DNA from: Syntrophorhabdaceae bacterium
Lineage (GTDB): Bacteria; Desulfobacterota; Syntrophorhabdia; Syntrophorhabdales; Syntrophorhabdaceae
Direction of reading: 5' to 3'
NCBI GenBank assembly: GCA_036504895.1
Contig: DASXUJ010000128.1
Span: 1-50,389, forward strand
DNA length: 50,389 nt
The translations under genes and the position numbers were made by a program. The notes beneath the pieces were generated by a model. It made no database searches, had not been told where the DNA came from, and worked only from the letters and a program-made list of their open reading frames with translations. This document shows, one piece after another, positions 1 through 50,389 of this stretch; within the stretch, counting starts at the first letter, position 1, and the number at the start of each line of letters is the position of its first letter.

Positions 1-2
1 TG

Positions 3-479
3 GATGCACTGAAAGCGATTATTGACGTGGAAAACTTTCTTTATGCGGCGAGCCAGCTGGCCCAGACGACCTTAAGGAGCGTCCTCGGTCAGGCAGAGCT
101 TGATGATCTCCTCTCCAAGCGGGAGAAGATCAACGAGAGGCTTCAGGAGATACTCGACACCCACACCGAACCATGGGGGATAAAGGTCTCGAATGTGGAG
201 GTGAAGAATGTGGACCTTCCCCAGGAGATGCAGCGGGCCATCTCGCGACAGGCCGAGGCCGAGCGGGAGAGGAGGGCGAAGGTTATCGGCGCCGAGGGCG
301 AATATCAGGCGTCTACAAAGCTCTCCGAGGCCTCGGATATACTCTCCAAGAACCCCATGGCGCTCCAGCTTCGCTATCTTCAGACATTGATTGAAATATC
401 AACGGAGAAGAACTCCACCATTGTGTTCCCTCTTCCCATCGACCTCATAAGCTTTTTTCTGGATAAGGTGAAAAAATGA
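3..479 (+). CDS. Stomatin/prohibitin-like (SPFH) membrane protein, 5' end outside window
   Basis: This is the C-terminal part of an SPFH-family (slipin/stomatin) protein. The reading frame is open to the left edge, so the N-terminal membrane anchor and the start of the SPFH domain are not in the window; the GTG at 27 is internal. What is visible is the end of the SPFH fold ([19 protein letters not shown], then [13 protein letters not shown]) and the typical charged coiled-coil helix with [19 protein letters not shown]. After it come a short LQLRYLQTL segment and a hydrophobic tail. Family members oligomerise on the inner membrane and often work with an NfeD partner, which would lie upstream. 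The family call is firm; the specific role is unknown. Confidence 0.9.
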
Positions 480-537
480 ACGTGAGCATCAGCGGTGTGA
501 ATGCAGTACCTCGAGAAAGATCGGGAAAGGAGGTTAT

Positions 538-711
538 ATGCCGACATGCATAAAATGCGGTTCTCCCGCCGCCTACTGGACGATTATAAATAAAGAAAAC
601 GACTTGAGCGAGTATTGCGACACGTGCTTTAAAAAGGACGACCTGGCGAAGTACAAAAAGGAAATGGATGAATTCCAGAGGAGAAGACAAGAGGATAAGA
701 CAAGAGGATAA
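538..711 (+). CDS. Small zinc-ribbon protein (57 aa)
   Basis: The gene encodes a 57-residue protein with two CxxC pairs, CIKC at residues 4-7 and CDTC at 27-30, which fit a single zinc-ribbon knuckle. A long charged tail rich in K, E, D and R follows. The start is set by a near-perfect Shine-Dalgarno (GGAAAGGAGG) seven bases before the ATG. It follows the stomatin-like gene by about 60 bases on the same strand and could be co-transcribed. The last residues are encoded by a 13-base tandem duplication. No function can be assigned; metal binding is inferred from the cysteines only. Confidence 0.65.
   Translation: MPTCIKCGSPAAYWTIINKENDLSEYCDTCFKKDDLAKYKKEMDEFQRRRQEDKTRG
685..710 (+). repeat. 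13-base tandem duplication at the 3' end of the zinc-ribbon gene
   Basis: The unit AAGACAAGAGGAT occurs twice head to tail (685-697 and 698-710). Thirteen is not a multiple of three, so the second copy is read in another frame and creates the TAA stop. It looks like a recent slippage event that changed the C-terminus. Confidence 0.7.
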
Positions 712-778
712 GACACGGAGTTGAGGAGAAAAGAAATAATCCGGTACGACGGCACACCAAGAGACTGATATGCAGGCT

Positions 779-792
779 CCGGGAAAACCCGG
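779..792. terminator. Small GC hairpin between zinc-ribbon and Spy-like genes
   Basis: CCGGG-AAAA-CCCGG forms a compact stem-loop. An A/T-rich run follows, but there is no clean U tract. It may be a weak terminator or attenuator ahead of the Spy-like gene. Confidence 0.35.
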
Positions 793-838
793 GCATTCTA
801 AAAAGTGTAATGAAAAACACAACTTTATAAGGAGAATT

Positions 839-1339
839 ATGAAAAGAATTGCCAATCGGTTCACCTATCCTACTGTACTCGCTGTTGCGACGGTGCTTCT
901 CGCCATTCTGGTCCTCGCGGGCACCAGCCCAACGCGTGCTGCTTCGCCCGTGCAGGAGGGCACGGCGAAAACCGGCGGCGCAACCTCAAAGACAGACCGC
1001 GTAGAGGCACGGATCAAAGATCTCCATACCAAGCTCAGGATTACCCCTGAGCAGGAAGTGCTATGGAATAACGTCGCCCAGGCGATGAGGGACAACGCGA
1101 AGACGATGGAGGCGCTCATCAGGGCGAGGTCCGACAAAGCAGGCACCATGAACGCGGTCGAGGATCTCAAATCCTACGGCGAAATCACCCAGGGACATGC
1201 GGACACGGTCAAGACATTTATCCCGATTTTCGAGCCCCTCTACGCAGGCATGTCGGAGGCTCAGAAGAAGGATGCCGACGTATTATTCCACCCCCAGAGC
1301 CATCACGCAAAAGCAAAGGCCAAGGGCAGATCAAAATGA
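839..1339 (+). CDS. Spy/CpxP-like periplasmic protein (LTxxQ family)
   Basis: The 166-aa protein starts at the ATG preceded by AAGGAG; an upstream in-frame ATG at 770 lacks a good ribosome site. It has an N-terminal hydrophobic signal segment (about residues 12-30, ending in an RAA-type cleavage region). A helical domain follows with the pattern LHTKLRITPEQEVLWNNVAQ, which resembles the LTxxQ motif of Spy/CpxP periplasmic chaperones. The C-terminus is His/Lys/Ala-rich (HHAKAKAKGRSK). Family members bind unfolded proteins or metals in the periplasm under envelope stress. It is followed by two more small exported proteins, suggesting a small envelope-stress group next to a sensor kinase. Confidence 0.7.
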   Translation: MKRIANRFTYPTVLAVATVLLAILVLAGTSPTRAASPVQEGTAKTGGATSKTDRVEARIKDLHTKLRITPEQEVLWNNVAQAMRDNAKTMEALIRARSDKAGTMNAVEDLKSYGEITQGHADTVKTFIPIFEPLYAGMSEAQKKDADVLFHPQSHHAKAKAKGRSK

Positions 1340-1413
1340 CGGCGATCGTCTCCACATCAGGACCGCACACCACAATCACCAACAGGGAATCACTCGAAGA
1401 GTGGAAGGCAACT

Positions 1414-1698
1414 ATGAAAACCTCGCAGTTGGAAGGGAAAAAGCTTAAGTCGACAGTCGCCAAAGTCGTGATGGCGGTTATCTTCGCTGCAATGATAGGC
1501 GGCGCAATCACGGTCCCGGCATTCGGCGACAACAGGCACAATGGGTACTATGGGCACAGCTACGGACGTGAGCGGCATGGGCGTCAGTATTACCGCCACT
1601 ACCCGGCGACCGTCTATGCGCCTCCACCGGTTATCTATGGCCCGGCCCCGTATCAATCTCCGGGCATCAGCCTCGTCTTCCCGATCGTGATTCGCTAG
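1414..1698 (+). CDS. Small secreted His/Tyr/Pro-rich protein
   Basis: This is a 94-aa protein of unknown function. The chosen ATG has GGAAGG upstream. An alternative start at 1336 would overlap the previous stop (ATGA) but adds a Thr/Ser-rich stretch before the signal peptide, so it is less likely. Residues about 14-36 form a hydrophobic signal peptide ending in VPAFG. The mature part is rich in His, Tyr, Gly, Arg and Pro (GYYGHSYGRERHGRQYYRH, then YAPPPVIYGPAPY), a composition common in small periplasmic proteins of unknown function in this phylum. The frame continues to TAG at 1698. Confidence 0.6.
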   Translation: MKTSQLEGKKLKSTVAKVVMAVIFAAMIGGAITVPAFGDNRHNGYYGHSYGRERHGRQYYRHYPATVYAPPPVIYGPAPYQSPGISLVFPIVIR

Positions 1699-1821
1699 GG
1701 AATTCTTAAGCACCGATTGATCAGGGCTTCGGTGGACCCTTTCCATGGCCGAAGCCCGGAGATTAGTGCAAGTGGTCATGCAATTCGCGTGCAAGGCTAC
1801 GCACGCAAGAAGAGGAGAAAA

Positions 1822-1998
1822 ATGAAAAGAATCGTTATGTTCATGATGGTAGCGGTGCTGATGCTGGTTTCGCTTGGCGGGTGTTTCTGGGGATATGAGG
1901 GGCACGGCGGCGGAGGACATGGAGGCGGAGGACACGACAGGGACGGCGGACATGGAGGCGGGGGCGGAGGCCGCAACGGCGGGGGCGGAAACCATTGA
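1822..1998 (+). CDS. Gly/His-rich putative lipoprotein (58 aa)
   Basis: The protein has a short lipoprotein signal (MKRIVMFMMVAVLMLVSLGG followed by Cys21), a good lipobox. The mature region is almost only Gly, His, Asp and Arg in repeats such as GHGGGGHGGGGHDRDGGHG. GAGGAG lies about five bases before the ATG. The histidine repeats suggest metal binding at the outer or inner membrane surface, but that is inference from composition. It sits between the other small secreted proteins and a hybrid sensor kinase. Confidence 0.6.
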   Translation: MKRIVMFMMVAVLMLVSLGGCFWGYEGHGGGGHGGGGHDRDGGHGGGGGGRNGGGGNH

Positions 1999-2152
1999 GG
2001 ACGCATAGGCCAGCGCCAAGACCGCCCGGTCTACCCTGGTTGTCATCTCGTTTACATGAAAGTGAGGACCGGCTGTTCTTGACGGAGGAGGTTATGTATT
2101 TTAAACTGTAATATGCTATCCTATCAGGCCCAGAATCTGAATTGGAGGAACC

Positions 2153-3976
2153 ATGCCTAGAGACGCCTCTCGTTCAGCGGACGACCGGGGGCTTCGGCAG
2201 AAGGCAGAGCAATGTCTCTCCGGGAAACAGTCAAACGAACGGTCCGGTGACCCTGCCGCGCTTATCCATGAGCTCGAGGTGCACGAAATCGAGCTCGAGA
2301 TGCAGAACGACGAGCTTCAAAAATCCCACCTTGAGGTCGAGGCATCAAGGGAGAAATACTTCGAACTTTACGACCTTGCCCCGGTTGGTTATCTTTCCCT
2401 GGATGAAGAAGGCTTGATACTGGAGTTGAATCTCACGGCGGCAGGGCTTCTCGGGATCGAAAGAGGATATCTCGTCAATGAACCCTTTTCCAGGTTCATC
2501 CGGCCGGAGTTCCAGGACCCCTTCTATCTTCACAGACGAAAAGTACTCGAATCTTCCGCGAGGCAAACCTGCGAGCTGGCGCTCGAGAAACATGACGGCA
2601 CCGTGTTCTATGCGCAACTGGACAGTATAAGGGTGGAGGCCGACGGACTGGGGATAATGCGTACTGCCCTCACCGACATCACTGAACGGACGCGAATGGA
2701 GCAGGCGCTGCAGAAGGCTCACGACGAACTGGAGACCCGAGTGTTGCAACGAACCGCCGATCTGAAGGATGCGCTGGACCGGCTCAAATCAGAAGCGGCC
2801 AGGCGGGAGCGCATGGAGGAGAGAATTCGTCAGTCGGAGAAGATGGAGGCCATCGGTACCCTCGCAGGGGGAATCGCGCACGATTTCAACAACATGCTCG
2901 CCGCAGTCCTCGGCTTTGCCGAGTTGGCGATCGACGACAACATACCTCGCAACTCAAACGTGGACCGCGACCTCAAGCACATCCTCAAAGCCGGCTTCAG
3001 AGGGAAAGACCTTGTGAAACAGATCCTCGCCTTCAGCCGGAAGACCCATCACGAAGTCATCCCCCTGCAATTAACCCCTCTCATCAAGGAGACTTTGAAG
3101 CTGCTGAGGTCGACACTCCCTTCCAATGTGAAGATTGCTTTAAAGATAAAGAGTGGTTCGGATACCGTGCGTGCCGACCCTTCCCAGGTGCAGCAGGTGG
3201 TAATGAATTTATGCACCAATGCCGGTTTCTCAATGCGCGATAAACAAGGGGGGAAGCTCACCATAAGTCTGAGTGACGCAGGCGAGTCTTATTCCACGCT
3301 TCCGGCCGGGTTAGAGCCCGGGCGTTATTTGTGCCTTACCGTAAAAGATACGGGCACAGGCATAGAGCCCCAGGTAATAAAAAGGATCTTCGAGCCTTTC
3401 TTCACCACAAAGGAGCGTGGACAAGGCACGGGCTTGGGCCTTGCAGTCACCTACGGCATCGTGAAGAGCCTCAACGGCGGCATCACGGTCGAGAGTACGC
3501 CGGGGAAAGGAACCACGTTTAAAGTCTTCCTCCCCCACGCGGAACCCTCCGTGCGGGAGGAAGAAGTTGCCGCGGACGACATCCCGCGCGGGACCGAGGT
3601 GATCCTCTTCGTGGATGACGAGAATTCTCTCGTGGAGTGGGGCCGGGAGACCCTCAGGGGCCTTGGGTACAGAGTTGTCGGAACGACGGACAGCCGCGAT
3701 GCGCTCGCCTTATTCCACGTTAATCCCGCCGGCTTCGATATGGTGATTACCGATTACACCATGCCGGCGATGACGGGATTCGCCCTGGCAGAGGAGCTTC
3801 TGAAGGTGAGGCCTGATATCCCGATTATCCTTTTTACGGGGTACAACGAAAACGCGTCTCCGGAGAAAGCAAAGGAAAGGGGGATTAAAGAGTTCGTGAT
3901 GAAACCGCTCGGCAAACGCGATCTCGCAGAGGCAATCCGGCGGGTCCTGGACGGGACGAAAGGGGAAAAAGAATAG
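2153..3976 (+). CDS. Hybrid PAS sensor histidine kinase with C-terminal receiver
   Basis: The 607-aa soluble kinase has no membrane segment. Residues about 35-70 form a helical lead (ELEVHEIELEMQNDEL), followed by a PAS domain (about 70-180, YFELYDLAPVGYLSLDEEG) and a coiled coil. The histidine phosphoacceptor region has H243 in LAGGIAHDFNNMLA. The ATPase domain shows an N-box (N352, N356), a G1 box DTGTG and a G2 box GQGTGLGLAV. A receiver domain (about 483-600) carries acidic residues in FVDDE, phospho-acceptor D534 in ITDYTMP and the conserved Lys in VMKPL. GGAGG precedes the ATG. It probably phosphorylates its own receiver and a partner; the response regulator just downstream is broken. 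The signal is unknown. Confidence 0.93.
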   Translation: MPRDASRSADDRGLRQKAEQCLSGKQSNERSGDPAALIHELEVHEIELEMQNDELQKSHLEVEASREKYFELYDLAPVGYLSLDEEGLILELNLTAAGLLGIERGYLVNEPFSRFIRPEFQDPFYLHRRKVLESSARQTCELALEKHDGTVFYAQLDSIRVEADGLGIMRTALTDITERTRMEQALQKAHDELETRVLQRTADLKDALDRLKSEAARRERMEERIRQSEKMEAIGTLAGGIAHDFNNMLAAVLGFAELAIDDNIPRNSNVDRDLKHILKAGFRGKDLVKQILAFSRKTHHEVIPLQLTPLIKETLKLLRSTLPSNVKIALKIKSGSDTVRADPSQVQQVVMNLCTNAGFSMRDKQGGKLTISLSDAGESYSTLPAGLEPGRYLCLTVKDTGTGIEPQVIKRIFEPFFTTKERGQGTGLGLAVTYGIVKSLNGGITVESTPGKGTTFKVFLPHAEPSVREEEVAADDIPRGTEVILFVDDENSLVEWGRETLRGLGYRVVGTTDSRDALALFHVNPAGFDMVITDYTMPAMTGFALAEELLKVRPDIPIILFTGYNENASPEKAKERGIKEFVMKPLGKRDLAEAIRRVLDGTKGEKE

Positions 3977-3994
3977 AGGAAAGACATGAAAACC

Positions 3995-4017
3995 TCACTC
4001 TGTAGTGATTCACTTTT
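3995..4017 (+). terminator. Possible terminator after the hybrid kinase
   Basis: A TCACT-CTGT-AGTGA hairpin is followed by TTCACTTTTT about 20 bases after the kinase stop. The stem is only five pairs, so this is a weak candidate. Confidence 0.35.
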
Positions 4018-4040
4018 TAGCACCTGACCAGGGAGAGTTT

Positions 4041-4260
4041 GTGTCTGGCAGAAAGACTATTCTCCTCGTTGAGGATGAAGCACTGATCCGGCTCAGTCAA
4101 GGCATGAAGCTCGAACAGGAAGGTTATTAGTGTGGGCAGCGGCGAAAAGGCCATCGAGGCAGTAGAAAGCGGCCGTCCCATCGATCTTATTCTCATGGAC
4201 ATCAATCTTTGGAAGAGGCATGGACGCCACCGAAGCGGCGGTGTCGCTTTCCATAAAAGG
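4041..4260 (+). pseudogene. Decayed response-regulator receiver domain
   Basis: Three frames together read as a receiver domain. From GTG 4041 the frame gives KTILLVEDEALIRLSQGMKL, with the paired acidic residues, then EQEGY and a TAG at 4128. The frame from 4132 continues with GSGEKAIEAVESGRPIDLI then LMDINL, including the phospho-acceptor Asp. A third frame from about 4211 gives GRGMDATEAA. The first shift fits a small deletion after GY; the second is explained by one extra T near 4210. Similarity fades after EAA, so the second half of the domain is lost. It was probably the partner of the kinase immediately upstream. Confidence 0.8.
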
Positions 4261-4539
4261 CAGCCAAGGAAGGACAAGGGATTACAGGCGACCGGGAAAC
4301 GAAAAGGAAACGGTGGGTCCTGGACATCACATGCCTATTTCCGATTTCGGACTAATTCCTGCAATGCAGAAGCCGGGGAGAAAAGGGTCACGTGGATCGG
4401 TTGCCCCGCAACTTCCCATTCGTTACTTTAGAGGCCAAGCGGCGCGTCCGGGTGTTTCGCCACAGAGCGCGGCCTTTCACAAAAAGCGACCTTTTCGTCC
4501 TCGGCAAACTCAGGTGTAACTTCACGCTTTCCCCGGAGC
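4261..4539. other. Gap between pseudogene and oxidoreductase operon
   Basis: No reading frame with recognisable protein content and no clear RNA or repeat is visible on either strand. It probably holds the eroded end of the response regulator and the downstream flank of the minus-strand oxidoreductase operon. Confidence 0.4.
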
Positions 4540-5148
4540 TCAGGGACTGTCGGATTGGCCGACATCAAGCCATTCGGCCAGCATCGCGGCATGTTCCGCC
4601 TCCAGGTGGGACGTGGAATAAAGATAGATCGCCGATGTCGAAGTTGAGGTTGCTGCAATATCATCATAACCCCCGGCTTTTGCCATCGCCTCCAGACAAT
4701 CGAGAACCTGCTGATAGGGGAGGTCGAAGGGCGGGTCCGAAAAAATAGAAAGTGGTACGGGCCGCTGGTATTCACGGGCACTTTGACGGACGGTCCCGGC
4801 AATGAGCGGCAAGGGGCCCTCCAGCTTATGAAGGAGAATTGTGGCGTAGGCCCCGGTCATGGAGTGAGCGGAGTAATAATAGTGAGAACCTGCCCCGGTG
4901 AGTTTACGGAGATCGTCATTTTTGCGAACCAATTGGGCGAGAATGCCCGGTTCGCTGTCACTTGTCCTGTCCGCGCCGGGGGGTATGAAATGATGAGCTT
5001 TCACCAACCCCAGGATGTCCTGCTCAGAAATAAGCTGCGAGGCCGCGCTCCAATTCCTGATCGCCTCCGCCATTATTTCGACCGCTCTATCAGCGGATTC
5101 CGTTCTGATGCTCACGGAGGGACCGTCTATGGCTGCGGGCTCTTTCAT
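4540..5148 (-). CDS. Unknown protein, last gene of the aldehyde oxidoreductase operon
   Basis: This is a 202-aa soluble protein that I do not recognise. The ATG at 5148 overlaps the oxidoreductase stop in an ATGA arrangement, which points to translational coupling; an upstream extension of the frame only runs antiparallel to the oxidoreductase end. Visible stretches are SAASQLISEQDILGLVKAHH, GAGSHYYYSAHSMTGAYAT and DCLEAMAKAGGYDDI. It has no signal peptide, membrane helix or cysteine cluster (a single Cys in LDCLEA), so it is unlikely to carry an iron-sulfur centre. Its fixed place behind the catalytic subunit suggests an accessory or maturation role, which is inference only. Confidence 0.75.
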   Translation of the reverse strand: MKEPAAIDGPSVSIRTESADRAVEIMAEAIRNWSAASQLISEQDILGLVKAHHFIPPGADRTSDSEPGILAQLVRKNDDLRKLTGAGSHYYYSAHSMTGAYATILLHKLEGPLPLIAGTVRQSAREYQRPVPLSIFSDPPFDLPYQQVLDCLEAMAKAGGYDDIAATSTSTSAIYLYSTSHLEAEHAAMLAEWLDVGQSDSP

Positions 5149-7253
5149 GACGGTGTCAGGTTTCTTTTTGCCAGAAAATCGGCGACGCCCCGGAGACCCG
5201 ATCTTTGGTATGCCTCGTCTGTAGGTGCTCCTGTTGCCTTGTCCCATCCCATCTCTTCATAAAACATATCCAGGGCAACCTGCACGTCATGTCTCTCCAT
5301 ATGGGTGGCGCCTTTTGTGAAGGCTGGCGTGCCTTTCTTGCCCGTAAAGACCCATTCGGGGATCTTGTCGTGATGGGTGCGCATCTGCTTTGTCCCCATG
5401 CCGCGGATCGTGAGCGCTCTATGGAGGAGGAAGATACGCTCGGCTACCATGTCCAGCTCCTCCCGGCTCTTCCTGTCCCCTGTTGCGAGACTGTAGAGCA
5501 TTGACTCTATGGAGTCATCGCCCCTGTAGCCTCGTTCCCTTATTGGAGACGCTACCCAGGGCCCCATCCAGTTGCACAGGGAGAGCGAGTCGTGCAGCTC
5601 CTTACGAAGGAGCGCCCATTTTGCCATCCGCGCCTTTGACCGGTGCATGGGCTTGAAGTCACCAATGCCGTCGATGGCCTCCGGGGCGCCCCAGATCTCG
5701 GCTGCCAGTTTCTTCTGCACCGGGAGGGGCAATCCGTTCCGGGTGAAATTGCTGTGAGAATGGCACATGCAGTCACGGTTGTACATCAGGTTGACGAGCA
5801 CACCGCATTGCCCCGTCTCTTCCGAGGAATGGTGCTTGGGGTGGCCCATCTTCCAGTAGGCGAGGTCCTTGTCTTTGCCCCACTGCTCTTCGGAGAGCGA
5901 CCATCGTTCCAGCATGTAACCTGTGCCGAGACCCAGCGCCGTGCCAAGCTCACCCTCTCTTTTTGCGATCCGCGGTAAGAGTTCAAAGAGGAATGCGGGG
6001 TCTCCCTTCTCATACTTTTGCCAGGAATAACTCCGGAATTCCCGGGAGCCCAGCTTTTTTTCTATTGTACCGTCATAGTAAAGCTTGACGAAGTCCCGCT
6101 GCAATTGACCGTAGTTGCACCACACGCCGAGGTCATCGGCCAGATGCATTCCGACCATGGTATGCTCCAGGCTGGTCGCTCCGTGCGGACCTCCGGGCAC
6201 CTCCTTGAAGAACGTGCGACCCCACTTTACGCTTATACACGTATTCTGCCCCACGGCGGGTATGCCGTATTTCGCTTCTACGGCGGGGACCTTGAGCATC
6301 GTGTGGCAGCGGATGGGGCACGCGGTGCAGCCGTTCCCCCTGACTGTGTGCTTCCAGGCGATATCGCCAAGCCAGTTCACGGCGAGGTTCGAGCGATAGG
6401 CAATCCGGTTCAGGTCACGGGGATTGCAGGTCCCTGTTTCCACCGGATGGGCCGCGGCTCCCCAGCGGCGCCCCCTGGACGCATTCCAACGCGACGCCGG
6501 GTCAAAGAACTCCGCCCAGGGCTGGGGTGAGTTGGGCACCACGTGCTGGTTGTTCCCGCCCAGGAGGGAGAGGTGATATTTGATCAATTTTTCCCAGTCC
6601 TCTTTCCTGCCTGCGATTCTGATGCTGCCCGTACCCCGGACACCGACGGCCTTGAGGTTCTTGGACCCCATAACCGATCCGATGCCGCCGGCGGAATGGG
6701 AGAGGCCGCTAATCAAAACGGACATGGGGACCAGGTTCTCACCTGCCTGCCCGATTGAGGCTATGGTCGCGTCAGAACCCATGATCTCGGAGATGGCGTA
6801 GGCGGTCCTGCGGGTACCCTGGCCCCATAATCTGCGGGCATCGTGAATCTCGACTTTTTCATCGGCAATCATGAGCCATACGGGATGATCGGCCCTTCCA
6901 TGGACGATGATTGCGTCATAGCCCGCATATTTCAGTTCTGCGGCAAATTGTCCGCCCATATGTCCCGACGCAACCAGGGGTATGGGCCAACAGGTAGGCC
7001 AGAGGGTCGTGACGGCTGTCCGGCCGTTGCAGGGAGCACTCGTTCCCGCGAGCGGCCCTACGGCAAAAATGATCCTGTTTTCGGGATCGTATGGTGTGGT
7101 CCCCGCCGGAACTTCGTCCCACATAACCTTATAGCCGATCCCCGTGCCTCCCAGGTAGTCTTTATAGCAGTCGATTGTGCTCTCGGTCCGGATTCTTCCT
7201 GTCGACAAATCGACGCGCAGGACCTTGCCTGCCCACCCTCCATATCCGCTCAT
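5145..7253 (-). CDS. Tungsten-type aldehyde:ferredoxin oxidoreductase family catalytic subunit
   Basis: The 702-aa protein belongs to the AOR family, whose members hold a bis-pterin tungsten cofactor and one 4Fe-4S cluster and oxidise aldehydes or reduce acids and aryl-CoA-type substrates. It begins with the typical GYGGWAGKVLRVDLSTG and has YLGGTGIGYK and a GGIGSVMGSKNLKAV segment. The cluster ligands are C309, C312 and C316 in CTACPIRC, and the fourth is expected in the NRDCMCHS region. It is longer than classical AOR (about 600 residues) because of a C-terminal extension. Its start overlaps the cytochrome b stop by ATGA. The neighbours imply electron exchange with the membrane rather than with soluble ferredoxin. 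The substrate cannot be read from the sequence. Confidence 0.92.
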   Translation of the reverse strand: MSGYGGWAGKVLRVDLSTGRIRTESTIDCYKDYLGGTGIGYKVMWDEVPAGTTPYDPENRIIFAVGPLAGTSAPCNGRTAVTTLWPTCWPIPLVASGHMGGQFAAELKYAGYDAIIVHGRADHPVWLMIADEKVEIHDARRLWGQGTRRTAYAISEIMGSDATIASIGQAGENLVPMSVLISGLSHSAGGIGSVMGSKNLKAVGVRGTGSIRIAGRKEDWEKLIKYHLSLLGGNNQHVVPNSPQPWAEFFDPASRWNASRGRRWGAAAHPVETGTCNPRDLNRIAYRSNLAVNWLGDIAWKHTVRGNGCTACPIRCHTMLKVPAVEAKYGIPAVGQNTCISVKWGRTFFKEVPGGPHGATSLEHTMVGMHLADDLGVWCNYGQLQRDFVKLYYDGTIEKKLGSREFRSYSWQKYEKGDPAFLFELLPRIAKREGELGTALGLGTGYMLERWSLSEEQWGKDKDLAYWKMGHPKHHSSEETGQCGVLVNLMYNRDCMCHSHSNFTRNGLPLPVQKKLAAEIWGAPEAIDGIGDFKPMHRSKARMAKWALLRKELHDSLSLCNWMGPWVASPIRERGYRGDDSIESMLYSLATGDRKSREELDMVAERIFLLHRALTIRGMGTKQMRTHHDKIPEWVFTGKKGTPAFTKGATHMERHDVQVALDMFYEEMGWDKATGAPTDEAYQRSGLRGVADFLAKRNLTPS

Positions 7254-7924
7254 TCTGTTGTCCTTTCCAGGGAAGCCGCGACAGGACCCGATGGGCCCTC
7301 GTGGTGAGTCCTGTTGTCCTCGTCCTCATATCCGGTTATCATCGCCTTCGTATGGGATAGAAATGTAGCGCCCAGGGTCGCCATATAGAGGTGAACTATG
7401 ACGTACAGGATCAGTAGATAAGTAAGGGTCACATGAATCGCGTCAAGGGGCCTGATGAGGCCTTCCGACAGGAGATAAGGCCGCACGACCGGGATGTCCA
7501 TGAAGAGGAGACCTGTCAATGCCTGGGCGGGAAGAAAGAAGAACATGAGGGCGCCGTAGGCCATCTTCTGAAGGGGGTTGTACTTGTGGTCAGGGTCGGC
7601 CTTGAACGGATTTTCAGCTCCGGCGAAGATAGAAAAGAGATAGAATCGTATTTGGGGAAAGACGTTCGGAAAATCTTTCTTCCTGATTCCGTATTGGCTT
7701 CTCGTGTCTTTACTCGCCAAGGTATAGATAAGCCAGAAAGCTATTGCCCCAATCATGGCGTAGCCCGCGTACCTGTGCCATGAGAGGACCGGATCGTGTG
7801 GTTTGAGGGCCGCGATCCCTTGTAGCCTGAGATAGAGTCCTGTGACGATCAACGCGATCATGATGAATGCGTTAGTCCAGTGCCATACCCGAAGGGGGAG
7901 CGGGTGAAGACAGGGAGGTTTCAT
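7250..7924 (-). CDS. Cytochrome b561-like membrane subunit
   Basis: The 224-aa integral membrane protein resembles the cytochrome b subunits of formate dehydrogenases and hydrogenases. Helices are visible at about 17-36, 52-70, 122-143 and 161-187. Candidate haem ligands are H7 or H15 (HPLPLRVWHWTNAF), H50 (SWHRYAGYAMIG), H164 and H178 (HVTLTYLLILYVIVHLYMA). Both ends overlap neighbours by ATGA, with the 4Fe-4S protein upstream and the oxidoreductase downstream. It probably passes electrons between the quinone pool and the iron-sulfur subunit. A longer frame upstream is only the shadow of the ferredoxin gene. Confidence 0.88.
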   Translation of the reverse strand: MKPPCLHPLPLRVWHWTNAFIMIALIVTGLYLRLQGIAALKPHDPVLSWHRYAGYAMIGAIAFWLIYTLASKDTRSQYGIRKKDFPNVFPQIRFYLFSIFAGAENPFKADPDHKYNPLQKMAYGALMFFFLPAQALTGLLFMDIPVVRPYLLSEGLIRPLDAIHVTLTYLLILYVIVHLYMATLGATFLSHTKAMITGYEDEDNRTHHEGPSGPVAASLERTTE

Positions 7925-8838
7925 CGCCTGGTGACCTTTCGCACAATAGCATGGACCAGTACGGCGCCGATCGTCAGAGGGACAAGAAGCGTACCGGCCA
8001 TGTCGACCCACTTGAAGCCGATCCCGTCTGAAGCATCCAACCGCCATCTTCCCAGCGCTCGCCTGAGCATTGTGCTTACCTGCCGGACATTCTCCCCTTG
8101 GCCGGGCAAGTGACATTCCCGGCACCCGTTGGCCCGTTGCGGCGAAAGCGTGGCGGTGTCCAAATTGCGGGGAGGGATTTTCCCGGTCAGGTCTCGCCAG
8201 GATACATAGCTCAGGGACCCTGCTGGACACGCCTCCACGCATTTCGGTTTTCCCTCACAAAGGTGACACTTGGTCGCCTTTCGGCTATCCGGATCATATG
8301 AGATCATCTCCCAGGGACATGCCCTGAGACATATCTTACAGCCGGTGCACTTTTCCGGATCGATCACGCGCGCATTGGTGAGGGGCGAGAGAATTATGGC
8401 ATTTTCCGGGCATATGTTGGCGCAGGGCACAGGGTGGGGGCATTGTTTGCAAAGGTCCTGTATGATGAGTCCGTCTCCGAAGTTGCCATGACCTTCGCGC
8501 CACGCCTTGTGGCTCAGGGGGCCGAAATTGATATTCCGGTCGACCCTGATGCGGGACAAGGCCGGCGCTGCTCTGCCGTCGTTGAATTCCGTGCATGCCA
8601 GCTCACAGCGGCCGCACCCGACGCACAAGACGGGATCGGAGATGACCATGCCCTGGGCCTTCTCCATGATAATAAGAGGTCTGCCGGTATCCAGGGCAAA
8701 TGCCGGCGACAGGGCGGACAACCCGATGACCGAGACTCCGCCCCAAATCAAGACTTGTCTCCGGGTACACAATCGATCCAGGCCGGATTCTCCGAATTCC
8801 AGGGTTGTGACCTCTTTCGTGACAGGGTTTGATTTCAT
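7921..8838 (-). CDS. Tat-exported 4Fe-4S electron-transfer subunit with one CxxCH motif
   Basis: The 305-aa first gene of the operon has a twin-arginine-like start (TRRQVLIWGGVSVIGLSAL, about residues 25-43). Four cysteine groups of the polyferredoxin type begin with CVGCGRCELAC, and another is CTGCKICLRAC; the others include CKQC and CHLC. A C-terminal membrane helix (about 279-299) ends in positively charged KVTRR. This is the layout of the iron-sulfur subunits that bridge a catalytic subunit and a cytochrome b. A lone haem-c type motif, CRECH at 239-243, sits between the clusters and the anchor. If it is exported by Tat, the catalytic subunit, which has no signal of its own, would have to ride along or face the other side; this is unresolved. 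Confidence 0.9.
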   Translation of the reverse strand: MKSNPVTKEVTTLEFGESGLDRLCTRRQVLIWGGVSVIGLSALSPAFALDTGRPLIIMEKAQGMVISDPVLCVGCGRCELACTEFNDGRAAPALSRIRVDRNINFGPLSHKAWREGHGNFGDGLIIQDLCKQCPHPVPCANICPENAIILSPLTNARVIDPEKCTGCKICLRACPWEMISYDPDSRKATKCHLCEGKPKCVEACPAGSLSYVSWRDLTGKIPPRNLDTATLSPQRANGCRECHLPGQGENVRQVSTMLRRALGRWRLDASDGIGFKWVDMAGTLLVPLTIGAVLVHAIVRKVTRR

Positions 8839-8864
8839 GGTGTTTTGACCACCATGCTTATGTA

Positions 8865-8879
8865 TATGCGGTTAGCATA
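8865..8879 (-). promoter_or_regulatory. Inverted repeat upstream of the oxidoreductase operon
   Basis: TATGC-N5-GCATA lies about 30 bases upstream of the first gene of the operon. It could be an operator. No convincing -35/-10 pair was identified beside it. Confidence 0.35.
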
Positions 8880-9168
8880 ACTTGGTTTCACACCGGCAAT
8901 GGTGATGGGCAAAAGAAGATATGGTGAATAACGGGCGAGCCTTGTCTGCATTGATATTTTAAATAGTACAAAGAAGGGCATGCTGTCAAACAATTAGAGG
9001 GGCTTCAACAAAACTCCGCCAGATTCCTTCAGTTGGTCTATATCAAAATCAGAGGATAATAGGTTGATTATTCGGCTTCCGGACCGAACAATCCTGACAG
9101 TCCTTGAAAAGTGCGTGCCCACGACGGCGAAGGAAAATAAGACTTGTAATCCGTTGACAATAAATACA

Positions 9169-9199
9169 AAATGGCGGAAGTGCATGGGAATCGAACCCA
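9169..9199 (-). repeat. selC 3'-end fragment (31 bases)
   Basis: These bases are identical to the 3' end of the intact tRNA-Sec gene at 35884-35979 plus two flanking bases, in the same orientation. The match stops in the T-arm. It reads as a partial attachment-site remnant, outermost of the series. Confidence 0.75.
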
Positions 9200-9276
9200 T
9201 ACAGTGATGCAGAAGTAGCCGTTATTACAGTATTAAAATAGCTTACCGAATATTTCTGCACGTTTCTGCACGAATA

Positions 9277-9304
9277 CTGGGTTCAAATCCCTGTCTCTCC
9301 GCCA
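9277..9304 (+). repeat. 3' end of a second tRNA gene (serine-type acceptor), no 5' half
   Basis: A T-arm (CTGGG-TTCAAAT-CCCTG, one T-T mismatch) is followed by TCTCTCC, G and CCA, exactly the 3' third of a tRNA. No matching GGAGAGA 5' half or anticodon arm lies upstream. The acceptor half suits tRNA-Ser or tRNA-Leu types. It is probably an attachment-site remnant. Confidence 0.55.
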
Positions 9305-9559
9305 TTCATTGTAAATAATTTCAATAACTTTCCAAAAATTAAAAGCTCAAGAAAGAGCCAGTAAACCGCCAGTAACTCTGCAAACACTTCCGTGGATTTG
9401 AATGTTTTCGGAGTTTGCAAGCGCTTGCAATCCCTCATCGAAAGGGGGATTCGAACCCCTTGGTAATTAGCACTGACGGGGTTTTGTAAGGTCCTATGGA
9501 AGCCGGTATCATACTAAATCTATCTTAGCTCAATGGGATCGGTATATTGATGGAAAGGG

Positions 9560-10390
9560 TTAAGGTCTCACGGTAAGGCCTGTCGGGACTGCCGGGGGTG
9601 TGGAACCGCCGCCACCGCCTGCAGGTCCTATGTACCCCGTGTTGCTGATCGCGAGGTCATCATAATCTACAGCCTTGCAGGTACTGCTGGGTGTGGCAGA
9701 GTTTGATCCGAATAGCACGAGTCCCCAGTTATAGGGAAATGTCGTACCCGTATTCGCATTAATGATCTGGCGTTCGTCGATCCACATCTGAATCAGGCCC
9801 GCCTTGGTAACATGCAGCTCGTAAAGGTGCCAGTTGCCGTCTCCTATATAACTCCACCCTGAATGGGCAGGGTCGCTCGACAACACGGCATTCGTTGTCG
9901 ATCCTGAAGCATAGAAGACCCTGTAAGTATCGTAATAGGGCTCAGGAATAATACCCTGGTTTGTCTTTCCGTTCGTATAGTCGACCAGATATAGGTCCTT
10001 ATGATGATCCAGCGTAGACCAGGTGAAGCCGGTCTGATATCTCTGATACCATCTGATCCATACTGATGGCTCGCTCCCGAAATTAATGTCAAAACCGGTT
10101 GTGCCTACGTTGTCTCCGGGCCCGACCAGCTGTCGAATGCCGTTTCCCGCGCTGCCGGACCGGTTTGCCGCCGCCACTATCTGCGAATACGTCCCGCACG
10201 CACTGCCTGACGACTCAAGCTGAAATTCCGAACAGCCCGCAGGCGGTGTCACGTTGTAAGACCCGTCATAGGTCCAGGGAGCACAGTCGAGACTGGACGA
10301 CCAGGGGAGGCTCACGACCCCAGCAAAGCTATGGGCGACTATAGCCACACCGATAAAGACACCCCACACTAAAGCTGTAAGTATCCTCAT
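9560..10390 (-). CDS. Secreted concanavalin/LamG-like polysaccharide-binding or lyase-like protein
   Basis: The 276-aa protein has a signal peptide (residues about 1-23, ending in SFAG) and a beta-rich domain of the type seen in heparin-lyase-like and LamG proteins. Aromatic-rich strands such as VWIRWYQRYQTGFTWSTLDH, GDGNWHLYELHV and LIQMWIDERQI are visible. The C-terminus is a GGGGGS linker followed by TPPAVPTGLTV, the usual first strand of a fibronectin type III domain. The protein stops there, so a C-terminal domain seems to have been cut off. Four cysteines could form disulfides. Ligand or activity is unknown. It lies inside the tRNA-fragment zone. Confidence 0.65.
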   Translation of the reverse strand: MRILTALVWGVFIGVAIVAHSFAGVVSLPWSSSLDCAPWTYDGSYNVTPPAGCSEFQLESSGSACGTYSQIVAAANRSGSAGNGIRQLVGPGDNVGTTGFDINFGSEPSVWIRWYQRYQTGFTWSTLDHHKDLYLVDYTNGKTNQGIIPEPYYDTYRVFYASGSTTNAVLSSDPAHSGWSYIGDGNWHLYELHVTKAGLIQMWIDERQIINANTGTTFPYNWGLVLFGSNSATPSSTCKAVDYDDLAISNTGYIGPAGGGGGSTPPAVPTGLTVRP

Positions 10391-11062
10391 CTCTTCCTCC
10401 CGTTGCGCGACACGGCGAATAACGCAACAAAAATAAGTTTTTGCATTCCTGTCTTACCTCCAATTCTGATATTTGCTTTTTGCCCGGGATTCATACTGTA
10501 TTCATTTTACGGTGAGTGAAAATGCCTGGCTTTCAGGCACATGGGCCATTAATTTCCGGAGTCGGCGGCTGATTTGTCAGAATAAGGAAGCAAGTGCCAT
10601 GCCATCATGCACGAGGTTCTGAATATGGACTGCCGCCCTATATGTTAGTTCTCGTATTTTATGGGTTTATTGTTGATAATGTTATGAATCTCCTCACTTT
10701 TGAATCCATGCAGCCATACCATGAGGTGTATGGTTTTTACTTACACTTTCAGATTTCGAATGACTGATTTTCTCCCACACTCGCCACAAAGTGTAGATTC
10801 TCAAATACATTTGACCCTAATTTGCCAGATGAAGTGACCCCTACAGCCTCAGGAAGTCTTTCGCATAATCCGAAATGACAAGGGCCACGGCACTCAAGGA
10901 AATCAGGAAAAGGACAGACACTCGATATCCATCTGCAAAAAGGGGGTCAGAAGTATTTGACAATCTACAAACAATCAAAGTCTCCTTGCAGAAGTGCCGA
11001 GCGAACTATTGAATTATTGTTGCCAAATGTTTTCTAGAAGGTCGTGTTTCCATGAGAACCGA
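10391..11062. other. Gene-free AT-rich stretch
   Basis: No supported gene is seen. A TGCCTG-N5-CAGGCA hairpin lies near 10523-10539. The sequence around 10991-11001 repeats eleven bases of the selC 5' end (GAAGTGCCGAG). It is preceded by TCTCCTTGCA, similar to the bases before the other plus-strand selC 5' pieces at 11814 and 12947. Confidence 0.5.
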
Positions 11063-11716
11063 TTAGTTTCTCTCCGATATGACGATGTTCTTTACTTGCT
11101 CGATTTGCTTCTTAAGCTTAGCGTAGTATTTTTCTCTGTAATTGGATAAGTGGTACATCCTATAGATAATCTGCTGACGACCTTTATTCTCCCTCAAAAC
11201 CTCTAAATCCCCTGCAATTCTCTTTCCTTGATGGCGAAGCCAACTGAACTCTTCCCTTGCCTTCATCAGTCTGACGGCTGTAGGTGGAATGAAGATAAAT
11301 TTAGACCCGCCATTGTCGAAGACATCTTGCAGCCAAATCATATGCTCTGGCGATAAGTCCTCCCCTATGAGATTGCTCGTTCCCGTTGTTGGTTTTTCGA
11401 AGAGTTCGATGAATTAAACCTGATCCGCCTCTGCGCTTTTAAATCCGATGAGATTGAAATTTTCGTGATAAGAGCGACCGTTGCCCTTGTATTTGTCCAA
11501 CATAAATGGATGGTGAACTCCCGTGGATTTCCAGAATTTGGGACCATCCTCTAGATAAGTCGTTGTGTCTGGAATCTGCGTTTCCACATCCGTTGCAAAA
11601 TTAGCGTCAAGTCCCACGAATATGTATTTTGCTGTCTTTGGGTCAGCGCCTTGCCACGGTTTTTCTTTGAATAACTGTTTTAAAAGTTCGGATGGATGTA
11701 ACAGGTCCTTATCCAT
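11063..11716 (-). pseudogene. Broken gene: in-frame TAA splits a 217-codon protein
   Basis: Two open segments (11414-11716 and 11063-11341) lie in the same frame and are joined by 24 sense codons after a TAA at 11414-11416. The bridge reads FIELFEKPTTGTSNLIGEDL. The first part contains YIFVGLDANFA, HHPFMLDKYKG and YHENFNLIGF; the second has DVFDNGGSKFIFIPPTAV. The spacing of the GLDANF and NFNLIGF motifs recalls uracil-DNA glycosylase-fold proteins, but I cannot confirm the family. One nonsense mutation is enough to explain the break, so decay is recent or the stop is a sequencing error. UAA excludes selenocysteine. Confidence 0.7.
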
Positions 11717-11813
11717 CGTCTAGTTACCTCCGGTATTTACATATTTTTAGTCACCGAGCATATTATAGCTAGAAAAGCGCGTTCATGAAAGAAAACCCAA
11801 GCACGATCTCCTA

Positions 11814-11825
11814 CGGAAGTGCCGA
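11814..11825 (+). repeat. selC 5'-end fragment (12 bases)
   Basis: CGGAAGTGCCGA matches the start of selC plus one flanking base, in plus orientation. It is preceded by AAGCACGATCTCCTA, which resembles AAGCACAATCTCTTA before the longer copy at 12947. Short on its own, it is persuasive as part of the series. Confidence 0.45.
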
Positions 11826-11882
11826 TGCGACTCGAGGTATCTGCAAGTAAAATTTGAAAACGTTTGATATTGGCAAAACCTG

Positions 11883-12620
11883 CTATCGGCAGAAATAGTC
11901 TTTGTGTGGATAACTACAAGCAGGCAACTTGTTCAACCTTCTTAACTGCATATTTAGGTCAAAACTGCCGAATACTAGAGACGACAGTACAAGCACCACG
12001 GTTACGTACCAATCTTGTGTTTTTTGCTCAACCCATGGCAGATAAACGGAAAATGTCGTTAATAGTGAAACTAACGCCAATACGTGCACATGTTTGAAAC
12101 ATCTTTTCTCATACAAAAGGAGTTCATCATAGAAACCTGATCCAAAATATTCGTCCGCAAAATGCTTTGCCAGGAGTATCCTTGTTTCTTTTTCAACGCT
12201 CTTGACTTTAGAGAGGGCGCGCCAATAGGCTATAGTACCCATAATAGTCAAAACGGTGAAAGCCTGTGAAAAATAGCGAGGGTGACTATTTTTCATCATT
12301 GTCCAGATAACGAAAAGTTGTGTCACAGCAAACCCCATCGGGATTAGTGTATCGATCAAATTCAGTCTCCAAGCGACCCACTGAGTATGCGTTACGTATC
12401 TGTGCCACATAAGACAGGTTGTTAGAAACACCAAAAACGCCTTTAAATAGAATAATGGTGGTATATTCCCTTCTTGTTCGGTAAAGGCGAAAAATAACGC
12501 TCCTAGTACTACGCCCTGAACGACGCTGTTCAGCGTGTTGTAAGTATCGGCAAAATAAGGGGCGAGAGGTGTGTGGAAGGCTTCAGTTGTAACATCGAGG
12601 TCATTATTTCTGCGATTCAT
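11883..12620 (-). CDS. Multi-pass membrane protein of unknown function
   Basis: The 245-aa protein has about six hydrophobic helices: residues near 30-46, 58-72, 90-107, 117-131, 178-194 and 203-217. A cytoplasmic helical part between helices 4 and 5 reads KVKSVEKETRILLAKHFADE. No catalytic motif or known family signature was recognised. The codon content is AT-richer than that of the flanking efflux and oxidoreductase operons, in line with foreign origin. The start ATG has AGGAGATGG closely upstream. It stands alone between selC fragments. Confidence 0.6.
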   Translation of the reverse strand: MNRRNNDLDVTTEAFHTPLAPYFADTYNTLNSVVQGVVLGALFFAFTEQEGNIPPLFYLKAFLVFLTTCLMWHRYVTHTQWVAWRLNLIDTLIPMGFAVTQLFVIWTMMKNSHPRYFSQAFTVLTIMGTIAYWRALSKVKSVEKETRILLAKHFADEYFGSGFYDELLLYEKRCFKHVHVLALVSLLTTFSVYLPWVEQKTQDWYVTVVLVLSSLVFGSFDLNMQLRRLNKLPACSYPHKDYFCR

Positions 12621-12946
12621 GATCCATCTCCTGTTGATAAGCGTGGCAATCGACTCCCCAATTCTTAAACAATGTCCACGTTTGGTATAGACGGTTACGA
12701 ATGCTGTTATAGTTATGATTTATTTAAACGAATGTCAATAGAACTTTGATAGCTCCGATGAAAGCCATTGCGACCTCTGTGTTTTCACTCTCTCATAGTA
12801 AAACTCTATGACAAGAAGAAAACGTCGATCTCAGATGAATAATATAGAATTGGAATAAACTTCTTGTCGTTCTCAGATGACTGATCAGACGAGCATCAAG
12901 AAGTCCTTGACAAAGAATCCAAGCACAATCCAAGCACAATCTCTTA

Positions 12947-12986
12947 CGGAAGCGCCGAGGCGCCTGGTGGGCCTCCTGGTCTTCAA
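12947..12986 (+). repeat. selC 5' half in inverted orientation (40 bases, one mismatch)
   Basis: The bases from the tRNA-Sec 5' end through the D-arm to the anticodon loop (ending CTTCAA) are present with a single T-to-C change. They lie on the plus strand, opposite to the intact gene. The match ends within the anticodon loop, the same place where the 65-base copy at 13657-13721 ends. Confidence 0.85.
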
Positions 12987-13015
12987 CATCTGTTGTTGGT
13001 TATAAACCGTTGGTA

Positions 13016-13035
13016 TTATTAAATGGCGGAAGTGC
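13016..13035 (-). repeat. selC 3' end plus flank (20 bases)
   Basis: TTATTAAATGGCGGAAGTGC is identical to the sequence spanning the 3' end of intact selC and its immediate downstream flank, in the same orientation. It is a truncated attachment-site copy. Confidence 0.65.
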
Positions 13036-13074
13036 TTTTGCCCCTCTCGGCAACTATCCTCGTCTCATTATGCT

Positions 13075-13353
13075 CTAACTGTTCAACTGGATATTCTCTC
13101 TTTGAATTTCCGTTAAGCCAAGACTACTCAGCACATGCTCAATTATGAAACCTTTCAATTCTTCTCCTGTATTTAGGCCTGGTCTCAAGCTTACTGCTCT
13201 CAGAATGCTTTCGACAGTTGGGACATCTTTGGCTTTTTTCCTTATGCTTGTATCGTCATTCCGAGCAAGGACTTGTATTATCATTTCTCGAATCGGTTTA
13301 CATGCAGCTAATTGGTCCATATAACTGAGCATAACTGGAAATACCTCCTGCAA
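13075..13353 (-). CDS. Small unknown protein (92 aa)
   Basis: This helical soluble protein has segments MLSYMDQLAACKPIREMIIQ, VPTVESILRAVSLRPG and EHVLSSLGLTEIQRENIQ. It has no motif that I recognise, no signal peptide and no membrane helix. It may be the remains of a longer gene, because the sequence on either side is selC debris. GCAGGAGGTATTTCC precedes the first codons, but the ribosome-site spacing is poor. Confidence 0.4.
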   Translation of the reverse strand: MQEVFPVMLSYMDQLAACKPIREMIIQVLARNDDTSIRKKAKDVPTVESILRAVSLRPGLNTGEELKGFIIEHVLSSLGLTEIQRENIQLNS

Positions 13354-13656
13354 AAAAGATCCTCATGATTGTGAACCTTGTCTCAATGAGCGGATTATTA
13401 CTATCGACTGCTTCCGGTCTTTTCACCTAATAAATATTGTAAGATACGTATATGGTCTGCACTCGTTGGCCAGCAATCGTAATATGTAATTTGTTTCAGC
13501 CGCATTATACATCTAAATGTCGTAGCCGACAACATAAAGATGTCCCATGAAATAGGATCTCTTGAACCAAGCACAAAATAAGCACAATTTGCCATTCTTA
13601 AGTGATACTGACGAAATACATTTAAATGCTATGATTTGTAACCTATTGATATTATT

Positions 13657-13721
13657 ATGGCGGAAGTGCATGGGAATCGAACCCACCTACCAGCTCGTCA
13701 CCGGTACACTGGTTTTGAAGA
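13657..13721 (-). repeat. Left attachment site: 65-base perfect copy of the selC 3' part
   Basis: This segment is identical to 35883-35947, covering the selC 3' end, acceptor strand, T-arm, long variable arm and the anticodon stem-loop up to TTTTGAAGA. Identity stops just past the anticodon loop, where the left-hand sequence changes to island-like DNA. Same orientation as the intact gene makes it a direct repeat, as expected for attL/attR of a tRNA-targeted island. Confidence 0.9.
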
Positions 13722-14169
13722 GCAAGACAGGGGGAAAAGGCGTTGTCCGCCATCCCCCTGTCATTATTACCAAACCTTTAATAATTAGTGGTTTACGCGA
13801 TATCCTTGTGTCGGTAGGAGTCGGTACGAGTCGGATATTTTCCGAACTTCACGGGCACAAAATAGGCACAATCCAGAAATGCACTGTAGAGAGCGTATCC
13901 GCTGAATAGAAGAGATCACTGTTGCTTCCACCAGAAGATGGACCCAACGAGCAGCCTTCGCTCGCGTGTAAAGATCTAGATTTTTATAGGGAAAGCGAGC
14001 AACCCATTTGACTCTTAATCATCCTTTCAAATCATTCTATCTATCTGATAAAGGTGCGACTGATCTCTCGTTAAATTTCGGGCGGAACAAATCGATTATT
14101 TGAGTCGGATAGCTCGCTCGGGCCCGTTGCGTCTCCACCCTCCGCTCCCGGCAGAGGAAGAGCCGAGCT
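13722..14169. other. Gene-free stretch at the left end of the island
   Basis: No supported gene is seen. A GGGCACAAAATAGGCACAATCC sequence-type tail (around 13854-13875) resembles the 3' end of the integrase remnant at 35783-35802. A similar tail occurs at 13570-13590, so parts of further integrase copies once lay here. Confidence 0.45.
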
Positions 14170-14286
14170 TCACCGGCACGACCCAAGAGCAATCCCTCGT
14201 CTCGCGCTTCGCACCCTGAGCCAAAAACACAGAACCGCGCAGCCCACAAAAACCGCTATTGCCAAGGCTCCCGCCCAAATTTCCAT
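14170..14286 (-). CDS. Possible 38-aa single-pass membrane peptide
   Basis: ATG at 14286 is preceded by AGGAGACAGATA and opens a 38-codon frame. It has one hydrophobic helix (WAGALAIAVFVGCAVLCFWL) and a basic tail (RVRSARRG). The good ribosome site and helix support it; length and lack of a known family argue for caution. Confidence 0.35.
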   Translation of the reverse strand: MEIWAGALAIAVFVGCAVLCFWLRVRSARRGIALGSCR

Positions 14287-14429
14287 TATCTGTCTCCTAT
14301 CTTCATAGATACCTCAATGCCTCACAGAGGGCAACACAAAAAACACACTATCCATCATAAGGCCAGAATTCACGTGCATGAGATTTCCGCCCGGCTAATC
14401 CCTTCCTCCCCATCGGAAAAAGGCGCCAA

Positions 14430-14466
14430 CCCTTCCGCATCACCATGCCAGAGGAAACCGGAAGGG
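14430..14466 (-). terminator. Likely terminator of the RND efflux operon
   Basis: An eight-pair inverted repeat (CCCTTCCG and CGGAAGGG) lies 30 bases after the last efflux gene. It is followed on the minus strand by TTGGCGCCTTTTTCC. Confidence 0.5.
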
Positions 14467-14496
14467 CTAGGATACATATTCGCCGGCGTACCCCTG

Positions 14497-15996
14497 TCAG
14501 AAACCACGGCCATTCCTATCTGCCCCTTGCCAGCCACCGCCAAGGGATTTGATGAGAGAGACCACCGCCACCAGTTGCTGACCCCGAAGGCGCGTCGCGG
14601 ACCGCTCGATCCCGAGCCAGGTGTTCTCGGCCGTTGCCACGTCGAGATACGTGACGAGGCCTGCATCGTAGCGGTTGTTCGCAATTTCCAGTTGCCTGCG
14701 ACCGGACTTCGACGCTGCTGCCAGCTTGTCGTACTGGGCAGCCAGCAGATGCTCGGCAGCGAGGTTGTTTTCTACGTCCGCAAAAGCGGCAAGCACGGTC
14801 TGACGATAGCGGGCGACGGTTTCTTCGTAGGCAGCCTTCGCCTGATTGAGTCCGGCCAGGAGCTGGCCCCCTTGGAACAGGGGGAGCGTCACGGATGGCC
14901 CAATCGACCAGAACAGGCTGGAGCCATAAAACAGGTTACTCATGTTTCTATTTGCGTTCAGATCTCCCGTTTGGTATCCGCCTGATGCGCCGAGCTTGAT
15001 AGTGGGGAAAAATGCTGCCTTGGCAACGCCGATATTGGCGTTCGCTGCGGCCACGCGGCGCTCCGCGGCGGCTACATCGGGCCTGCGCTCAAGCAGCTCC
15101 GACGGCACATCGGGCGGAATAACGAAGGGATTAAGGTCGAGAGGGCGCTCCGCCACACGGAAAAGTGATGCGTTCTTCCCGATGAGCACGGCCAAGGCAT
15201 GTTCGAATTTTGCCCGCTGTATGGCGTTATCGGGCAACAGGGCTTCCGTGTTCTGAAGTACGGTCTCCGACTGTGCCACATCGAGGTCCGAAATCATGCC
15301 GCCCGCCCTTCGGCTGCGGACCAGCTCCAGCGATTTGCGAAAGACCCTGATGCTCGAAAGGAGGAGGGCCTTGTCCGAATCCAGGGCGCGGATCGCGAAA
15401 TAGTCGGCAGCCACTTCCGCCTGCATGGCAAGTCTCACCGACTCGACGTCGTCCGCCCCGGCCTGCATTTGAGCGGTTGTGGATTCGATAGTGCGCCTCA
15501 CCCGTCCCCAGAGATCGAGCTCATAGCTCAGGTCAAAGGGCAGCGTGAATGTATCGTAGGTCTGACCCGGTCTGCCTCCGACGGGCCTGTTTTCCGAGTC
15601 GCGCTGCTCGACCGGCAAGAAGGAGGCAGAGAGACGGGGGAAAAGACCGGAGCTCGCCACATCGACCACGGCACGGGCCTGATTGAAACGGGCATAGGCC
15701 GCCTTCAGGTCCTGATTGGCGTCAGCGGCCTCGGCTTCAAGCCGGTTCAGCTCCGGGTCGCCGAAGATTTCCCACCAGTTGCCCCTGGGCAGGTGCGCCT
15801 GGGGGACCGCGACCTTCCACTCGTCGGAGATCCCCGTGTACGCGGGAGGGACAGTTGTCGATTCCGGACGTATGTAATCCGGACCGACCGCGCAGCTGCT
15901 GAGCGCCACTGCGACGACCACCATTATCAACCCCGGAAATGCAGCCATCGCGCGGCCTGTCGCCCTGGGATAGACGAAACGTCGTATTGTCTTCAT
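14497..15996 (-). CDS. RND efflux outer-membrane factor lipoprotein (NodT/OprM type)
   Basis: The 499-aa protein is the outer-membrane channel of a tripartite pump. A lipoprotein signal peptide ends in VALSSC, followed by AVGPDYIRPES, the signature start of this family. The repeated TolC-type halves show NWWEIFGDPELNRLEAEA, FDLSYELDLWGRVRR, LERRPDVAAAERRVAAAN and PLFQGGQLLAGLNQAKAAY. Length is normal for the family. The start overlaps the adaptor stop by ATGA, so it is third in a transcript with permease and adaptor. Trimers would span the outer membrane and join the adaptor in the periplasm. Confidence 0.95.
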   Translation of the reverse strand: MKTIRRFVYPRATGRAMAAFPGLIMVVVAVALSSCAVGPDYIRPESTTVPPAYTGISDEWKVAVPQAHLPRGNWWEIFGDPELNRLEAEAADANQDLKAAYARFNQARAVVDVASSGLFPRLSASFLPVEQRDSENRPVGGRPGQTYDTFTLPFDLSYELDLWGRVRRTIESTTAQMQAGADDVESVRLAMQAEVAADYFAIRALDSDKALLLSSIRVFRKSLELVRSRRAGGMISDLDVAQSETVLQNTEALLPDNAIQRAKFEHALAVLIGKNASLFRVAERPLDLNPFVIPPDVPSELLERRPDVAAAERRVAAANANIGVAKAAFFPTIKLGASGGYQTGDLNANRNMSNLFYGSSLFWSIGPSVTLPLFQGGQLLAGLNQAKAAYEETVARYRQTVLAAFADVENNLAAEHLLAAQYDKLAAASKSGRRQLEIANNRYDAGLVTYLDVATAENTWLGIERSATRLRGQQLVAVVSLIKSLGGGWQGADRNGRGF

Positions 15997-17198
15997 CGGA
16001 CCTTCTCCTTGTTCCCGGCCTGGACAACCGACACTGCCGCACCGGCCGCAAGGGAATCCGAGGGGTTGACGATGACCCTGTCCTTTGGGCTCACGCCTGC
16101 CAGTATTTCAATGATTTGCCCGAAATCGCGCCCGAGCTTCACTGCGCGCAGCTCGACTTTGCCGTCAGGCTGCACGACACCCACCCGCGGCCCCTCAGGG
16201 CGAAAAAGGACCGTATTCGACGGGAGCGTAATGGCGGCTTCCATTTTCGCCTCCGTGAACCGCACCTGGGCATAGCCGCCCGCTATGATCTCGCCCTTCG
16301 GATTATCCAGTTCAAGCTCCACAAGGAGCGTCCTGGAGTCGGAGGACATGACGCCCGCGGTGCGGATCACCTTGGGCTTGAACGTGCGCCCGGGGAGCTC
16401 TGAAACAGTCATCTCCGCGGTCTGGCCCGGCCTGATTCCCCGGGCCATCGCCTGGGGGACCTGAACGAATACGCGAACCTTCCCCGTCTGGGCGAGGTGG
16501 AAGAGCTCCTTCCCGGACCCCGCGACGATGAGATCACCCGTATCGATGTTGCGAACCGTGACGGCGCCCGCAAATGGCGCGGTTATCCGGGTAAAGGACT
16601 GCAGCTTCTCGAGACGCCTGACCTCGGCGCGGGCAAACTCCGCGCTGGCTGTCTTGAGCTTGAAATCGGCCTGTTTTTCGGCGTTTTCCTGTTCGCTGAC
16701 ACTCGCGGTCTTCAATAGACCCGCCCATCGCTCCGAGGTAACCTTCGAAAGCCCGAGGGCTGCCTCAGCCTGATCGAACTGGGCCCGGGCGCGGGCGAGC
16801 TCCTGGTTGAGCTCCGGCGCGTCGATCTCGGCCAGAAGCTGTCCTGCCTTGACCTGGCTTCCGATGTCGACCAGCCGCTGTTTGAGATACCCGTTGGTAC
16901 GGGCGTAAATCGGTGCTTCGACCAACGCTTTCACCTCGGCAGGCAGGGCCAGGTCGGATGTGGATTGGCCCGGTTTGGGTGAAACCACGGCAACGGTGGG
17001 AACGGAAAGAGCCTTCGTCTCGGCTCGCAGCTCGGCGCGCTGGTGAAGCCGCGGTATGAGACCGACCGCGACGCCGATGATCACCAACACCGCTATCATC
17101 GCCACGGCGCCCCGGAACCTGCCCGGCGAGCGGCTGGGCGGGGTCGCTGTGGTGGTCGGGTTAAATTGTTCTGCGGATCTGTCTTTTTCGGAACTCAT
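15993..17198 (-). CDS. RND efflux periplasmic adaptor (membrane fusion protein)
   Basis: The 401-aa adaptor has an N-terminal membrane anchor (about residues 31-49) after a proline/threonine-rich cytoplasmic start. A biotinyl-lipoyl-like domain follows (PIYARTNGYLKQRLVDIGSQ, then VKAGQLLAEID). A helical hairpin runs over about 130-195, then a returning lipoyl half (ITAPFAGAVTVRNIDTGDL), a beta-barrel domain and the membrane-proximal domain near ILAGVSPKDRVIVNPSDSL. It connects the inner-membrane permease to the outer channel. ATGA overlaps join it to both neighbours. Substrates are not predictable from the adaptor. Confidence 0.95.
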   Translation of the reverse strand: MSSEKDRSAEQFNPTTTATPPSRSPGRFRGAVAMIAVLVIIGVAVGLIPRLHQRAELRAETKALSVPTVAVVSPKPGQSTSDLALPAEVKALVEAPIYARTNGYLKQRLVDIGSQVKAGQLLAEIDAPELNQELARARAQFDQAEAALGLSKVTSERWAGLLKTASVSEQENAEKQADFKLKTASAEFARAEVRRLEKLQSFTRITAPFAGAVTVRNIDTGDLIVAGSGKELFHLAQTGKVRVFVQVPQAMARGIRPGQTAEMTVSELPGRTFKPKVIRTAGVMSSDSRTLLVELELDNPKGEIIAGGYAQVRFTEAKMEAAITLPSNTVLFRPEGPRVGVVQPDGKVELRAVKLGRDFGQIIEILAGVSPKDRVIVNPSDSLAAGAAVSVVQAGNKEKVR

Positions 17199-20100
17199 GG
17201 CAGCACCTCATTAGTTTTGGTTTCAATGGAACCAGCCCCCTTGGCTTGCAGAGCTTGCGGGCTCTTCCGGTGCAGCAGACTGAAGACGACGGGTACGAAA
17301 AAGATCGTTGCAACGGTGGCGAGCACCAGGCCTCCGATTACCGCCCGGCCGAGAGGAGCGTTCTGCTCGCCGCCCTCACCGAGTGCGAGCGCCATGGGGA
17401 ACATCCCGATGACCATGGCTAATGCCGTCATAAGCACAGGCCGCAGCCGGCCGATACCGGCTTCCCAGGCCGAAGTCAGGGCGTCAGCGCCCTCTTTGAG
17501 GTGGGTTCGCGCGAAACTCACTACAAGAACGGAGTTCGCCGTCGCCACCCCGAGGCTCATAATCGCGCCCATCAGGGCGGGAACGCTGAGCGTGGTAAAT
17601 GTGAGATAGAGCCCCCACACCACCCCCGCCAGAGCGCCGGGAAGGGCAGTGATGATGATAAAGGGGTCGAGCCAGCTTTGAAAGAAGACGACCAGCAGAA
17701 GGTATATAAACGCCACGGCCAGTACGAGCCCTATGGCCAGCCCGGTAAAGCTGGTGTTCATCGTATCCGCCTGTCCGCGCAGCATGATAAAACTGCCCTT
17801 CGGCAATTGCTTTCTTGCCGCCTCGACTATCGGTTTAATGTCTCGCAGCACTCCTCCCAGGTCCCGGCCGCTTACGCCGCCGAAGACGTCGATTACGGGC
17901 ATCACGTTGTAATGGGAAAAGACGGGTGATGCGGCTATCCGGTCAACGGTAGCGACGTTCGCGAGAATTTGCGGTACGCTTTTATCCGGCTGACCGGCTT
18001 TCACCGGTATCGAGTTGAGCGCGGCCAGAGAGTCCATGGGGTGCTCGGGCACCCGGACGCTCACCGGGTACTGAATGCCGTTTTTCGCATTGAGCCAGAA
18101 GGTGGGCTGTGTCTGACTGCTGCCGCTTAAGCTCAAGAGCACCGAGGTGGCCACATCGCGCTCGGTAAGGCCGATTTGGGATGCCTTGGTCCTATCGACG
18201 GCAAAGCGGAACTCGGGCTGATCGGCGGTTTGCTGTACGCGCACGTCCACCGCTCCCGGAATCCGGCGGATCTTTTCAGCAAGGCCTGCCGCGATGGCAC
18301 GGCTCTTATCGCGGTCCCTGCCGACGATCTGGATATCGAAGGGTGCAGGCAGACCGAAGTTGATCGTCTGGTTCACGATGTCGGCGGGCAGAAAATAGAA
18401 GATGGCTCCGGGAAAGCCTCGGTTGAAGCGAGTGCGCAAGCGTCTTATGTAGCCTTCGGTCGGACGGTGGCCATGGTTCAGGGAGACGAGGATGTCGGCG
18501 TCGCGAGCTCCCGTGAGGCCATTATCGATGTAAACGAGCGGGAGGCCCCCCGAGGGCATGCCGATATTGTCGAGGATGCCTGAAAGCTCACCGGCCGGCA
18601 CCTCTTCCCGGATCACTGCCTCGACGCGGTCCACAAACCGTACGGTCTCTTCGATGCGCGTCCCTCCGGGCGCGCGCACATGCAGCCGGAACTGGCCCGC
18701 GTCGACTGACGGAAAGAAGTCCTGGCCGAGCCCGGGTATAAGAAACAGACTGCCGGCGCAAAACGCGAGGAAGAGGATTGCGAAAACAGTGCGATGCGCC
18801 AATACCGCGCCCAGCGTTCGACGGTAGCCTTCCCGGAAACGGGTGAAGCCCCGCTCGAAGCTCCCCTGCAGCTTCACGAAGGGGCGCAGCCAGGGTGTGA
18901 CAGCGCCCGGCTCGGCCGCATGGCCCCGATATTCAATGTTGCGGTAGAACCACATGACCAGGGTCGGGATGAGTGTTCTCGAAAGCACGTAGCTTGCAAG
19001 CATGGCAAATACGACCGCTTCGGCGAGGGGCACGAAGAGATAACGCGACACTCCCGCGAGAAAGAACATGGGCACGAAGACGATGCAGATGCACAGTGTT
19101 GAAACCAGCGCCGGCAGGGCTATTTCCTGCGCTCCATCGAGGATCGCCTGCACGTTCGGCTTGCCCCGCGCCATCTGGCGATGGATGTTCTCGATCTCGA
19201 CCGTGGCGTCGTCCACCAGAATGCCGACTGCCAGGGCAAGCCCTCCTAAGGTCATAAGGTTGATGGTCTCTCCCAGGGCGCTCAAAAGGACGAGAGAGGT
19301 AAGCACGGAAAGAGGGATGGAAAGGGCTATAATGAACGTGCTTCGCCATGAGCCTAAGAAAAGCAGGATCATTACCGCGGTGAGCACCGCGGCGATCACG
19401 CCCTCTTTGACCACGCCATTTACCGCGGCGCGGACAAAAAGCGATTGGTCGGCGAATTCCTTGGCCTCCAACTCGGGGGGGAGGCCGCTTAAGATTCGCG
19501 GCATGGTCTTCTTCACGCTGTCCACGACGGCCAAGGTCGACGCCGCGCCGCTCTTTAAGACGGTAAGAAGCACACCGCGCACGCCGTCCAGGCGTACTAC
19601 ATTCTGCTGAGGTGCATAGCCGTCATGCACCTGCGCCACATCACCGATCCTGATTACCGCTCCGTTCACCGTTTTAACGGGAAGGTCGTTAAGCGCCGCG
19701 AGGGCCGCTACATTGCTGTTTATGGAGATGTTGTACTCTGTTACTCCTATTTTCGCAGAGCCGCTGGGAAGGACAAAGTTCTGGGCATTGAAGGCGCTGA
19801 CCACCTCCTGAGAGGTCACGTTCTTTGCCTGCATCGCCGCCTGATCTATATCTACGGCGACAAGCCTGGCTTTCCCGCCGGCGGGATAGGGCACGGAGGC
19901 GCCCCTGATGGATGAAAGGCCGATCTTGACGTAGTTCATCGCCATGTCCTGCAGTTCCTGCTCGGAGAATTTCTTGCTTGCAATACTGTACTGGAGGATT
20001 GGTACCGAGGACGCATTGTACCTGATAATGAAGGGCGGGATGATCCCCGGCGGGAGAAATCGCAGAACCGCCTGCCCGCTGGCCGTAATCTGGGCTATCC

Positions 20101-20413
20101 CGTCCGAGACCGAGCCGCCCGGCTGCAGGAATACCTTGATCACCCCCACCCCGTTGTAGGCGGTCGACTCGATATGCTCGATATCGTTGACCAGGGTGCT
20201 TATCATGCGCTCATGGTTGTAAAGGACGCGGTCTTCCATCTCCTTGGCGTTCAGACCATTGTAGGTCCAGACCACGCCGATAACCGGAATGTTGACCTCC
20301 GGGAATATGTCCGTCGGCGTGCGAAGCATTACCAACGGCGCCAGTAGTAAAAGCACCAGCGCAGCCACCAGAAAGGTGTAGGGCCTGCGTAAGGCGAGTT
20401 TTACAATCCACAT
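17195..20413 (-). CDS. RND efflux transporter permease (HAE-type)
   Basis: The 1072-aa inner-membrane pump is of normal length. The first helix begins MWIVKLALRRPYTFLVAALV. The two large periplasmic loops and twelve helices are recognisable. The TM4 proton-relay pair is present in ALAVGILVDDATVEIENIHR. A second internal repeat has the matching helices near GALAGVVWGLYLTF and a GRLRPVLMTALAMVIGMFPM segment before TM11. The acidic pair and sequence fit drug-type HAE permeases better than heavy-metal CzcA types. It drives proton-coupled export with the two downstream genes. Confidence 0.95.
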   Translation of the reverse strand: MWIVKLALRRPYTFLVAALVLLLLAPLVMLRTPTDIFPEVNIPVIGVVWTYNGLNAKEMEDRVLYNHERMISTLVNDIEHIESTAYNGVGVIKVFLQPGGSVSDGIAQITASGQAVLRFLPPGIIPPFIIRYNASSVPILQYSIASKKFSEQELQDMAMNYVKIGLSSIRGASVPYPAGGKARLVAVDIDQAAMQAKNVTSQEVVSAFNAQNFVLPSGSAKIGVTEYNISINSNVAALAALNDLPVKTVNGAVIRIGDVAQVHDGYAPQQNVVRLDGVRGVLLTVLKSGAASTLAVVDSVKKTMPRILSGLPPELEAKEFADQSLFVRAAVNGVVKEGVIAAVLTAVMILLFLGSWRSTFIIALSIPLSVLTSLVLLSALGETINLMTLGGLALAVGILVDDATVEIENIHRQMARGKPNVQAILDGAQEIALPALVSTLCICIVFVPMFFLAGVSRYLFVPLAEAVVFAMLASYVLSRTLIPTLVMWFYRNIEYRGHAAEPGAVTPWLRPFVKLQGSFERGFTRFREGYRRTLGAVLAHRTVFAILFLAFCAGSLFLIPGLGQDFFPSVDAGQFRLHVRAPGGTRIEETVRFVDRVEAVIREEVPAGELSGILDNIGMPSGGLPLVYIDNGLTGARDADILVSLNHGHRPTEGYIRRLRTRFNRGFPGAIFYFLPADIVNQTINFGLPAPFDIQIVGRDRDKSRAIAAGLAEKIRRIPGAVDVRVQQTADQPEFRFAVDRTKASQIGLTERDVATSVLLSLSGSSQTQPTFWLNAKNGIQYPVSVRVPEHPMDSLAALNSIPVKAGQPDKSVPQILANVATVDRIAASPVFSHYNVMPVIDVFGGVSGRDLGGVLRDIKPIVEAARKQLPKGSFIMLRGQADTMNTSFTGLAIGLVLAVAFIYLLLVVFFQSWLDPFIIITALPGALAGVVWGLYLTFTTLSVPALMGAIMSLGVATANSVLVVSFARTHLKEGADALTSAWEAGIGRLRPVLMTALAMVIGMFPMALALGEGGEQNAPLGRAVIGGLVLATVATIFFVPVVFSLLHRKSPQALQAKGAGSIETKTNEVLP

Positions 20414-20548
20414 GATTCGTTTCCTCCTGAAGGTGTTCTCGGGGGAGGCAAAGAGACCGCCTTCATTTACCCCCTGCCTGCGAAAGAGCCGTTAATGCAA
20501 GCCCGGATCTCCGGGTCGCGTCAAAAGCCTGCCACGGGTATTCGCGGC

Positions 20549-20854
20549 TTAGCAGCGAAGGGGCGGAGTTTCTTGGGGTTGAGCTGCGATGAAGCGGAAA
20601 GTATCTATAGTTTCCGCAGAGAGGATAAGCAACTGCTCATGTACCGCAGGTGCGGAAGGGGGGAGGGCCGCCATGTCGGCGTTGTGCGTGGACGTGAGCG
20701 AATCGCGAAGGCCCACGCTGAGTTTGACTTTCTGGGAAAAGACACATCCCTTGGAAATATTTTGGGCGCAGTTGAGCGATATCATGGTCGCGACCGCAAC
20801 GATCAGCGCCCATGCCGCTAATACGGCTATTATTCTATGGCGTTTTCTGCTCAT
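20549..20854 (-). CDS. Small unknown exported or membrane-anchored protein (101 aa)
   Basis: The frame begins MSRKRHRIIAVLAAWALIVA, a basic start with one hydrophobic helix that could be a signal anchor. A polar region follows with three widely spaced cysteines (one each in NCAQ, GCVF and the last residue). GGAAGGG lies about eight bases before the ATG. It is 135 bases upstream of the RND permease on the same strand and could be the first gene of that transcript. The second half overlaps a plus-strand frame with no recognisable content. Confidence 0.5.
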   Translation of the reverse strand: MSRKRHRIIAVLAAWALIVAVATMISLNCAQNISKGCVFSQKVKLSVGLRDSLTSTHNADMAALPPSAPAVHEQLLILSAETIDTFRFIAAQPQETPPLRC

Positions 20855-20923
20855 CGATATACCCTTCCATGAATAACTTTCTTCCCCGTTTTACCTTGAC
20901 CCGTACGCGCCACAGAAGCAACC

Positions 20924-20961
20924 GGTGAGACCCTCCGCGAATCTTCCGGGGAGAGTCTCAC
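20924..20961 (-). terminator. Likely terminator after the second Spy-like gene
   Basis: GGTGAGAC and GTCTCACC pair perfectly, with further CCTCC/GGGGAG pairing inside. The hairpin begins about 20 bases after the stop of the gene at 20983-21414. A U tract is lacking. Confidence 0.55.
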
Positions 20962-20982
20962 CCTCGCGAGAATTCGCCGCGC

Positions 20983-21414
20983 TCACCACATCGGACAATT
21001 TCGCTCACCATAGCCGCGACCGGCGAACCGCTGACCTCTCCAGCCGGGGCCCCGTCCCGCTGTGCCGGGACCGAAACCAGCCGCAGTAAATCCCTGTTTC
21101 TCCGCCGAAGCCTGGATCTTTGCACGAAGATCAATCACTTCTTTCTCGAGTGCGGCAATCCGGTTCTGGTCCGCTTTTTCTTTTCCATACTCGTTTCTCA
21201 ATTCCAGCCTCTTGACCATCATCTCGTCCCTCAGGGGAAGGGTCTCCTTCTGGAACGTCTGGAACGCGGCTACGTCCACCGGCTTGCCGTTTACGGCTCC
21301 GTACCCGTAGCCTCGCCCACCGCCGCAGCCCATGCCCCACTGCGCAAAGGCAGAGGTGTAAAGAAGACCGATTCCCAATACTGCAACCACTGCCACTACC
21401 CAACTCTTTTTCAT
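20983..21414 (-). CDS. ZraP/Spy-like periplasmic metal-responsive protein
   Basis: The 143-aa protein has a clear signal peptide (MKKSWVVAVVAVLGIGLLYT, cleaved after SAFA). The mature start is Gly/Cys/Tyr-rich (WGMGCGGGRGYGYG). The central helical hairpin is charged (ETLPLRDEMMVKRLELRNEY, RIAALEKEVIDLRAKI) and resembles ZraP/CpxP-like zinc-binding chaperones. The C-terminus is Gly/Arg-rich and ends NCPMW. GGAGGAAAAAGAG precedes the ATG. The upstream region carries a tandem decamer typical of OmpR-class regulators. Confidence 0.75.
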   Translation of the reverse strand: MKKSWVVAVVAVLGIGLLYTSAFAQWGMGCGGGRGYGYGAVNGKPVDVAAFQTFQKETLPLRDEMMVKRLELRNEYGKEKADQNRIAALEKEVIDLRAKIQASAEKQGFTAAGFGPGTAGRGPGWRGQRFAGRGYGERNCPMW

Positions 21415-21452
21415 CTCTTTTTCCTCCTTCCGTGGAATTACTTCATATACCC

Positions 21453-21507
21453 ATTATAGGCGGCCAGTATGAAGGAGTCTCGAAGAGATTGTGAAGAATT
21501 GTGAAGA
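21453..21507 (-). promoter_or_regulatory. Promoter with tandem decamer upstream of the ZraP/Spy-like gene
   Basis: On the minus strand a perfect -10 hexamer TATAAT lies at 21453-21458. About 30 bases upstream are two back-to-back copies of TCTTCACAAT (plus-strand ATTGTGAAGA at 21488-21497 and 21498-21507). A ten-base pitch tandem at this distance is the layout of OmpR/PhoB-class activator sites. No consensus -35 is seen, in keeping with an activator-dependent promoter. Confidence 0.5.
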
Positions 21508-21544
21508 GGGCAGGTTCCGCCCAGGCTCGAAGCGGCACCTGCCC
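21508..21544 (-). terminator. Terminator of the OB-fold protein gene
   Basis: GGGCAGGT-N-CCGC pairs with GCGG-N-ACCTGCCC, a twelve-pair stem with one mismatch. It starts about ten bases after the stop and is followed by TCTTCACAATTCTTC on the minus strand. It insulates that gene from the next promoter. Confidence 0.65.
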
Positions 21545-21554
21545 CGGCAGCACA

Positions 21555-22010
21555 TTACCTCCGCCACCCTGCCCAGACAGGTACCCCCGCGGCATCCCGG
21601 AGCACCAGAATATTCTCACCTTTCTTCACCTCTGCGGCTATTATAGCGGGTTTCCCGTCAAAGGTTATGCGAGAGCCCTTGACTTCGATTGAGTCGCCCT
21701 TGACTATTTTCGTATCGAGCCTCCCGATGTACCATTCGGGACCCAGATGGACGGGGATCGTCTCTTTGTCCGTCTTTACCACTATCTCGACCGCCCGGTA
21801 CATCCCCTTCATGGGGGCGACCTGGTTCACTGATTCCACGGTTCCCGAAATAGTTTCCACCTTCGAAGGGTCGTACATCCTCTGGTAAGGCGTTCCCATA
21901 CCCCATCCGCCGCTTCCCTGCCATTTCATCCGCCCCTGCGCAAACGAGTCCGTGGCGAGAAAGAGGCTGAATACCGCAATTATTCCCATTACTACCGCTA
22001 TTTTCTTCAT
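21555..22010 (-). CDS. Periplasmic OB-fold-like protein
   Basis: The 151-aa protein has a signal peptide (residues 1-24, ending SFAQ). A Gly/Trp/Met-rich linker is followed by one beta-barrel domain beginning VETISGTVESVNQVAPMKG. It continues with EIVVKTDKETIPVHLGPEW, GDSIEVKGSRITFDGKPA and ILVLRDAAGVPVWAGWRR. This strand order is typical of bacterial periplasmic OB-fold proteins, often annotated as DNA-binding without evidence. Similar genes occur near metal and redox stress loci in Desulfobacterota. AAAGGAGGGGCT precedes the ATG. Its ligand is unknown. Confidence 0.7.
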   Translation of the reverse strand: MKKIAVVMGIIAVFSLFLATDSFAQGRMKWQGSGGWGMGTPYQRMYDPSKVETISGTVESVNQVAPMKGMYRAVEIVVKTDKETIPVHLGPEWYIGRLDTKIVKGDSIEVKGSRITFDGKPAIIAAEVKKGENILVLRDAAGVPVWAGWRR

Positions 22011-22103
22011 AGCCCCTCCTTTGAGGTCATGCGGGTTGTTTGTTTCTGCTTGTCATTGAGCCTGTCCGGTTACAGTTTTGCTCATCTATTCTTTGAACCG
22101 ACG

Positions 22104-22262
22104 TCAGACGTGAGCCTTCATTTTCGTCACCATGGCGTCGTCTATCCTTCTGGCGAGATCTCTTAGATATCTCATCGCCCCATCCCTGTCATTGTCGAGC
22201 AAAATCCTTTTCAGTTCGTATATTTCTTCTGTCTTGAATGTCACCACTGCTTTCTCTTTCAT
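22104..22262 (-). CDS. Small conserved-looking cytoplasmic protein (52 aa)
   Basis: ATG at 22262 with CCAGGAGACTGT upstream opens a 52-codon frame. It has a beta start (KEKAVVTFKTEEIYELKRIL) and helices containing DRDGAMRYLRDLARRIDDA. It is too small to appear in size-filtered gene calls. The composition is that of a real protein (charged, no low-complexity bias). No family was recognised; it could be a small regulator or adaptor of the neighbouring thiol cluster. Confidence 0.6.
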   Translation of the reverse strand: MKEKAVVTFKTEEIYELKRILLDNDRDGAMRYLRDLARRIDDAMVTKMKAHV

Positions 22263-22480
22263 ACAGTCTCCTGGAGCGTTACCTAAGTTTCCATATCATT
22301 GTAACGGCAATCGCGCAAAGGACCTCGCTGGTTATTTTTTTCCGTGTTGCCTTTAAGTTTCCGGTGAAGTCGGAATGGCGCCCCCGACGGAGCGGATTAC
22401 TGAAAGCAGAAAAGGCCTCCCTCCCACGTTCCCAGGACAGCACGACCGACAGCCCGCGCAGGGACTTGCCCATCAGCTCA

Positions 22481-23431
22481 CTACATGATCGCGTTAAAGA
22501 GATATCCCACCGCCATTATAGTCACGGTCATGATACCCACAAAAACCGCCAGGAGCCTCACTTTGAGAACCTTTCGCAAAATGATCATTTCCGGCAGCGA
22601 CAGGGCGGTGACCGCCATCATAAAGGCGAGCGTGGTGCCGAGGGTCAACCCTTTCTGCATGAGGGCGTACACTATGGGGATCACACCCGCGGCATTTGAA
22701 TAAAGAGGCACCCCAAGGGCCACGGCGATGGGGACAGCAAAAATATTCCCCTTTCCCGCGTATTTGACGAGAAAGTCCTCGGGCACATAACCGTGAATGA
22801 ATCCTCCGATGCCGATGGCGATGATCACATAGAACCAGATCTTACCGAGGATCTCCTTCGTATTCGATTTCGCGTAGTCGATCCGGTCCCTGAAGGTTTG
22901 CGGTCCCAGCTCCTGGCCCTCGCCCATATGCATCTGATAGACATACTCTTCCACCCATCTCTCGAGTTTCAGCTTTCCTATTATATACCCGCCGAGCATG
23001 GCTACACAGAGGCCTGTACCGATATAGAGGGCGGTTACCTTCCACCCGAAGAGCCCCCAGAGCAGGACGATCGCCACCTCATTGACCATAGGCGACGAGA
23101 TGAGAAACGAAAAAGTGACACCCAGGGGCACGCCCCCTTCCACGAACCCGATGAAAAGGGGCACTGCCGAGCATGAGCAAAAGGGAGTCACCACCCCGAG
23201 CAGGGCAGCGAGTATGTTCCCTATGAATTCCCTCTTGTGAGAAAGGATCTTCCTTGTCTTTTCCGGAGGGAAGAAGCTCCTTACCAGGGAGATGGCGAAG
23301 ATGATAACCATAAGAAGGAGGAAAATCTTGATCGTGTCGTAGATGAAGAATTCCAGGGCGCCGGAAAGATTAGTGTTCGGAGCCATTCTGAAAAGATCGT
23401 AGACTACATATTTTGAAAAGCTACTCAGCAT
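22481..23431 (-). CDS. Permease of the ArsP/DUF318 family
   Basis: The 316-aa membrane protein has about eight helices. It carries the family hallmark TPFCSCSAVPLFIGFVEGG followed by SFLISSPMVNEVAIVLL. A second half contains IPIVYALMQKGLTLGTTLAF and ALSLPEMIILRKVL. ArsP members export trivalent organoarsenicals; other relatives are linked to copper or zinc efflux, so the substrate is open. AAAGGAGG sets the start. It is the last gene of the ArsR-headed minus-strand cluster (26850 to 22481). The cysteine pair C-S-C in the membrane motif is intact. Confidence 0.88.
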   Translation of the reverse strand: MLSSFSKYVVYDLFRMAPNTNLSGALEFFIYDTIKIFLLLMVIIFAISLVRSFFPPEKTRKILSHKREFIGNILAALLGVVTPFCSCSAVPLFIGFVEGGVPLGVTFSFLISSPMVNEVAIVLLWGLFGWKVTALYIGTGLCVAMLGGYIIGKLKLERWVEEYVYQMHMGEGQELGPQTFRDRIDYAKSNTKEILGKIWFYVIIAIGIGGFIHGYVPEDFLVKYAGKGNIFAVPIAVALGVPLYSNAAGVIPIVYALMQKGLTLGTTLAFMMAVTALSLPEMIILRKVLKVRLLAVFVGIMTVTIMAVGYLFNAIM

Positions 23432-23473
23432 TGCGTACCTCCTTTTTCCCGCAACCAGCCGTCAGAACCATGG

Positions 23474-24175
23474 TCAGACGGTTGTATAGATCAAATAAAT
23501 TCCGCCAAGAACCACAAAGGCGCCGCACACCCTTTTCACCACGAGAGGCCCTTTCGACTTTTCATTCCAGTTCAGGTATCGTTGGACCAGCTCCGTGAAG
23601 GTTCCTGCCAGCACGATAATGGAGCAGTGGCCGACCGCATAAGCCAGAAGGAGAAGAATCCCGTACCATAGCTTCGTGGCGGCGAGCTGGAAGGTGATGG
23701 TCAGCATGGGCGCCATGTATGCAAAGGTGCAAGGGCCCAGGGCGACGCCGAAGATGAGCCCGAGAATGAAGGCGGCGAATGTCCCTTTCCGCGTCATCCC
23801 GATTCGTCCGGGACCGGACCAGGGCATGGGGATGAGGTCGAAGAGATGGAGGGCAACCAAAAAGAAAACTGCCGCGACAAAGTAGTTTCCGTACCGGCCC
23901 ACATCACCCATCATGCGCCCCGCCATGGCGGTGATTATGCCGATCGCCGCGATGCTCACCATGAGTCCCGCGGAGAAGAGGAGAGAAATGAAAAAGGCCC
24001 TTTTTGTCGCGATACGGCCTTGTTCGTCGATGAACCCCACGACGAGAGGGATGCTCGAAAGGTGGCAGGGGCTTAAGACCATGCTGAGGACGCCCCAGAG
24101 GAATGCGCCGGAAAGGGCAAAGGCGGGTGTTCCCTCGACTGCGGAATTGAGCGTGATGAAGAGTTGCTCGATCAT
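23474..24175 (-). CDS. CcdA/DsbD-type transmembrane thiol electron carrier
   Basis: The 233-aa protein has six helices, each half carrying the conserved cysteine of the CcdA family: VLSPCHLSSIPLVVGFIDE near the start and VALGPCTFAYMAPML in the second half. These two cysteines form the membrane disulfide that carries reducing power from cytoplasmic thioredoxin to periplasmic partners. The start overlaps the stop of the thioredoxin-like gene upstream (ATGA), so the two are translationally coupled. With the thioredoxin and the VKOR-DsbA fusion it makes a complete thiol relay beside the arsenic genes. Confidence 0.9.
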   Translation of the reverse strand: MIEQLFITLNSAVEGTPAFALSGAFLWGVLSMVLSPCHLSSIPLVVGFIDEQGRIATKRAFFISLLFSAGLMVSIAAIGIITAMAGRMMGDVGRYGNYFVAAVFFLVALHLFDLIPMPWSGPGRIGMTRKGTFAAFILGLIFGVALGPCTFAYMAPMLTITFQLAATKLWYGILLLLAYAVGHCSIIVLAGTFTELVQRYLNWNEKSKGPLVVKRVCGAFVVLGGIYLIYTTV

Positions 24176-24615
24176 GACGTCCGGCCTTTCTCCTGTTTAC
24201 CCGGCTTCTTCACGTCAAAGCCTTGTTTCCTGAAAGTGTCGAGTATCTGTTCCTTGGAGAAGTATCCCGTATGGCGGTAAAACTCCTTTCCCGATGCATC
24301 ATAGAATATCTGGGTCGGTATGCCCCGTACGCGGTATTTGTCCGAGGCTTCGGGGTTTTCCCATACGTCTATGAACTCCACCATGAAGATCCCTTCATAT
24401 TCCTTTTTCAGGTCTTCCAAAATAGGCGCCATCATCTTGCAGGGAATACATTTCTTCGCCCCTACGTCCACCATGAGAGGGATGGCCTTTGCGGGAAGCG
24501 GCGTCTTCGCGCCTTTGCTCTGTGCGGCTGCGGGCCATGGCAGACAAATTACCGCGAGTGCAGCCGTCAGCAGCGCAACCCATAGATATGTTCTCTTCAC
24601 GTTAAATAATGTCAT
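24172..24615 (-). CDS. Periplasmic thioredoxin-like protein (CIPC active site)
   Basis: The 147-aa protein starts at the ATG with GGAGGAACA upstream; a longer frame reaching further lacks such a site. Residues about 9-32 form a signal peptide or anchor. The thioredoxin fold contains C56-I-P-C59 (GAKKCIPCKMMAPILEDLKK) and the cis-Pro loop RGIPTQIFYD (P100). The CcdA-like partner follows with an ATGA overlap, so it probably receives electrons from it. The substrate could be oxidised cysteines of the neighbouring transporters or enzymes. Confidence 0.9.
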   Translation of the reverse strand: MTLFNVKRTYLWVALLTAALAVICLPWPAAAQSKGAKTPLPAKAIPLMVDVGAKKCIPCKMMAPILEDLKKEYEGIFMVEFIDVWENPEASDKYRVRGIPTQIFYDASGKEFYRHTGYFSKEQILDTFRKQGFDVKKPGKQEKGRTS

Positions 24616-24695
24616 TGTTCCTCCGAGTGAGATATTTTTCGCCAAAGGAGGTTGCTCCTCCGGCCGCTCGTAACTTATGCCCATCTGCTTCTCCA

Positions 24696-24854
24696 TCACC
24701 TGTCGGGGTGTTGCAACACCGTGGGGTTGCCCCGGGCATCCTTCGGAGGCATCCTGCAGCTCATGGAACAGGCGCACAGGGTCATGCCGAAGGTGAGAAA
24801 AAGCAGAACCACAATGGTCATTTTCAAGGCGATATTCTTGGATAACAATTTCAT
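24696..24854 (-). CDS. Small Cys-rich putative lipoprotein (52 aa)
   Basis: ATG at 24854 overlaps the stop of the VKOR-DsbA fusion (ATGA). The frame has a hydrophobic signal segment (MTIVVLLFLTFGMTL) followed by CACSMSCRMPPKDARGNPT and ends at TGA 24696. Three cysteines lie within seven residues. The coupling overlap and placement between two thiol-redox genes support a real product. Either the first cysteine is lipidated or the cluster binds metal or joins disulfide exchange; the sequence does not decide. Confidence 0.6.
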   Translation of the reverse strand: MKLLSKNIALKMTIVVLLFLTFGMTLCACSMSCRMPPKDARGNPTVLQHPDR

Positions 24855-25804
24855 GGCTTCTTCTTAGCGGCCTGTTTCAGGCCCTCCAGGGCGTTCACGA
24901 TATCCGTCCCACCGGTATATTTTGCCGCCTTGCCGTCCTGTACCACCACGCAGCTGGGCGTCGATATTATCTTGTCTTCCTTGAGATAACCGTTTATGAC
25001 GTTGAAGGTCTGTTTTGCGTCGAAGGGAGTGAATTTTATGCCTTTGTTCGTCAGGTATTCTTCCAGTTTCGACTGATCCCCTATATCTTCGCGCGCTGCG
25101 TCCATAAGGACGGACCGCGCTTTCAGGGCAAGGTCAAGATCTTTCTTCTCATTCAATATGTAGACAAAATACCGGCCATAGAGGGGAGATGCCTTGTAGA
25201 GAGGCGTATCGACAAAGGTGAGGTTGATGATATTCTTCTTCACCAGTTCGGCGATCAACGGTTCTATTTTAGGTTCCGCGCCCCTGCAGGGCGGGCAGAA
25301 GTAGTCTGTATAGAGCCTTACCATCACTTTCCCGGACCCGAAGGAAGGGACAAGGGTCTCCGCTGCATATACGGGTGTCGCGGAACCTTTGAAAAAGAAA
25401 GAAAAGAGAGCGAGGGCGATCACCCCCGAGAGAAGGGCCGGCTTCAACCGGTCTTTACGGATGTTCAACAAAAACATGACCATGAGCGTTCCTCCGAATG
25501 CGAGACAGTAAGGGCAGTACGTGTCATACCACACATGGAATCCCACAAGATATACTTCAACCGCCACCCCCGCCGAAAGGACGAGGATGAGAAGCCTGTC
25601 TTTCTTAGTGATGCTCAAAAAGATGATGAAGGCCATATAGGCAATCCCGATGTACTGAAGGCCCATACCGAAGACCTCGCCCTTGAGGTACGAGCACGAA
25701 CCTCCGCAGATACTGTAGAAGACCTCGATACTCACCGCCAGAAGGGCGAGAATCACATTGATGATGTATCTTTTCCCTATGAGCCACACGAGAACGCTGC
25801 TCAT
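24851..25804 (-). CDS. VKOR-DsbA-like fusion: membrane disulfide enzyme with thioredoxin-fold domain
   Basis: The 317-aa protein has an N-terminal four- to five-helix domain with C33/C37 in SICGGSCSYL and C97/C100 in TYCPYCLAFGG, the pattern of bacterial vitamin K epoxide reductase homologues. A linker leads to a DsbA-like thioredoxin fold with C170-P-P-C173 (LYTDYFCPPCRG) and the cis-Pro region IISTPSCVVVQDGK. Such fusions make or isomerise disulfides in the periplasm using quinones. Here it sits in a cluster with reducing CcdA/thioredoxin, so oxidation and reduction routes are encoded together. GGAGGAG is upstream of the ATG. Confidence 0.88.
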   Translation of the reverse strand: MSSVLVWLIGKRYIINVILALLAVSIEVFYSICGGSCSYLKGEVFGMGLQYIGIAYMAFIIFLSITKKDRLLILVLSAGVAVEVYLVGFHVWYDTYCPYCLAFGGTLMVMFLLNIRKDRLKPALLSGVIALALFSFFFKGSATPVYAAETLVPSFGSGKVMVRLYTDYFCPPCRGAEPKIEPLIAELVKKNIINLTFVDTPLYKASPLYGRYFVYILNEKKDLDLALKARSVLMDAAREDIGDQSKLEEYLTNKGIKFTPFDAKQTFNVINGYLKEDKIISTPSCVVVQDGKAAKYTGGTDIVNALEGLKQAAKKKP

Positions 25805-25833
25805 CTCCTTTCATCTCCTCCGGCCTTATGGCA

Positions 25834-26208
25834 TCAGATGTTTACTATAATCTGGTCCAGGGCTTTCCCGGTCTCCTCGGTGAGCTTGTCGAAGGCATTC
25901 GTCTTCTCGATGCCCAATTCGGTGGCCACAAAGTAGCGCGACGGCGTTATTCCGTGCTTCTCGAACATTTTCTTGCCACAGCCCACCGGGCACCCGTCGA
26001 TAAGGATGGTCCTGCCCGCCCTGGCGCTCTCCACAAATCCCGACAGGTCTGCGCCCACTCCGGCAAGGCAAAATGCGTTCCCCACGCCCCTCTTGTCCAT
26101 CTCGATCATTACATTGTTCGCCACCTGGCCCACATTCGAACGGCCGGAGCACGCCAGGATAAGGGTCTTCATGCTCGCGCCGCAGCATGTATCTTTTTCT
26201 TCCAACAT
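25834..26208 (-). CDS. DGC-domain putative zinc-binding protein
   Basis: The 124-aa protein contains ILACSGRSNVGQVANN, FCLAGVGADLSGFVESA and the name-giving DGCPVGCGKKMFEKHG. It matches the DGC family, often annotated as putative zinc-binding and found near arsenic and redox genes. An extra CC pair lies at the N-terminus (EKDTCCGAS). GGGAGGTGCCCT gives a good ribosome site for the ATG at 26208; a second ATG at 26172 is possible. Function is unknown; binding of a thiophilic metal or metalloid is plausible from the four conserved cysteines. Confidence 0.85.
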   Translation of the reverse strand: MLEEKDTCCGASMKTLILACSGRSNVGQVANNVMIEMDKRGVGNAFCLAGVGADLSGFVESARAGRTILIDGCPVGCGKKMFEKHGITPSRYFVATELGIEKTNAFDKLTEETGKALDQIIVNI

Positions 26209-26282
26209 AGGGCACCTCCCTTATATTCCTCCTCCCGTCAAGGGGAGCGGATTTTCTTCAGCCACCCGTCGGCATAAGGCAA

Positions 26283-26513
26283 TTAGAGGAACTTCTTGAT
26301 CTCCTCGGGTGACAGAACCTTTCCTACTGTTTTCACCACGCCGTCCACCACGAGACCCGGCGTCATCATAACGCCATAGCCCATGATCTCCTTAATGTCA
26401 GTTACCTTCTGAATCTCAACCTCTATCCCGGCCGACTTGGCTGCCTGTTCCGCGTTGGCGGCGAGCTTCACACATTTTGCACACCCTGTTCCCAATATCT
26501 GTATCTTCTTCAT
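26283..26513 (-). CDS. Small redox-active thioredoxin of the TM0996/MTH895 family
   Basis: The 76-aa protein begins MKKIQILGTGCAKCVKLAAN, with the active-site C11-A-K-C14. The cis-Pro region is GVMMTPGLVVDGVVK. Size and sequence match the TM0996/MTH895 glutaredoxin-like family, which is common in ArsR-led clusters together with permeases of the ArsP type. GGAGGTGCAGGT precedes the ATG. Located second in the cluster after the ArsR regulator, it is probably a cytoplasmic thiol donor for the permease or DGC protein. Confidence 0.92.
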   Translation of the reverse strand: MKKIQILGTGCAKCVKLAANAEQAAKSAGIEVEIQKVTDIKEIMGYGVMMTPGLVVDGVVKTVGKVLSPEEIKKFL

Positions 26514-26529
26514 ACCTGCACCTCCATTA

Positions 26530-26850
26530 TTATTTCTTACACAGACAGATTTGCTGTCTCTTTACATTATTCTCTATGACGCCCGTGACACAGCCAAAGA
26601 AATCGACGATACATGGCGTTTCGAGGCGGTATATCATCTCTATCCCCGCCTTCCGCGAAGAGAGGATGCCCGCATCCTTGAGTACCAGCAGGTGCTTCGA
26701 TATGGTCGACTTGTCGGACTCGAACATCTTATTGATCTTCGCAAATGTTGTCTCGCCGTCTTTCAGCGCGTCCACGATCATAAGGCGAACGGGGTGAGCC
26801 ATGGCCTTTATGACCTTGCTTCGAATTTCAGCTTCCTCAAAAGTGAGCAT
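26530..26850 (-). CDS. ArsR-family regulator heading the thiol/permease cluster
   Basis: The 106-aa winged-helix repressor has the recognition helix in STISKHLLVLKDAGIL. It lacks the classical ELCVCDL arsenic site in its alpha-3 helix. Instead it has cysteines in the C-terminal part (CIVDFFGCVTG and a terminal ICLCKK), so its sensor site is probably formed there. It is divergent from the ArsR at 27005 and is read from a strong promoter whose -10 lies in a TTGGTA/TACCAA palindrome. It probably represses the genes down to 22481 and itself. Confidence 0.9.
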   Translation of the reverse strand: MLTFEEAEIRSKVIKAMAHPVRLMIVDALKDGETTFAKINKMFESDKSTISKHLLVLKDAGILSSRKAGIEMIYRLETPCIVDFFGCVTGVIENNVKRQQICLCKK

Positions 26851-26871
26851 CCCTTCCCTCCTGTTGTGTTA

Positions 26872-26906
26872 TTGGTAATAATACCAACACGGCAACAGTA
26901 TGTCAA
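26872..26906 (-). promoter_or_regulatory. Promoter and operator of the minus-strand ArsR cluster
   Basis: On the minus strand TTGACA (26906-26901) and TATTAT (26883-26878) are separated by 17 bases, near the ideal sigma-70 form. The palindrome TTGGTA-N4-TACCAA (26872-26887) covers the -10, the expected position for an ArsR repressor. Confidence 0.75.
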
Positions 26907-26928
26907 CAAATATTTTTGTAACTCCGTC

Positions 26929-26979
26929 TTGACTACGTGTAACATGGGATGATATACATCTTTATATCCGCATATACGG
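26929..26979 (+). promoter_or_regulatory. Promoter and operator of the ArsR-ACR3 transcript
   Basis: TTGACT (26929-26934) and TATACA (26953-26958) are 18 bases apart. Directly downstream lies the palindrome CCG-CATATA-CGG (26968-26979), different from the operator of the divergent cluster. The two regulators therefore probably recognise separate sites. Confidence 0.6.
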
Positions 26980-27004
26980 TTACAGCAATAAAGGAGACCG
27001 CGAA

Positions 27005-27418
27005 GTGGAACAGACCATTCAATTGTACAAAGCCCTTTCCGAAGAGATGCGGCTCAGGATCCTCATGCTCCTCACTCACGGCGAGCTGTGCGTGTGCGAT
27101 CTCATGGCGATCTTCGACGAGCCGCAATCCAAAATATCCCGGCACCTCGCATACTTAAGAAATTCAGGACTGGTGAACAGTAAACGGGTGGGTACGTGGA
27201 TGCACTATTCCATAAAAGAACCACTCCATGATGTGGCGGGAGCTCAGCTCGACTTTATCCGGGAACGCCTGTCTTCCCTCGGTTGGTCTAAAGCGGATAT
27301 GGCAAAGATGGAAGAAGTAAAGGCGAAGAAGATATGTGAGGCAGGAGGCACGAAAACAGCGTCGCCCGTTCCGCCCGAAGGCGCAGCGACGAGAAGAGCC
27401 GAAGGCCGCAAAAAATAA
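27005..27418 (+). CDS. arsR: Arsenic-sensing ArsR repressor
   Basis: The 137-aa winged-helix regulator starts at GTG with AAGGAG upstream. It has the classical metalloid site C29-V-C31 in GELCVCDLMAIFDEPQ and the recognition helix PQSKISRHLAYLRNSGLV. The C-terminal tail is long and rich in Lys, Ala and Pro. It is followed after about 30 bases by the ACR3 arsenite transporter on the same strand. It is expected to be displaced from DNA by As(III) or Sb(III). Confidence 0.93.
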   Translation: MEQTIQLYKALSEEMRLRILMLLTHGELCVCDLMAIFDEPQSKISRHLAYLRNSGLVNSKRVGTWMHYSIKEPLHDVAGAQLDFIRERLSSLGWSKADMAKMEEVKAKKICEAGGTKTASPVPPEGAATRRAEGRKK

Positions 27419-27449
27419 ATCTTGACGAGCGAAAGGAGGTATTAGAGGT

Positions 27450-28544
27450 ATGGCCGGAGAACAGCTCAGCAGAAAACTCTCTTTTTTGGACCGATTCCTC
27501 ACGTTATGGATTTTCCTGGCCATGTTCATAGGGGTGGGATGGGGCTATTTTTCTCCGGGGGTCGTCGATTTCTGGAACCAGTTCCAGTCCGGGACAACCA
27601 ACATTCCCATCGCCATAGGGCTCATCCTCATGATGTACCCACCGCTGGCAAAGGTAAAGTATGAGGAGTTGGGAGAGGTATTCAAGAACTTCAAGGTTTT
27701 GGGCCTCTCCCTCGTGCAGAACTGGGTGGTGGGGCCCATCCTTATGTTTCTCCTCGCCATCATATTCCTCCGTGGCTACCCGGAATACATGGTGGGGCTC
27801 ATCATGATCGGCCTGGCCCGCTGCATTGCCATGGTCATCGTCTGGAACGACCTCGCAAAGGGAGATACGGAGTACTGCGCGGGTCTCGTGGCTTTCAATT
27901 CCATATTCCAGGTCCTTTTCTTTTCCGTCTATGCCTACATATTTATCACGGTCCTTCCGCCCCTCCTGGGGCTCAAGGGTATGGTGGTCAATATCACTAT
28001 CGGCCAGATCGCCGAGAGCGTCTTCATTTACCTGGGTATCCCTTTCATTGCCGGCGTTATTACACGGTTCGCCCTGATCAAGATCAAAGACAAGAAATGG
28101 TATCATGAAAAATTCATACCGAAAATCAGCCCCCTTACCCTCATCGCCCTCCTTTTTACCATCCTCGTCATGTTTTCTCTGAAGGGTGAGTACATTGTAA
28201 AGATCCCGATGGACGTAGTGAGGATCGCCATACCGCTGCTCATCTACTTTATCATCATGTTTCTCGTCTCCTTCTATATGAGCGCAAAGGCGAATGCCCA
28301 TTACGGACAGGCAGCGACCCTCTCCTTTACGGCCGCGTCGAACAATTTCGAGCTTGCCATCGCTGTGGCGGTCGCCGTTTTCGGGATCAATTCGGGGGCT
28401 GCCTTCGCCGCCGTGATCGGCCCTCTTGTGGAGGTGCCGGTGCTCATTAACCTCGTCCACCTGTCCCTCTGGTTCAAGAAGAAGTATTTCCCCTACGCCA
28501 AGGAGACGCCTACGGGGGTGTGTTATTATACGTGCAAAGACTGA
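27450..28544 (+). CDS. acr3: ACR3-family arsenite efflux transporter
   Basis: The 364-aa transporter has ten predicted helices. The essential cysteine of the family is C125 in [20 protein letters not shown]. Further typical segments are the TM1 region [34 protein letters not shown] and [33 protein letters not shown] precedes the ATG. ACR3 exports arsenite using the proton motive force. The C-terminus carries two extra cysteines (GVCYYTCKD). It is the second gene of the ArsR transcript; two selenoprotein genes follow on the same strand. Confidence 0.96.
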
Positions 28545-28592
28545 TGGGAGAAAGGCCGGGGCCGGCAATCTCCATACATAAGGAGGAGCAGT

Positions 28593-28838
28593 ATGTCCGA
28601 CAAGATCATTATTTACGGCACGGATGGCTGACCTTACTGTGCGCAGGCTCGGGCAGCCTACGGCGACAGGGCGGTCTATGTGAACGTGTATGAAGACCGG
28701 AAAGGAATGGAAGAGATGCTCTCTTACTCCGGGGGGAAAATGCAAGTTCCGGTTATCGTTGACGGGGAGAAAGTGGCCATCGGTTTCGTCGGCGATGTTT
28801 CCCTGCGCGGAGGAATCCCTCTCTTCGGCGGAACCTGA
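28593..28838 (+). CDS. UXX-star selenoprotein: glutaredoxin-like, in-frame UGA = Sec13
   Basis: The 81-aa frame runs from ATG 28593 to TGA 28838 with an internal TGA at 28629-28631. Read as selenocysteine it gives YGTDGUPYCAQARAAYGDR, a glutaredoxin-like U13-x-x-C16 active site. It is followed by VNVYEDRKGMEEMLSYSGG and the cis-Pro strand QVPVIVDGEKVAIGFVGD. The protein ends LRGGIPLFGGT. This matches the UXX-star seleno- and thiol-protein group. Support for recoding: homology continues unbroken across the UGA, the position equals the catalytic Cys, a hairpin follows the UGA, and tRNA-Sec is encoded in the window. AAGGAGGAG lies before the ATG. It probably acts in thiol/metalloid reduction. 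Confidence 0.9.
28637..28669 (+). promoter_or_regulatory. Candidate bacterial SECIS hairpin of the UXX-star gene
   Basis: Starting six bases after the UGA, CTGT pairs with ACAG, CGC with GCG and AGGCT with AGCCT around a CGGGC loop, with small bulges. The apical loop is about 19 bases downstream of the UGA and contains guanines, as in known bacterial SECIS elements. Confidence 0.65.
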
Positions 28839-28953
28839 TCGATTAAATAGGTCTCCCGGCGCGAGGCCACGACCACCGATATCCGGAGTCTGCGTATGTG
28901 AAAGCGCAGGAAGGAAACGATGCGACCTTTCTATTAAGAGATGGAGGCGCCCC

Positions 28954-29691
28954 ATGCCATACGGAGGAGTACAACGACCGCGAACATCATTGAGCGTGAA
29001 TATTACCTGCATCGCAGCTTTGGGGCAGGCCCAGAAAACGACTGGGCCCGACCTCGTGGAAAGCGCGGCGATATGCAAGAAGGCGGGCTGCAGCGGCATT
29101 ACGGTCAGCCTGCGACAGGACGGATGCTGCATACAGCTCACGGATGCCCTGGCGATACGGAATGCAATTCGGGAAGGGTTTAATCTTGAAATAAGGCTCT
29201 CGGACGAGATGATCGGCATTGCAGAAAAAGTGAAGCCCGATTTGATCACCCTCGCCTCGGCTAAAGACGAAGTAACCACCGAAGGCGGCCTCGATCTCAG
29301 ACGGGATATGCTCAGGATCAAAGACACCATTAAACTTTTCCATGATCAGAACATACCGGTATCCCTGTCGATTAACTTTGATCTTGAGATGGTTGAGCTA
29401 TCGAAGGCATGCGAGGCCGATCAGGTAGAAATCCATACCGGCGCATATGGGAGCGCCATAGACAGGTCCGCAGTTGACGAAGAACTCAAGCGCATTTACG
29501 GTGCAGCGGATCATGCCGCAAAACTCGGGTTAAAAATCAGCGCCGGGCACGGCCTCAGCTACGCGAACATCGAGAATCTCCTGGATGCCAGGGGACTCGT
29601 GGAAGTAGTGGTCGGACGTTCGATAGTCGAAAGGTCCGCTACTGTCGGGTTGGCAAGAGCAGTGGGAGAGATGCTGGATGTATTGGAATAG
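28954..29691 (+). CDS. Divergent PdxJ-like protein (pyridoxine 5'-phosphate synthase fold)
   Basis: The 245-aa TIM-barrel protein aligns over its whole length with PdxJ: SLSVNITCIAALGQAQKTT, GITVSLRQDGCCI, VTTEGGLD, EIHTGAYG, KISAGHGLSYANI and VEVVVGRSIVERS. Several PdxJ active-site positions differ. The NIDH motif is NITC (16-19), the His of VHLRED is S52, and the second His of REDRRHI is C59 beside C58. E79 and H199 (AGHGL) remain. It is therefore a paralogue that may have lost normal PNP synthesis. ATG 28954 has ATGGAGG upstream; TTG 28990 is an alternative start. It lies between two selenoprotein genes in the arsenic cluster. Its real reaction is unknown. Confidence 0.85.
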   Translation: MPYGGVQRPRTSLSVNITCIAALGQAQKTTGPDLVESAAICKKAGCSGITVSLRQDGCCIQLTDALAIRNAIREGFNLEIRLSDEMIGIAEKVKPDLITLASAKDEVTTEGGLDLRRDMLRIKDTIKLFHDQNIPVSLSINFDLEMVELSKACEADQVEIHTGAYGSAIDRSAVDEELKRIYGAADHAAKLGLKISAGHGLSYANIENLLDARGLVEVVVGRSIVERSATVGLARAVGEMLDVLE

Positions 29692-29816
29692 TGGCCCGGG
29701 AATACCTTTGGGGGCAACATGCCTATTGGGGCGAGAACCTATGGTGGCGACGGCACACCGGACGTTCAATGAAAGACGATGGAAATAGACGAAATGAATA
29801 TTAAAGGAGGGTACAC

Positions 29817-30113
29817 ATGTTTACGGTTACGGAAAAAGCAGTCGGCATGATCAGAGATTTCCTGGTGAAAGACCAAGGGCCCCGCTCCATCAGAATACTC
29901 TCGCAGCCCGGCTGAGGCGGGCCCAAACTGGGTATGGCTCTGGATGAGCCGCAAGAAAATGACGTAACATTCACCGAACAAGGAATAGCCTTTGTGATCG
30001 ACAAAAATCTTTTTAATGAAGCAAAGCCCATACGGATCGATTTCGTGGATTCCCCCAACGGTTCAGGGTTTAACCTGACATCGAAGCTGCCCGCGAGTGG
30101 AGGGTGTTGTTGA
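29817..30113 (+). CDS. HesB/IscA-like selenoprotein, in-frame UGA = Sec33
   Basis: The 98-aa frame runs from ATG 29817 (AAAGGAGGG upstream) to TGA 30113 with an internal TGA at 29913-29915. Read through, it gives SIRILSQPGUGGPKLGMALD, where U33 takes the place of the first conserved cysteine of A-type iron-sulfur carriers. The protein continues EQGIAFVIDKNLFNEAKPIR and IDFVDSPNGSGFNL and ends SGGCC, which replaces the usual C-terminal CxC. It matches the HesB-like selenoprotein group known from Desulfobacterota. A hairpin follows the UGA. The Sec and the CC end could bind a thiophilic element or a cluster; the cellular role is unknown. Confidence 0.9.
29936..29950 (+). promoter_or_regulatory. 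Candidate bacterial SECIS hairpin of the HesB-like gene
   Basis: GGCTC-TGGAT-GAGCC forms a five-pair stem with a guanine-containing five-base loop, 20 to 34 bases after the UGA at 29913. Spacing and loop fit bacterial SECIS elements. Confidence 0.6.
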
Positions 30114-30402
30114 GTCGCTAGAGAAATGGCAACGGGCACGAGAGTCAAGAGCATTCTTATCATACTGTATCCGCCCGCTACGCGCTCTCCTGCTTGTTGC
30201 CGACAGGCTGCCTGAAGAATCTGACAAAATGAGGGCGGTCCGAGCTTTATCCTTTCCGGTTCCCCAACTTTAAAAGCCGCAGCATCATGACTCTCACGTA
30301 AGATCCCGGTAGGTTCACGATAAGAAGCTGCCGTCACATGAGCGCTCGCCTGCAACCGCAGGTGACCGGCAATGGCAAAATAATTCCTTATAGGGCGTGG
30401 CC

Positions 30403-30462
30403 TTGACAGTGCCCGCCGAGGATATTATATTAGTACATACTCATATAAGGGATAACTCATAT
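30403..30462 (+). promoter_or_regulatory. Promoter and likely operator of the third ArsR gene
   Basis: TTGACA (30403-30408) and TATATT (30426-30431) are separated by exactly 17 bases. Two copies of ACTCATAT (30438-30445 and 30455-30462) flank the presumed transcription start and run into the ATG, a plausible autoregulatory operator. The 290 bases upstream, after the HesB-like gene, hold no gene. Confidence 0.75.
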
Positions 30463-30820
30463 GGTAACAGACGGCACAATTGAACTTCTCTCAAGGCTTT
30501 TTAAACTTCTGAATGATCCTAACCGCCTCAGGATCATCTTTGCCATCGGAAAAGGCGCGAAGCCCGTAACGGAGATCATGCAGGAAACGAGCCTTTCCCA
30601 GACACTCGTTTCTTTTCATCTCAGGCCGTTACGGGAAAGCGGGATACTCACGACCGAAAGGAAGGGCGCGTTCATCTACTACCGCATCACGGAGCCGGCT
30701 CTTATCGACCTCCTGGCTTCTCTCGGAGGCGTGCCGATCAAACAGGAAGATGAGGAGCCTGAGCGGACGATGCGCTGCACGCCGATGCGCTTTATGCGTC
30801 AATGGATGAATGGGGAGTGA
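30461..30820 (+). CDS. ArsR-family regulator
   Basis: The 119-aa winged-helix protein has LLNDPNRLRIIFAIGKGAKP and the recognition helix SLSQTLVSFHLRPLRESGIL. The metal-site cysteines of classical ArsR are absent from alpha-3; the only cysteine is near the C-terminus (MRCTPMRFMRQWMNGE). It therefore may sense another signal or belong to the group with Met/Cys or His ligands. It has its own strong promoter and is followed after about 50 bases by a Met-rich protein. The likely targets are the downstream genes, possibly up to the P-type ATPase. Confidence 0.9.
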   Translation: MVTDGTIELLSRLFKLLNDPNRLRIIFAIGKGAKPVTEIMQETSLSQTLVSFHLRPLRESGILTTERKGAFIYYRITEPALIDLLASLGGVPIKQEDEEPERTMRCTPMRFMRQWMNGE

Positions 30821-30868
30821 CCAAGGCGAAATAGCATCAAAAAGAAGAATAACCGAAGGAGGGTAGCC

Positions 30869-31219
30869 ATGGAGACACATGACACCAAAATGGGCATGGG
30901 CACAATGCAGGATATGATGCAGAACATGATGAAAGGGATGGGCGGTATGCCCGACATGTGCACGAAGATGATGCAGCAGATGATGGGCTCCAACTCCGAT
31001 GCCTCATCCCTTGCCACACCGGAGATCAAAGGACTTTTTGAAGAATGGGTGCGGACCTTGGAGGAGGAGATCCTGGCATTCGTCAATGAGAAGGGAAAGA
31101 CAACTCCGTCCGAACTGGCGGCAAAACTCAAGATTTCTGAAGACAGCACCCTCTTTTTTGTCGGGAAAATGGCGAGAGAGCGGAAGCTTACCGTGGGAGA
31201 AATAGGGGTTGGGGCGTAA
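30869..31219 (+). CDS. Met-rich protein with C-terminal winged-helix-like segment
   Basis: The 116-aa protein has 15 methionines among its first 40 residues (for example MGMGTMQDMMQNMMKGMGGM), one Cys31 and two histidine-poor linkers. Residues about 54-110 form three helices and a wing-like end (LKISEDSTLFFVGKMARERK, LTVGEIGVGA), reminiscent of small winged-helix domains. GAAGGAGGG precedes the ATG. Met-rich segments bind soft metals such as Cu(I) or Ag(I). Coupling to a DNA-binding-like fold and to an ArsR gene suggests a metal-responsive co-regulator or buffer; this is inference. Confidence 0.7.
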   Translation: METHDTKMGMGTMQDMMQNMMKGMGGMPDMCTKMMQQMMGSNSDASSLATPEIKGLFEEWVRTLEEEILAFVNEKGKTTPSELAAKLKISEDSTLFFVGKMARERKLTVGEIGVGA

Positions 31220-31477
31220 CTAAGCGGATGCGAGGGCGTACGGGGAGCCCGACGTGCGGGACGACACGACATAACGTAAGTTGCCTGAAGACCCATCCCC
31301 CTTCTTCGCAAGAGTCATCTGGGAAAGCACAAAGCCCGATCCCCCGAAGGTCACATTAACCTTCACTCCCGTCTTTTTCTCGAAAGCCTTGGCCGCTTCT
31401 TCGGTTGGCGGTTTGGATGCGGCACCGGCGAACACAAGAAGCTCTAGAATTGTGGGCATGTTCCCACTCCTCTCCAC
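31220..31477 (-). pseudogene. Remnant of a molybdate/tungstate-type solute-binding protein
   Basis: Only the first part of a ModA/WtpA-like binding protein is present: LLVFAGAASKPPTEEAAKAF, EKKTGVKVNVTFGGSGFVLS and QMTLAKKGD. The signal peptide is missing. After KKGD the similarity ends in unrelated sequence (SSRTSGSPYALASA). It is read opposite to the surrounding genes and fits exactly between the Met-rich gene and the PadR promoter. Loss of both ends marks it as a fragment. Confidence 0.7.
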
Positions 31478-31552
31478 CCCATTCGTGTCAGGGTACTGAA
31501 ACGTTTACTTCAACCAGGCGCCCAGTAGAGAGAAGGTTTCCTAAAAAAGACC

Positions 31553-31591
31553 TTGACACGACAGTTTTAGTATTATAGTCTTCTATATAAT
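31553..31591 (+). promoter_or_regulatory. Promoter/operator region of the PadR gene
   Basis: TTGACA at 31553-31558 is followed by TATAGT at 31574-31579 (15-base spacing, short). A partly palindromic AT-rich block ATTATAG-N4-CTATATAAT overlaps this -10. It resembles the dyad sites bound by PadR-type regulators. Confidence 0.5.
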
Positions 31592-31618
31592 GATTGTTTT
31601 TATAAAGGCGGTACACAC

Positions 31619-32032
31619 ATGAAAACCAAAAGCCCTGCCGGGCTCACCGATCCCGATTACTGGAAATCTTTGATCAATATAGGCCTCAATAAGATGCTCG
31701 TCCTGAAGGTTCTTTCCATGGGCCCCAACCATGGGTACGGCGTATTGAAGGAACTGGAGTCTATTACCAGCGGCTGCTGTACGCCCACGTTCGGGACGAT
31801 CTATCCAATCCTTAAAGACCTGACAAAACATGGATATGCGGAAGTTAAGGAAGATACGCAGCTTAAGGGCGCACAAAAGAGACAGGTCTATACCCTTACG
31901 CCTTTAGGGGTTGAAGCGTACAAGGTATCGGTCGAAGCCTGGCGGTCTACGATCCCTTATATCTACAAGGCGATCGAGAACGATAGCCTTGTTTTCCTGG
32001 AGGACATAAGAGAGCGTCTTCTGAGAAAATAG
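31619..32032 (+). CDS. PadR-family transcriptional regulator
   Basis: The 137-aa protein contains the PadR winged helix: LINIGLNKMLVLKVLSMGPN, HGYGVLKELES and TPTFGTIYPILKDLTKHGYA, followed by KRQVYTLTPLGVEAYKVSVE. A CC pair (SGCCTPTFGTIYP, about residues 59-60) sits just before the recognition helix, where it could sense a thiophilic metal. ATG is preceded by AAAGGCGG. It is 80 bases upstream of the P-type ATPase on the same strand and has its own promoter, so it probably controls that ATPase. Confidence 0.88.
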   Translation: MKTKSPAGLTDPDYWKSLINIGLNKMLVLKVLSMGPNHGYGVLKELESITSGCCTPTFGTIYPILKDLTKHGYAEVKEDTQLKGAQKRQVYTLTPLGVEAYKVSVEAWRSTIPYIYKAIENDSLVFLEDIRERLLRK

Positions 32033-32114
32033 TGAGCGTTTACACCAGCTGCGCGATTTCAGGCAGAATTCCCGCAGCGGCGAGTGATGTCGAATAACGG
32101 CAGGAGGGCTCAGC

Positions 32115-34805
32115 ATGGATACCCAAGGGAATAAGAACACGACCGAGACGGTGTCGCTCCAGATCGAAGGGATGGAGTGCGGCTGCGAAGCAACTCTCAT
32201 CGATCGGAAGATAAAGGCGCTGGCAGGGGTTCAGAGCCACGAAGTAAATCCTATTACCCACCAGCTTCGCGTTGTTTATGACCCGGGGTCGGCGACGATT
32301 CAGGATATTATCAGGTCCGTCTCGGAAACGGGGATGAAGGCATCACTCCAGAAGACCGAGCGTCAACGAAGCACCTGGTGGCGCGAGAAGCAACAGCTCG
32401 CCCTTTATGGCTGCGGCCTTCTCATCCTCATCGCCTTTACACTGTCAAAGACGGGAGCTTCGCCCCTCGTCTACAACGGACTTTACGTGCTCTCCGTCCT
32501 GACCGGCGTCTACTATCCTGCCCGTAAGGCCCTGATTGCCCTTGTCAACCTTACGCCCACCATCCATCTTCTCATGCTCATAGGCTCGGGAGGTGCAATG
32601 GCCCTCGGCCTGTGGGGTGAATCGGCTATTCTGATTTTCGTATACTCCCTTGGCGATGTTCTGGAGTCCTATGCGGTGGACAAGGCCCGGGGCGCCCTAC
32701 GCTCGCTTACGGAGTTGATGCCCAGGGAAGCACTTGTCCGCACAGACACCGGAGAGGTGGTGCGCCCGATTGAACAGGTTGTGGTAGGAGATGTGGTTGT
32801 GGTCCGGCCCGGCGAACGCATACCGGTCGATGGGCGAGTCGTGAAAGGCTCCTCTTACGTGGACCAGGCGGCCGTCACGGGAGAACCTATTCCGATACTC
32901 CGGGAGGCCGGAGGCGAGGTGTTTGCAGGGACCATAAACCAGAACGGCTCCCTCGAAGTAGAGGTAGAAAAGGCCGCCTCCGACACGATGCTCTCAAAGA
33001 TCATTTACTCAGTTGAAGAAGCGCAGGCCCAAAAGGGCAAGCTGCAGAGATTTTCGGATGCCTTCGGAGTCTATTATACCCCGGCCATGTTCATCCTTGG
33101 CGCATTGGTGGCCGTGGTGCCTCCCCTCGTGACCGGGGCCGAGTGGCTCCCCTTTATCTACAGGGGACTCGTTGTCTTCGTGGTCTCTTGCTCCTGCGGT
33201 CTCGCACTTTCGGTTCCCGTGGCGATCGTGGCCGCCATGGCGAAGGCGGCCCACCACGGGACAGTCTTCAAGGGAGGGGCATACCTGGAGCTTGTGGACC
33301 GTGTGAAAGTCATTGCCTTCGACAAGACGGGCACCCTGACTATCGGCCGTCCGGAGGTTACCGATTTAGTGACTTTCGGGGGAGCACGGGAGGAAGACGT
33401 CCTTGCCCTCGCGGGCGCAATCGAGTCAAGGTCGGGCCATCCCCTCGCGGCCGCAATTGTCCGGAAGGCCCGGGAGAGCGGTGCGTTTGCCGGGTGGTCG
33501 GTAGAGGACTTCTGCGAGAACCCGGGGCGTGGCGTAACGGCTACGATCCGCGGACAATCCTGCGTAGTCGGCAGCCCCCGCTGCCATGCAGATCAGGGGG
33601 TATCGTTTGGCGACGCTGAAGAGACCGTTACACGACTCGAAAATGAAGGGAAGACCGTGGTACTCGTGAGTACCGATAACCATTTGGCCGGACTCATTGC
33701 AATCGCCGACACCATGCGTCCCGGTACGGATGAGGCCATTCACCGGCTGAAACGCGCCGGAGTCAGGACGGTGATGCTTACCGGAGACAACGAGCGAAGC
33801 GCAGCAGCTATCGCCCGTCGGGTTGGCATCGACGAGTATGATGCCCAGCTCCTGCCTACGGACAAAGTCGATGCGATTCGCCGGCTTCGCCAAAAATACG
33901 GAATGGTAGCTATGGTCGGCGACGGCATTAACGATGCTCCCGCAATGGCGGTTGCCGACGTGGGTATCGCGATGGGCGCCGCCGGGACCGACATCGCCAT
34001 CGAGGCGGGGGACGTCGTCCTCATGTCCGACGACCTCGGGAAAATAGCTTTTGTACGAGAGCTCTCCAACCGCGCCGTTCGGACCATCCGGCAGAATATC
34101 GTAGTCTCTTTGCTCAACGTCGCATTCATGGTAATCATGGCCCTGCTCGGGTACCTCGGGCTCGTCACGGGGCTGCTCCTCAACGAAGCAAGCGCTCTCT
34201 TCGTGATCGTCAACGCCTTGCGCCTGTTGAAGTGGCGAAATACGGAGATGCCGGGGGCGTTGGCCACGGGTGAAACAGCCACGGCACGGGCCGGAGAGGA
34301 AATGGACGGCCGAGACAATTTGGTAACCTTTCCGCTAGCCGTGAGCGGCGCCTGTTGCGCGTCTTATGAACCGGCACCCGAGGTAGAGACGGCAACGTTC
34401 GCTGTCGTGGATGAAGCCTCATCTCCGTGCTGCTGCGCGGCCGGCGAGCCTGCGGAGATTCCTCCCAACCCACCCCTTGTTACCATCGCTACCTCTCAAG
34501 GATCTTGCTGCTCAGGCGCAAAGCCGACAGATGAGTTTCTTGCTCAGCCACCGATCGCCCACGAGACCAAGGGAGCTGACGGTCTGAGTGCGCTCACGTT
34601 CCGGATCGATGGGCTAAGCTGTTCGTGCGAGGGACAGATTGTGGAGAAGCGCGTGAAAGCCCTGAAAGGGGTAAAAGCCTTTAGCCTGAACTCCATCACT
34701 AACCAGATGAAGCTTACGTACGACCCGTCCACTCTATCCGTGCAGGAAATTCAAACGGCGGTGAAAAAAGCGGGAGCGATCGCGGTCCTGGTGAGCTCGA
34801 CATGA
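32115..34805 (+). CDS. Unusual P1B-type metal ATPase with two CxC HMA domains and Cys-rich tail
   Basis: The 896-aa ATPase has an N-terminal HMA-like domain whose metal site is GMECGCE (C22, C24) instead of CxxC. The core shows TGEP (255-258), DKTGT (D403), SGHPLA (440-445) and GDGINDAPA. In TM6 the usual CPC is C359-S-C361 (VVSCSCGLALSVPVAI). The last helix reads NEASALFVIVNALRLL in place of the Zn/Cd DxG pattern. After the core comes a tail with GACCAS, SPCCCAAG and GSCCSG. A second HMA-like domain follows (C836-S-C838 in IDGLSCSCEGQI). It is probably an exporter for a soft metal or metalloid; the ion cannot be assigned from known subtypes. GGAGGG precedes the ATG. Confidence 0.92.
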   Translation: MDTQGNKNTTETVSLQIEGMECGCEATLIDRKIKALAGVQSHEVNPITHQLRVVYDPGSATIQDIIRSVSETGMKASLQKTERQRSTWWREKQQLALYGCGLLILIAFTLSKTGASPLVYNGLYVLSVLTGVYYPARKALIALVNLTPTIHLLMLIGSGGAMALGLWGESAILIFVYSLGDVLESYAVDKARGALRSLTELMPREALVRTDTGEVVRPIEQVVVGDVVVVRPGERIPVDGRVVKGSSYVDQAAVTGEPIPILREAGGEVFAGTINQNGSLEVEVEKAASDTMLSKIIYSVEEAQAQKGKLQRFSDAFGVYYTPAMFILGALVAVVPPLVTGAEWLPFIYRGLVVFVVSCSCGLALSVPVAIVAAMAKAAHHGTVFKGGAYLELVDRVKVIAFDKTGTLTIGRPEVTDLVTFGGAREEDVLALAGAIESRSGHPLAAAIVRKARESGAFAGWSVEDFCENPGRGVTATIRGQSCVVGSPRCHADQGVSFGDAEETVTRLENEGKTVVLVSTDNHLAGLIAIADTMRPGTDEAIHRLKRAGVRTVMLTGDNERSAAAIARRVGIDEYDAQLLPTDKVDAIRRLRQKYGMVAMVGDGINDAPAMAVADVGIAMGAAGTDIAIEAGDVVLMSDDLGKIAFVRELSNRAVRTIRQNIVVSLLNVAFMVIMALLGYLGLVTGLLLNEASALFVIVNALRLLKWRNTEMPGALATGETATARAGEEMDGRDNLVTFPLAVSGACCASYEPAPEVETATFAVVDEASSPCCCAAGEPAEIPPNPPLVTIATSQGSCCSGAKPTDEFLAQPPIAHETKGADGLSALTFRIDGLSCSCEGQIVEKRVKALKGVKAFSLNSITNQMKLTYDPSTLSVQEIQTAVKKAGAIAVLVSST

Positions 34806-34874
34806 ACTCCTGACCGGAGTTGTCGGGATTGAAAGACGTTGCCGAGCCGGTAAGAACCATAAAAGAGGTGGGAT

Positions 34875-35112
34875 ATGTCATTCTTTGACGTAATTGGCTG
34901 AGTTACCTGAGGCGCTAGACGAGATACTTGCCGACCTTTACTCTAAGGGCAGAGTCGCCGACAAGGAGACTGCCGAGGAGATCATTGAGAGGCTGGAGGC
35001 TCAGGGAAACTATATACCCTCGTCGGACCTTGTCCGCAGAGAGTACTCGTACGTCCTGCTCAAAGCCTACCGGGAGTACATCGAGGATCACCTCCAAAGC
35101 AAAGGCACATGA
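34875..35112 (+). pseudogene. Frameshifted small gene of unknown function (about 78 codons)
   Basis: ATG 34875 with GAGGTGGGAT upstream begins MSFFDV and soon meets TGA. One base over, from 34894, an open frame continues AELPEALDEILADLYSKGRV through RLEAQGNYIPSSDLVRREYS and ends at 35112. Removing a single A near 34892 joins both parts smoothly (FFDVLAELPEAL). It is therefore a real gene with a one-base insertion, or a sequencing error. The product would be a small, acidic, helical protein with no recognised family. It lies 70 bases after the ATPase. Confidence 0.6.
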
Positions 35113-35375
35113 AAGGGTGCCTGGCTCCATGTCTGACGCCGGTTCCCAATTTTGGACTAGACGCTATAAATGCGAACTATTTGGGTCCGAAGGCATCGCA
35201 CGAATGGGTGCATATGCGGGGTTTTTGCGGGCCGAATCATGGCCTTGGCGTTGATCTGCGGCCGTTCCAGCCCGGGAGGTGAAGCCCCATGGGTTCGGAC
35301 GTTATAGAGATCACCATGTCAAAGAATTCCCTTGTGGGATAGAAGGCGTTGTGACCACTACCGGGTCAAGGCGAT
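35113..35375. other. Gap between the frameshifted gene and the integrase remnant
   Basis: No gene or RNA is recognised. The stretch should correspond to the lost N-terminal half of the integrase, but no matching residues are visible in any frame. Confidence 0.4.
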
Positions 35376-35837
35376 TTGTCCTGTATTTACGCCTGTCCGG
35401 GTGGTTTCGTGGCCCGGGTCATATACCTCGCGGGTGAGCTTTACCAAACAATCCTGGACCAGAGGAAGTTGCGGGATAGGGAGTATCCCGAATGTCCCTA
35501 TGTGTTCTTTCGGAATGGTAACAGAATTAAAGATTCCAGGAAAGCCTGGACCGCGGCCTGCGAGAGGGCGAAGTTGGATGGGAAGCTGCTACATGATTGC
35601 AGGCGGACAGCGGTGAGGAACATGGTTCGGAATGGTACGCCGGAACGGGTGGCCATGAAGATTAGCGGTCATAAGACGAGAGCCATTTTTGACAGGTACA
35701 ATATAGTCAACGAAGATGACTTGAAGATGGCCTGTGAGCGCCTGGCAAATGGCCATGAGACGATGGTAGAATCTGCGTCACGGGCACAAAATGGGCACAA
35801 TTTAGAGAAAGTGACCTCGATAGGGGTAAAAAAATGA
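35376..35837 (+). pseudogene. Tyrosine integrase, C-terminal catalytic part only
   Basis: Residues [18 protein letters not shown] through the end match the catalytic domain of phage/island integrases. The HxxR box is H73-D-C-R76 ([17 protein letters not shown]), the second His is H99 ([17 protein letters not shown]) and the nucleophile is Y108. The SAM-like core-binding domain and the first catalytic Arg region are missing, so it is truncated. Its stop is 46 bases from the 3' end of selC, the typical place for the integrase of a tRNA-borne island. The 3' end encodes [19 protein letters not shown]-type tails like it recur at 13570 and 13854. Confidence 0.85.
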
Positions 35838-35853
35838 GCATCTCAAGATGCCC
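35828..35853 (-). terminator. Rho-independent terminator of selC
   Basis: On the minus strand GGGCATCT-TG-AGATGCTC (eight pairs, one G-U) is followed by ATTTTTTT. It begins about 30 bases after the tRNA 3' end. It overlaps the end of the integrase frame on the other strand. Confidence 0.75.
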
Positions 35854-35883
35854 CATCACTTGTAAGTCATTGAGTTTATTAAA

Positions 35884-35979
35884 TGGCGGAAGTGCATGGG
35901 AATCGAACCCACCTACCAGCTCGTCACCGGTACACTGGTTTTGAAGACCAGGAGGCCCACCAGGCGCCTCGGCACTTCC
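35884..35979 (-). tRNA. selC: tRNA-Sec (anticodon TCA)
   Basis: This 96-base gene includes an encoded CCA. The acceptor stem is eight pairs (GGAAGTGC with GCACTTCC), the hallmark of bacterial tRNA-Sec. The anticodon stem-loop is CTGGT-CTTCAAA-ACCAG with anticodon TCA. A long variable arm pairs TACCGG with CTGGTA, and the T-arm is TGGG-TTCGATT-CCCA. Gene and terminator follow cheA by 80 bases on the same strand. It is the attachment site of the island on its left, as shown by the 65-base repeat. selA, selB and selD are not in the window. Confidence 0.97.
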
Positions 35980-36059
35980 GTTACAATAACTTACAGATGG
36001 AACCCGCTCTTGTCAACGAGTAAGTCATGCCGGGGCGCTCTTTCTCCTGGTTCGGCGGC

Positions 36060-37841
36060 TCAGGCGGTCATGGCTTTGCGCTGAGTGCCGAAATTTGCTA
36101 CTACCGCAGGCATGTCGAGAATCAGGATTACCTTCCCGTCCCCACGGATCGTGGCGCCGCCGACGCCGGTGATATTGCCGAGGAATTCGCCCAGGGGCTT
36201 GATTACCACCTCTTCCTGGCCTATGACCGAGTGGATCTTTATGCCTATCGTCTTCTCTCCTATGATGCAGATCACTATGTAGCCTTCCGTTTTATCTTCG
36301 GACTTGTTTGCGTAGATCTTCTGGAGGTCGATTACGGGGATTACTTTGTCCCTCAGTACCAGGACGTCGTTCTTATCGACCGATTTTACGAGGCCTTCTT
36401 TTAATTTTACCAGCTCTATTACCGTGTTTAAGGGCACGGCGAAGAGCTCTTCGGCCACCTGGACTATCAGGGCCCTCATGATGGCGAGGGTGAGGGGCAG
36501 CTTGATGAGGAGTCTTGTCCACTGTCCTTCTTCGCAATCCACGTAGACCTGGCCGTTCATCTTCTCTATATTCGTTTTCACCACATCCATGCCGACGCCC
36601 CGGCCGGAGACGCTGCTGACCTTTTTTGCCGTGCTTAAGCCGGGGATGAAGATGAGGTTCATCACGTCCTTGGGGGACATGCTGTTCAGCTCCGCTTCGT
36701 TAAGGAGGCCCTTTTCCTTGACCTTGTCCTTCACTGCCTGGAGGTTGATGCCGTTTCCGTCGTCGAAGATCTCGATGATGATATGGTTGCCTTCATTATA
36801 AGCTTTTAAGGAAAGGACGCCTTTGCCTTTCTTGCCCTTCTTCGCGCGCTCGTCGGGCAGCTCCACTCCGTGGTCGACCGAGTTTCGGATGATATGGATG
36901 AGGGGGTCGTGGAGCGTCTCTATAAGGGACCGGTCAAGCTCCGTGTTCTCTCCCTCTATATTGAGCTCGATCTCTTTTTTCGATTCCTTGCAGAGGTCTC
37001 TCACGAGCCTCGGAATCTTGTTGAAAAGTTTGCTGATGGGCACAAGGCGCGCCTTCATCACGGAGAGTTGAAGCTCGTTGGTGATGGCCTCTATGTAATT
37101 GGTGACGTCGGCGAAATTGTCAGCGAGAGGAGTGCTCCCGATCTCCTTCTTTAAGAGGCTGTCCACGAGGATGAGCCTGTTCTTGCCCAGGACCAGCTCT
37201 CCTACCAGATTCATGAGCTCATCGAGCTTTCTCACGTCGATGCGGATGGTCTGGTCTTCTTTTGCGGATTTCTGCTTGGTGAGGAAGCCCTTCATCTGGC
37301 CTTCCGTGGTAAGTTTATCCTCCACCACGATCTCGCCGAGTTTCTTGTCCGGCTCCGTCTTCTGTTTATCGAGGGTGTCGATAAGCTCGTCCACCTTGAG
37401 GACCTCTTCTTCGATCAGGATCTCGCCTATCTTCTTTCTTTCCGGTTTGGTGAGGGCCTCGAGATTTTCCACGGCGCCCGCGGGGTCGCGGTCTTCCGCG
37501 CCTTTTTCTCTTATATCATCGAGCATGCCTTTCATCAGGTCGAATGATTCGAGGAGCACGTCCGTCACGTCCTTGTCGGGCGCCATCTCTCCTTTTCGAA
37601 TCAATCCGAGAACATCTTCAGCTTTATGGGCGAGGTTGGAAAGGGCGCCGAACCCCAGGAAGCTGGACGTCCCCTTGATAGTATGGACGGCCCGAAAGAT
37701 GCTGTTTACCACTTCCTCGTCGGGGTTTTCTTCGATCGCCACCATATCCTGGATGACATTCTCCATGAGCTCCGTGGACTCGGTAAGAAACTCCTCCACA
37801 ATCTCCTGCATTTCATCTTTTTCAATCATTTGGTCTGACAT
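36060..37841 (-). CDS. cheA: Chemotaxis histidine kinase CheA with atypical middle region
   Basis: The 593-aa CheA starts with an HPt domain (phosphoacceptor H53 in AVHTIKGTSSFLGFG). Between about 130 and 195, where the CheY-binding P2 domain is usual, two similar short units occur: KKIGEILIEEEVLKVDELID and KKLGEIVVEDKLTTEGQMKG. They resemble the N-terminal repeats of GspE/MshE ATPases. Dimerisation (DVRKLDELMNLVGELVLGKN), ATPase (HIIRNSVDHGVE, GRGVGMDVVKTNIEKM) and CheW-like regulatory domains follow. It overlaps cheY by one base (TAATG). It phosphorylates CheY and CheB encoded in the same operon. Confidence 0.95.
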   Translation of the reverse strand: MSDQMIEKDEMQEIVEEFLTESTELMENVIQDMVAIEENPDEEVVNSIFRAVHTIKGTSSFLGFGALSNLAHKAEDVLGLIRKGEMAPDKDVTDVLLESFDLMKGMLDDIREKGAEDRDPAGAVENLEALTKPERKKIGEILIEEEVLKVDELIDTLDKQKTEPDKKLGEIVVEDKLTTEGQMKGFLTKQKSAKEDQTIRIDVRKLDELMNLVGELVLGKNRLILVDSLLKKEIGSTPLADNFADVTNYIEAITNELQLSVMKARLVPISKLFNKIPRLVRDLCKESKKEIELNIEGENTELDRSLIETLHDPLIHIIRNSVDHGVELPDERAKKGKKGKGVLSLKAYNEGNHIIIEIFDDGNGINLQAVKDKVKEKGLLNEAELNSMSPKDVMNLIFIPGLSTAKKVSSVSGRGVGMDVVKTNIEKMNGQVYVDCEEGQWTRLLIKLPLTLAIMRALIVQVAEELFAVPLNTVIELVKLKEGLVKSVDKNDVLVLRDKVIPVIDLQKIYANKSEDKTEGYIVICIIGEKTIGIKIHSVIGQEEVVIKPLGEFLGNITGVGGATIRGDGKVILILDMPAVVANFGTQRKAMTA

Positions 37842-38212
37842 TATTCAACCCCTCCAAGAAGACTTTCAACTTTAAACAGTAAGACGTCAGGGTGAACAGG
37901 CTTGTTGAGGAACATATTCACCCCTGCCTGGAACGCATCTCTCCGTAAATTCTCATCTTTGGTCGTGGTAAGCATGATGACGGGAGTATCCTTATAGTAG
38001 TGATTCTCACGGAGGTTCTTTACGAATTCAATCCCGTCCATATTGGGCATATTAAGGTCGACGATAATCATGTCCGCCTGAATGTGGCCGAGCTTCTCCA
38101 TGGCGTCAAGGCCGTCTTCCGCTTCAGCGACAAGGTAGTCTTTCTTTCTCAGAATAAAACTGAGAAGCTTTCTTATTGTGGACGAATCGTCAATTACAAG
38201 TATCGTATTCAT
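37841..38212 (-). CDS. cheY: CheY-type response regulator
   Basis: The 123-aa single receiver domain has the acidic pair in VIDDSSTIRKLL, phospho-acceptor D52 (IIVDLNMPNMDG), the Thr switch in MLTTTKDE and K104 (FLNKPVHPD). It has no output domain, so it acts by binding the flagellar switch or as a phosphate sink. It sits between cheR and cheA, with spacing of three bases to cheR and a one-base overlap with cheA. Confidence 0.95.
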   Translation of the reverse strand: MNTILVIDDSSTIRKLLSFILRKKDYLVAEAEDGLDAMEKLGHIQADMIIVDLNMPNMDGIEFVKNLRENHYYKDTPVIMLTTTKDENLRRDAFQAGVNMFLNKPVHPDVLLFKVESLLGGVE

Positions 38213-38215
38213 GGA

Positions 38216-39043
38216 TCACCCTTTTTGATAGGTTATGGTCCCCGGGAAGACCAGCGGCTTAAAGACGCGCGAAATATTATGGAGCGATTCGGCGTGGCCG
38301 ATGGTGAGGAAGCCCTGGGGTTTCAAACATTCATAGAAAAGGTCTACTACCTTCTTCTTCATCTTTTCGTCAAAATAGATGAGCACATTCCGGCAGAAGA
38401 TCATGTCCATCTGCCTGTATTTTCTATAGGCATCTGCGTCCTGAAGATTGAGGAAATCGAGTTTCACGTTCTTCTTGAGGTTATCCTTCAGCTTATAAAA
38501 CCCGCCCGTCTCGGTGAAATATTTTTTCCTGGACCCTTCTTCGATGGTCCGCACGCTGTAATTGTTGAAGAGGCCGAGCTTTGCGGATTCGAGCACCTTG
38601 GTGCTGATATCGGTGCCGTAGATCACATAGGGCACTGTTTTCCCCGCGGCCGCCATCTCCTCCTCCATGATAATGGCAAGGGTATAGGGCTCTTCCCCCG
38701 TGGAGCAGCCCGCGCTCCAGATCCTGATGGGTTGAGTCGGCGCGGCACCGTTCAGGTAGGTCTTTTTGAGGATCACCTTAAAGGCGTCCAGCTGGGGCGG
38801 ATTTCTGAAGAAGAAGGTCTCGTTGGTCGTTACCACTTCAAAAAGACTGATGAGCTCTGCTTTTACCTTATCTCCGCCGTACTTCAGGTGATAGTAGTAG
38901 TCCTGAAACGTGGAAAAGCCGAGCTCGGAGAGCCTGTTGGTAAGCCTGCTCTCGAGGAGATAAGTTTTATTCTCGGCAAAATAAATGCCCGTCTTATCAT
39001 AGATGAAATCTCTCAAGAGTATGAACTCTTCTTTCGTCAGCAT
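38216..39043 (-). CDS. cheR: Chemotaxis protein methyltransferase CheR
   Basis: The 275-aa SAM-dependent enzyme methylates glutamates of chemoreceptors. The N-terminal helical domain leads to TTNETFFFRNPPQLDAF, then the SAM loop GCSTGEEPY (112-120), YGTDIST and FCRNVLIYFDEKMKKKVVDL. The C-terminus GFLTIGHAESL is typical. Length is normal. It belongs to the flagellar-chemotaxis operon; no receptor gene is in the window. Confidence 0.95.
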   Translation of the reverse strand: MLTKEEFILLRDFIYDKTGIYFAENKTYLLESRLTNRLSELGFSTFQDYYYHLKYGGDKVKAELISLFEVVTTNETFFFRNPPQLDAFKVILKKTYLNGAAPTQPIRIWSAGCSTGEEPYTLAIIMEEEMAAAGKTVPYVIYGTDISTKVLESAKLGLFNNYSVRTIEEGSRKKYFTETGGFYKLKDNLKKNVKLDFLNLQDADAYRKYRQMDMIFCRNVLIYFDEKMKKKVVDLFYECLKPQGFLTIGHAESLHNISRVFKPLVFPGTITYQKG

Positions 39044-39054
39044 GTAATAGTCCC

Positions 39055-40902
39055 TTATAGATTCTCGAGTCTGCTCACTGCCGCTTCCGCGGACGACCGT
39101 ATATCTTCGTCTTCACTTTCGGTAAAAGGCACGATATGGAGAAGGGCCCGCGGATCTTCAAGGTCGGAGAGAGCGTTCACGCTCCCTATCCTGATGAGGC
39201 TCTCTTCATCTTCGAGCCCCGCAAGAAACAGATCGAAGAGAGACCGGTCCTTGAATCCGTCGAGGGCGGACAGGGCGTAATACCGCGTCCATGTCCCCTG
39301 GTTATGGTCCGTAAAGAGGCTGATGAGGCGGTCCCTGAAGGCGGTCAGCTTCTTTTCTTTCACTACCTTCAAGGCCTCGTGCGGTATGTCCCGGTCCTTG
39401 AGCAGATCCGCTAAAATCGTCATATACCGCTCGTCTTCCAGGAAATTACCGAAGACGGTGATGGTGGCCCTCTGAATCCCTTCGTCCCTGTCTTTGAGGA
39501 GCTTCGTCAGGTACGGATAATTCCGCTCCTTGTCCAGGGCGTGTGCCGCAGCCAGGAAGACCTTTTTATCCTCGGGGGAGCCGTGGTTCACGAATCGGTC
39601 CACGAGCACCATTGCCTCAGCGGGGTTGAGCTGTATCAAAGATTTAAGGGCCTTGGAACGCACATCGGAAAAACCGTTCATTGCCATCTCCTTGATCTCA
39701 TCGATGAGTGCGGCAAATCCCATCCTTCCCGCCCGGGCCACTGCGAGACCCCGGACGTGGCTGTCCGCGTCGCGAATGGCCTTGCTCACGATCCCGTATC
39801 CTGTGCCGCCCACGATATTTTCGATGTTCTGGATGATGTCCCTCCTCGCCTCCACGGGCGCGGAAAGAAAGGCGTCGATGAGCAGGGCTTCGTCGATTCT
39901 TACCCCGCCTATCCCGCATGCCTTTATGAGGGGAGAAAAATACTGCTCTCCTTTGGAGATATAATCATTGAGGGATCCCGACCAGACATCTTTCAGTTCG
40001 ACGAGACACTCGAGGATGTCGCCGTACTCTTCCGCCTCGGAATCGAGCTCTGCGGCGGCTTCCAGGATCGCGTCGCATGCGGCGGGCGTCTTGAAATGGG
40101 CGAGGAGCCTGAGGATCGGGACGCTCCTTCTCTTGCCGTAGGCAGTGCTTCCCAGGAGGTGTCCCAGGAGTTCATCGCCTATAAGGTCTTTCATCCTGAA
40201 GAAGACGTCCTCTTCACCCTTCTCCAGCATGACCTTCATGTAATCGTCTCTTTTCTTCTCATCCCAGCCTTTGAGGGTCTCGATCACATCGTCGAGCACG
40301 CCCGGTTCACGGAAATCTATGAGGGTCTCGCACGCGGCGAGGGATATTTCGTCACTTCCGTTCTTGAACACATCGAAGAGAGCCGGGATAGCCCGCCTGT
40401 TGCCTATCGTGCCGAGACTGAATATGGCCGAAAAGGTCACCCAGTCGTCGTCCTTCAGGGCCTCGAGTAGCGCGTCCACTGCCCCCTCGTCATCAAACTC
40501 CCCCAGGCCGATGCAGGCCGAGTTTCGTACGTTGTCCGCATCCCCCTTTGTCTTCCTGATAAGGAAGGGTATGGTGGAGGGGTTCTTGAGGCAGGTGATG
40601 ATCTCGCACGCGTACACCCTTACATCCTCATTCTCATGATCGAGAAGCCTGATGATCGCCTCGATATTGTTATTACCGGTTTTTTTAAGGATCTCGAGGA
40701 CCATCATCCTCGTCCCCGTGTCACTCGCCTCCAGCAGCGGCGCTACCTGCTCCACGACCATAGGATTTGCCGAGGCGATGAGCGCTTCCTGGGCTCTCTC
40801 CCTCGAAAGCCCGTCGCCTTCGCGTAACGTCTTTATAAGATGAGCCAATTTTTTCGTGCTCATTCCGGCAATCGTGTCATTGGTTTTCAGTTCATTTTTC
40901 AT
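39055..40902 (-). CDS. HEAT-repeat protein of the chemotaxis operon
   Basis: The 615-aa soluble protein consists of about a dozen HEAT-like helical repeats, for example VAPLLEASDTGTRMMVLEIL, ALLEALKDDDWVTFSAIFSL and LADLLKDRDIPHEALKVVKE. The last is FLAGLEDEESLIRIGSVNAL. No catalytic motif is visible. The start overlaps cheB by ATGA. It is probably a protein-binding scaffold; its place between cheB and cheR suggests a partner in adaptation or polar organisation of the array, which is inference. Confidence 0.85.
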   Translation of the reverse strand: MKNELKTNDTIAGMSTKKLAHLIKTLREGDGLSRERAQEALIASANPMVVEQVAPLLEASDTGTRMMVLEILKKTGNNNIEAIIRLLDHENEDVRVYACEIITCLKNPSTIPFLIRKTKGDADNVRNSACIGLGEFDDEGAVDALLEALKDDDWVTFSAIFSLGTIGNRRAIPALFDVFKNGSDEISLAACETLIDFREPGVLDDVIETLKGWDEKKRDDYMKVMLEKGEEDVFFRMKDLIGDELLGHLLGSTAYGKRRSVPILRLLAHFKTPAACDAILEAAAELDSEAEEYGDILECLVELKDVWSGSLNDYISKGEQYFSPLIKACGIGGVRIDEALLIDAFLSAPVEARRDIIQNIENIVGGTGYGIVSKAIRDADSHVRGLAVARAGRMGFAALIDEIKEMAMNGFSDVRSKALKSLIQLNPAEAMVLVDRFVNHGSPEDKKVFLAAAHALDKERNYPYLTKLLKDRDEGIQRATITVFGNFLEDERYMTILADLLKDRDIPHEALKVVKEKKLTAFRDRLISLFTDHNQGTWTRYYALSALDGFKDRSLFDLFLAGLEDEESLIRIGSVNALSDLEDPRALLHIVPFTESEDEDIRSSAEAAVSRLENL

Positions 40903-41927
40903 AGGACCCTGATAATCTCCTCTGAAATTTTATCGACAGGCAGAACCGAGTCAGCCAGGTCGGCAGAGACCACGGCTCTCGGCATTCCGTAGACGACGCA
41001 GGTCTCTTCATTCTGGGCTATGATGAAGCCGCCCTTTTTCTTTACCTCCCGCATCCCCGCGAGGCCGTCGTTCCCCATGCCCGTGAGAATCACGGCAATG
41101 GACCTCGCCTCGTAGGCAAAGGCGGTGGATTGCATGAGCAGGTCGACGGAGGGCCGGTAAATATACTTGGCCTCCGGTACGAACTCGACGATGATCTCCC
41201 TGCCCCTTCTCTTGAGCGCCATATGAGTATCCCCCGGAGCCACCAGGGCGACTCCTGGCCTCAGGGGCTCTCTTTCCTCCGCTTCCTTCACCTCTATCTG
41301 GGAGACTGCATTGAGCCTCTGGGAGAAGGAGGTGGTGAAAAGCTTCGGCATATGCTGGGCGATCACGATAGGCACGGGAAAATCGCGGGGGATGGCCTGC
41401 AATATGTGCTGAAGTGCGGGCGGTCCGCCGGTGGATGCGCCTATGGCGAGCACCTCGTGCCTGACCTTCTTATTCGTGCTGATCATGATAGGCTTTCGTA
41501 TAAGCTCCAGCCTTTTCATGAGGAACCTGACCTTCATATTGGCCACATTCTTCACTTTATTTATCAGCTCGTTCTGTTTGTCCGTTATGTTTACCGATAC
41601 ATTCGAGAAATCCTTCGTCATGAAATCGCAGGCGCCGATATTGAGGGCCTCCATCGTGACTTCCGCGCCTTCCCGGGTGAGGGCACTGAACATGATGACC
41701 GGCAGCGGCTGCTTCTCCATTATGCGTTTCAATGCGTCGATGCCATTCATGACCGGCATCTCGATGTCCATGGTGACCACGTCCGGCTTCAGGGCGTCCA
41801 CCTTTTCTATGGCCTCCGCCCCGTTGGAGGCGGTTCCCACCACTTGAATCGATGCATCTTTCTCAAGCATTCTCGAGAGGGCTTTTCTCATGAAGACAGA
41901 ATCGTCGACTACAAGAACCTTAATCAT
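40899..41927 (-). CDS. cheB: Chemotaxis methylesterase/deamidase CheB
   Basis: The 342-aa protein has a receiver domain (acidic pair in VVDDSVFMRKAL, phospho-acceptor D54 in VTMDIEMPVMNG). A linker leads to the methylesterase domain with catalytic S165 (AIGASTGGPPAL), H192 (IAQHMPKLFT) and D287 (LTGMGNDGLAGM). It removes methyl groups from chemoreceptors after phosphorylation by CheA. It overlaps the HDOD gene by eight bases and the HEAT gene by ATGA. Confidence 0.97.
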   Translation of the reverse strand: MIKVLVVDDSVFMRKALSRMLEKDASIQVVGTASNGAEAIEKVDALKPDVVTMDIEMPVMNGIDALKRIMEKQPLPVIMFSALTREGAEVTMEALNIGACDFMTKDFSNVSVNITDKQNELINKVKNVANMKVRFLMKRLELIRKPIMISTNKKVRHEVLAIGASTGGPPALQHILQAIPRDFPVPIVIAQHMPKLFTTSFSQRLNAVSQIEVKEAEEREPLRPGVALVAPGDTHMALKRRGREIIVEFVPEAKYIYRPSVDLLMQSTAFAYEARSIAVILTGMGNDGLAGMREVKKKGGFIIAQNEETCVVYGMPRAVVSADLADSVLPVDKISEEIIRVL

Positions 41928-42813
41928 CCTTTTCCCCTGTAATACTCTCTATATACGCCTTCGCCACTTTCAGGAGCCCGTAGATTTCTTCTATGAATTC
42001 GATCTCCTCGCTCGGGGAAAGCTCTTCGCCGATCGCAAGGGCCGATTTCATCGATAACCTGTGTCTGATCGCAAATTCATCGAACCCTTTCAAATCGCGT
42101 CTGAGGTCGATATGTTTCGCGATGTCGTTCGCAAGGTGCGTGATTCGCACGTTTTCGATATTCTCTTGCGCCAATTCGGGCTGATGATGAAATCTCACAC
42201 AGTCCGCGATCGGCCTGGGGGTATTCCATAAATCGAGAAGTGCCGCGCCGATGTGGCCGTGATCGACGGAGAAGACCTCCCGCTCCGCCTCGATGCGACT
42301 TTTGCCGGACGACATGAGCCTGCCGATCTGCCGCCACTCATCCGGGAAATAACGGTACTCCACGATGATCCCCACGTCATGCTCGATGCCGGCCAGGTAG
42401 ACCTCGTTGAGGTCCCCCTTTCCGGTGCCCGCGCTAATGCCTTTCGCGACGGCGCCACACAGGATGGAATGGGTGATAAACAATGTCCGGTCAAAGGCGT
42501 CGTCATTCTCGGTCATTGATATGAAGGGCATATGAAGGACGATATTGAGGAGGTCGTCGAGACCGATTACGGCGATGGCATGCTCGAGGCTCGTGATCTT
42601 CCTGAAGCTTTTCTTACCCGCGTAGGCGGAATTGGCGATCCGGAGGACCTCTCCCACCATGGAGGGATCCATATGCTGCGCCAGGTCCGACGCGGAGCTC
42701 GAGGGATTTTCTATGATCCCCTTCACCTGCCCCACGATATCGGGAAATGTGGGCAGCATCTCTATAGTCTCCAGTTTATGGATAATGTAGTCGCTAATCA
42801 TTGTCCCCTTCAC
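41920..42813 (-). CDS. HDOD-domain protein
   Basis: The 297-aa protein has an HDOD domain: MLPTFPDIVGQVKGIIENPS, LAQHMDPSMVGEVLRIANSA and ITSLEHAIAVIGLDDLLNIV. The later part has HD-like residues (AGIEHDVGIIVEY, VDHGHIGAALLDLWNTP, VRFHHQPELA). HDOD proteins are degenerate HD relatives that act in signalling. Lying between fliA and cheB it is likely to link flagellar gene expression and chemotaxis, but its partner is unknown. Either ATG 42813 or the ATG four codons later could be the start. Confidence 0.88.
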   Translation of the reverse strand: MKGTMISDYIIHKLETIEMLPTFPDIVGQVKGIIENPSSSASDLAQHMDPSMVGEVLRIANSAYAGKKSFRKITSLEHAIAVIGLDDLLNIVLHMPFISMTENDDAFDRTLFITHSILCGAVAKGISAGTGKGDLNEVYLAGIEHDVGIIVEYRYFPDEWRQIGRLMSSGKSRIEAEREVFSVDHGHIGAALLDLWNTPRPIADCVRFHHQPELAQENIENVRITHLANDIAKHIDLRRDLKGFDEFAIRHRLSMKSALAIGEELSPSEEIEFIEEIYGLLKVAKAYIESITGEKDD

Positions 42814-42839
42814 TATTATCGGATCGGCGGAATTTTACT

Positions 42840-43577
42840 TTAGTTCCTCGCGTGCTTCTTCATCGTGGTCCTCAGGTTCATGAGGGCCTGGGAATGAATC
42901 TGGCACACCCGTGCCTCCGTAATGCCCAATGTTTTCGCGATCTCCTTCATATTCATATCTTCGTGATAATAGAGGGTGAGCACGAGCTTCTGCCGCTCCG
43001 GTATCTTATCCATCTCCTGGGCGAGGATACGCTCCATTTCCGCAAATTCCGCGAACTGCTCGGGGTCGTCGCTTTCATCCACGATATAGCGGATAATCCT
43101 TTCCTTGTCCTCTCCCGAGGTCTCGCTCAAATCCTCGATACTGACGATGGACAGATTGCCGTAATCCTTGAGCATGGTCAGGTACGCGTCAAGGTCGATG
43201 TTCAGCTCTTCCGCCACTTCCTCTTCTTTTGGATAGCGGCCCAGTTTGTTCTCGAGCTTCCGGATCACCTCGCCGATCTTTTTCGCCTTAGACCGGGCGC
43301 TCCTCGGGAACCAGTCTTTCGAGCGCAGCTCGTCTATCATGGCGCCCCTGATCCTCATGTAGGCAAAGGTATTCAGTTTGATCCCCCTGCTCGCGTCGTA
43401 CTTCTCCATTGCTTCGAGGAGCCCTATGATGCCCGCCGATATGAGGTCTTCTATTATGGTCCCTTCTTCGAACCCTTTGCAGACCTTGTAGGCGAGGTGT
43501 TTTATGATGGGTATGAACTCCTCGATAATCCTTTCCCGCTCGTCGTCCTTGGTGAGGGCATATGCGTTCTTATACAT
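42840..43577 (-). CDS. fliA: Flagellar sigma-28 factor FliA
   Basis: The 245-aa sigma factor has region 2 (EDLISAGIIGLLEAMEKYDA, LNTFAYMRIRGAMIDELRSK), including the typical RGAMIDELR and DWFPRS. Region 3 is LGRYPKEEEVAEELNID and region 4 is RQKLVLTLYYHEDMNMKEIA, then LGITEARVCQIHSQAL. It directs transcription of late flagellar and chemotaxis genes. Its gene follows flhG by three bases. No anti-sigma FlgM gene is in the window. Confidence 0.95.
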   Translation of the reverse strand: MYKNAYALTKDDERERIIEEFIPIIKHLAYKVCKGFEEGTIIEDLISAGIIGLLEAMEKYDASRGIKLNTFAYMRIRGAMIDELRSKDWFPRSARSKAKKIGEVIRKLENKLGRYPKEEEVAEELNIDLDAYLTMLKDYGNLSIVSIEDLSETSGEDKERIIRYIVDESDDPEQFAEFAEMERILAQEMDKIPERQKLVLTLYYHEDMNMKEIAKTLGITEARVCQIHSQALMNLRTTMKKHARN

Positions 43578-43580
43578 GGC

Positions 43581-44324
43581 TCAGGATACCAACCTTTCAC
43601 AGATTTTTTGCAGCGCTTTTGTCGCTTCCGTATTCGGGTAATGCTGGACCCACAGCTTCTGTTTTCTCACCGCGAGGTTGATGTTGGCGTCTGTGGGCAG
43701 ATAGCCGCTGAAGTTGAGATATACGTCCAGAAACCGGTCGGTCACGGAGAGGAGGTTCTTGAAGATATCGAGCCCTTCCTGCTCGCTCCTCACCATATTG
43801 AGGATGATATTGAAATCTTTCCTCCCGGTTTTCTTGTTGAGGACCTTGATGACCGCATAGGAGTCGGTCAGGCTTGCCGGGTCGGGGGTGACGATCACGA
43901 ATATCTCCTCGCTGATCGCGTTGAAATCGATCACATTCGAGGATATCCCCGCGGAGGTATCTACAAGAAGGAAGTCGTGGTCGGGAAGCTCCTGAAAAGA
44001 AGAGAAGAGGATATTCTTTTCGTTGGCCGTAAGCTCGGAAAGTTCGACCACGCCCGAGGTGGCGGGTATGACCCTGATCCCGCACGGTCCCTCGCAGATG
44101 ATGTCGCCTATGTTTTTGCGGCCCTCGATAAGGTCCTTTATGTTGAACTTGGGATACATGCCGAACATGATATCGATGTTCCCCAGGGATAGATCGGCAT
44201 CGAGGATATAGGTGGACTTGTCCATGAGCCCCAACAGGTATGCCATGTTGGAGACTATGGAAGACTTTCCGACCCCGCCTTTCCCGCTGGTTATTGTAAT
44301 AGTGCGCTTTCTCTTTTTTTCCAT
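43581..44324 (-). CDS. flhG: Flagellar number regulator FlhG (MinD-like ATPase)
   Basis: The 247-aa ParA/MinD-family ATPase has a deviant Walker A (SGKGGVGKSSIVSNMA), ILDADLSLGNIDIMFG and the Walker B-like DFLLVDTSAGISS. Its start lies 34 bases inside flhF. FlhG, with FlhF, sets the number and place of flagella, which suggests polar flagellation. The N-terminal helix with a DQAxxLR motif known from some FlhG proteins is missing: the protein begins directly at the ATPase. Confidence 0.93.
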   Translation of the reverse strand: MEKKRKRTITITSGKGGVGKSSIVSNMAYLLGLMDKSTYILDADLSLGNIDIMFGMYPKFNIKDLIEGRKNIGDIICEGPCGIRVIPATSGVVELSELTANEKNILFSSFQELPDHDFLLVDTSAGISSNVIDFNAISEEIFVIVTPDPASLTDSYAVIKVLNKKTGRKDFNIILNMVRSEQEGLDIFKNLLSVTDRFLDVYLNFSGYLPTDANINLAVRKQKLWVQHYPNTEATKALQKICERLVS

Positions 44325-45352
44325 GTGTTACCCTCGATTAATATTTTGTAGAGCACATCGCTTGTGGGAGTCACGATATCCCTCTCCTCCGGTCCCATTG
44401 TCAGAAAAGCCACCGGCAGACCCAGCTTCAGAAGATTTTCGAAGATGTGACCCACCGTCTCCTCTTCGTCGAGCTTTGAAAAGACAAGGCCGCTTAAATT
44501 CTGATTTTTGAACTGCCCGCAGCATGCCCTCATTTTTTCGTCCCTTATACCTGCCGGGAGCACCATGATCTTCTCCACGTTGGCAAAGCGCGCCACCATC
44601 TTTTTCTGAATATCCAGGGGCCCCGATATATCGACCAATTTTCTAGTTTCGCCGGGCCCCAGGGCCGTAATGAGGTCCTGCTCTCCCTGGATCGCAGAGA
44701 AGGGTATATCTTTATCCCTTGAAAAAACCCTAAGGTCGTCGAAGGCAGCCTTTCTGGCGGGCCCCAGGGTGAGGATGGAGACCCTGAGAGCATGTTCGAC
44801 GCTCAGGGCAGCGAGTTTTTTCACCGTCTCCGTCTTCCCCGCACCGCTTGGGCCGAGGAAAAGGACCGGTACGTTCGAGATCAGGGGGTTATGCACCTTG
44901 ATGCGTGACGTAATTGCACGTTTGACGAAAAAACCCGCCTTGGGACTGTCTTCGGCAAGGGACCCGAGGGCGCAGTAGACCTCCGACACGAGCGAAAGAG
45001 CGGTGCGCGCTTCAAACCCGTTCTTCATCATCCTGTCGAAAATCACCCTGAGCGGCAGGGGATAAGTCTTTACCCGGTCCTTCATTATCTCCATTTCCAT
45101 GGAGCTTACCCTGCTCCCCATGGTGCGTGCCGTGTGATCCCACACCCCTTCCATCCTTCTTCTCATCTCTTCCAGGTCGTCGCCCTGGATTGCCTTGTCG
45201 CCATCGACGGCGATCGATATCTCGCAGCCCTTCCTGGAGGCGGTGCTCCCGTTGTTCTTGATATCGACGATGATGGCATCGACGCCATGCTCCTCCTTTA
45301 TCTTCCTCATCCCCTCTTTGACGTCATCGAACAGGTAGGTCTTAATTTTCAT
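44291..45352 (-). CDS. flhF: Flagellar SRP-type GTPase FlhF
   Basis: The 353-aa protein has an N-terminal basic region (KTYLFDDVKEGMRKIKEEHG), a helical domain and the SRP-like GTPase domain. The P-loop is FLGPSGAGKTETVKKLA (G167-T174). Downstream are LVDISGPLDIQKKM, a GTPase-core segment, and FSKLDEEETVGHIFENL. It directs the first flagellar components to the cell pole. It overlaps flhA by 11 bases and flhG by 34, so translation is coupled. Confidence 0.94.
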   Translation of the reverse strand: MKIKTYLFDDVKEGMRKIKEEHGVDAIIVDIKNNGSTASRKGCEISIAVDGDKAIQGDDLEEMRRRMEGVWDHTARTMGSRVSSMEMEIMKDRVKTYPLPLRVIFDRMMKNGFEARTALSLVSEVYCALGSLAEDSPKAGFFVKRAITSRIKVHNPLISNVPVLFLGPSGAGKTETVKKLAALSVEHALRVSILTLGPARKAAFDDLRVFSRDKDIPFSAIQGEQDLITALGPGETRKLVDISGPLDIQKKMVARFANVEKIMVLPAGIRDEKMRACCGQFKNQNLSGLVFSKLDEEETVGHIFENLLKLGLPVAFLTMGPEERDIVTPTSDVLYKILIEGNTWKKRESALLQ

Positions 45353-47408
45353 TTATCCTGATGACCCCGGAGGACTGTATTTTTATATGGGGGGGTATCT
45401 CGTTATGGGAGATAACGGTGATCCCCTTGATATACCGTTCGACGAATTTTCTTAGTTTTGCCCGCAGCACGGGATGGACGAGGATCACGGGCTGGATGTT
45501 CTGGATCATCGCCTTTTTGGCCTCATCTCCGACCCGTTCGATGAGCCTTTGGCTCGTGGTGAGGTCGAGGGCGAGGAAGGCCCCTTGCTCCGAGGTCTGG
45601 AGGCTCGCGATAAGTTTCTCTTCCAGAGGCTTTTCAAGGATCATTATATTGAGCACGCCGTCGGAAAGATAAGGTTTGAGGATGGACCGGGCCATGCGCT
45701 GCCTCACATACTCGGTAATGACCTCGGGGTCGCGGGCACTTGGCGATGCGTCGGCGATCGATTCGAGAATAGTGACGAGGTCGCGGATGGATACCTGCTC
45801 CCTCAGGAGACTTTGAAGCACCTTCTGGATAACCCCCATATTGACCTGGCTTTGGCCCAGCTCCTCGATGACCTTCGGATGGGTGGACGCCACGGTGTCG
45901 ACGAGCTTCTGGGTCTCCTGGCGGGTAATAAATTCATGGGCATTGTTTCTGACGATCTCCGTCAGGTGGGTCGCGATGATGGTGGCATGGTCCACCACGG
46001 TAAATCCCTGGGATACGCATTTATCCCTGTCCATGTCCCTGATCCAGATCGCGTCGAGGTTGAATACGGGCTCTTTCGTGGGGATGCCGTCCAGGTCGCC
46101 CTGAGCCTCGTCGGGCCCCATGGCGAGGATGTGGCTGATCATCATCTCGCCCCGTCCCATCTCGATCCCCTTCAGGAGGATCAGGTATTCCCCGGCCTTG
46201 AGCTGGAGGTTGTCCCGGAGCTTCATGGGCGGCACCACGATGCCCAGCTCGATCGCCATCTGTTTCCGTATGGCCCTGATCTTATCGAGGAGCTCGCCCG
46301 ACTGCTCCGAATCGACAATAGGGATGAGGCCGTAGCCGATCTCTATTTCGAGGACCTCGAGGGGCTGGATCAGCTCCGCCTTCTCCTTGTCTTCTTTCGG
46401 GATATCGGGGAGTCCCGAAATCTCATCCTCCTCCTGTTTCTTTGCCCTGCCGACAAGATAGCTCGTGCCGAAGGTGAAGGACGAGAGAATGAGGAAGGGT
46501 GTGAGCGGAATGCCCGGTACCATGCCTATGGCAAGAATCACGACAGACGCCAGGATCATCGCCTTGGAGTTGGAGAAGAGCTGGGTGACCACGTCCGTGC
46601 CGAGGTTCGCCTCGCTTGCTGCGCGGGTAACGATGATGCCGGCCGCGGTGGAGGTCAGGAGCGCAGGGATCTGGCTTACGAGACCGTCGCCGATGGTGAG
46701 GAGGGAATAGACGGTCAGGGCATCGGTGACGCCCATGTTTTTCTGGACCACCCCTATGATGAGTCCGCCGATGATATTTACGAAAATGATGATAATGCCG
46801 GCAATGGCGTCGCCCCGGACGAACTTGCTCGCTCCATCCATGGCCCCGTAAAAATCGGCCTCGAGCTCGACCCGCTCTCTTCGCTTCCTCGCGCCCACAT
46901 CGTCGATAAGGCCCGCATTCAGGTCTGCGTCGATACTCATCTGCTTGCCGGGCATGGCATCGAGGGTAAACCTCGCTGCAACCTCGGCGACCCTGCCGGC
47001 GCCCTTGGTGATGACCACGAAATTTATGATCATGAGGATGAGGAAGACCACGGCGCCCACCACGTAATTGCCGCCTACGATGAAAGTCCCGAAGCCCTTG
47101 ATGATCTGTCCCGCCGCCTGCGCCCCCTCGTCTCCATGGACCAGGATGAGCCTTGTGGAGGCGATATTGAGGGAGAGGCGGAAGAGGGTCACGATAAGGA
47201 GTATGGAAGGGAAGACGGAAAAATCGAGGGGCTTCGATATGTACATGGAGATGAAGAGTATAAGAAGGGACAGCGATATGGAGAGGGAGAGGAAGATATC
47301 GATAAAGAAGCTGTTCAGGGGCACGATCATGATGAGGATGACGAAGACCACGCTCACCGCGACGAAAAGATCGGCCCTGTTCTTTATGGCATTCAGGATC
47401 TTATCCAT
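45342..47408 (-). CDS. flhA: Flagellar export gate protein FlhA
   Basis: The 688-aa protein has eight N-terminal helices. The FHIPEP-family signature region includes DADLNAGLIDDVGARKRRER and FYGAMDGASKFVRGDAIAG. The large cytoplasmic domain runs from about residue 330, with QSQVNMGVIQKVLQSLLREQ and DLVTILESIADASPSARDPE. It is the main export gate of the flagellar type III secretion system. Its start overlaps the flhB stop by one base (TGATG). Confidence 0.97.
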   Translation of the reverse strand: MDKILNAIKNRADLFVAVSVVFVILIMIVPLNSFFIDIFLSLSISLSLLILFISMYISKPLDFSVFPSILLIVTLFRLSLNIASTRLILVHGDEGAQAAGQIIKGFGTFIVGGNYVVGAVVFLILMIINFVVITKGAGRVAEVAARFTLDAMPGKQMSIDADLNAGLIDDVGARKRRERVELEADFYGAMDGASKFVRGDAIAGIIIIFVNIIGGLIIGVVQKNMGVTDALTVYSLLTIGDGLVSQIPALLTSTAAGIIVTRAASEANLGTDVVTQLFSNSKAMILASVVILAIGMVPGIPLTPFLILSSFTFGTSYLVGRAKKQEEDEISGLPDIPKEDKEKAELIQPLEVLEIEIGYGLIPIVDSEQSGELLDKIRAIRKQMAIELGIVVPPMKLRDNLQLKAGEYLILLKGIEMGRGEMMISHILAMGPDEAQGDLDGIPTKEPVFNLDAIWIRDMDRDKCVSQGFTVVDHATIIATHLTEIVRNNAHEFITRQETQKLVDTVASTHPKVIEELGQSQVNMGVIQKVLQSLLREQVSIRDLVTILESIADASPSARDPEVITEYVRQRMARSILKPYLSDGVLNIMILEKPLEEKLIASLQTSEQGAFLALDLTTSQRLIERVGDEAKKAMIQNIQPVILVHPVLRAKLRKFVERYIKGITVISHNEIPPHIKIQSSGVIRINEN

Positions 47409-48472
47409 CAGAGGGTGGACCTCCTCTTCTGCTTATAGACCTGGGCCAGAAGCTCGGCGACGATCATGTAAAAGTTCTCGGGCACGAAATCGCCGACCTT
47501 CACGGAATAGTAGAGGCCCCTGGCCAGGGGCTTATTCTCTACAATGGGTATCCTGTTCTTGCGCGCCATCTCTTTTATCTTTTCCGCCACGAACCCCGCG
47601 CCCTTGCCGACAATCGTCGGAGCGGGCATAGCCCCGGGCTGATATTTGAGGGCCACGGCGAAGGTGGTAGGGTTCGTCACGATCACGTCCGCGGTCTTCA
47701 CGTCGTCCATCATCCTTCTGCGGGCCATCTCCCTCTGAAGGCTCCGGATTCTCCCCTTGACCTGCGGATTACCGTCCCTCTCTTTTCCTTCCTCCTTCAC
47801 TTCCTGAAAGGTCATCATGAGGTCCTTCTTGTGCTGCCACTTCTGGTACAGAAAATCGGTGCCCGCCAGAAAAAGGAAGAAGAGGCCGACCTTGAGGCTC
47901 AGGCTGTAGCAGGTCCTGCCGAGATATTCAATGATGACCCTTGTCTCTTTATGAGGCAGGGAGAGAAGCTCGGGCAGCTCTTTCATGAGGAGGGTATAGG
48001 CGATATAGGTGAGCAGGCATATCTTGATGAGCGACTTGAGAAGCTCGACCGCCCCTTTCTTGGAGAGGAGGTTTTTGATGCCCGTCAGGGGGTTGAGCTT
48101 CTCGATCTTGAACCCTATGGCCTCGAAGCTCCACATGAACCGGGTCTGCACCACCGTACCGGCCACTGCGACCAGGATGAGGAGGGCGAAGAAGGGCGCC
48201 ACGATCACGAACCACTCGTACGCGCCGAACGCAAGGATTCCGTACACGTTGCCGACATTGACATCGAGGTCGATATTTCTTACGTACGTCACATAGACCT
48301 TGAACATCTGTTCAAAGCCCTTGGAGACGGAGAAATAGAGAAAGACCGAGGAGAACAGGATCATGAAGCACATGGGCAGCTCTTTCGACTGGGCTACCTG
48401 CCCCTTTTTCCGGGACTCTTCGAGCCTTTTGTCGGTCGGCTGCTCGGTCTTTTCCTGAAAGCTATCCGCCAT
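47408..48472 (-). CDS. flhB: Flagellar export switch protein FlhB, NPTT variant
   Basis: The 354-aa protein starts with the typical EKTEQPTDKRLEESRKKGQV, has four helices and a C-terminal cytoplasmic domain. The self-cleavage motif is N267-P-T-T270 (VIVTNPTTFAVALKYQPG) where nearly all relatives have NPTH. The catalytic Asn-Pro pair is intact, so cleavage may still occur, perhaps at a changed rate. It controls the switch from rod/hook to filament export. It lies between fliR (two-base gap) and flhA. Confidence 0.95.
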   Translation of the reverse strand: MADSFQEKTEQPTDKRLEESRKKGQVAQSKELPMCFMILFSSVFLYFSVSKGFEQMFKVYVTYVRNIDLDVNVGNVYGILAFGAYEWFVIVAPFFALLILVAVAGTVVQTRFMWSFEAIGFKIEKLNPLTGIKNLLSKKGAVELLKSLIKICLLTYIAYTLLMKELPELLSLPHKETRVIIEYLGRTCYSLSLKVGLFFLFLAGTDFLYQKWQHKKDLMMTFQEVKEEGKERDGNPQVKGRIRSLQREMARRRMMDDVKTADVIVTNPTTFAVALKYQPGAMPAPTIVGKGAGFVAEKIKEMARKNRIPIVENKPLARGLYYSVKVGDFVPENFYMIVAELLAQVYKQKRRSTL

Positions 48473-48474
48473 CG

Positions 48475-49248
48475 CTACACCACGAGCCTCATGATTTTCG
48501 GGACCTCCGTGTCAATACCTTTGAACATGTCTGCAAGGAGCGGCACCAGCATGCTGAGCGAAAAGGCGAGCATGGCGATAGTGATCATTATCTTGAGCGG
48601 CATCCCTTCGATGAAGACGTTTACCTGGGGCACCATCCTCGAGAGCAGTCCGAGAGAGAGCTCCACCAGGAAAAGGGTGATAATGAGGGGTGCGCCGATT
48701 TTGAACCCGAGGGAAAAGACCTTGCCCGTGGTATGGATGATATATTCGAAGAAAGGTCCCTTGAATGCGGCGCCGCCCAGAGGCAGATCCTTGAAGCTCA
48801 TGAAAATCCCCCGGAAGACCATGTGGTGGGCATCCACGGAAAAGAATATCGTGAGGGCCAGGAGGTTGAGTATCTGGGAGAGCTCCGACACCTGGGTTTG
48901 TGTATAGGGGTCCATGAACCGTGCAAAACCGAATCCCGCCTGGAGAGATATTACTTCCCCCGCAATTTGGACGGAGGTGAAAAGGATGCGCACGAAGAAG
49001 CCGATCGCGATGCCCACGGCAATCTCTTTCAATATGAGCAGTGACAGGTAGTACACATCCGACGCCATGGTCATATCCCCGGGATTGACCAGCTCCAAAA
49101 GCATGAAGGCAATGATAAGCGACAAAGCCGCCTTATACGCGGTGGGGATGGAGGTGCCGGCAAAAAGGGGCAGAAGCCACAGGATCGCGAGGACCCTGAA
49201 GAATACCAGAATAAATGTCTGTCCTAAGATGCCGAGATCGTTTACCAT
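48475..49248 (-). CDS. fliR: Flagellar export protein FliR
   Basis: The 257-aa integral membrane protein has six to seven helices. Family segments include LLPLFAGTSIPTAYKAALSL, GFARFMDPYTQTQVSELSQI and LGLLSRMVPQVNVFIEGMPL. It forms the export channel core with FliP and FliQ. Start and neighbours fit the order fliP-fliQ-fliR-flhB. Confidence 0.96.
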   Translation of the reverse strand: MVNDLGILGQTFILVFFRVLAILWLLPLFAGTSIPTAYKAALSLIIAFMLLELVNPGDMTMASDVYYLSLLILKEIAVGIAIGFFVRILFTSVQIAGEVISLQAGFGFARFMDPYTQTQVSELSQILNLLALTIFFSVDAHHMVFRGIFMSFKDLPLGGAAFKGPFFEYIIHTTGKVFSLGFKIGAPLIITLFLVELSLGLLSRMVPQVNVFIEGMPLKIMITIAMLAFSLSMLVPLLADMFKGIDTEVPKIMRLVV

Positions 49249-49249
49249 G

Positions 49250-49519
49250 TCATCTCACGTAATTCGGTATGTTCGTGATAATCGCGGTGGTATAGGTCAC
49301 CATGATATTCATGAGCCACGGGGAGAGTATGAGAAGGACGATCATAATGGCCAGCACCTTGGGCACGAAGACAAGGGTCATTTCATGGATCTGGGTGGCA
49401 GCCTGAAACACGGAGATCACGAGCCCCACTCCCATGGAGACGATAAGGGCAGGGGCGGCCAGAAGAAGGGTGGTTTTCAAGAAATCCCGGAAAATCTGAA
49501 GCACGAGGTCCTGACTCAT
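49250..49519 (-). CDS. fliQ: Flagellar export protein FliQ
   Basis: The 89-aa protein has two helices: FLKTTLLLAAPALIVSMGVG and VFVPKVLAIMIVLLILSPWL. Between them is VFQAATQIHEMTLVF, which is characteristic of FliQ. It ends one base before fliR begins. It is part of the FliPQR export channel. Confidence 0.96.
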   Translation of the reverse strand: MSQDLVLQIFRDFLKTTLLLAAPALIVSMGVGLVISVFQAATQIHEMTLVFVPKVLAIMIVLLILSPWLMNIMVTYTTAIITNIPNYVR

Positions 49520-49529
49520 TGCATTACTC

Positions 49530-50300
49530 CTAGTAAAATCCTTTAATTATGGAGCCGATCAGCAGATTCCACCCATCCACAAGCACGAAAAGCATGAGCT
49601 TGAAAGGCAGGGATATGAATATGGGCGGCAGCATCATCATACCCGCGGAGAGGAGCACACTTGCCACCACCATGTCTATGACCAAAAAAGGTATGTAGAG
49701 CAGGAACCCGATCTGGAACGCACGCTTCAGCTCCCCTATGGCAAAGGCCGGCACGAGAACCCGCATCGGTATTTCGCTTTGGGTCGTCGGTCTTTTCAAT
49801 CCCGCGATGTTCATAAAGAGGGCGAGGTCTTTTTCCTTGGTGAATTTGAGCATGAAGGCGCCCATCTCCTTGGAGGACTTGTCGATAAACTCGTCATAGC
49901 CGATCTTGTTGTTCATGTAAGGCGCCAGGGCCTCGGTATGTACCTTCTCATAGGTCGGCGCCATGATAAAGAAGGTGAGAAAGAGGGAGAGACCGATGAG
50001 GATCTGGTTTGGCGGCACTTGTGGAAGGCCCATGGCCTGCCTTAGGAAGGAAAGGACAATAATGATCCGGGTGAAGGAGCTCATGAGGAGGAGGATGGCG
50101 GGGGCAAAGGAGAGGATGGTGAGCATCACGGCGACGCTTATGAGGTTCTTTCCTCCCTGGCTTCCCGAAAAGGCGCTCACGATGTCGAGGGCCTGGGCCG
50201 GCTTCTCTTTCTGGACGGTCGCGGCGGCTTTCTTCGCATCGACGGGGGCTGCCGCGAAAAGCATGGTGGCTGCGATGAGGGCGACCAGAAGGAACTTCAT
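49530..50300 (-). CDS. fliP: Flagellar export protein FliP
   Basis: The 256-aa protein starts at ATG 50300, giving a proper signal peptide (MKFLLVALIAATMLFAAAPV) and an ATGA overlap with the preceding fliO stop; an in-frame start eight codons earlier would lie inside fliO. Helices include LISVAVMLTILSFAPAILLL and the family signature RIIIVLSFLRQAMGLPQVPP. The C-terminus is VLLSAGMMMLPPIFISLPFK then LMLFVLVDGWNLLIGSI. It forms the core of the export channel. Confidence 0.96.
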   Translation of the reverse strand: MKFLLVALIAATMLFAAAPVDAKKAAATVQKEKPAQALDIVSAFSGSQGGKNLISVAVMLTILSFAPAILLLMSSFTRIIIVLSFLRQAMGLPQVPPNQILIGLSLFLTFFIMAPTYEKVHTEALAPYMNNKIGYDEFIDKSSKEMGAFMLKFTKEKDLALFMNIAGLKRPTTQSEIPMRVLVPAFAIGELKRAFQIGFLLYIPFLVIDMVVASVLLSAGMMMLPPIFISLPFKLMLFVLVDGWNLLIGSIIKGFY

Positions 50301-50389
50301 ACCCCTTTCTCCTCCCGCATCCATTGGGCGAGGAGGGTGAGCTCTTTTTCTCCCATGCCGATCACCAGGACCCGGTCCTGCACCTCTAC
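50297..50389 (-). CDS. fliO: End of FliO-like protein, 5' part outside window
   Basis: The frame is open from the right edge to a TGA that overlaps the fliP ATG. The last 30 residues are VEVQDRVLVIGMGEKELTLL and AQWMREEKGV. This is the usual C-terminal strand pattern of FliO/FliZ-type proteins (a KxxVxVG..E..LLG-like run). Position before fliP supports the call. It is too short for certainty. Confidence 0.7.
   Translation of the reverse strand, partial: VEVQDRVLVIGMGEKELTLLAQWMREEKGV

Follow-up and report, generated by a model that had tools for sequence, protein, structure and literature searches.

A PdxJ-like gene that lies between two selenoprotein genes in a 50,389-nucleotide stretch of Syntrophorhabdaceae DNA (the whole stretch analysed, here called the window) raises the question of whether its product still makes pyridoxine 5'-phosphate or has been turned to another use. 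The original prediction described a PdxJ barrel with altered key positions, and took its cysteine-rich active site and its selenoprotein neighbours as hints of a new reaction, perhaps involving selenium, sulfur or arsenic compounds.

Fold, active site and the canonical copy

The open reading frame was confirmed as real: its translation runs without stops, a ribosome-binding site (GGAGG) precedes the start codon, and homologues begin at the same start. The similarity to PdxJ was found to extend over the whole barrel, as had been proposed. The protein matched the Pfam family PF03740 (PdxJ) over its whole length with 221.2 bits (cut-off 24.5, 1.1e-65), and the sequence of the E. coli PdxJ crystal structure 1ho1 matched it at 8.6e-42; a full-length match above the curated cut-off, together with the PdxJ barrel, places it in this family. 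An AlphaFold2 model built on an alignment had a mean pLDDT of 86.4 and a pTM of 0.84, with confidence below 50 confined to residues 1-7 and the loop 105-110. When superposed by Foldseek, the model fitted the PdxJ structures 5dlc, 1ho1 and 3f4n with a TM score of 0.92 and an rmsd of 1.5-1.6 Å. PdxJ itself is an octamer with a mobile loop at residues 95-105 (PMC10471632). A GGVQxPRT-like N-terminus and the same start are common to 9 of 11 relatives and absent from canonical PdxJ, and a good ribosome-binding site is found ahead of 10 of the 12 intact paralogue copies described below.

For the active site we used a set of 14 functional residues (E. coli numbering: N9, D11, H12, R20, H45, R47, H52, E72, T102, E153, H193, G194, G215 and H216), whose roles we take to be those given in UniProt and HAMAP. 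The motif changes that had been read from the sequence were all correct: NIDH has become NITC, VHLRED has become VSLRQD with serine in place of its histidine, RRH has become GCC with the second histidine replaced by a cysteine beside another cysteine, and the AGHGL histidine is kept. Two further changes had been overlooked (Arg20 to Gln and His216 to Arg), and 8 of 16 mapped active-site positions differ from E. coli PdxJ. It had also been stated that one acidic residue was retained; acidic residues are indeed retained, but there are two of them, E79 and E159, which correspond to E72 and E153 of the E. coli protein. Six of the functional residues (D11, H12, R20, H45, H52 and H216) are replaced in the window protein. 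Of the 27 canonical proteins compared, 25 have the complete set and the other two deviate at H216 only; H45 and H193 are both present in all 27, whereas at least one of the two has been lost in each of the 12 paralogues.

A second, canonical pdxJ was found in the same genome, so that the window gene is not its only pdxJ. This copy (G000:C62:54893-55591) is intact, scores 330.7 bits as against 221.2 for the window gene, and lies in the order glmM-pdxJ-acpS; pdxA is present as well (C51). Therefore, the window gene is not needed to explain vitamin B6 synthesis. Canonical pdxJ was detected in 38 of 39 genomes of the family, including all 10 that carry the paralogue. A working pyridoxine phosphate synthase, for instance a spare isozyme tolerant of arsenic, would account for the shared fold and for scores above the equivalog cut-offs TIGR00559 and NF003627, but with all six of the above residues replaced and a canonical pdxJ present, we regard such an enzyme as very improbable. 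The window protein passes three equivalog cut-offs, these two among them, and NCBI equivalog models of this synthase match all 12 paralogues. Annotation pipelines would therefore name it as the vitamin enzyme, and the database naming of this paralogue as a B6 enzyme is probably wrong.

A paralogue clade and its neighbourhoods

The window gene belongs to a separate, constrained and lineage-restricted clade of PdxJ paralogues that have lost catalytic residues. Twelve intact members and one split by contig ends (G006) were found in 10 of 39 family genomes, in three genera. In the tree of PdxJ homologues that the original prediction had called for, the 12 copies form one clade (support 100/100), which does not arise from within the canonical pdxJ of the family, although it sits on a long branch. 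A profile of the paralogues gave 378-431 bits for intact members and at most 282 for everything else, the former scores being flattered because the members themselves built the profile. The same profile search detected no clade member in a sample of about 380 genomes from elsewhere in the phylum, and the restriction to one family holds within this sampled phylum. Second PdxJ genes elsewhere in the sample are rare, occurring in three genomes outside the family: two carry a different divergent PdxJ-like family whose histidines are kept, and the third has an apparent split or repeated contig end. Scans of plasmids, of viral contigs and, with a single protein as query, of 84,980 species gave no match that was more than about 42% identical; comparison residue by residue covered some loci from the species scan. 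Literature searches for PdxJ paralogues or for a PdxJ linked to ars genes returned nothing relevant.

In the window the gene lies one gene downstream of acr3, after the gene for UXX-star, in an arsenic-resistance (ars) island (Table 1).

Table 1. Positions of the PdxJ-like gene and of other features in the window
Feature	Position	Strand	Remarks
Aldehyde:ferredoxin oxidoreductase-like block	5145..8838	-	Also resembles cytochrome b-type membrane protein and multi-cluster ferredoxin; by eye; contains overlapping frames 7250-8242 and 7921-8838
ArsP-type permease	22481..23431	-	PF03773
CcdA/DsbD transmembrane protein	23474..24175	-	PF02683; homologue follows PdxJ-like gene in G022, G030, G035
Second ArsR-type regulator, divergent	26533..26850	-	Conserved near acr3 in relatives
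ArsR-type regulator, upstream of acr3	27005..27418	+	ORF and conserved ArsR-acr3 order
acr3 arsenite efflux permease	27450..28544	+	Pfam SBF, ACR3-type; close copies across the taxonomic family
UXX-star selenoprotein family 1	28593..28838	+	NF041114 above cut-off; in-frame UGA codon 13, conserved in six other genomes
PdxJ-like paralogue	28954..29691	+	245 aa; altered T18, C19, Q27, S52, G57, C58, C59, R222; kept E79/E159/H199
IscA/HesB-type selenoprotein	29817..30113	+	NF038090 above cut-off; in-frame UGA codon 33, conserved in G005, G007, G013
Small protein, Met/Gly-rich start	30890..31216	+	MGMGTMQDMMQNMMKGMGGMPDMCTKMM...; no Pfam match; possible metal-binding protein, ars island
Short ORF like start of periplasmic solute-binding protein (ModA-like)	31220..31477	-	Apparently truncated gene; by eye
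tRNA-Sec	35884..35979	-	ARAGORN; some 6 kb away from both selenoprotein genes

Copies beside acr3 occur in the genera g1 and g5, and copies in the same island in g4. In G022, G030 and G035 the PdxJ-like gene directly follows acr3 and precedes a thioredoxin-ccdA-arsC-like block; the three g5 loci may represent one inheritance. In G005 it lies about 5 kb from acr3 in an island that also holds the HesB-type selenoprotein, UXX-star, PadR and an ArsP-type permease genes, and in G016 (g4) PadR and a metal P-type ATPase accompany it, in a locus that also holds a cyclopropane-synthase-type methyltransferase gene. The ars island of G005 further contains a gene of the PEP-mutase family (L044:8737-9582) between acr3 and the HesB-type selenoprotein gene. 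It had been asked whether the clade is always found near UXX-star, HesB-like or ACR3 genes. It is not always so: 6 of the 12 copies lie in ars or metal islands, four of them beside acr3, and these six (the window copy, G005, G016, G022a, G030a and G035a) form a tentative subclade with support 80/62. The other half of the clade lies elsewhere, in a sister subclade (support 90/76) without ars loci, and the basic function therefore need not concern arsenic. Genes for YceI and/or an amidohydrolase adjoin the sister-subclade copies in G030, G032, G035 and G036, and other genes those in G022 and G026; the loci L007, L048, L051 and L053 are of the former kind and have no ars genes nearby. Furthermore, the same operon occurs without the PdxJ-like gene in G006, G017, G028 and G032, and 21 of 31 family genomes with acr3 have no such gene, so the gene is optional.

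The two flanking selenoprotein genes are real, as had been proposed, their homologues keeping an in-frame UGA at the same codon. No significant structure emerged from simple RNA folds downstream of either UGA codon (z 0.88 and -0.54), and the selenocysteine assignment is based on the conserved UGA together with the tRNA-Sec gene in the window and SelB, which is encoded elsewhere in the genome (G000:C51). A 2026 review counts UXX-star among the selenoproteins that have been linked to metal and metalloid resistance (PMC13188914). A specific partnership between the selenoproteins and the PdxJ-like protein was considered and rejected, because UXX-star occurs near acr3 without a PdxJ-like gene in five genomes (G007, G009, G011, G018 and G028). 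UXX-star and the HesB-type selenoprotein both lie near acr3 in several relatives that have no PdxJ-like gene there, and the majority of PdxJ-like copies lack a selenoprotein gene in their vicinity. The flanking genes, which had been taken as a hint of function, are thus incidental: the selenoproteins go with acr3 whether or not the PdxJ-like gene is there.

Constraint, pocket variation and possible function

For close pairs, dN/dS (Nei-Gojobori; unreliable where dS exceeds about 1) was 0.17-0.34 for the paralogues, 0.05-0.12 for canonical pdxJ and 0.03-0.06 for acr3, in a small sequence set from one family. These values indicate that the paralogue frames are under purifying selection, but with loose constraint. 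When the window genome is compared with G022 or G030, identity is 44-53% for the paralogue, about 71% for canonical PdxJ and about 90% for ACR3; the ranges from comparisons between the same genomes are 44-53%, 71-79% and 90-94%, respectively. Such rapid evolution relative to the neighbouring acr3 and to canonical PdxJ, a patchy presence in 10 of 39 genomes and varied active-site losses would be expected of a decaying duplicate that is a mere passenger of ars and other islands and has hardly any function, if any. However, all 12 frames are intact, dN/dS is well below 1 in every measured pair, ribosome-binding sites and gene order are kept, and the paralogue alignment has 37 invariant columns, some of them clade-specific, which makes decay an improbable explanation.

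The constraint does not center on the pocket. The 16-residue active-site shell has a mean entropy of 1.03 bits in the paralogues, compared with 1.08 for their average site and 0.00 for the shell in canonical proteins of the same family. H45 has been replaced by serine or arginine, and H193 by cysteine, tryptophan, arginine or tyrosine, or is still histidine in some copies, while all copies retain E72, E153 and G215, and 11 of 12 have T102. The cysteine-rich active site, which had been put forward as the key to the protein, is not a conserved feature: Cys19 and Cys58 are found in the window copy and in no relative, Cys59 is shared with one other copy, and the pocket residues vary freely. Other cysteines are conserved. 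C41, C46 and C153 are invariant in 12 of 12 paralogues, which have 4-8 cysteines per protein as against 0 or 1 in the family's canonical PdxJ. A three-cysteine arsenite site was considered, and it is weakened by two observations: from the topology, C41 and C46, near helix 1-strand 2, would be on the opposite side of the barrel from C153, near helix 5-strand 6, and two of the three, C46 and C153, also occur in an intact canonical PdxJ from another family (L058).

A new reaction is possible, as had been suggested, but nothing in the evidence shows one. In a true new enzyme, the barrel would use Glu72 and Glu153 with the replaced pocket residues (cysteines here) to act on a different substrate, for example an organoarsenical or a phosphorylated metabolite. 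It is the two invariant acids that make this possible, and their invariance would also fit retained catalysis; T108 (11 of 12) and G221 are conserved together with E79 and E159, the genes are under purifying selection, the context is that of ars genes, and the g4 loci include the PEP-mutase-family gene (G005) or the methyltransferase gene (G016). Nevertheless, the pocket residues vary between copies, with W, R, Y, C or H at position 193, no new catalytic residue is common to the pocket, and pocket conservation is no better than average, so that we consider a new enzyme rather unlikely. Because the scaffold is conserved while the pocket is not, we slightly prefer a pseudoenzyme or altered ligand binding to new catalysis. 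The broader proposal, in which a PdxJ-derived barrel has been taken over for arsenic detoxification and has gained a catalytic or metalloid-binding activity so far not described for ars operons, seems doubtful, if conceivable.

On balance, we lean towards a PdxJ-derived accessory protein of the ars island that is not a pyridoxine phosphate synthase. Such a (beta/alpha)8 protein would no longer make pyridoxine 5'-phosphate; its scaffold, Glu72 and Glu153 would be retained, as would part of the phosphate-binding loops, and it would most likely bind a phosphorylated small molecule or a partner protein instead of carrying out the ring closure of DXP and aminoacetone-phosphate. In the genome studied here, the window gene would then serve the ars island and not PNP synthesis. 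If this reading is true, it means both an annotation error and the reuse of a vitamin-synthesis scaffold, in one branch inside arsenic operons, and the canonical and altered copies within one genome provide a testable set.

Comparison with known systems

Among known systems, the UXX-star and IscA/HesB selenoproteins share the neighbourhood of the PdxJ-like gene but have thioredoxin-like and IscA-like folds. Another divergent PdxJ-like family (L126 and L127, in G244 and G286) likewise lies beside a canonical pdxJ in the same genome; unlike the present clade, it keeps the VHPR and AGHDL histidines, is about 31% identical to E. coli PdxJ, and adjoins a MocR-like regulator, with no ars genes seen within the short locus. 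PdxA2, a PdxA paralogue that is used in another pathway and is reported to keep PdxA activity (PMC9997740), is also a duplicate of a vitamin B6 enzyme that was recruited elsewhere and is hard to distinguish by annotation, but it belongs to another enzyme family and differs in its retained activity. With PdxJ itself (PF03740, TIGR00559; E. coli 1HO1/1M5W), the window copy shares the whole fold, the length and N9, R47, E72, T102, E153, H193, G194 and G215. It differs from PdxJ at D11, H12, R20, H45, R50, R51, H52 and H216, in the N-terminal GGVQxPRT extension, in the clade-invariant C41, C46 and C153 and in its membership of a separate clade, and its gene is located in an ars island instead of between glmM and acpS.
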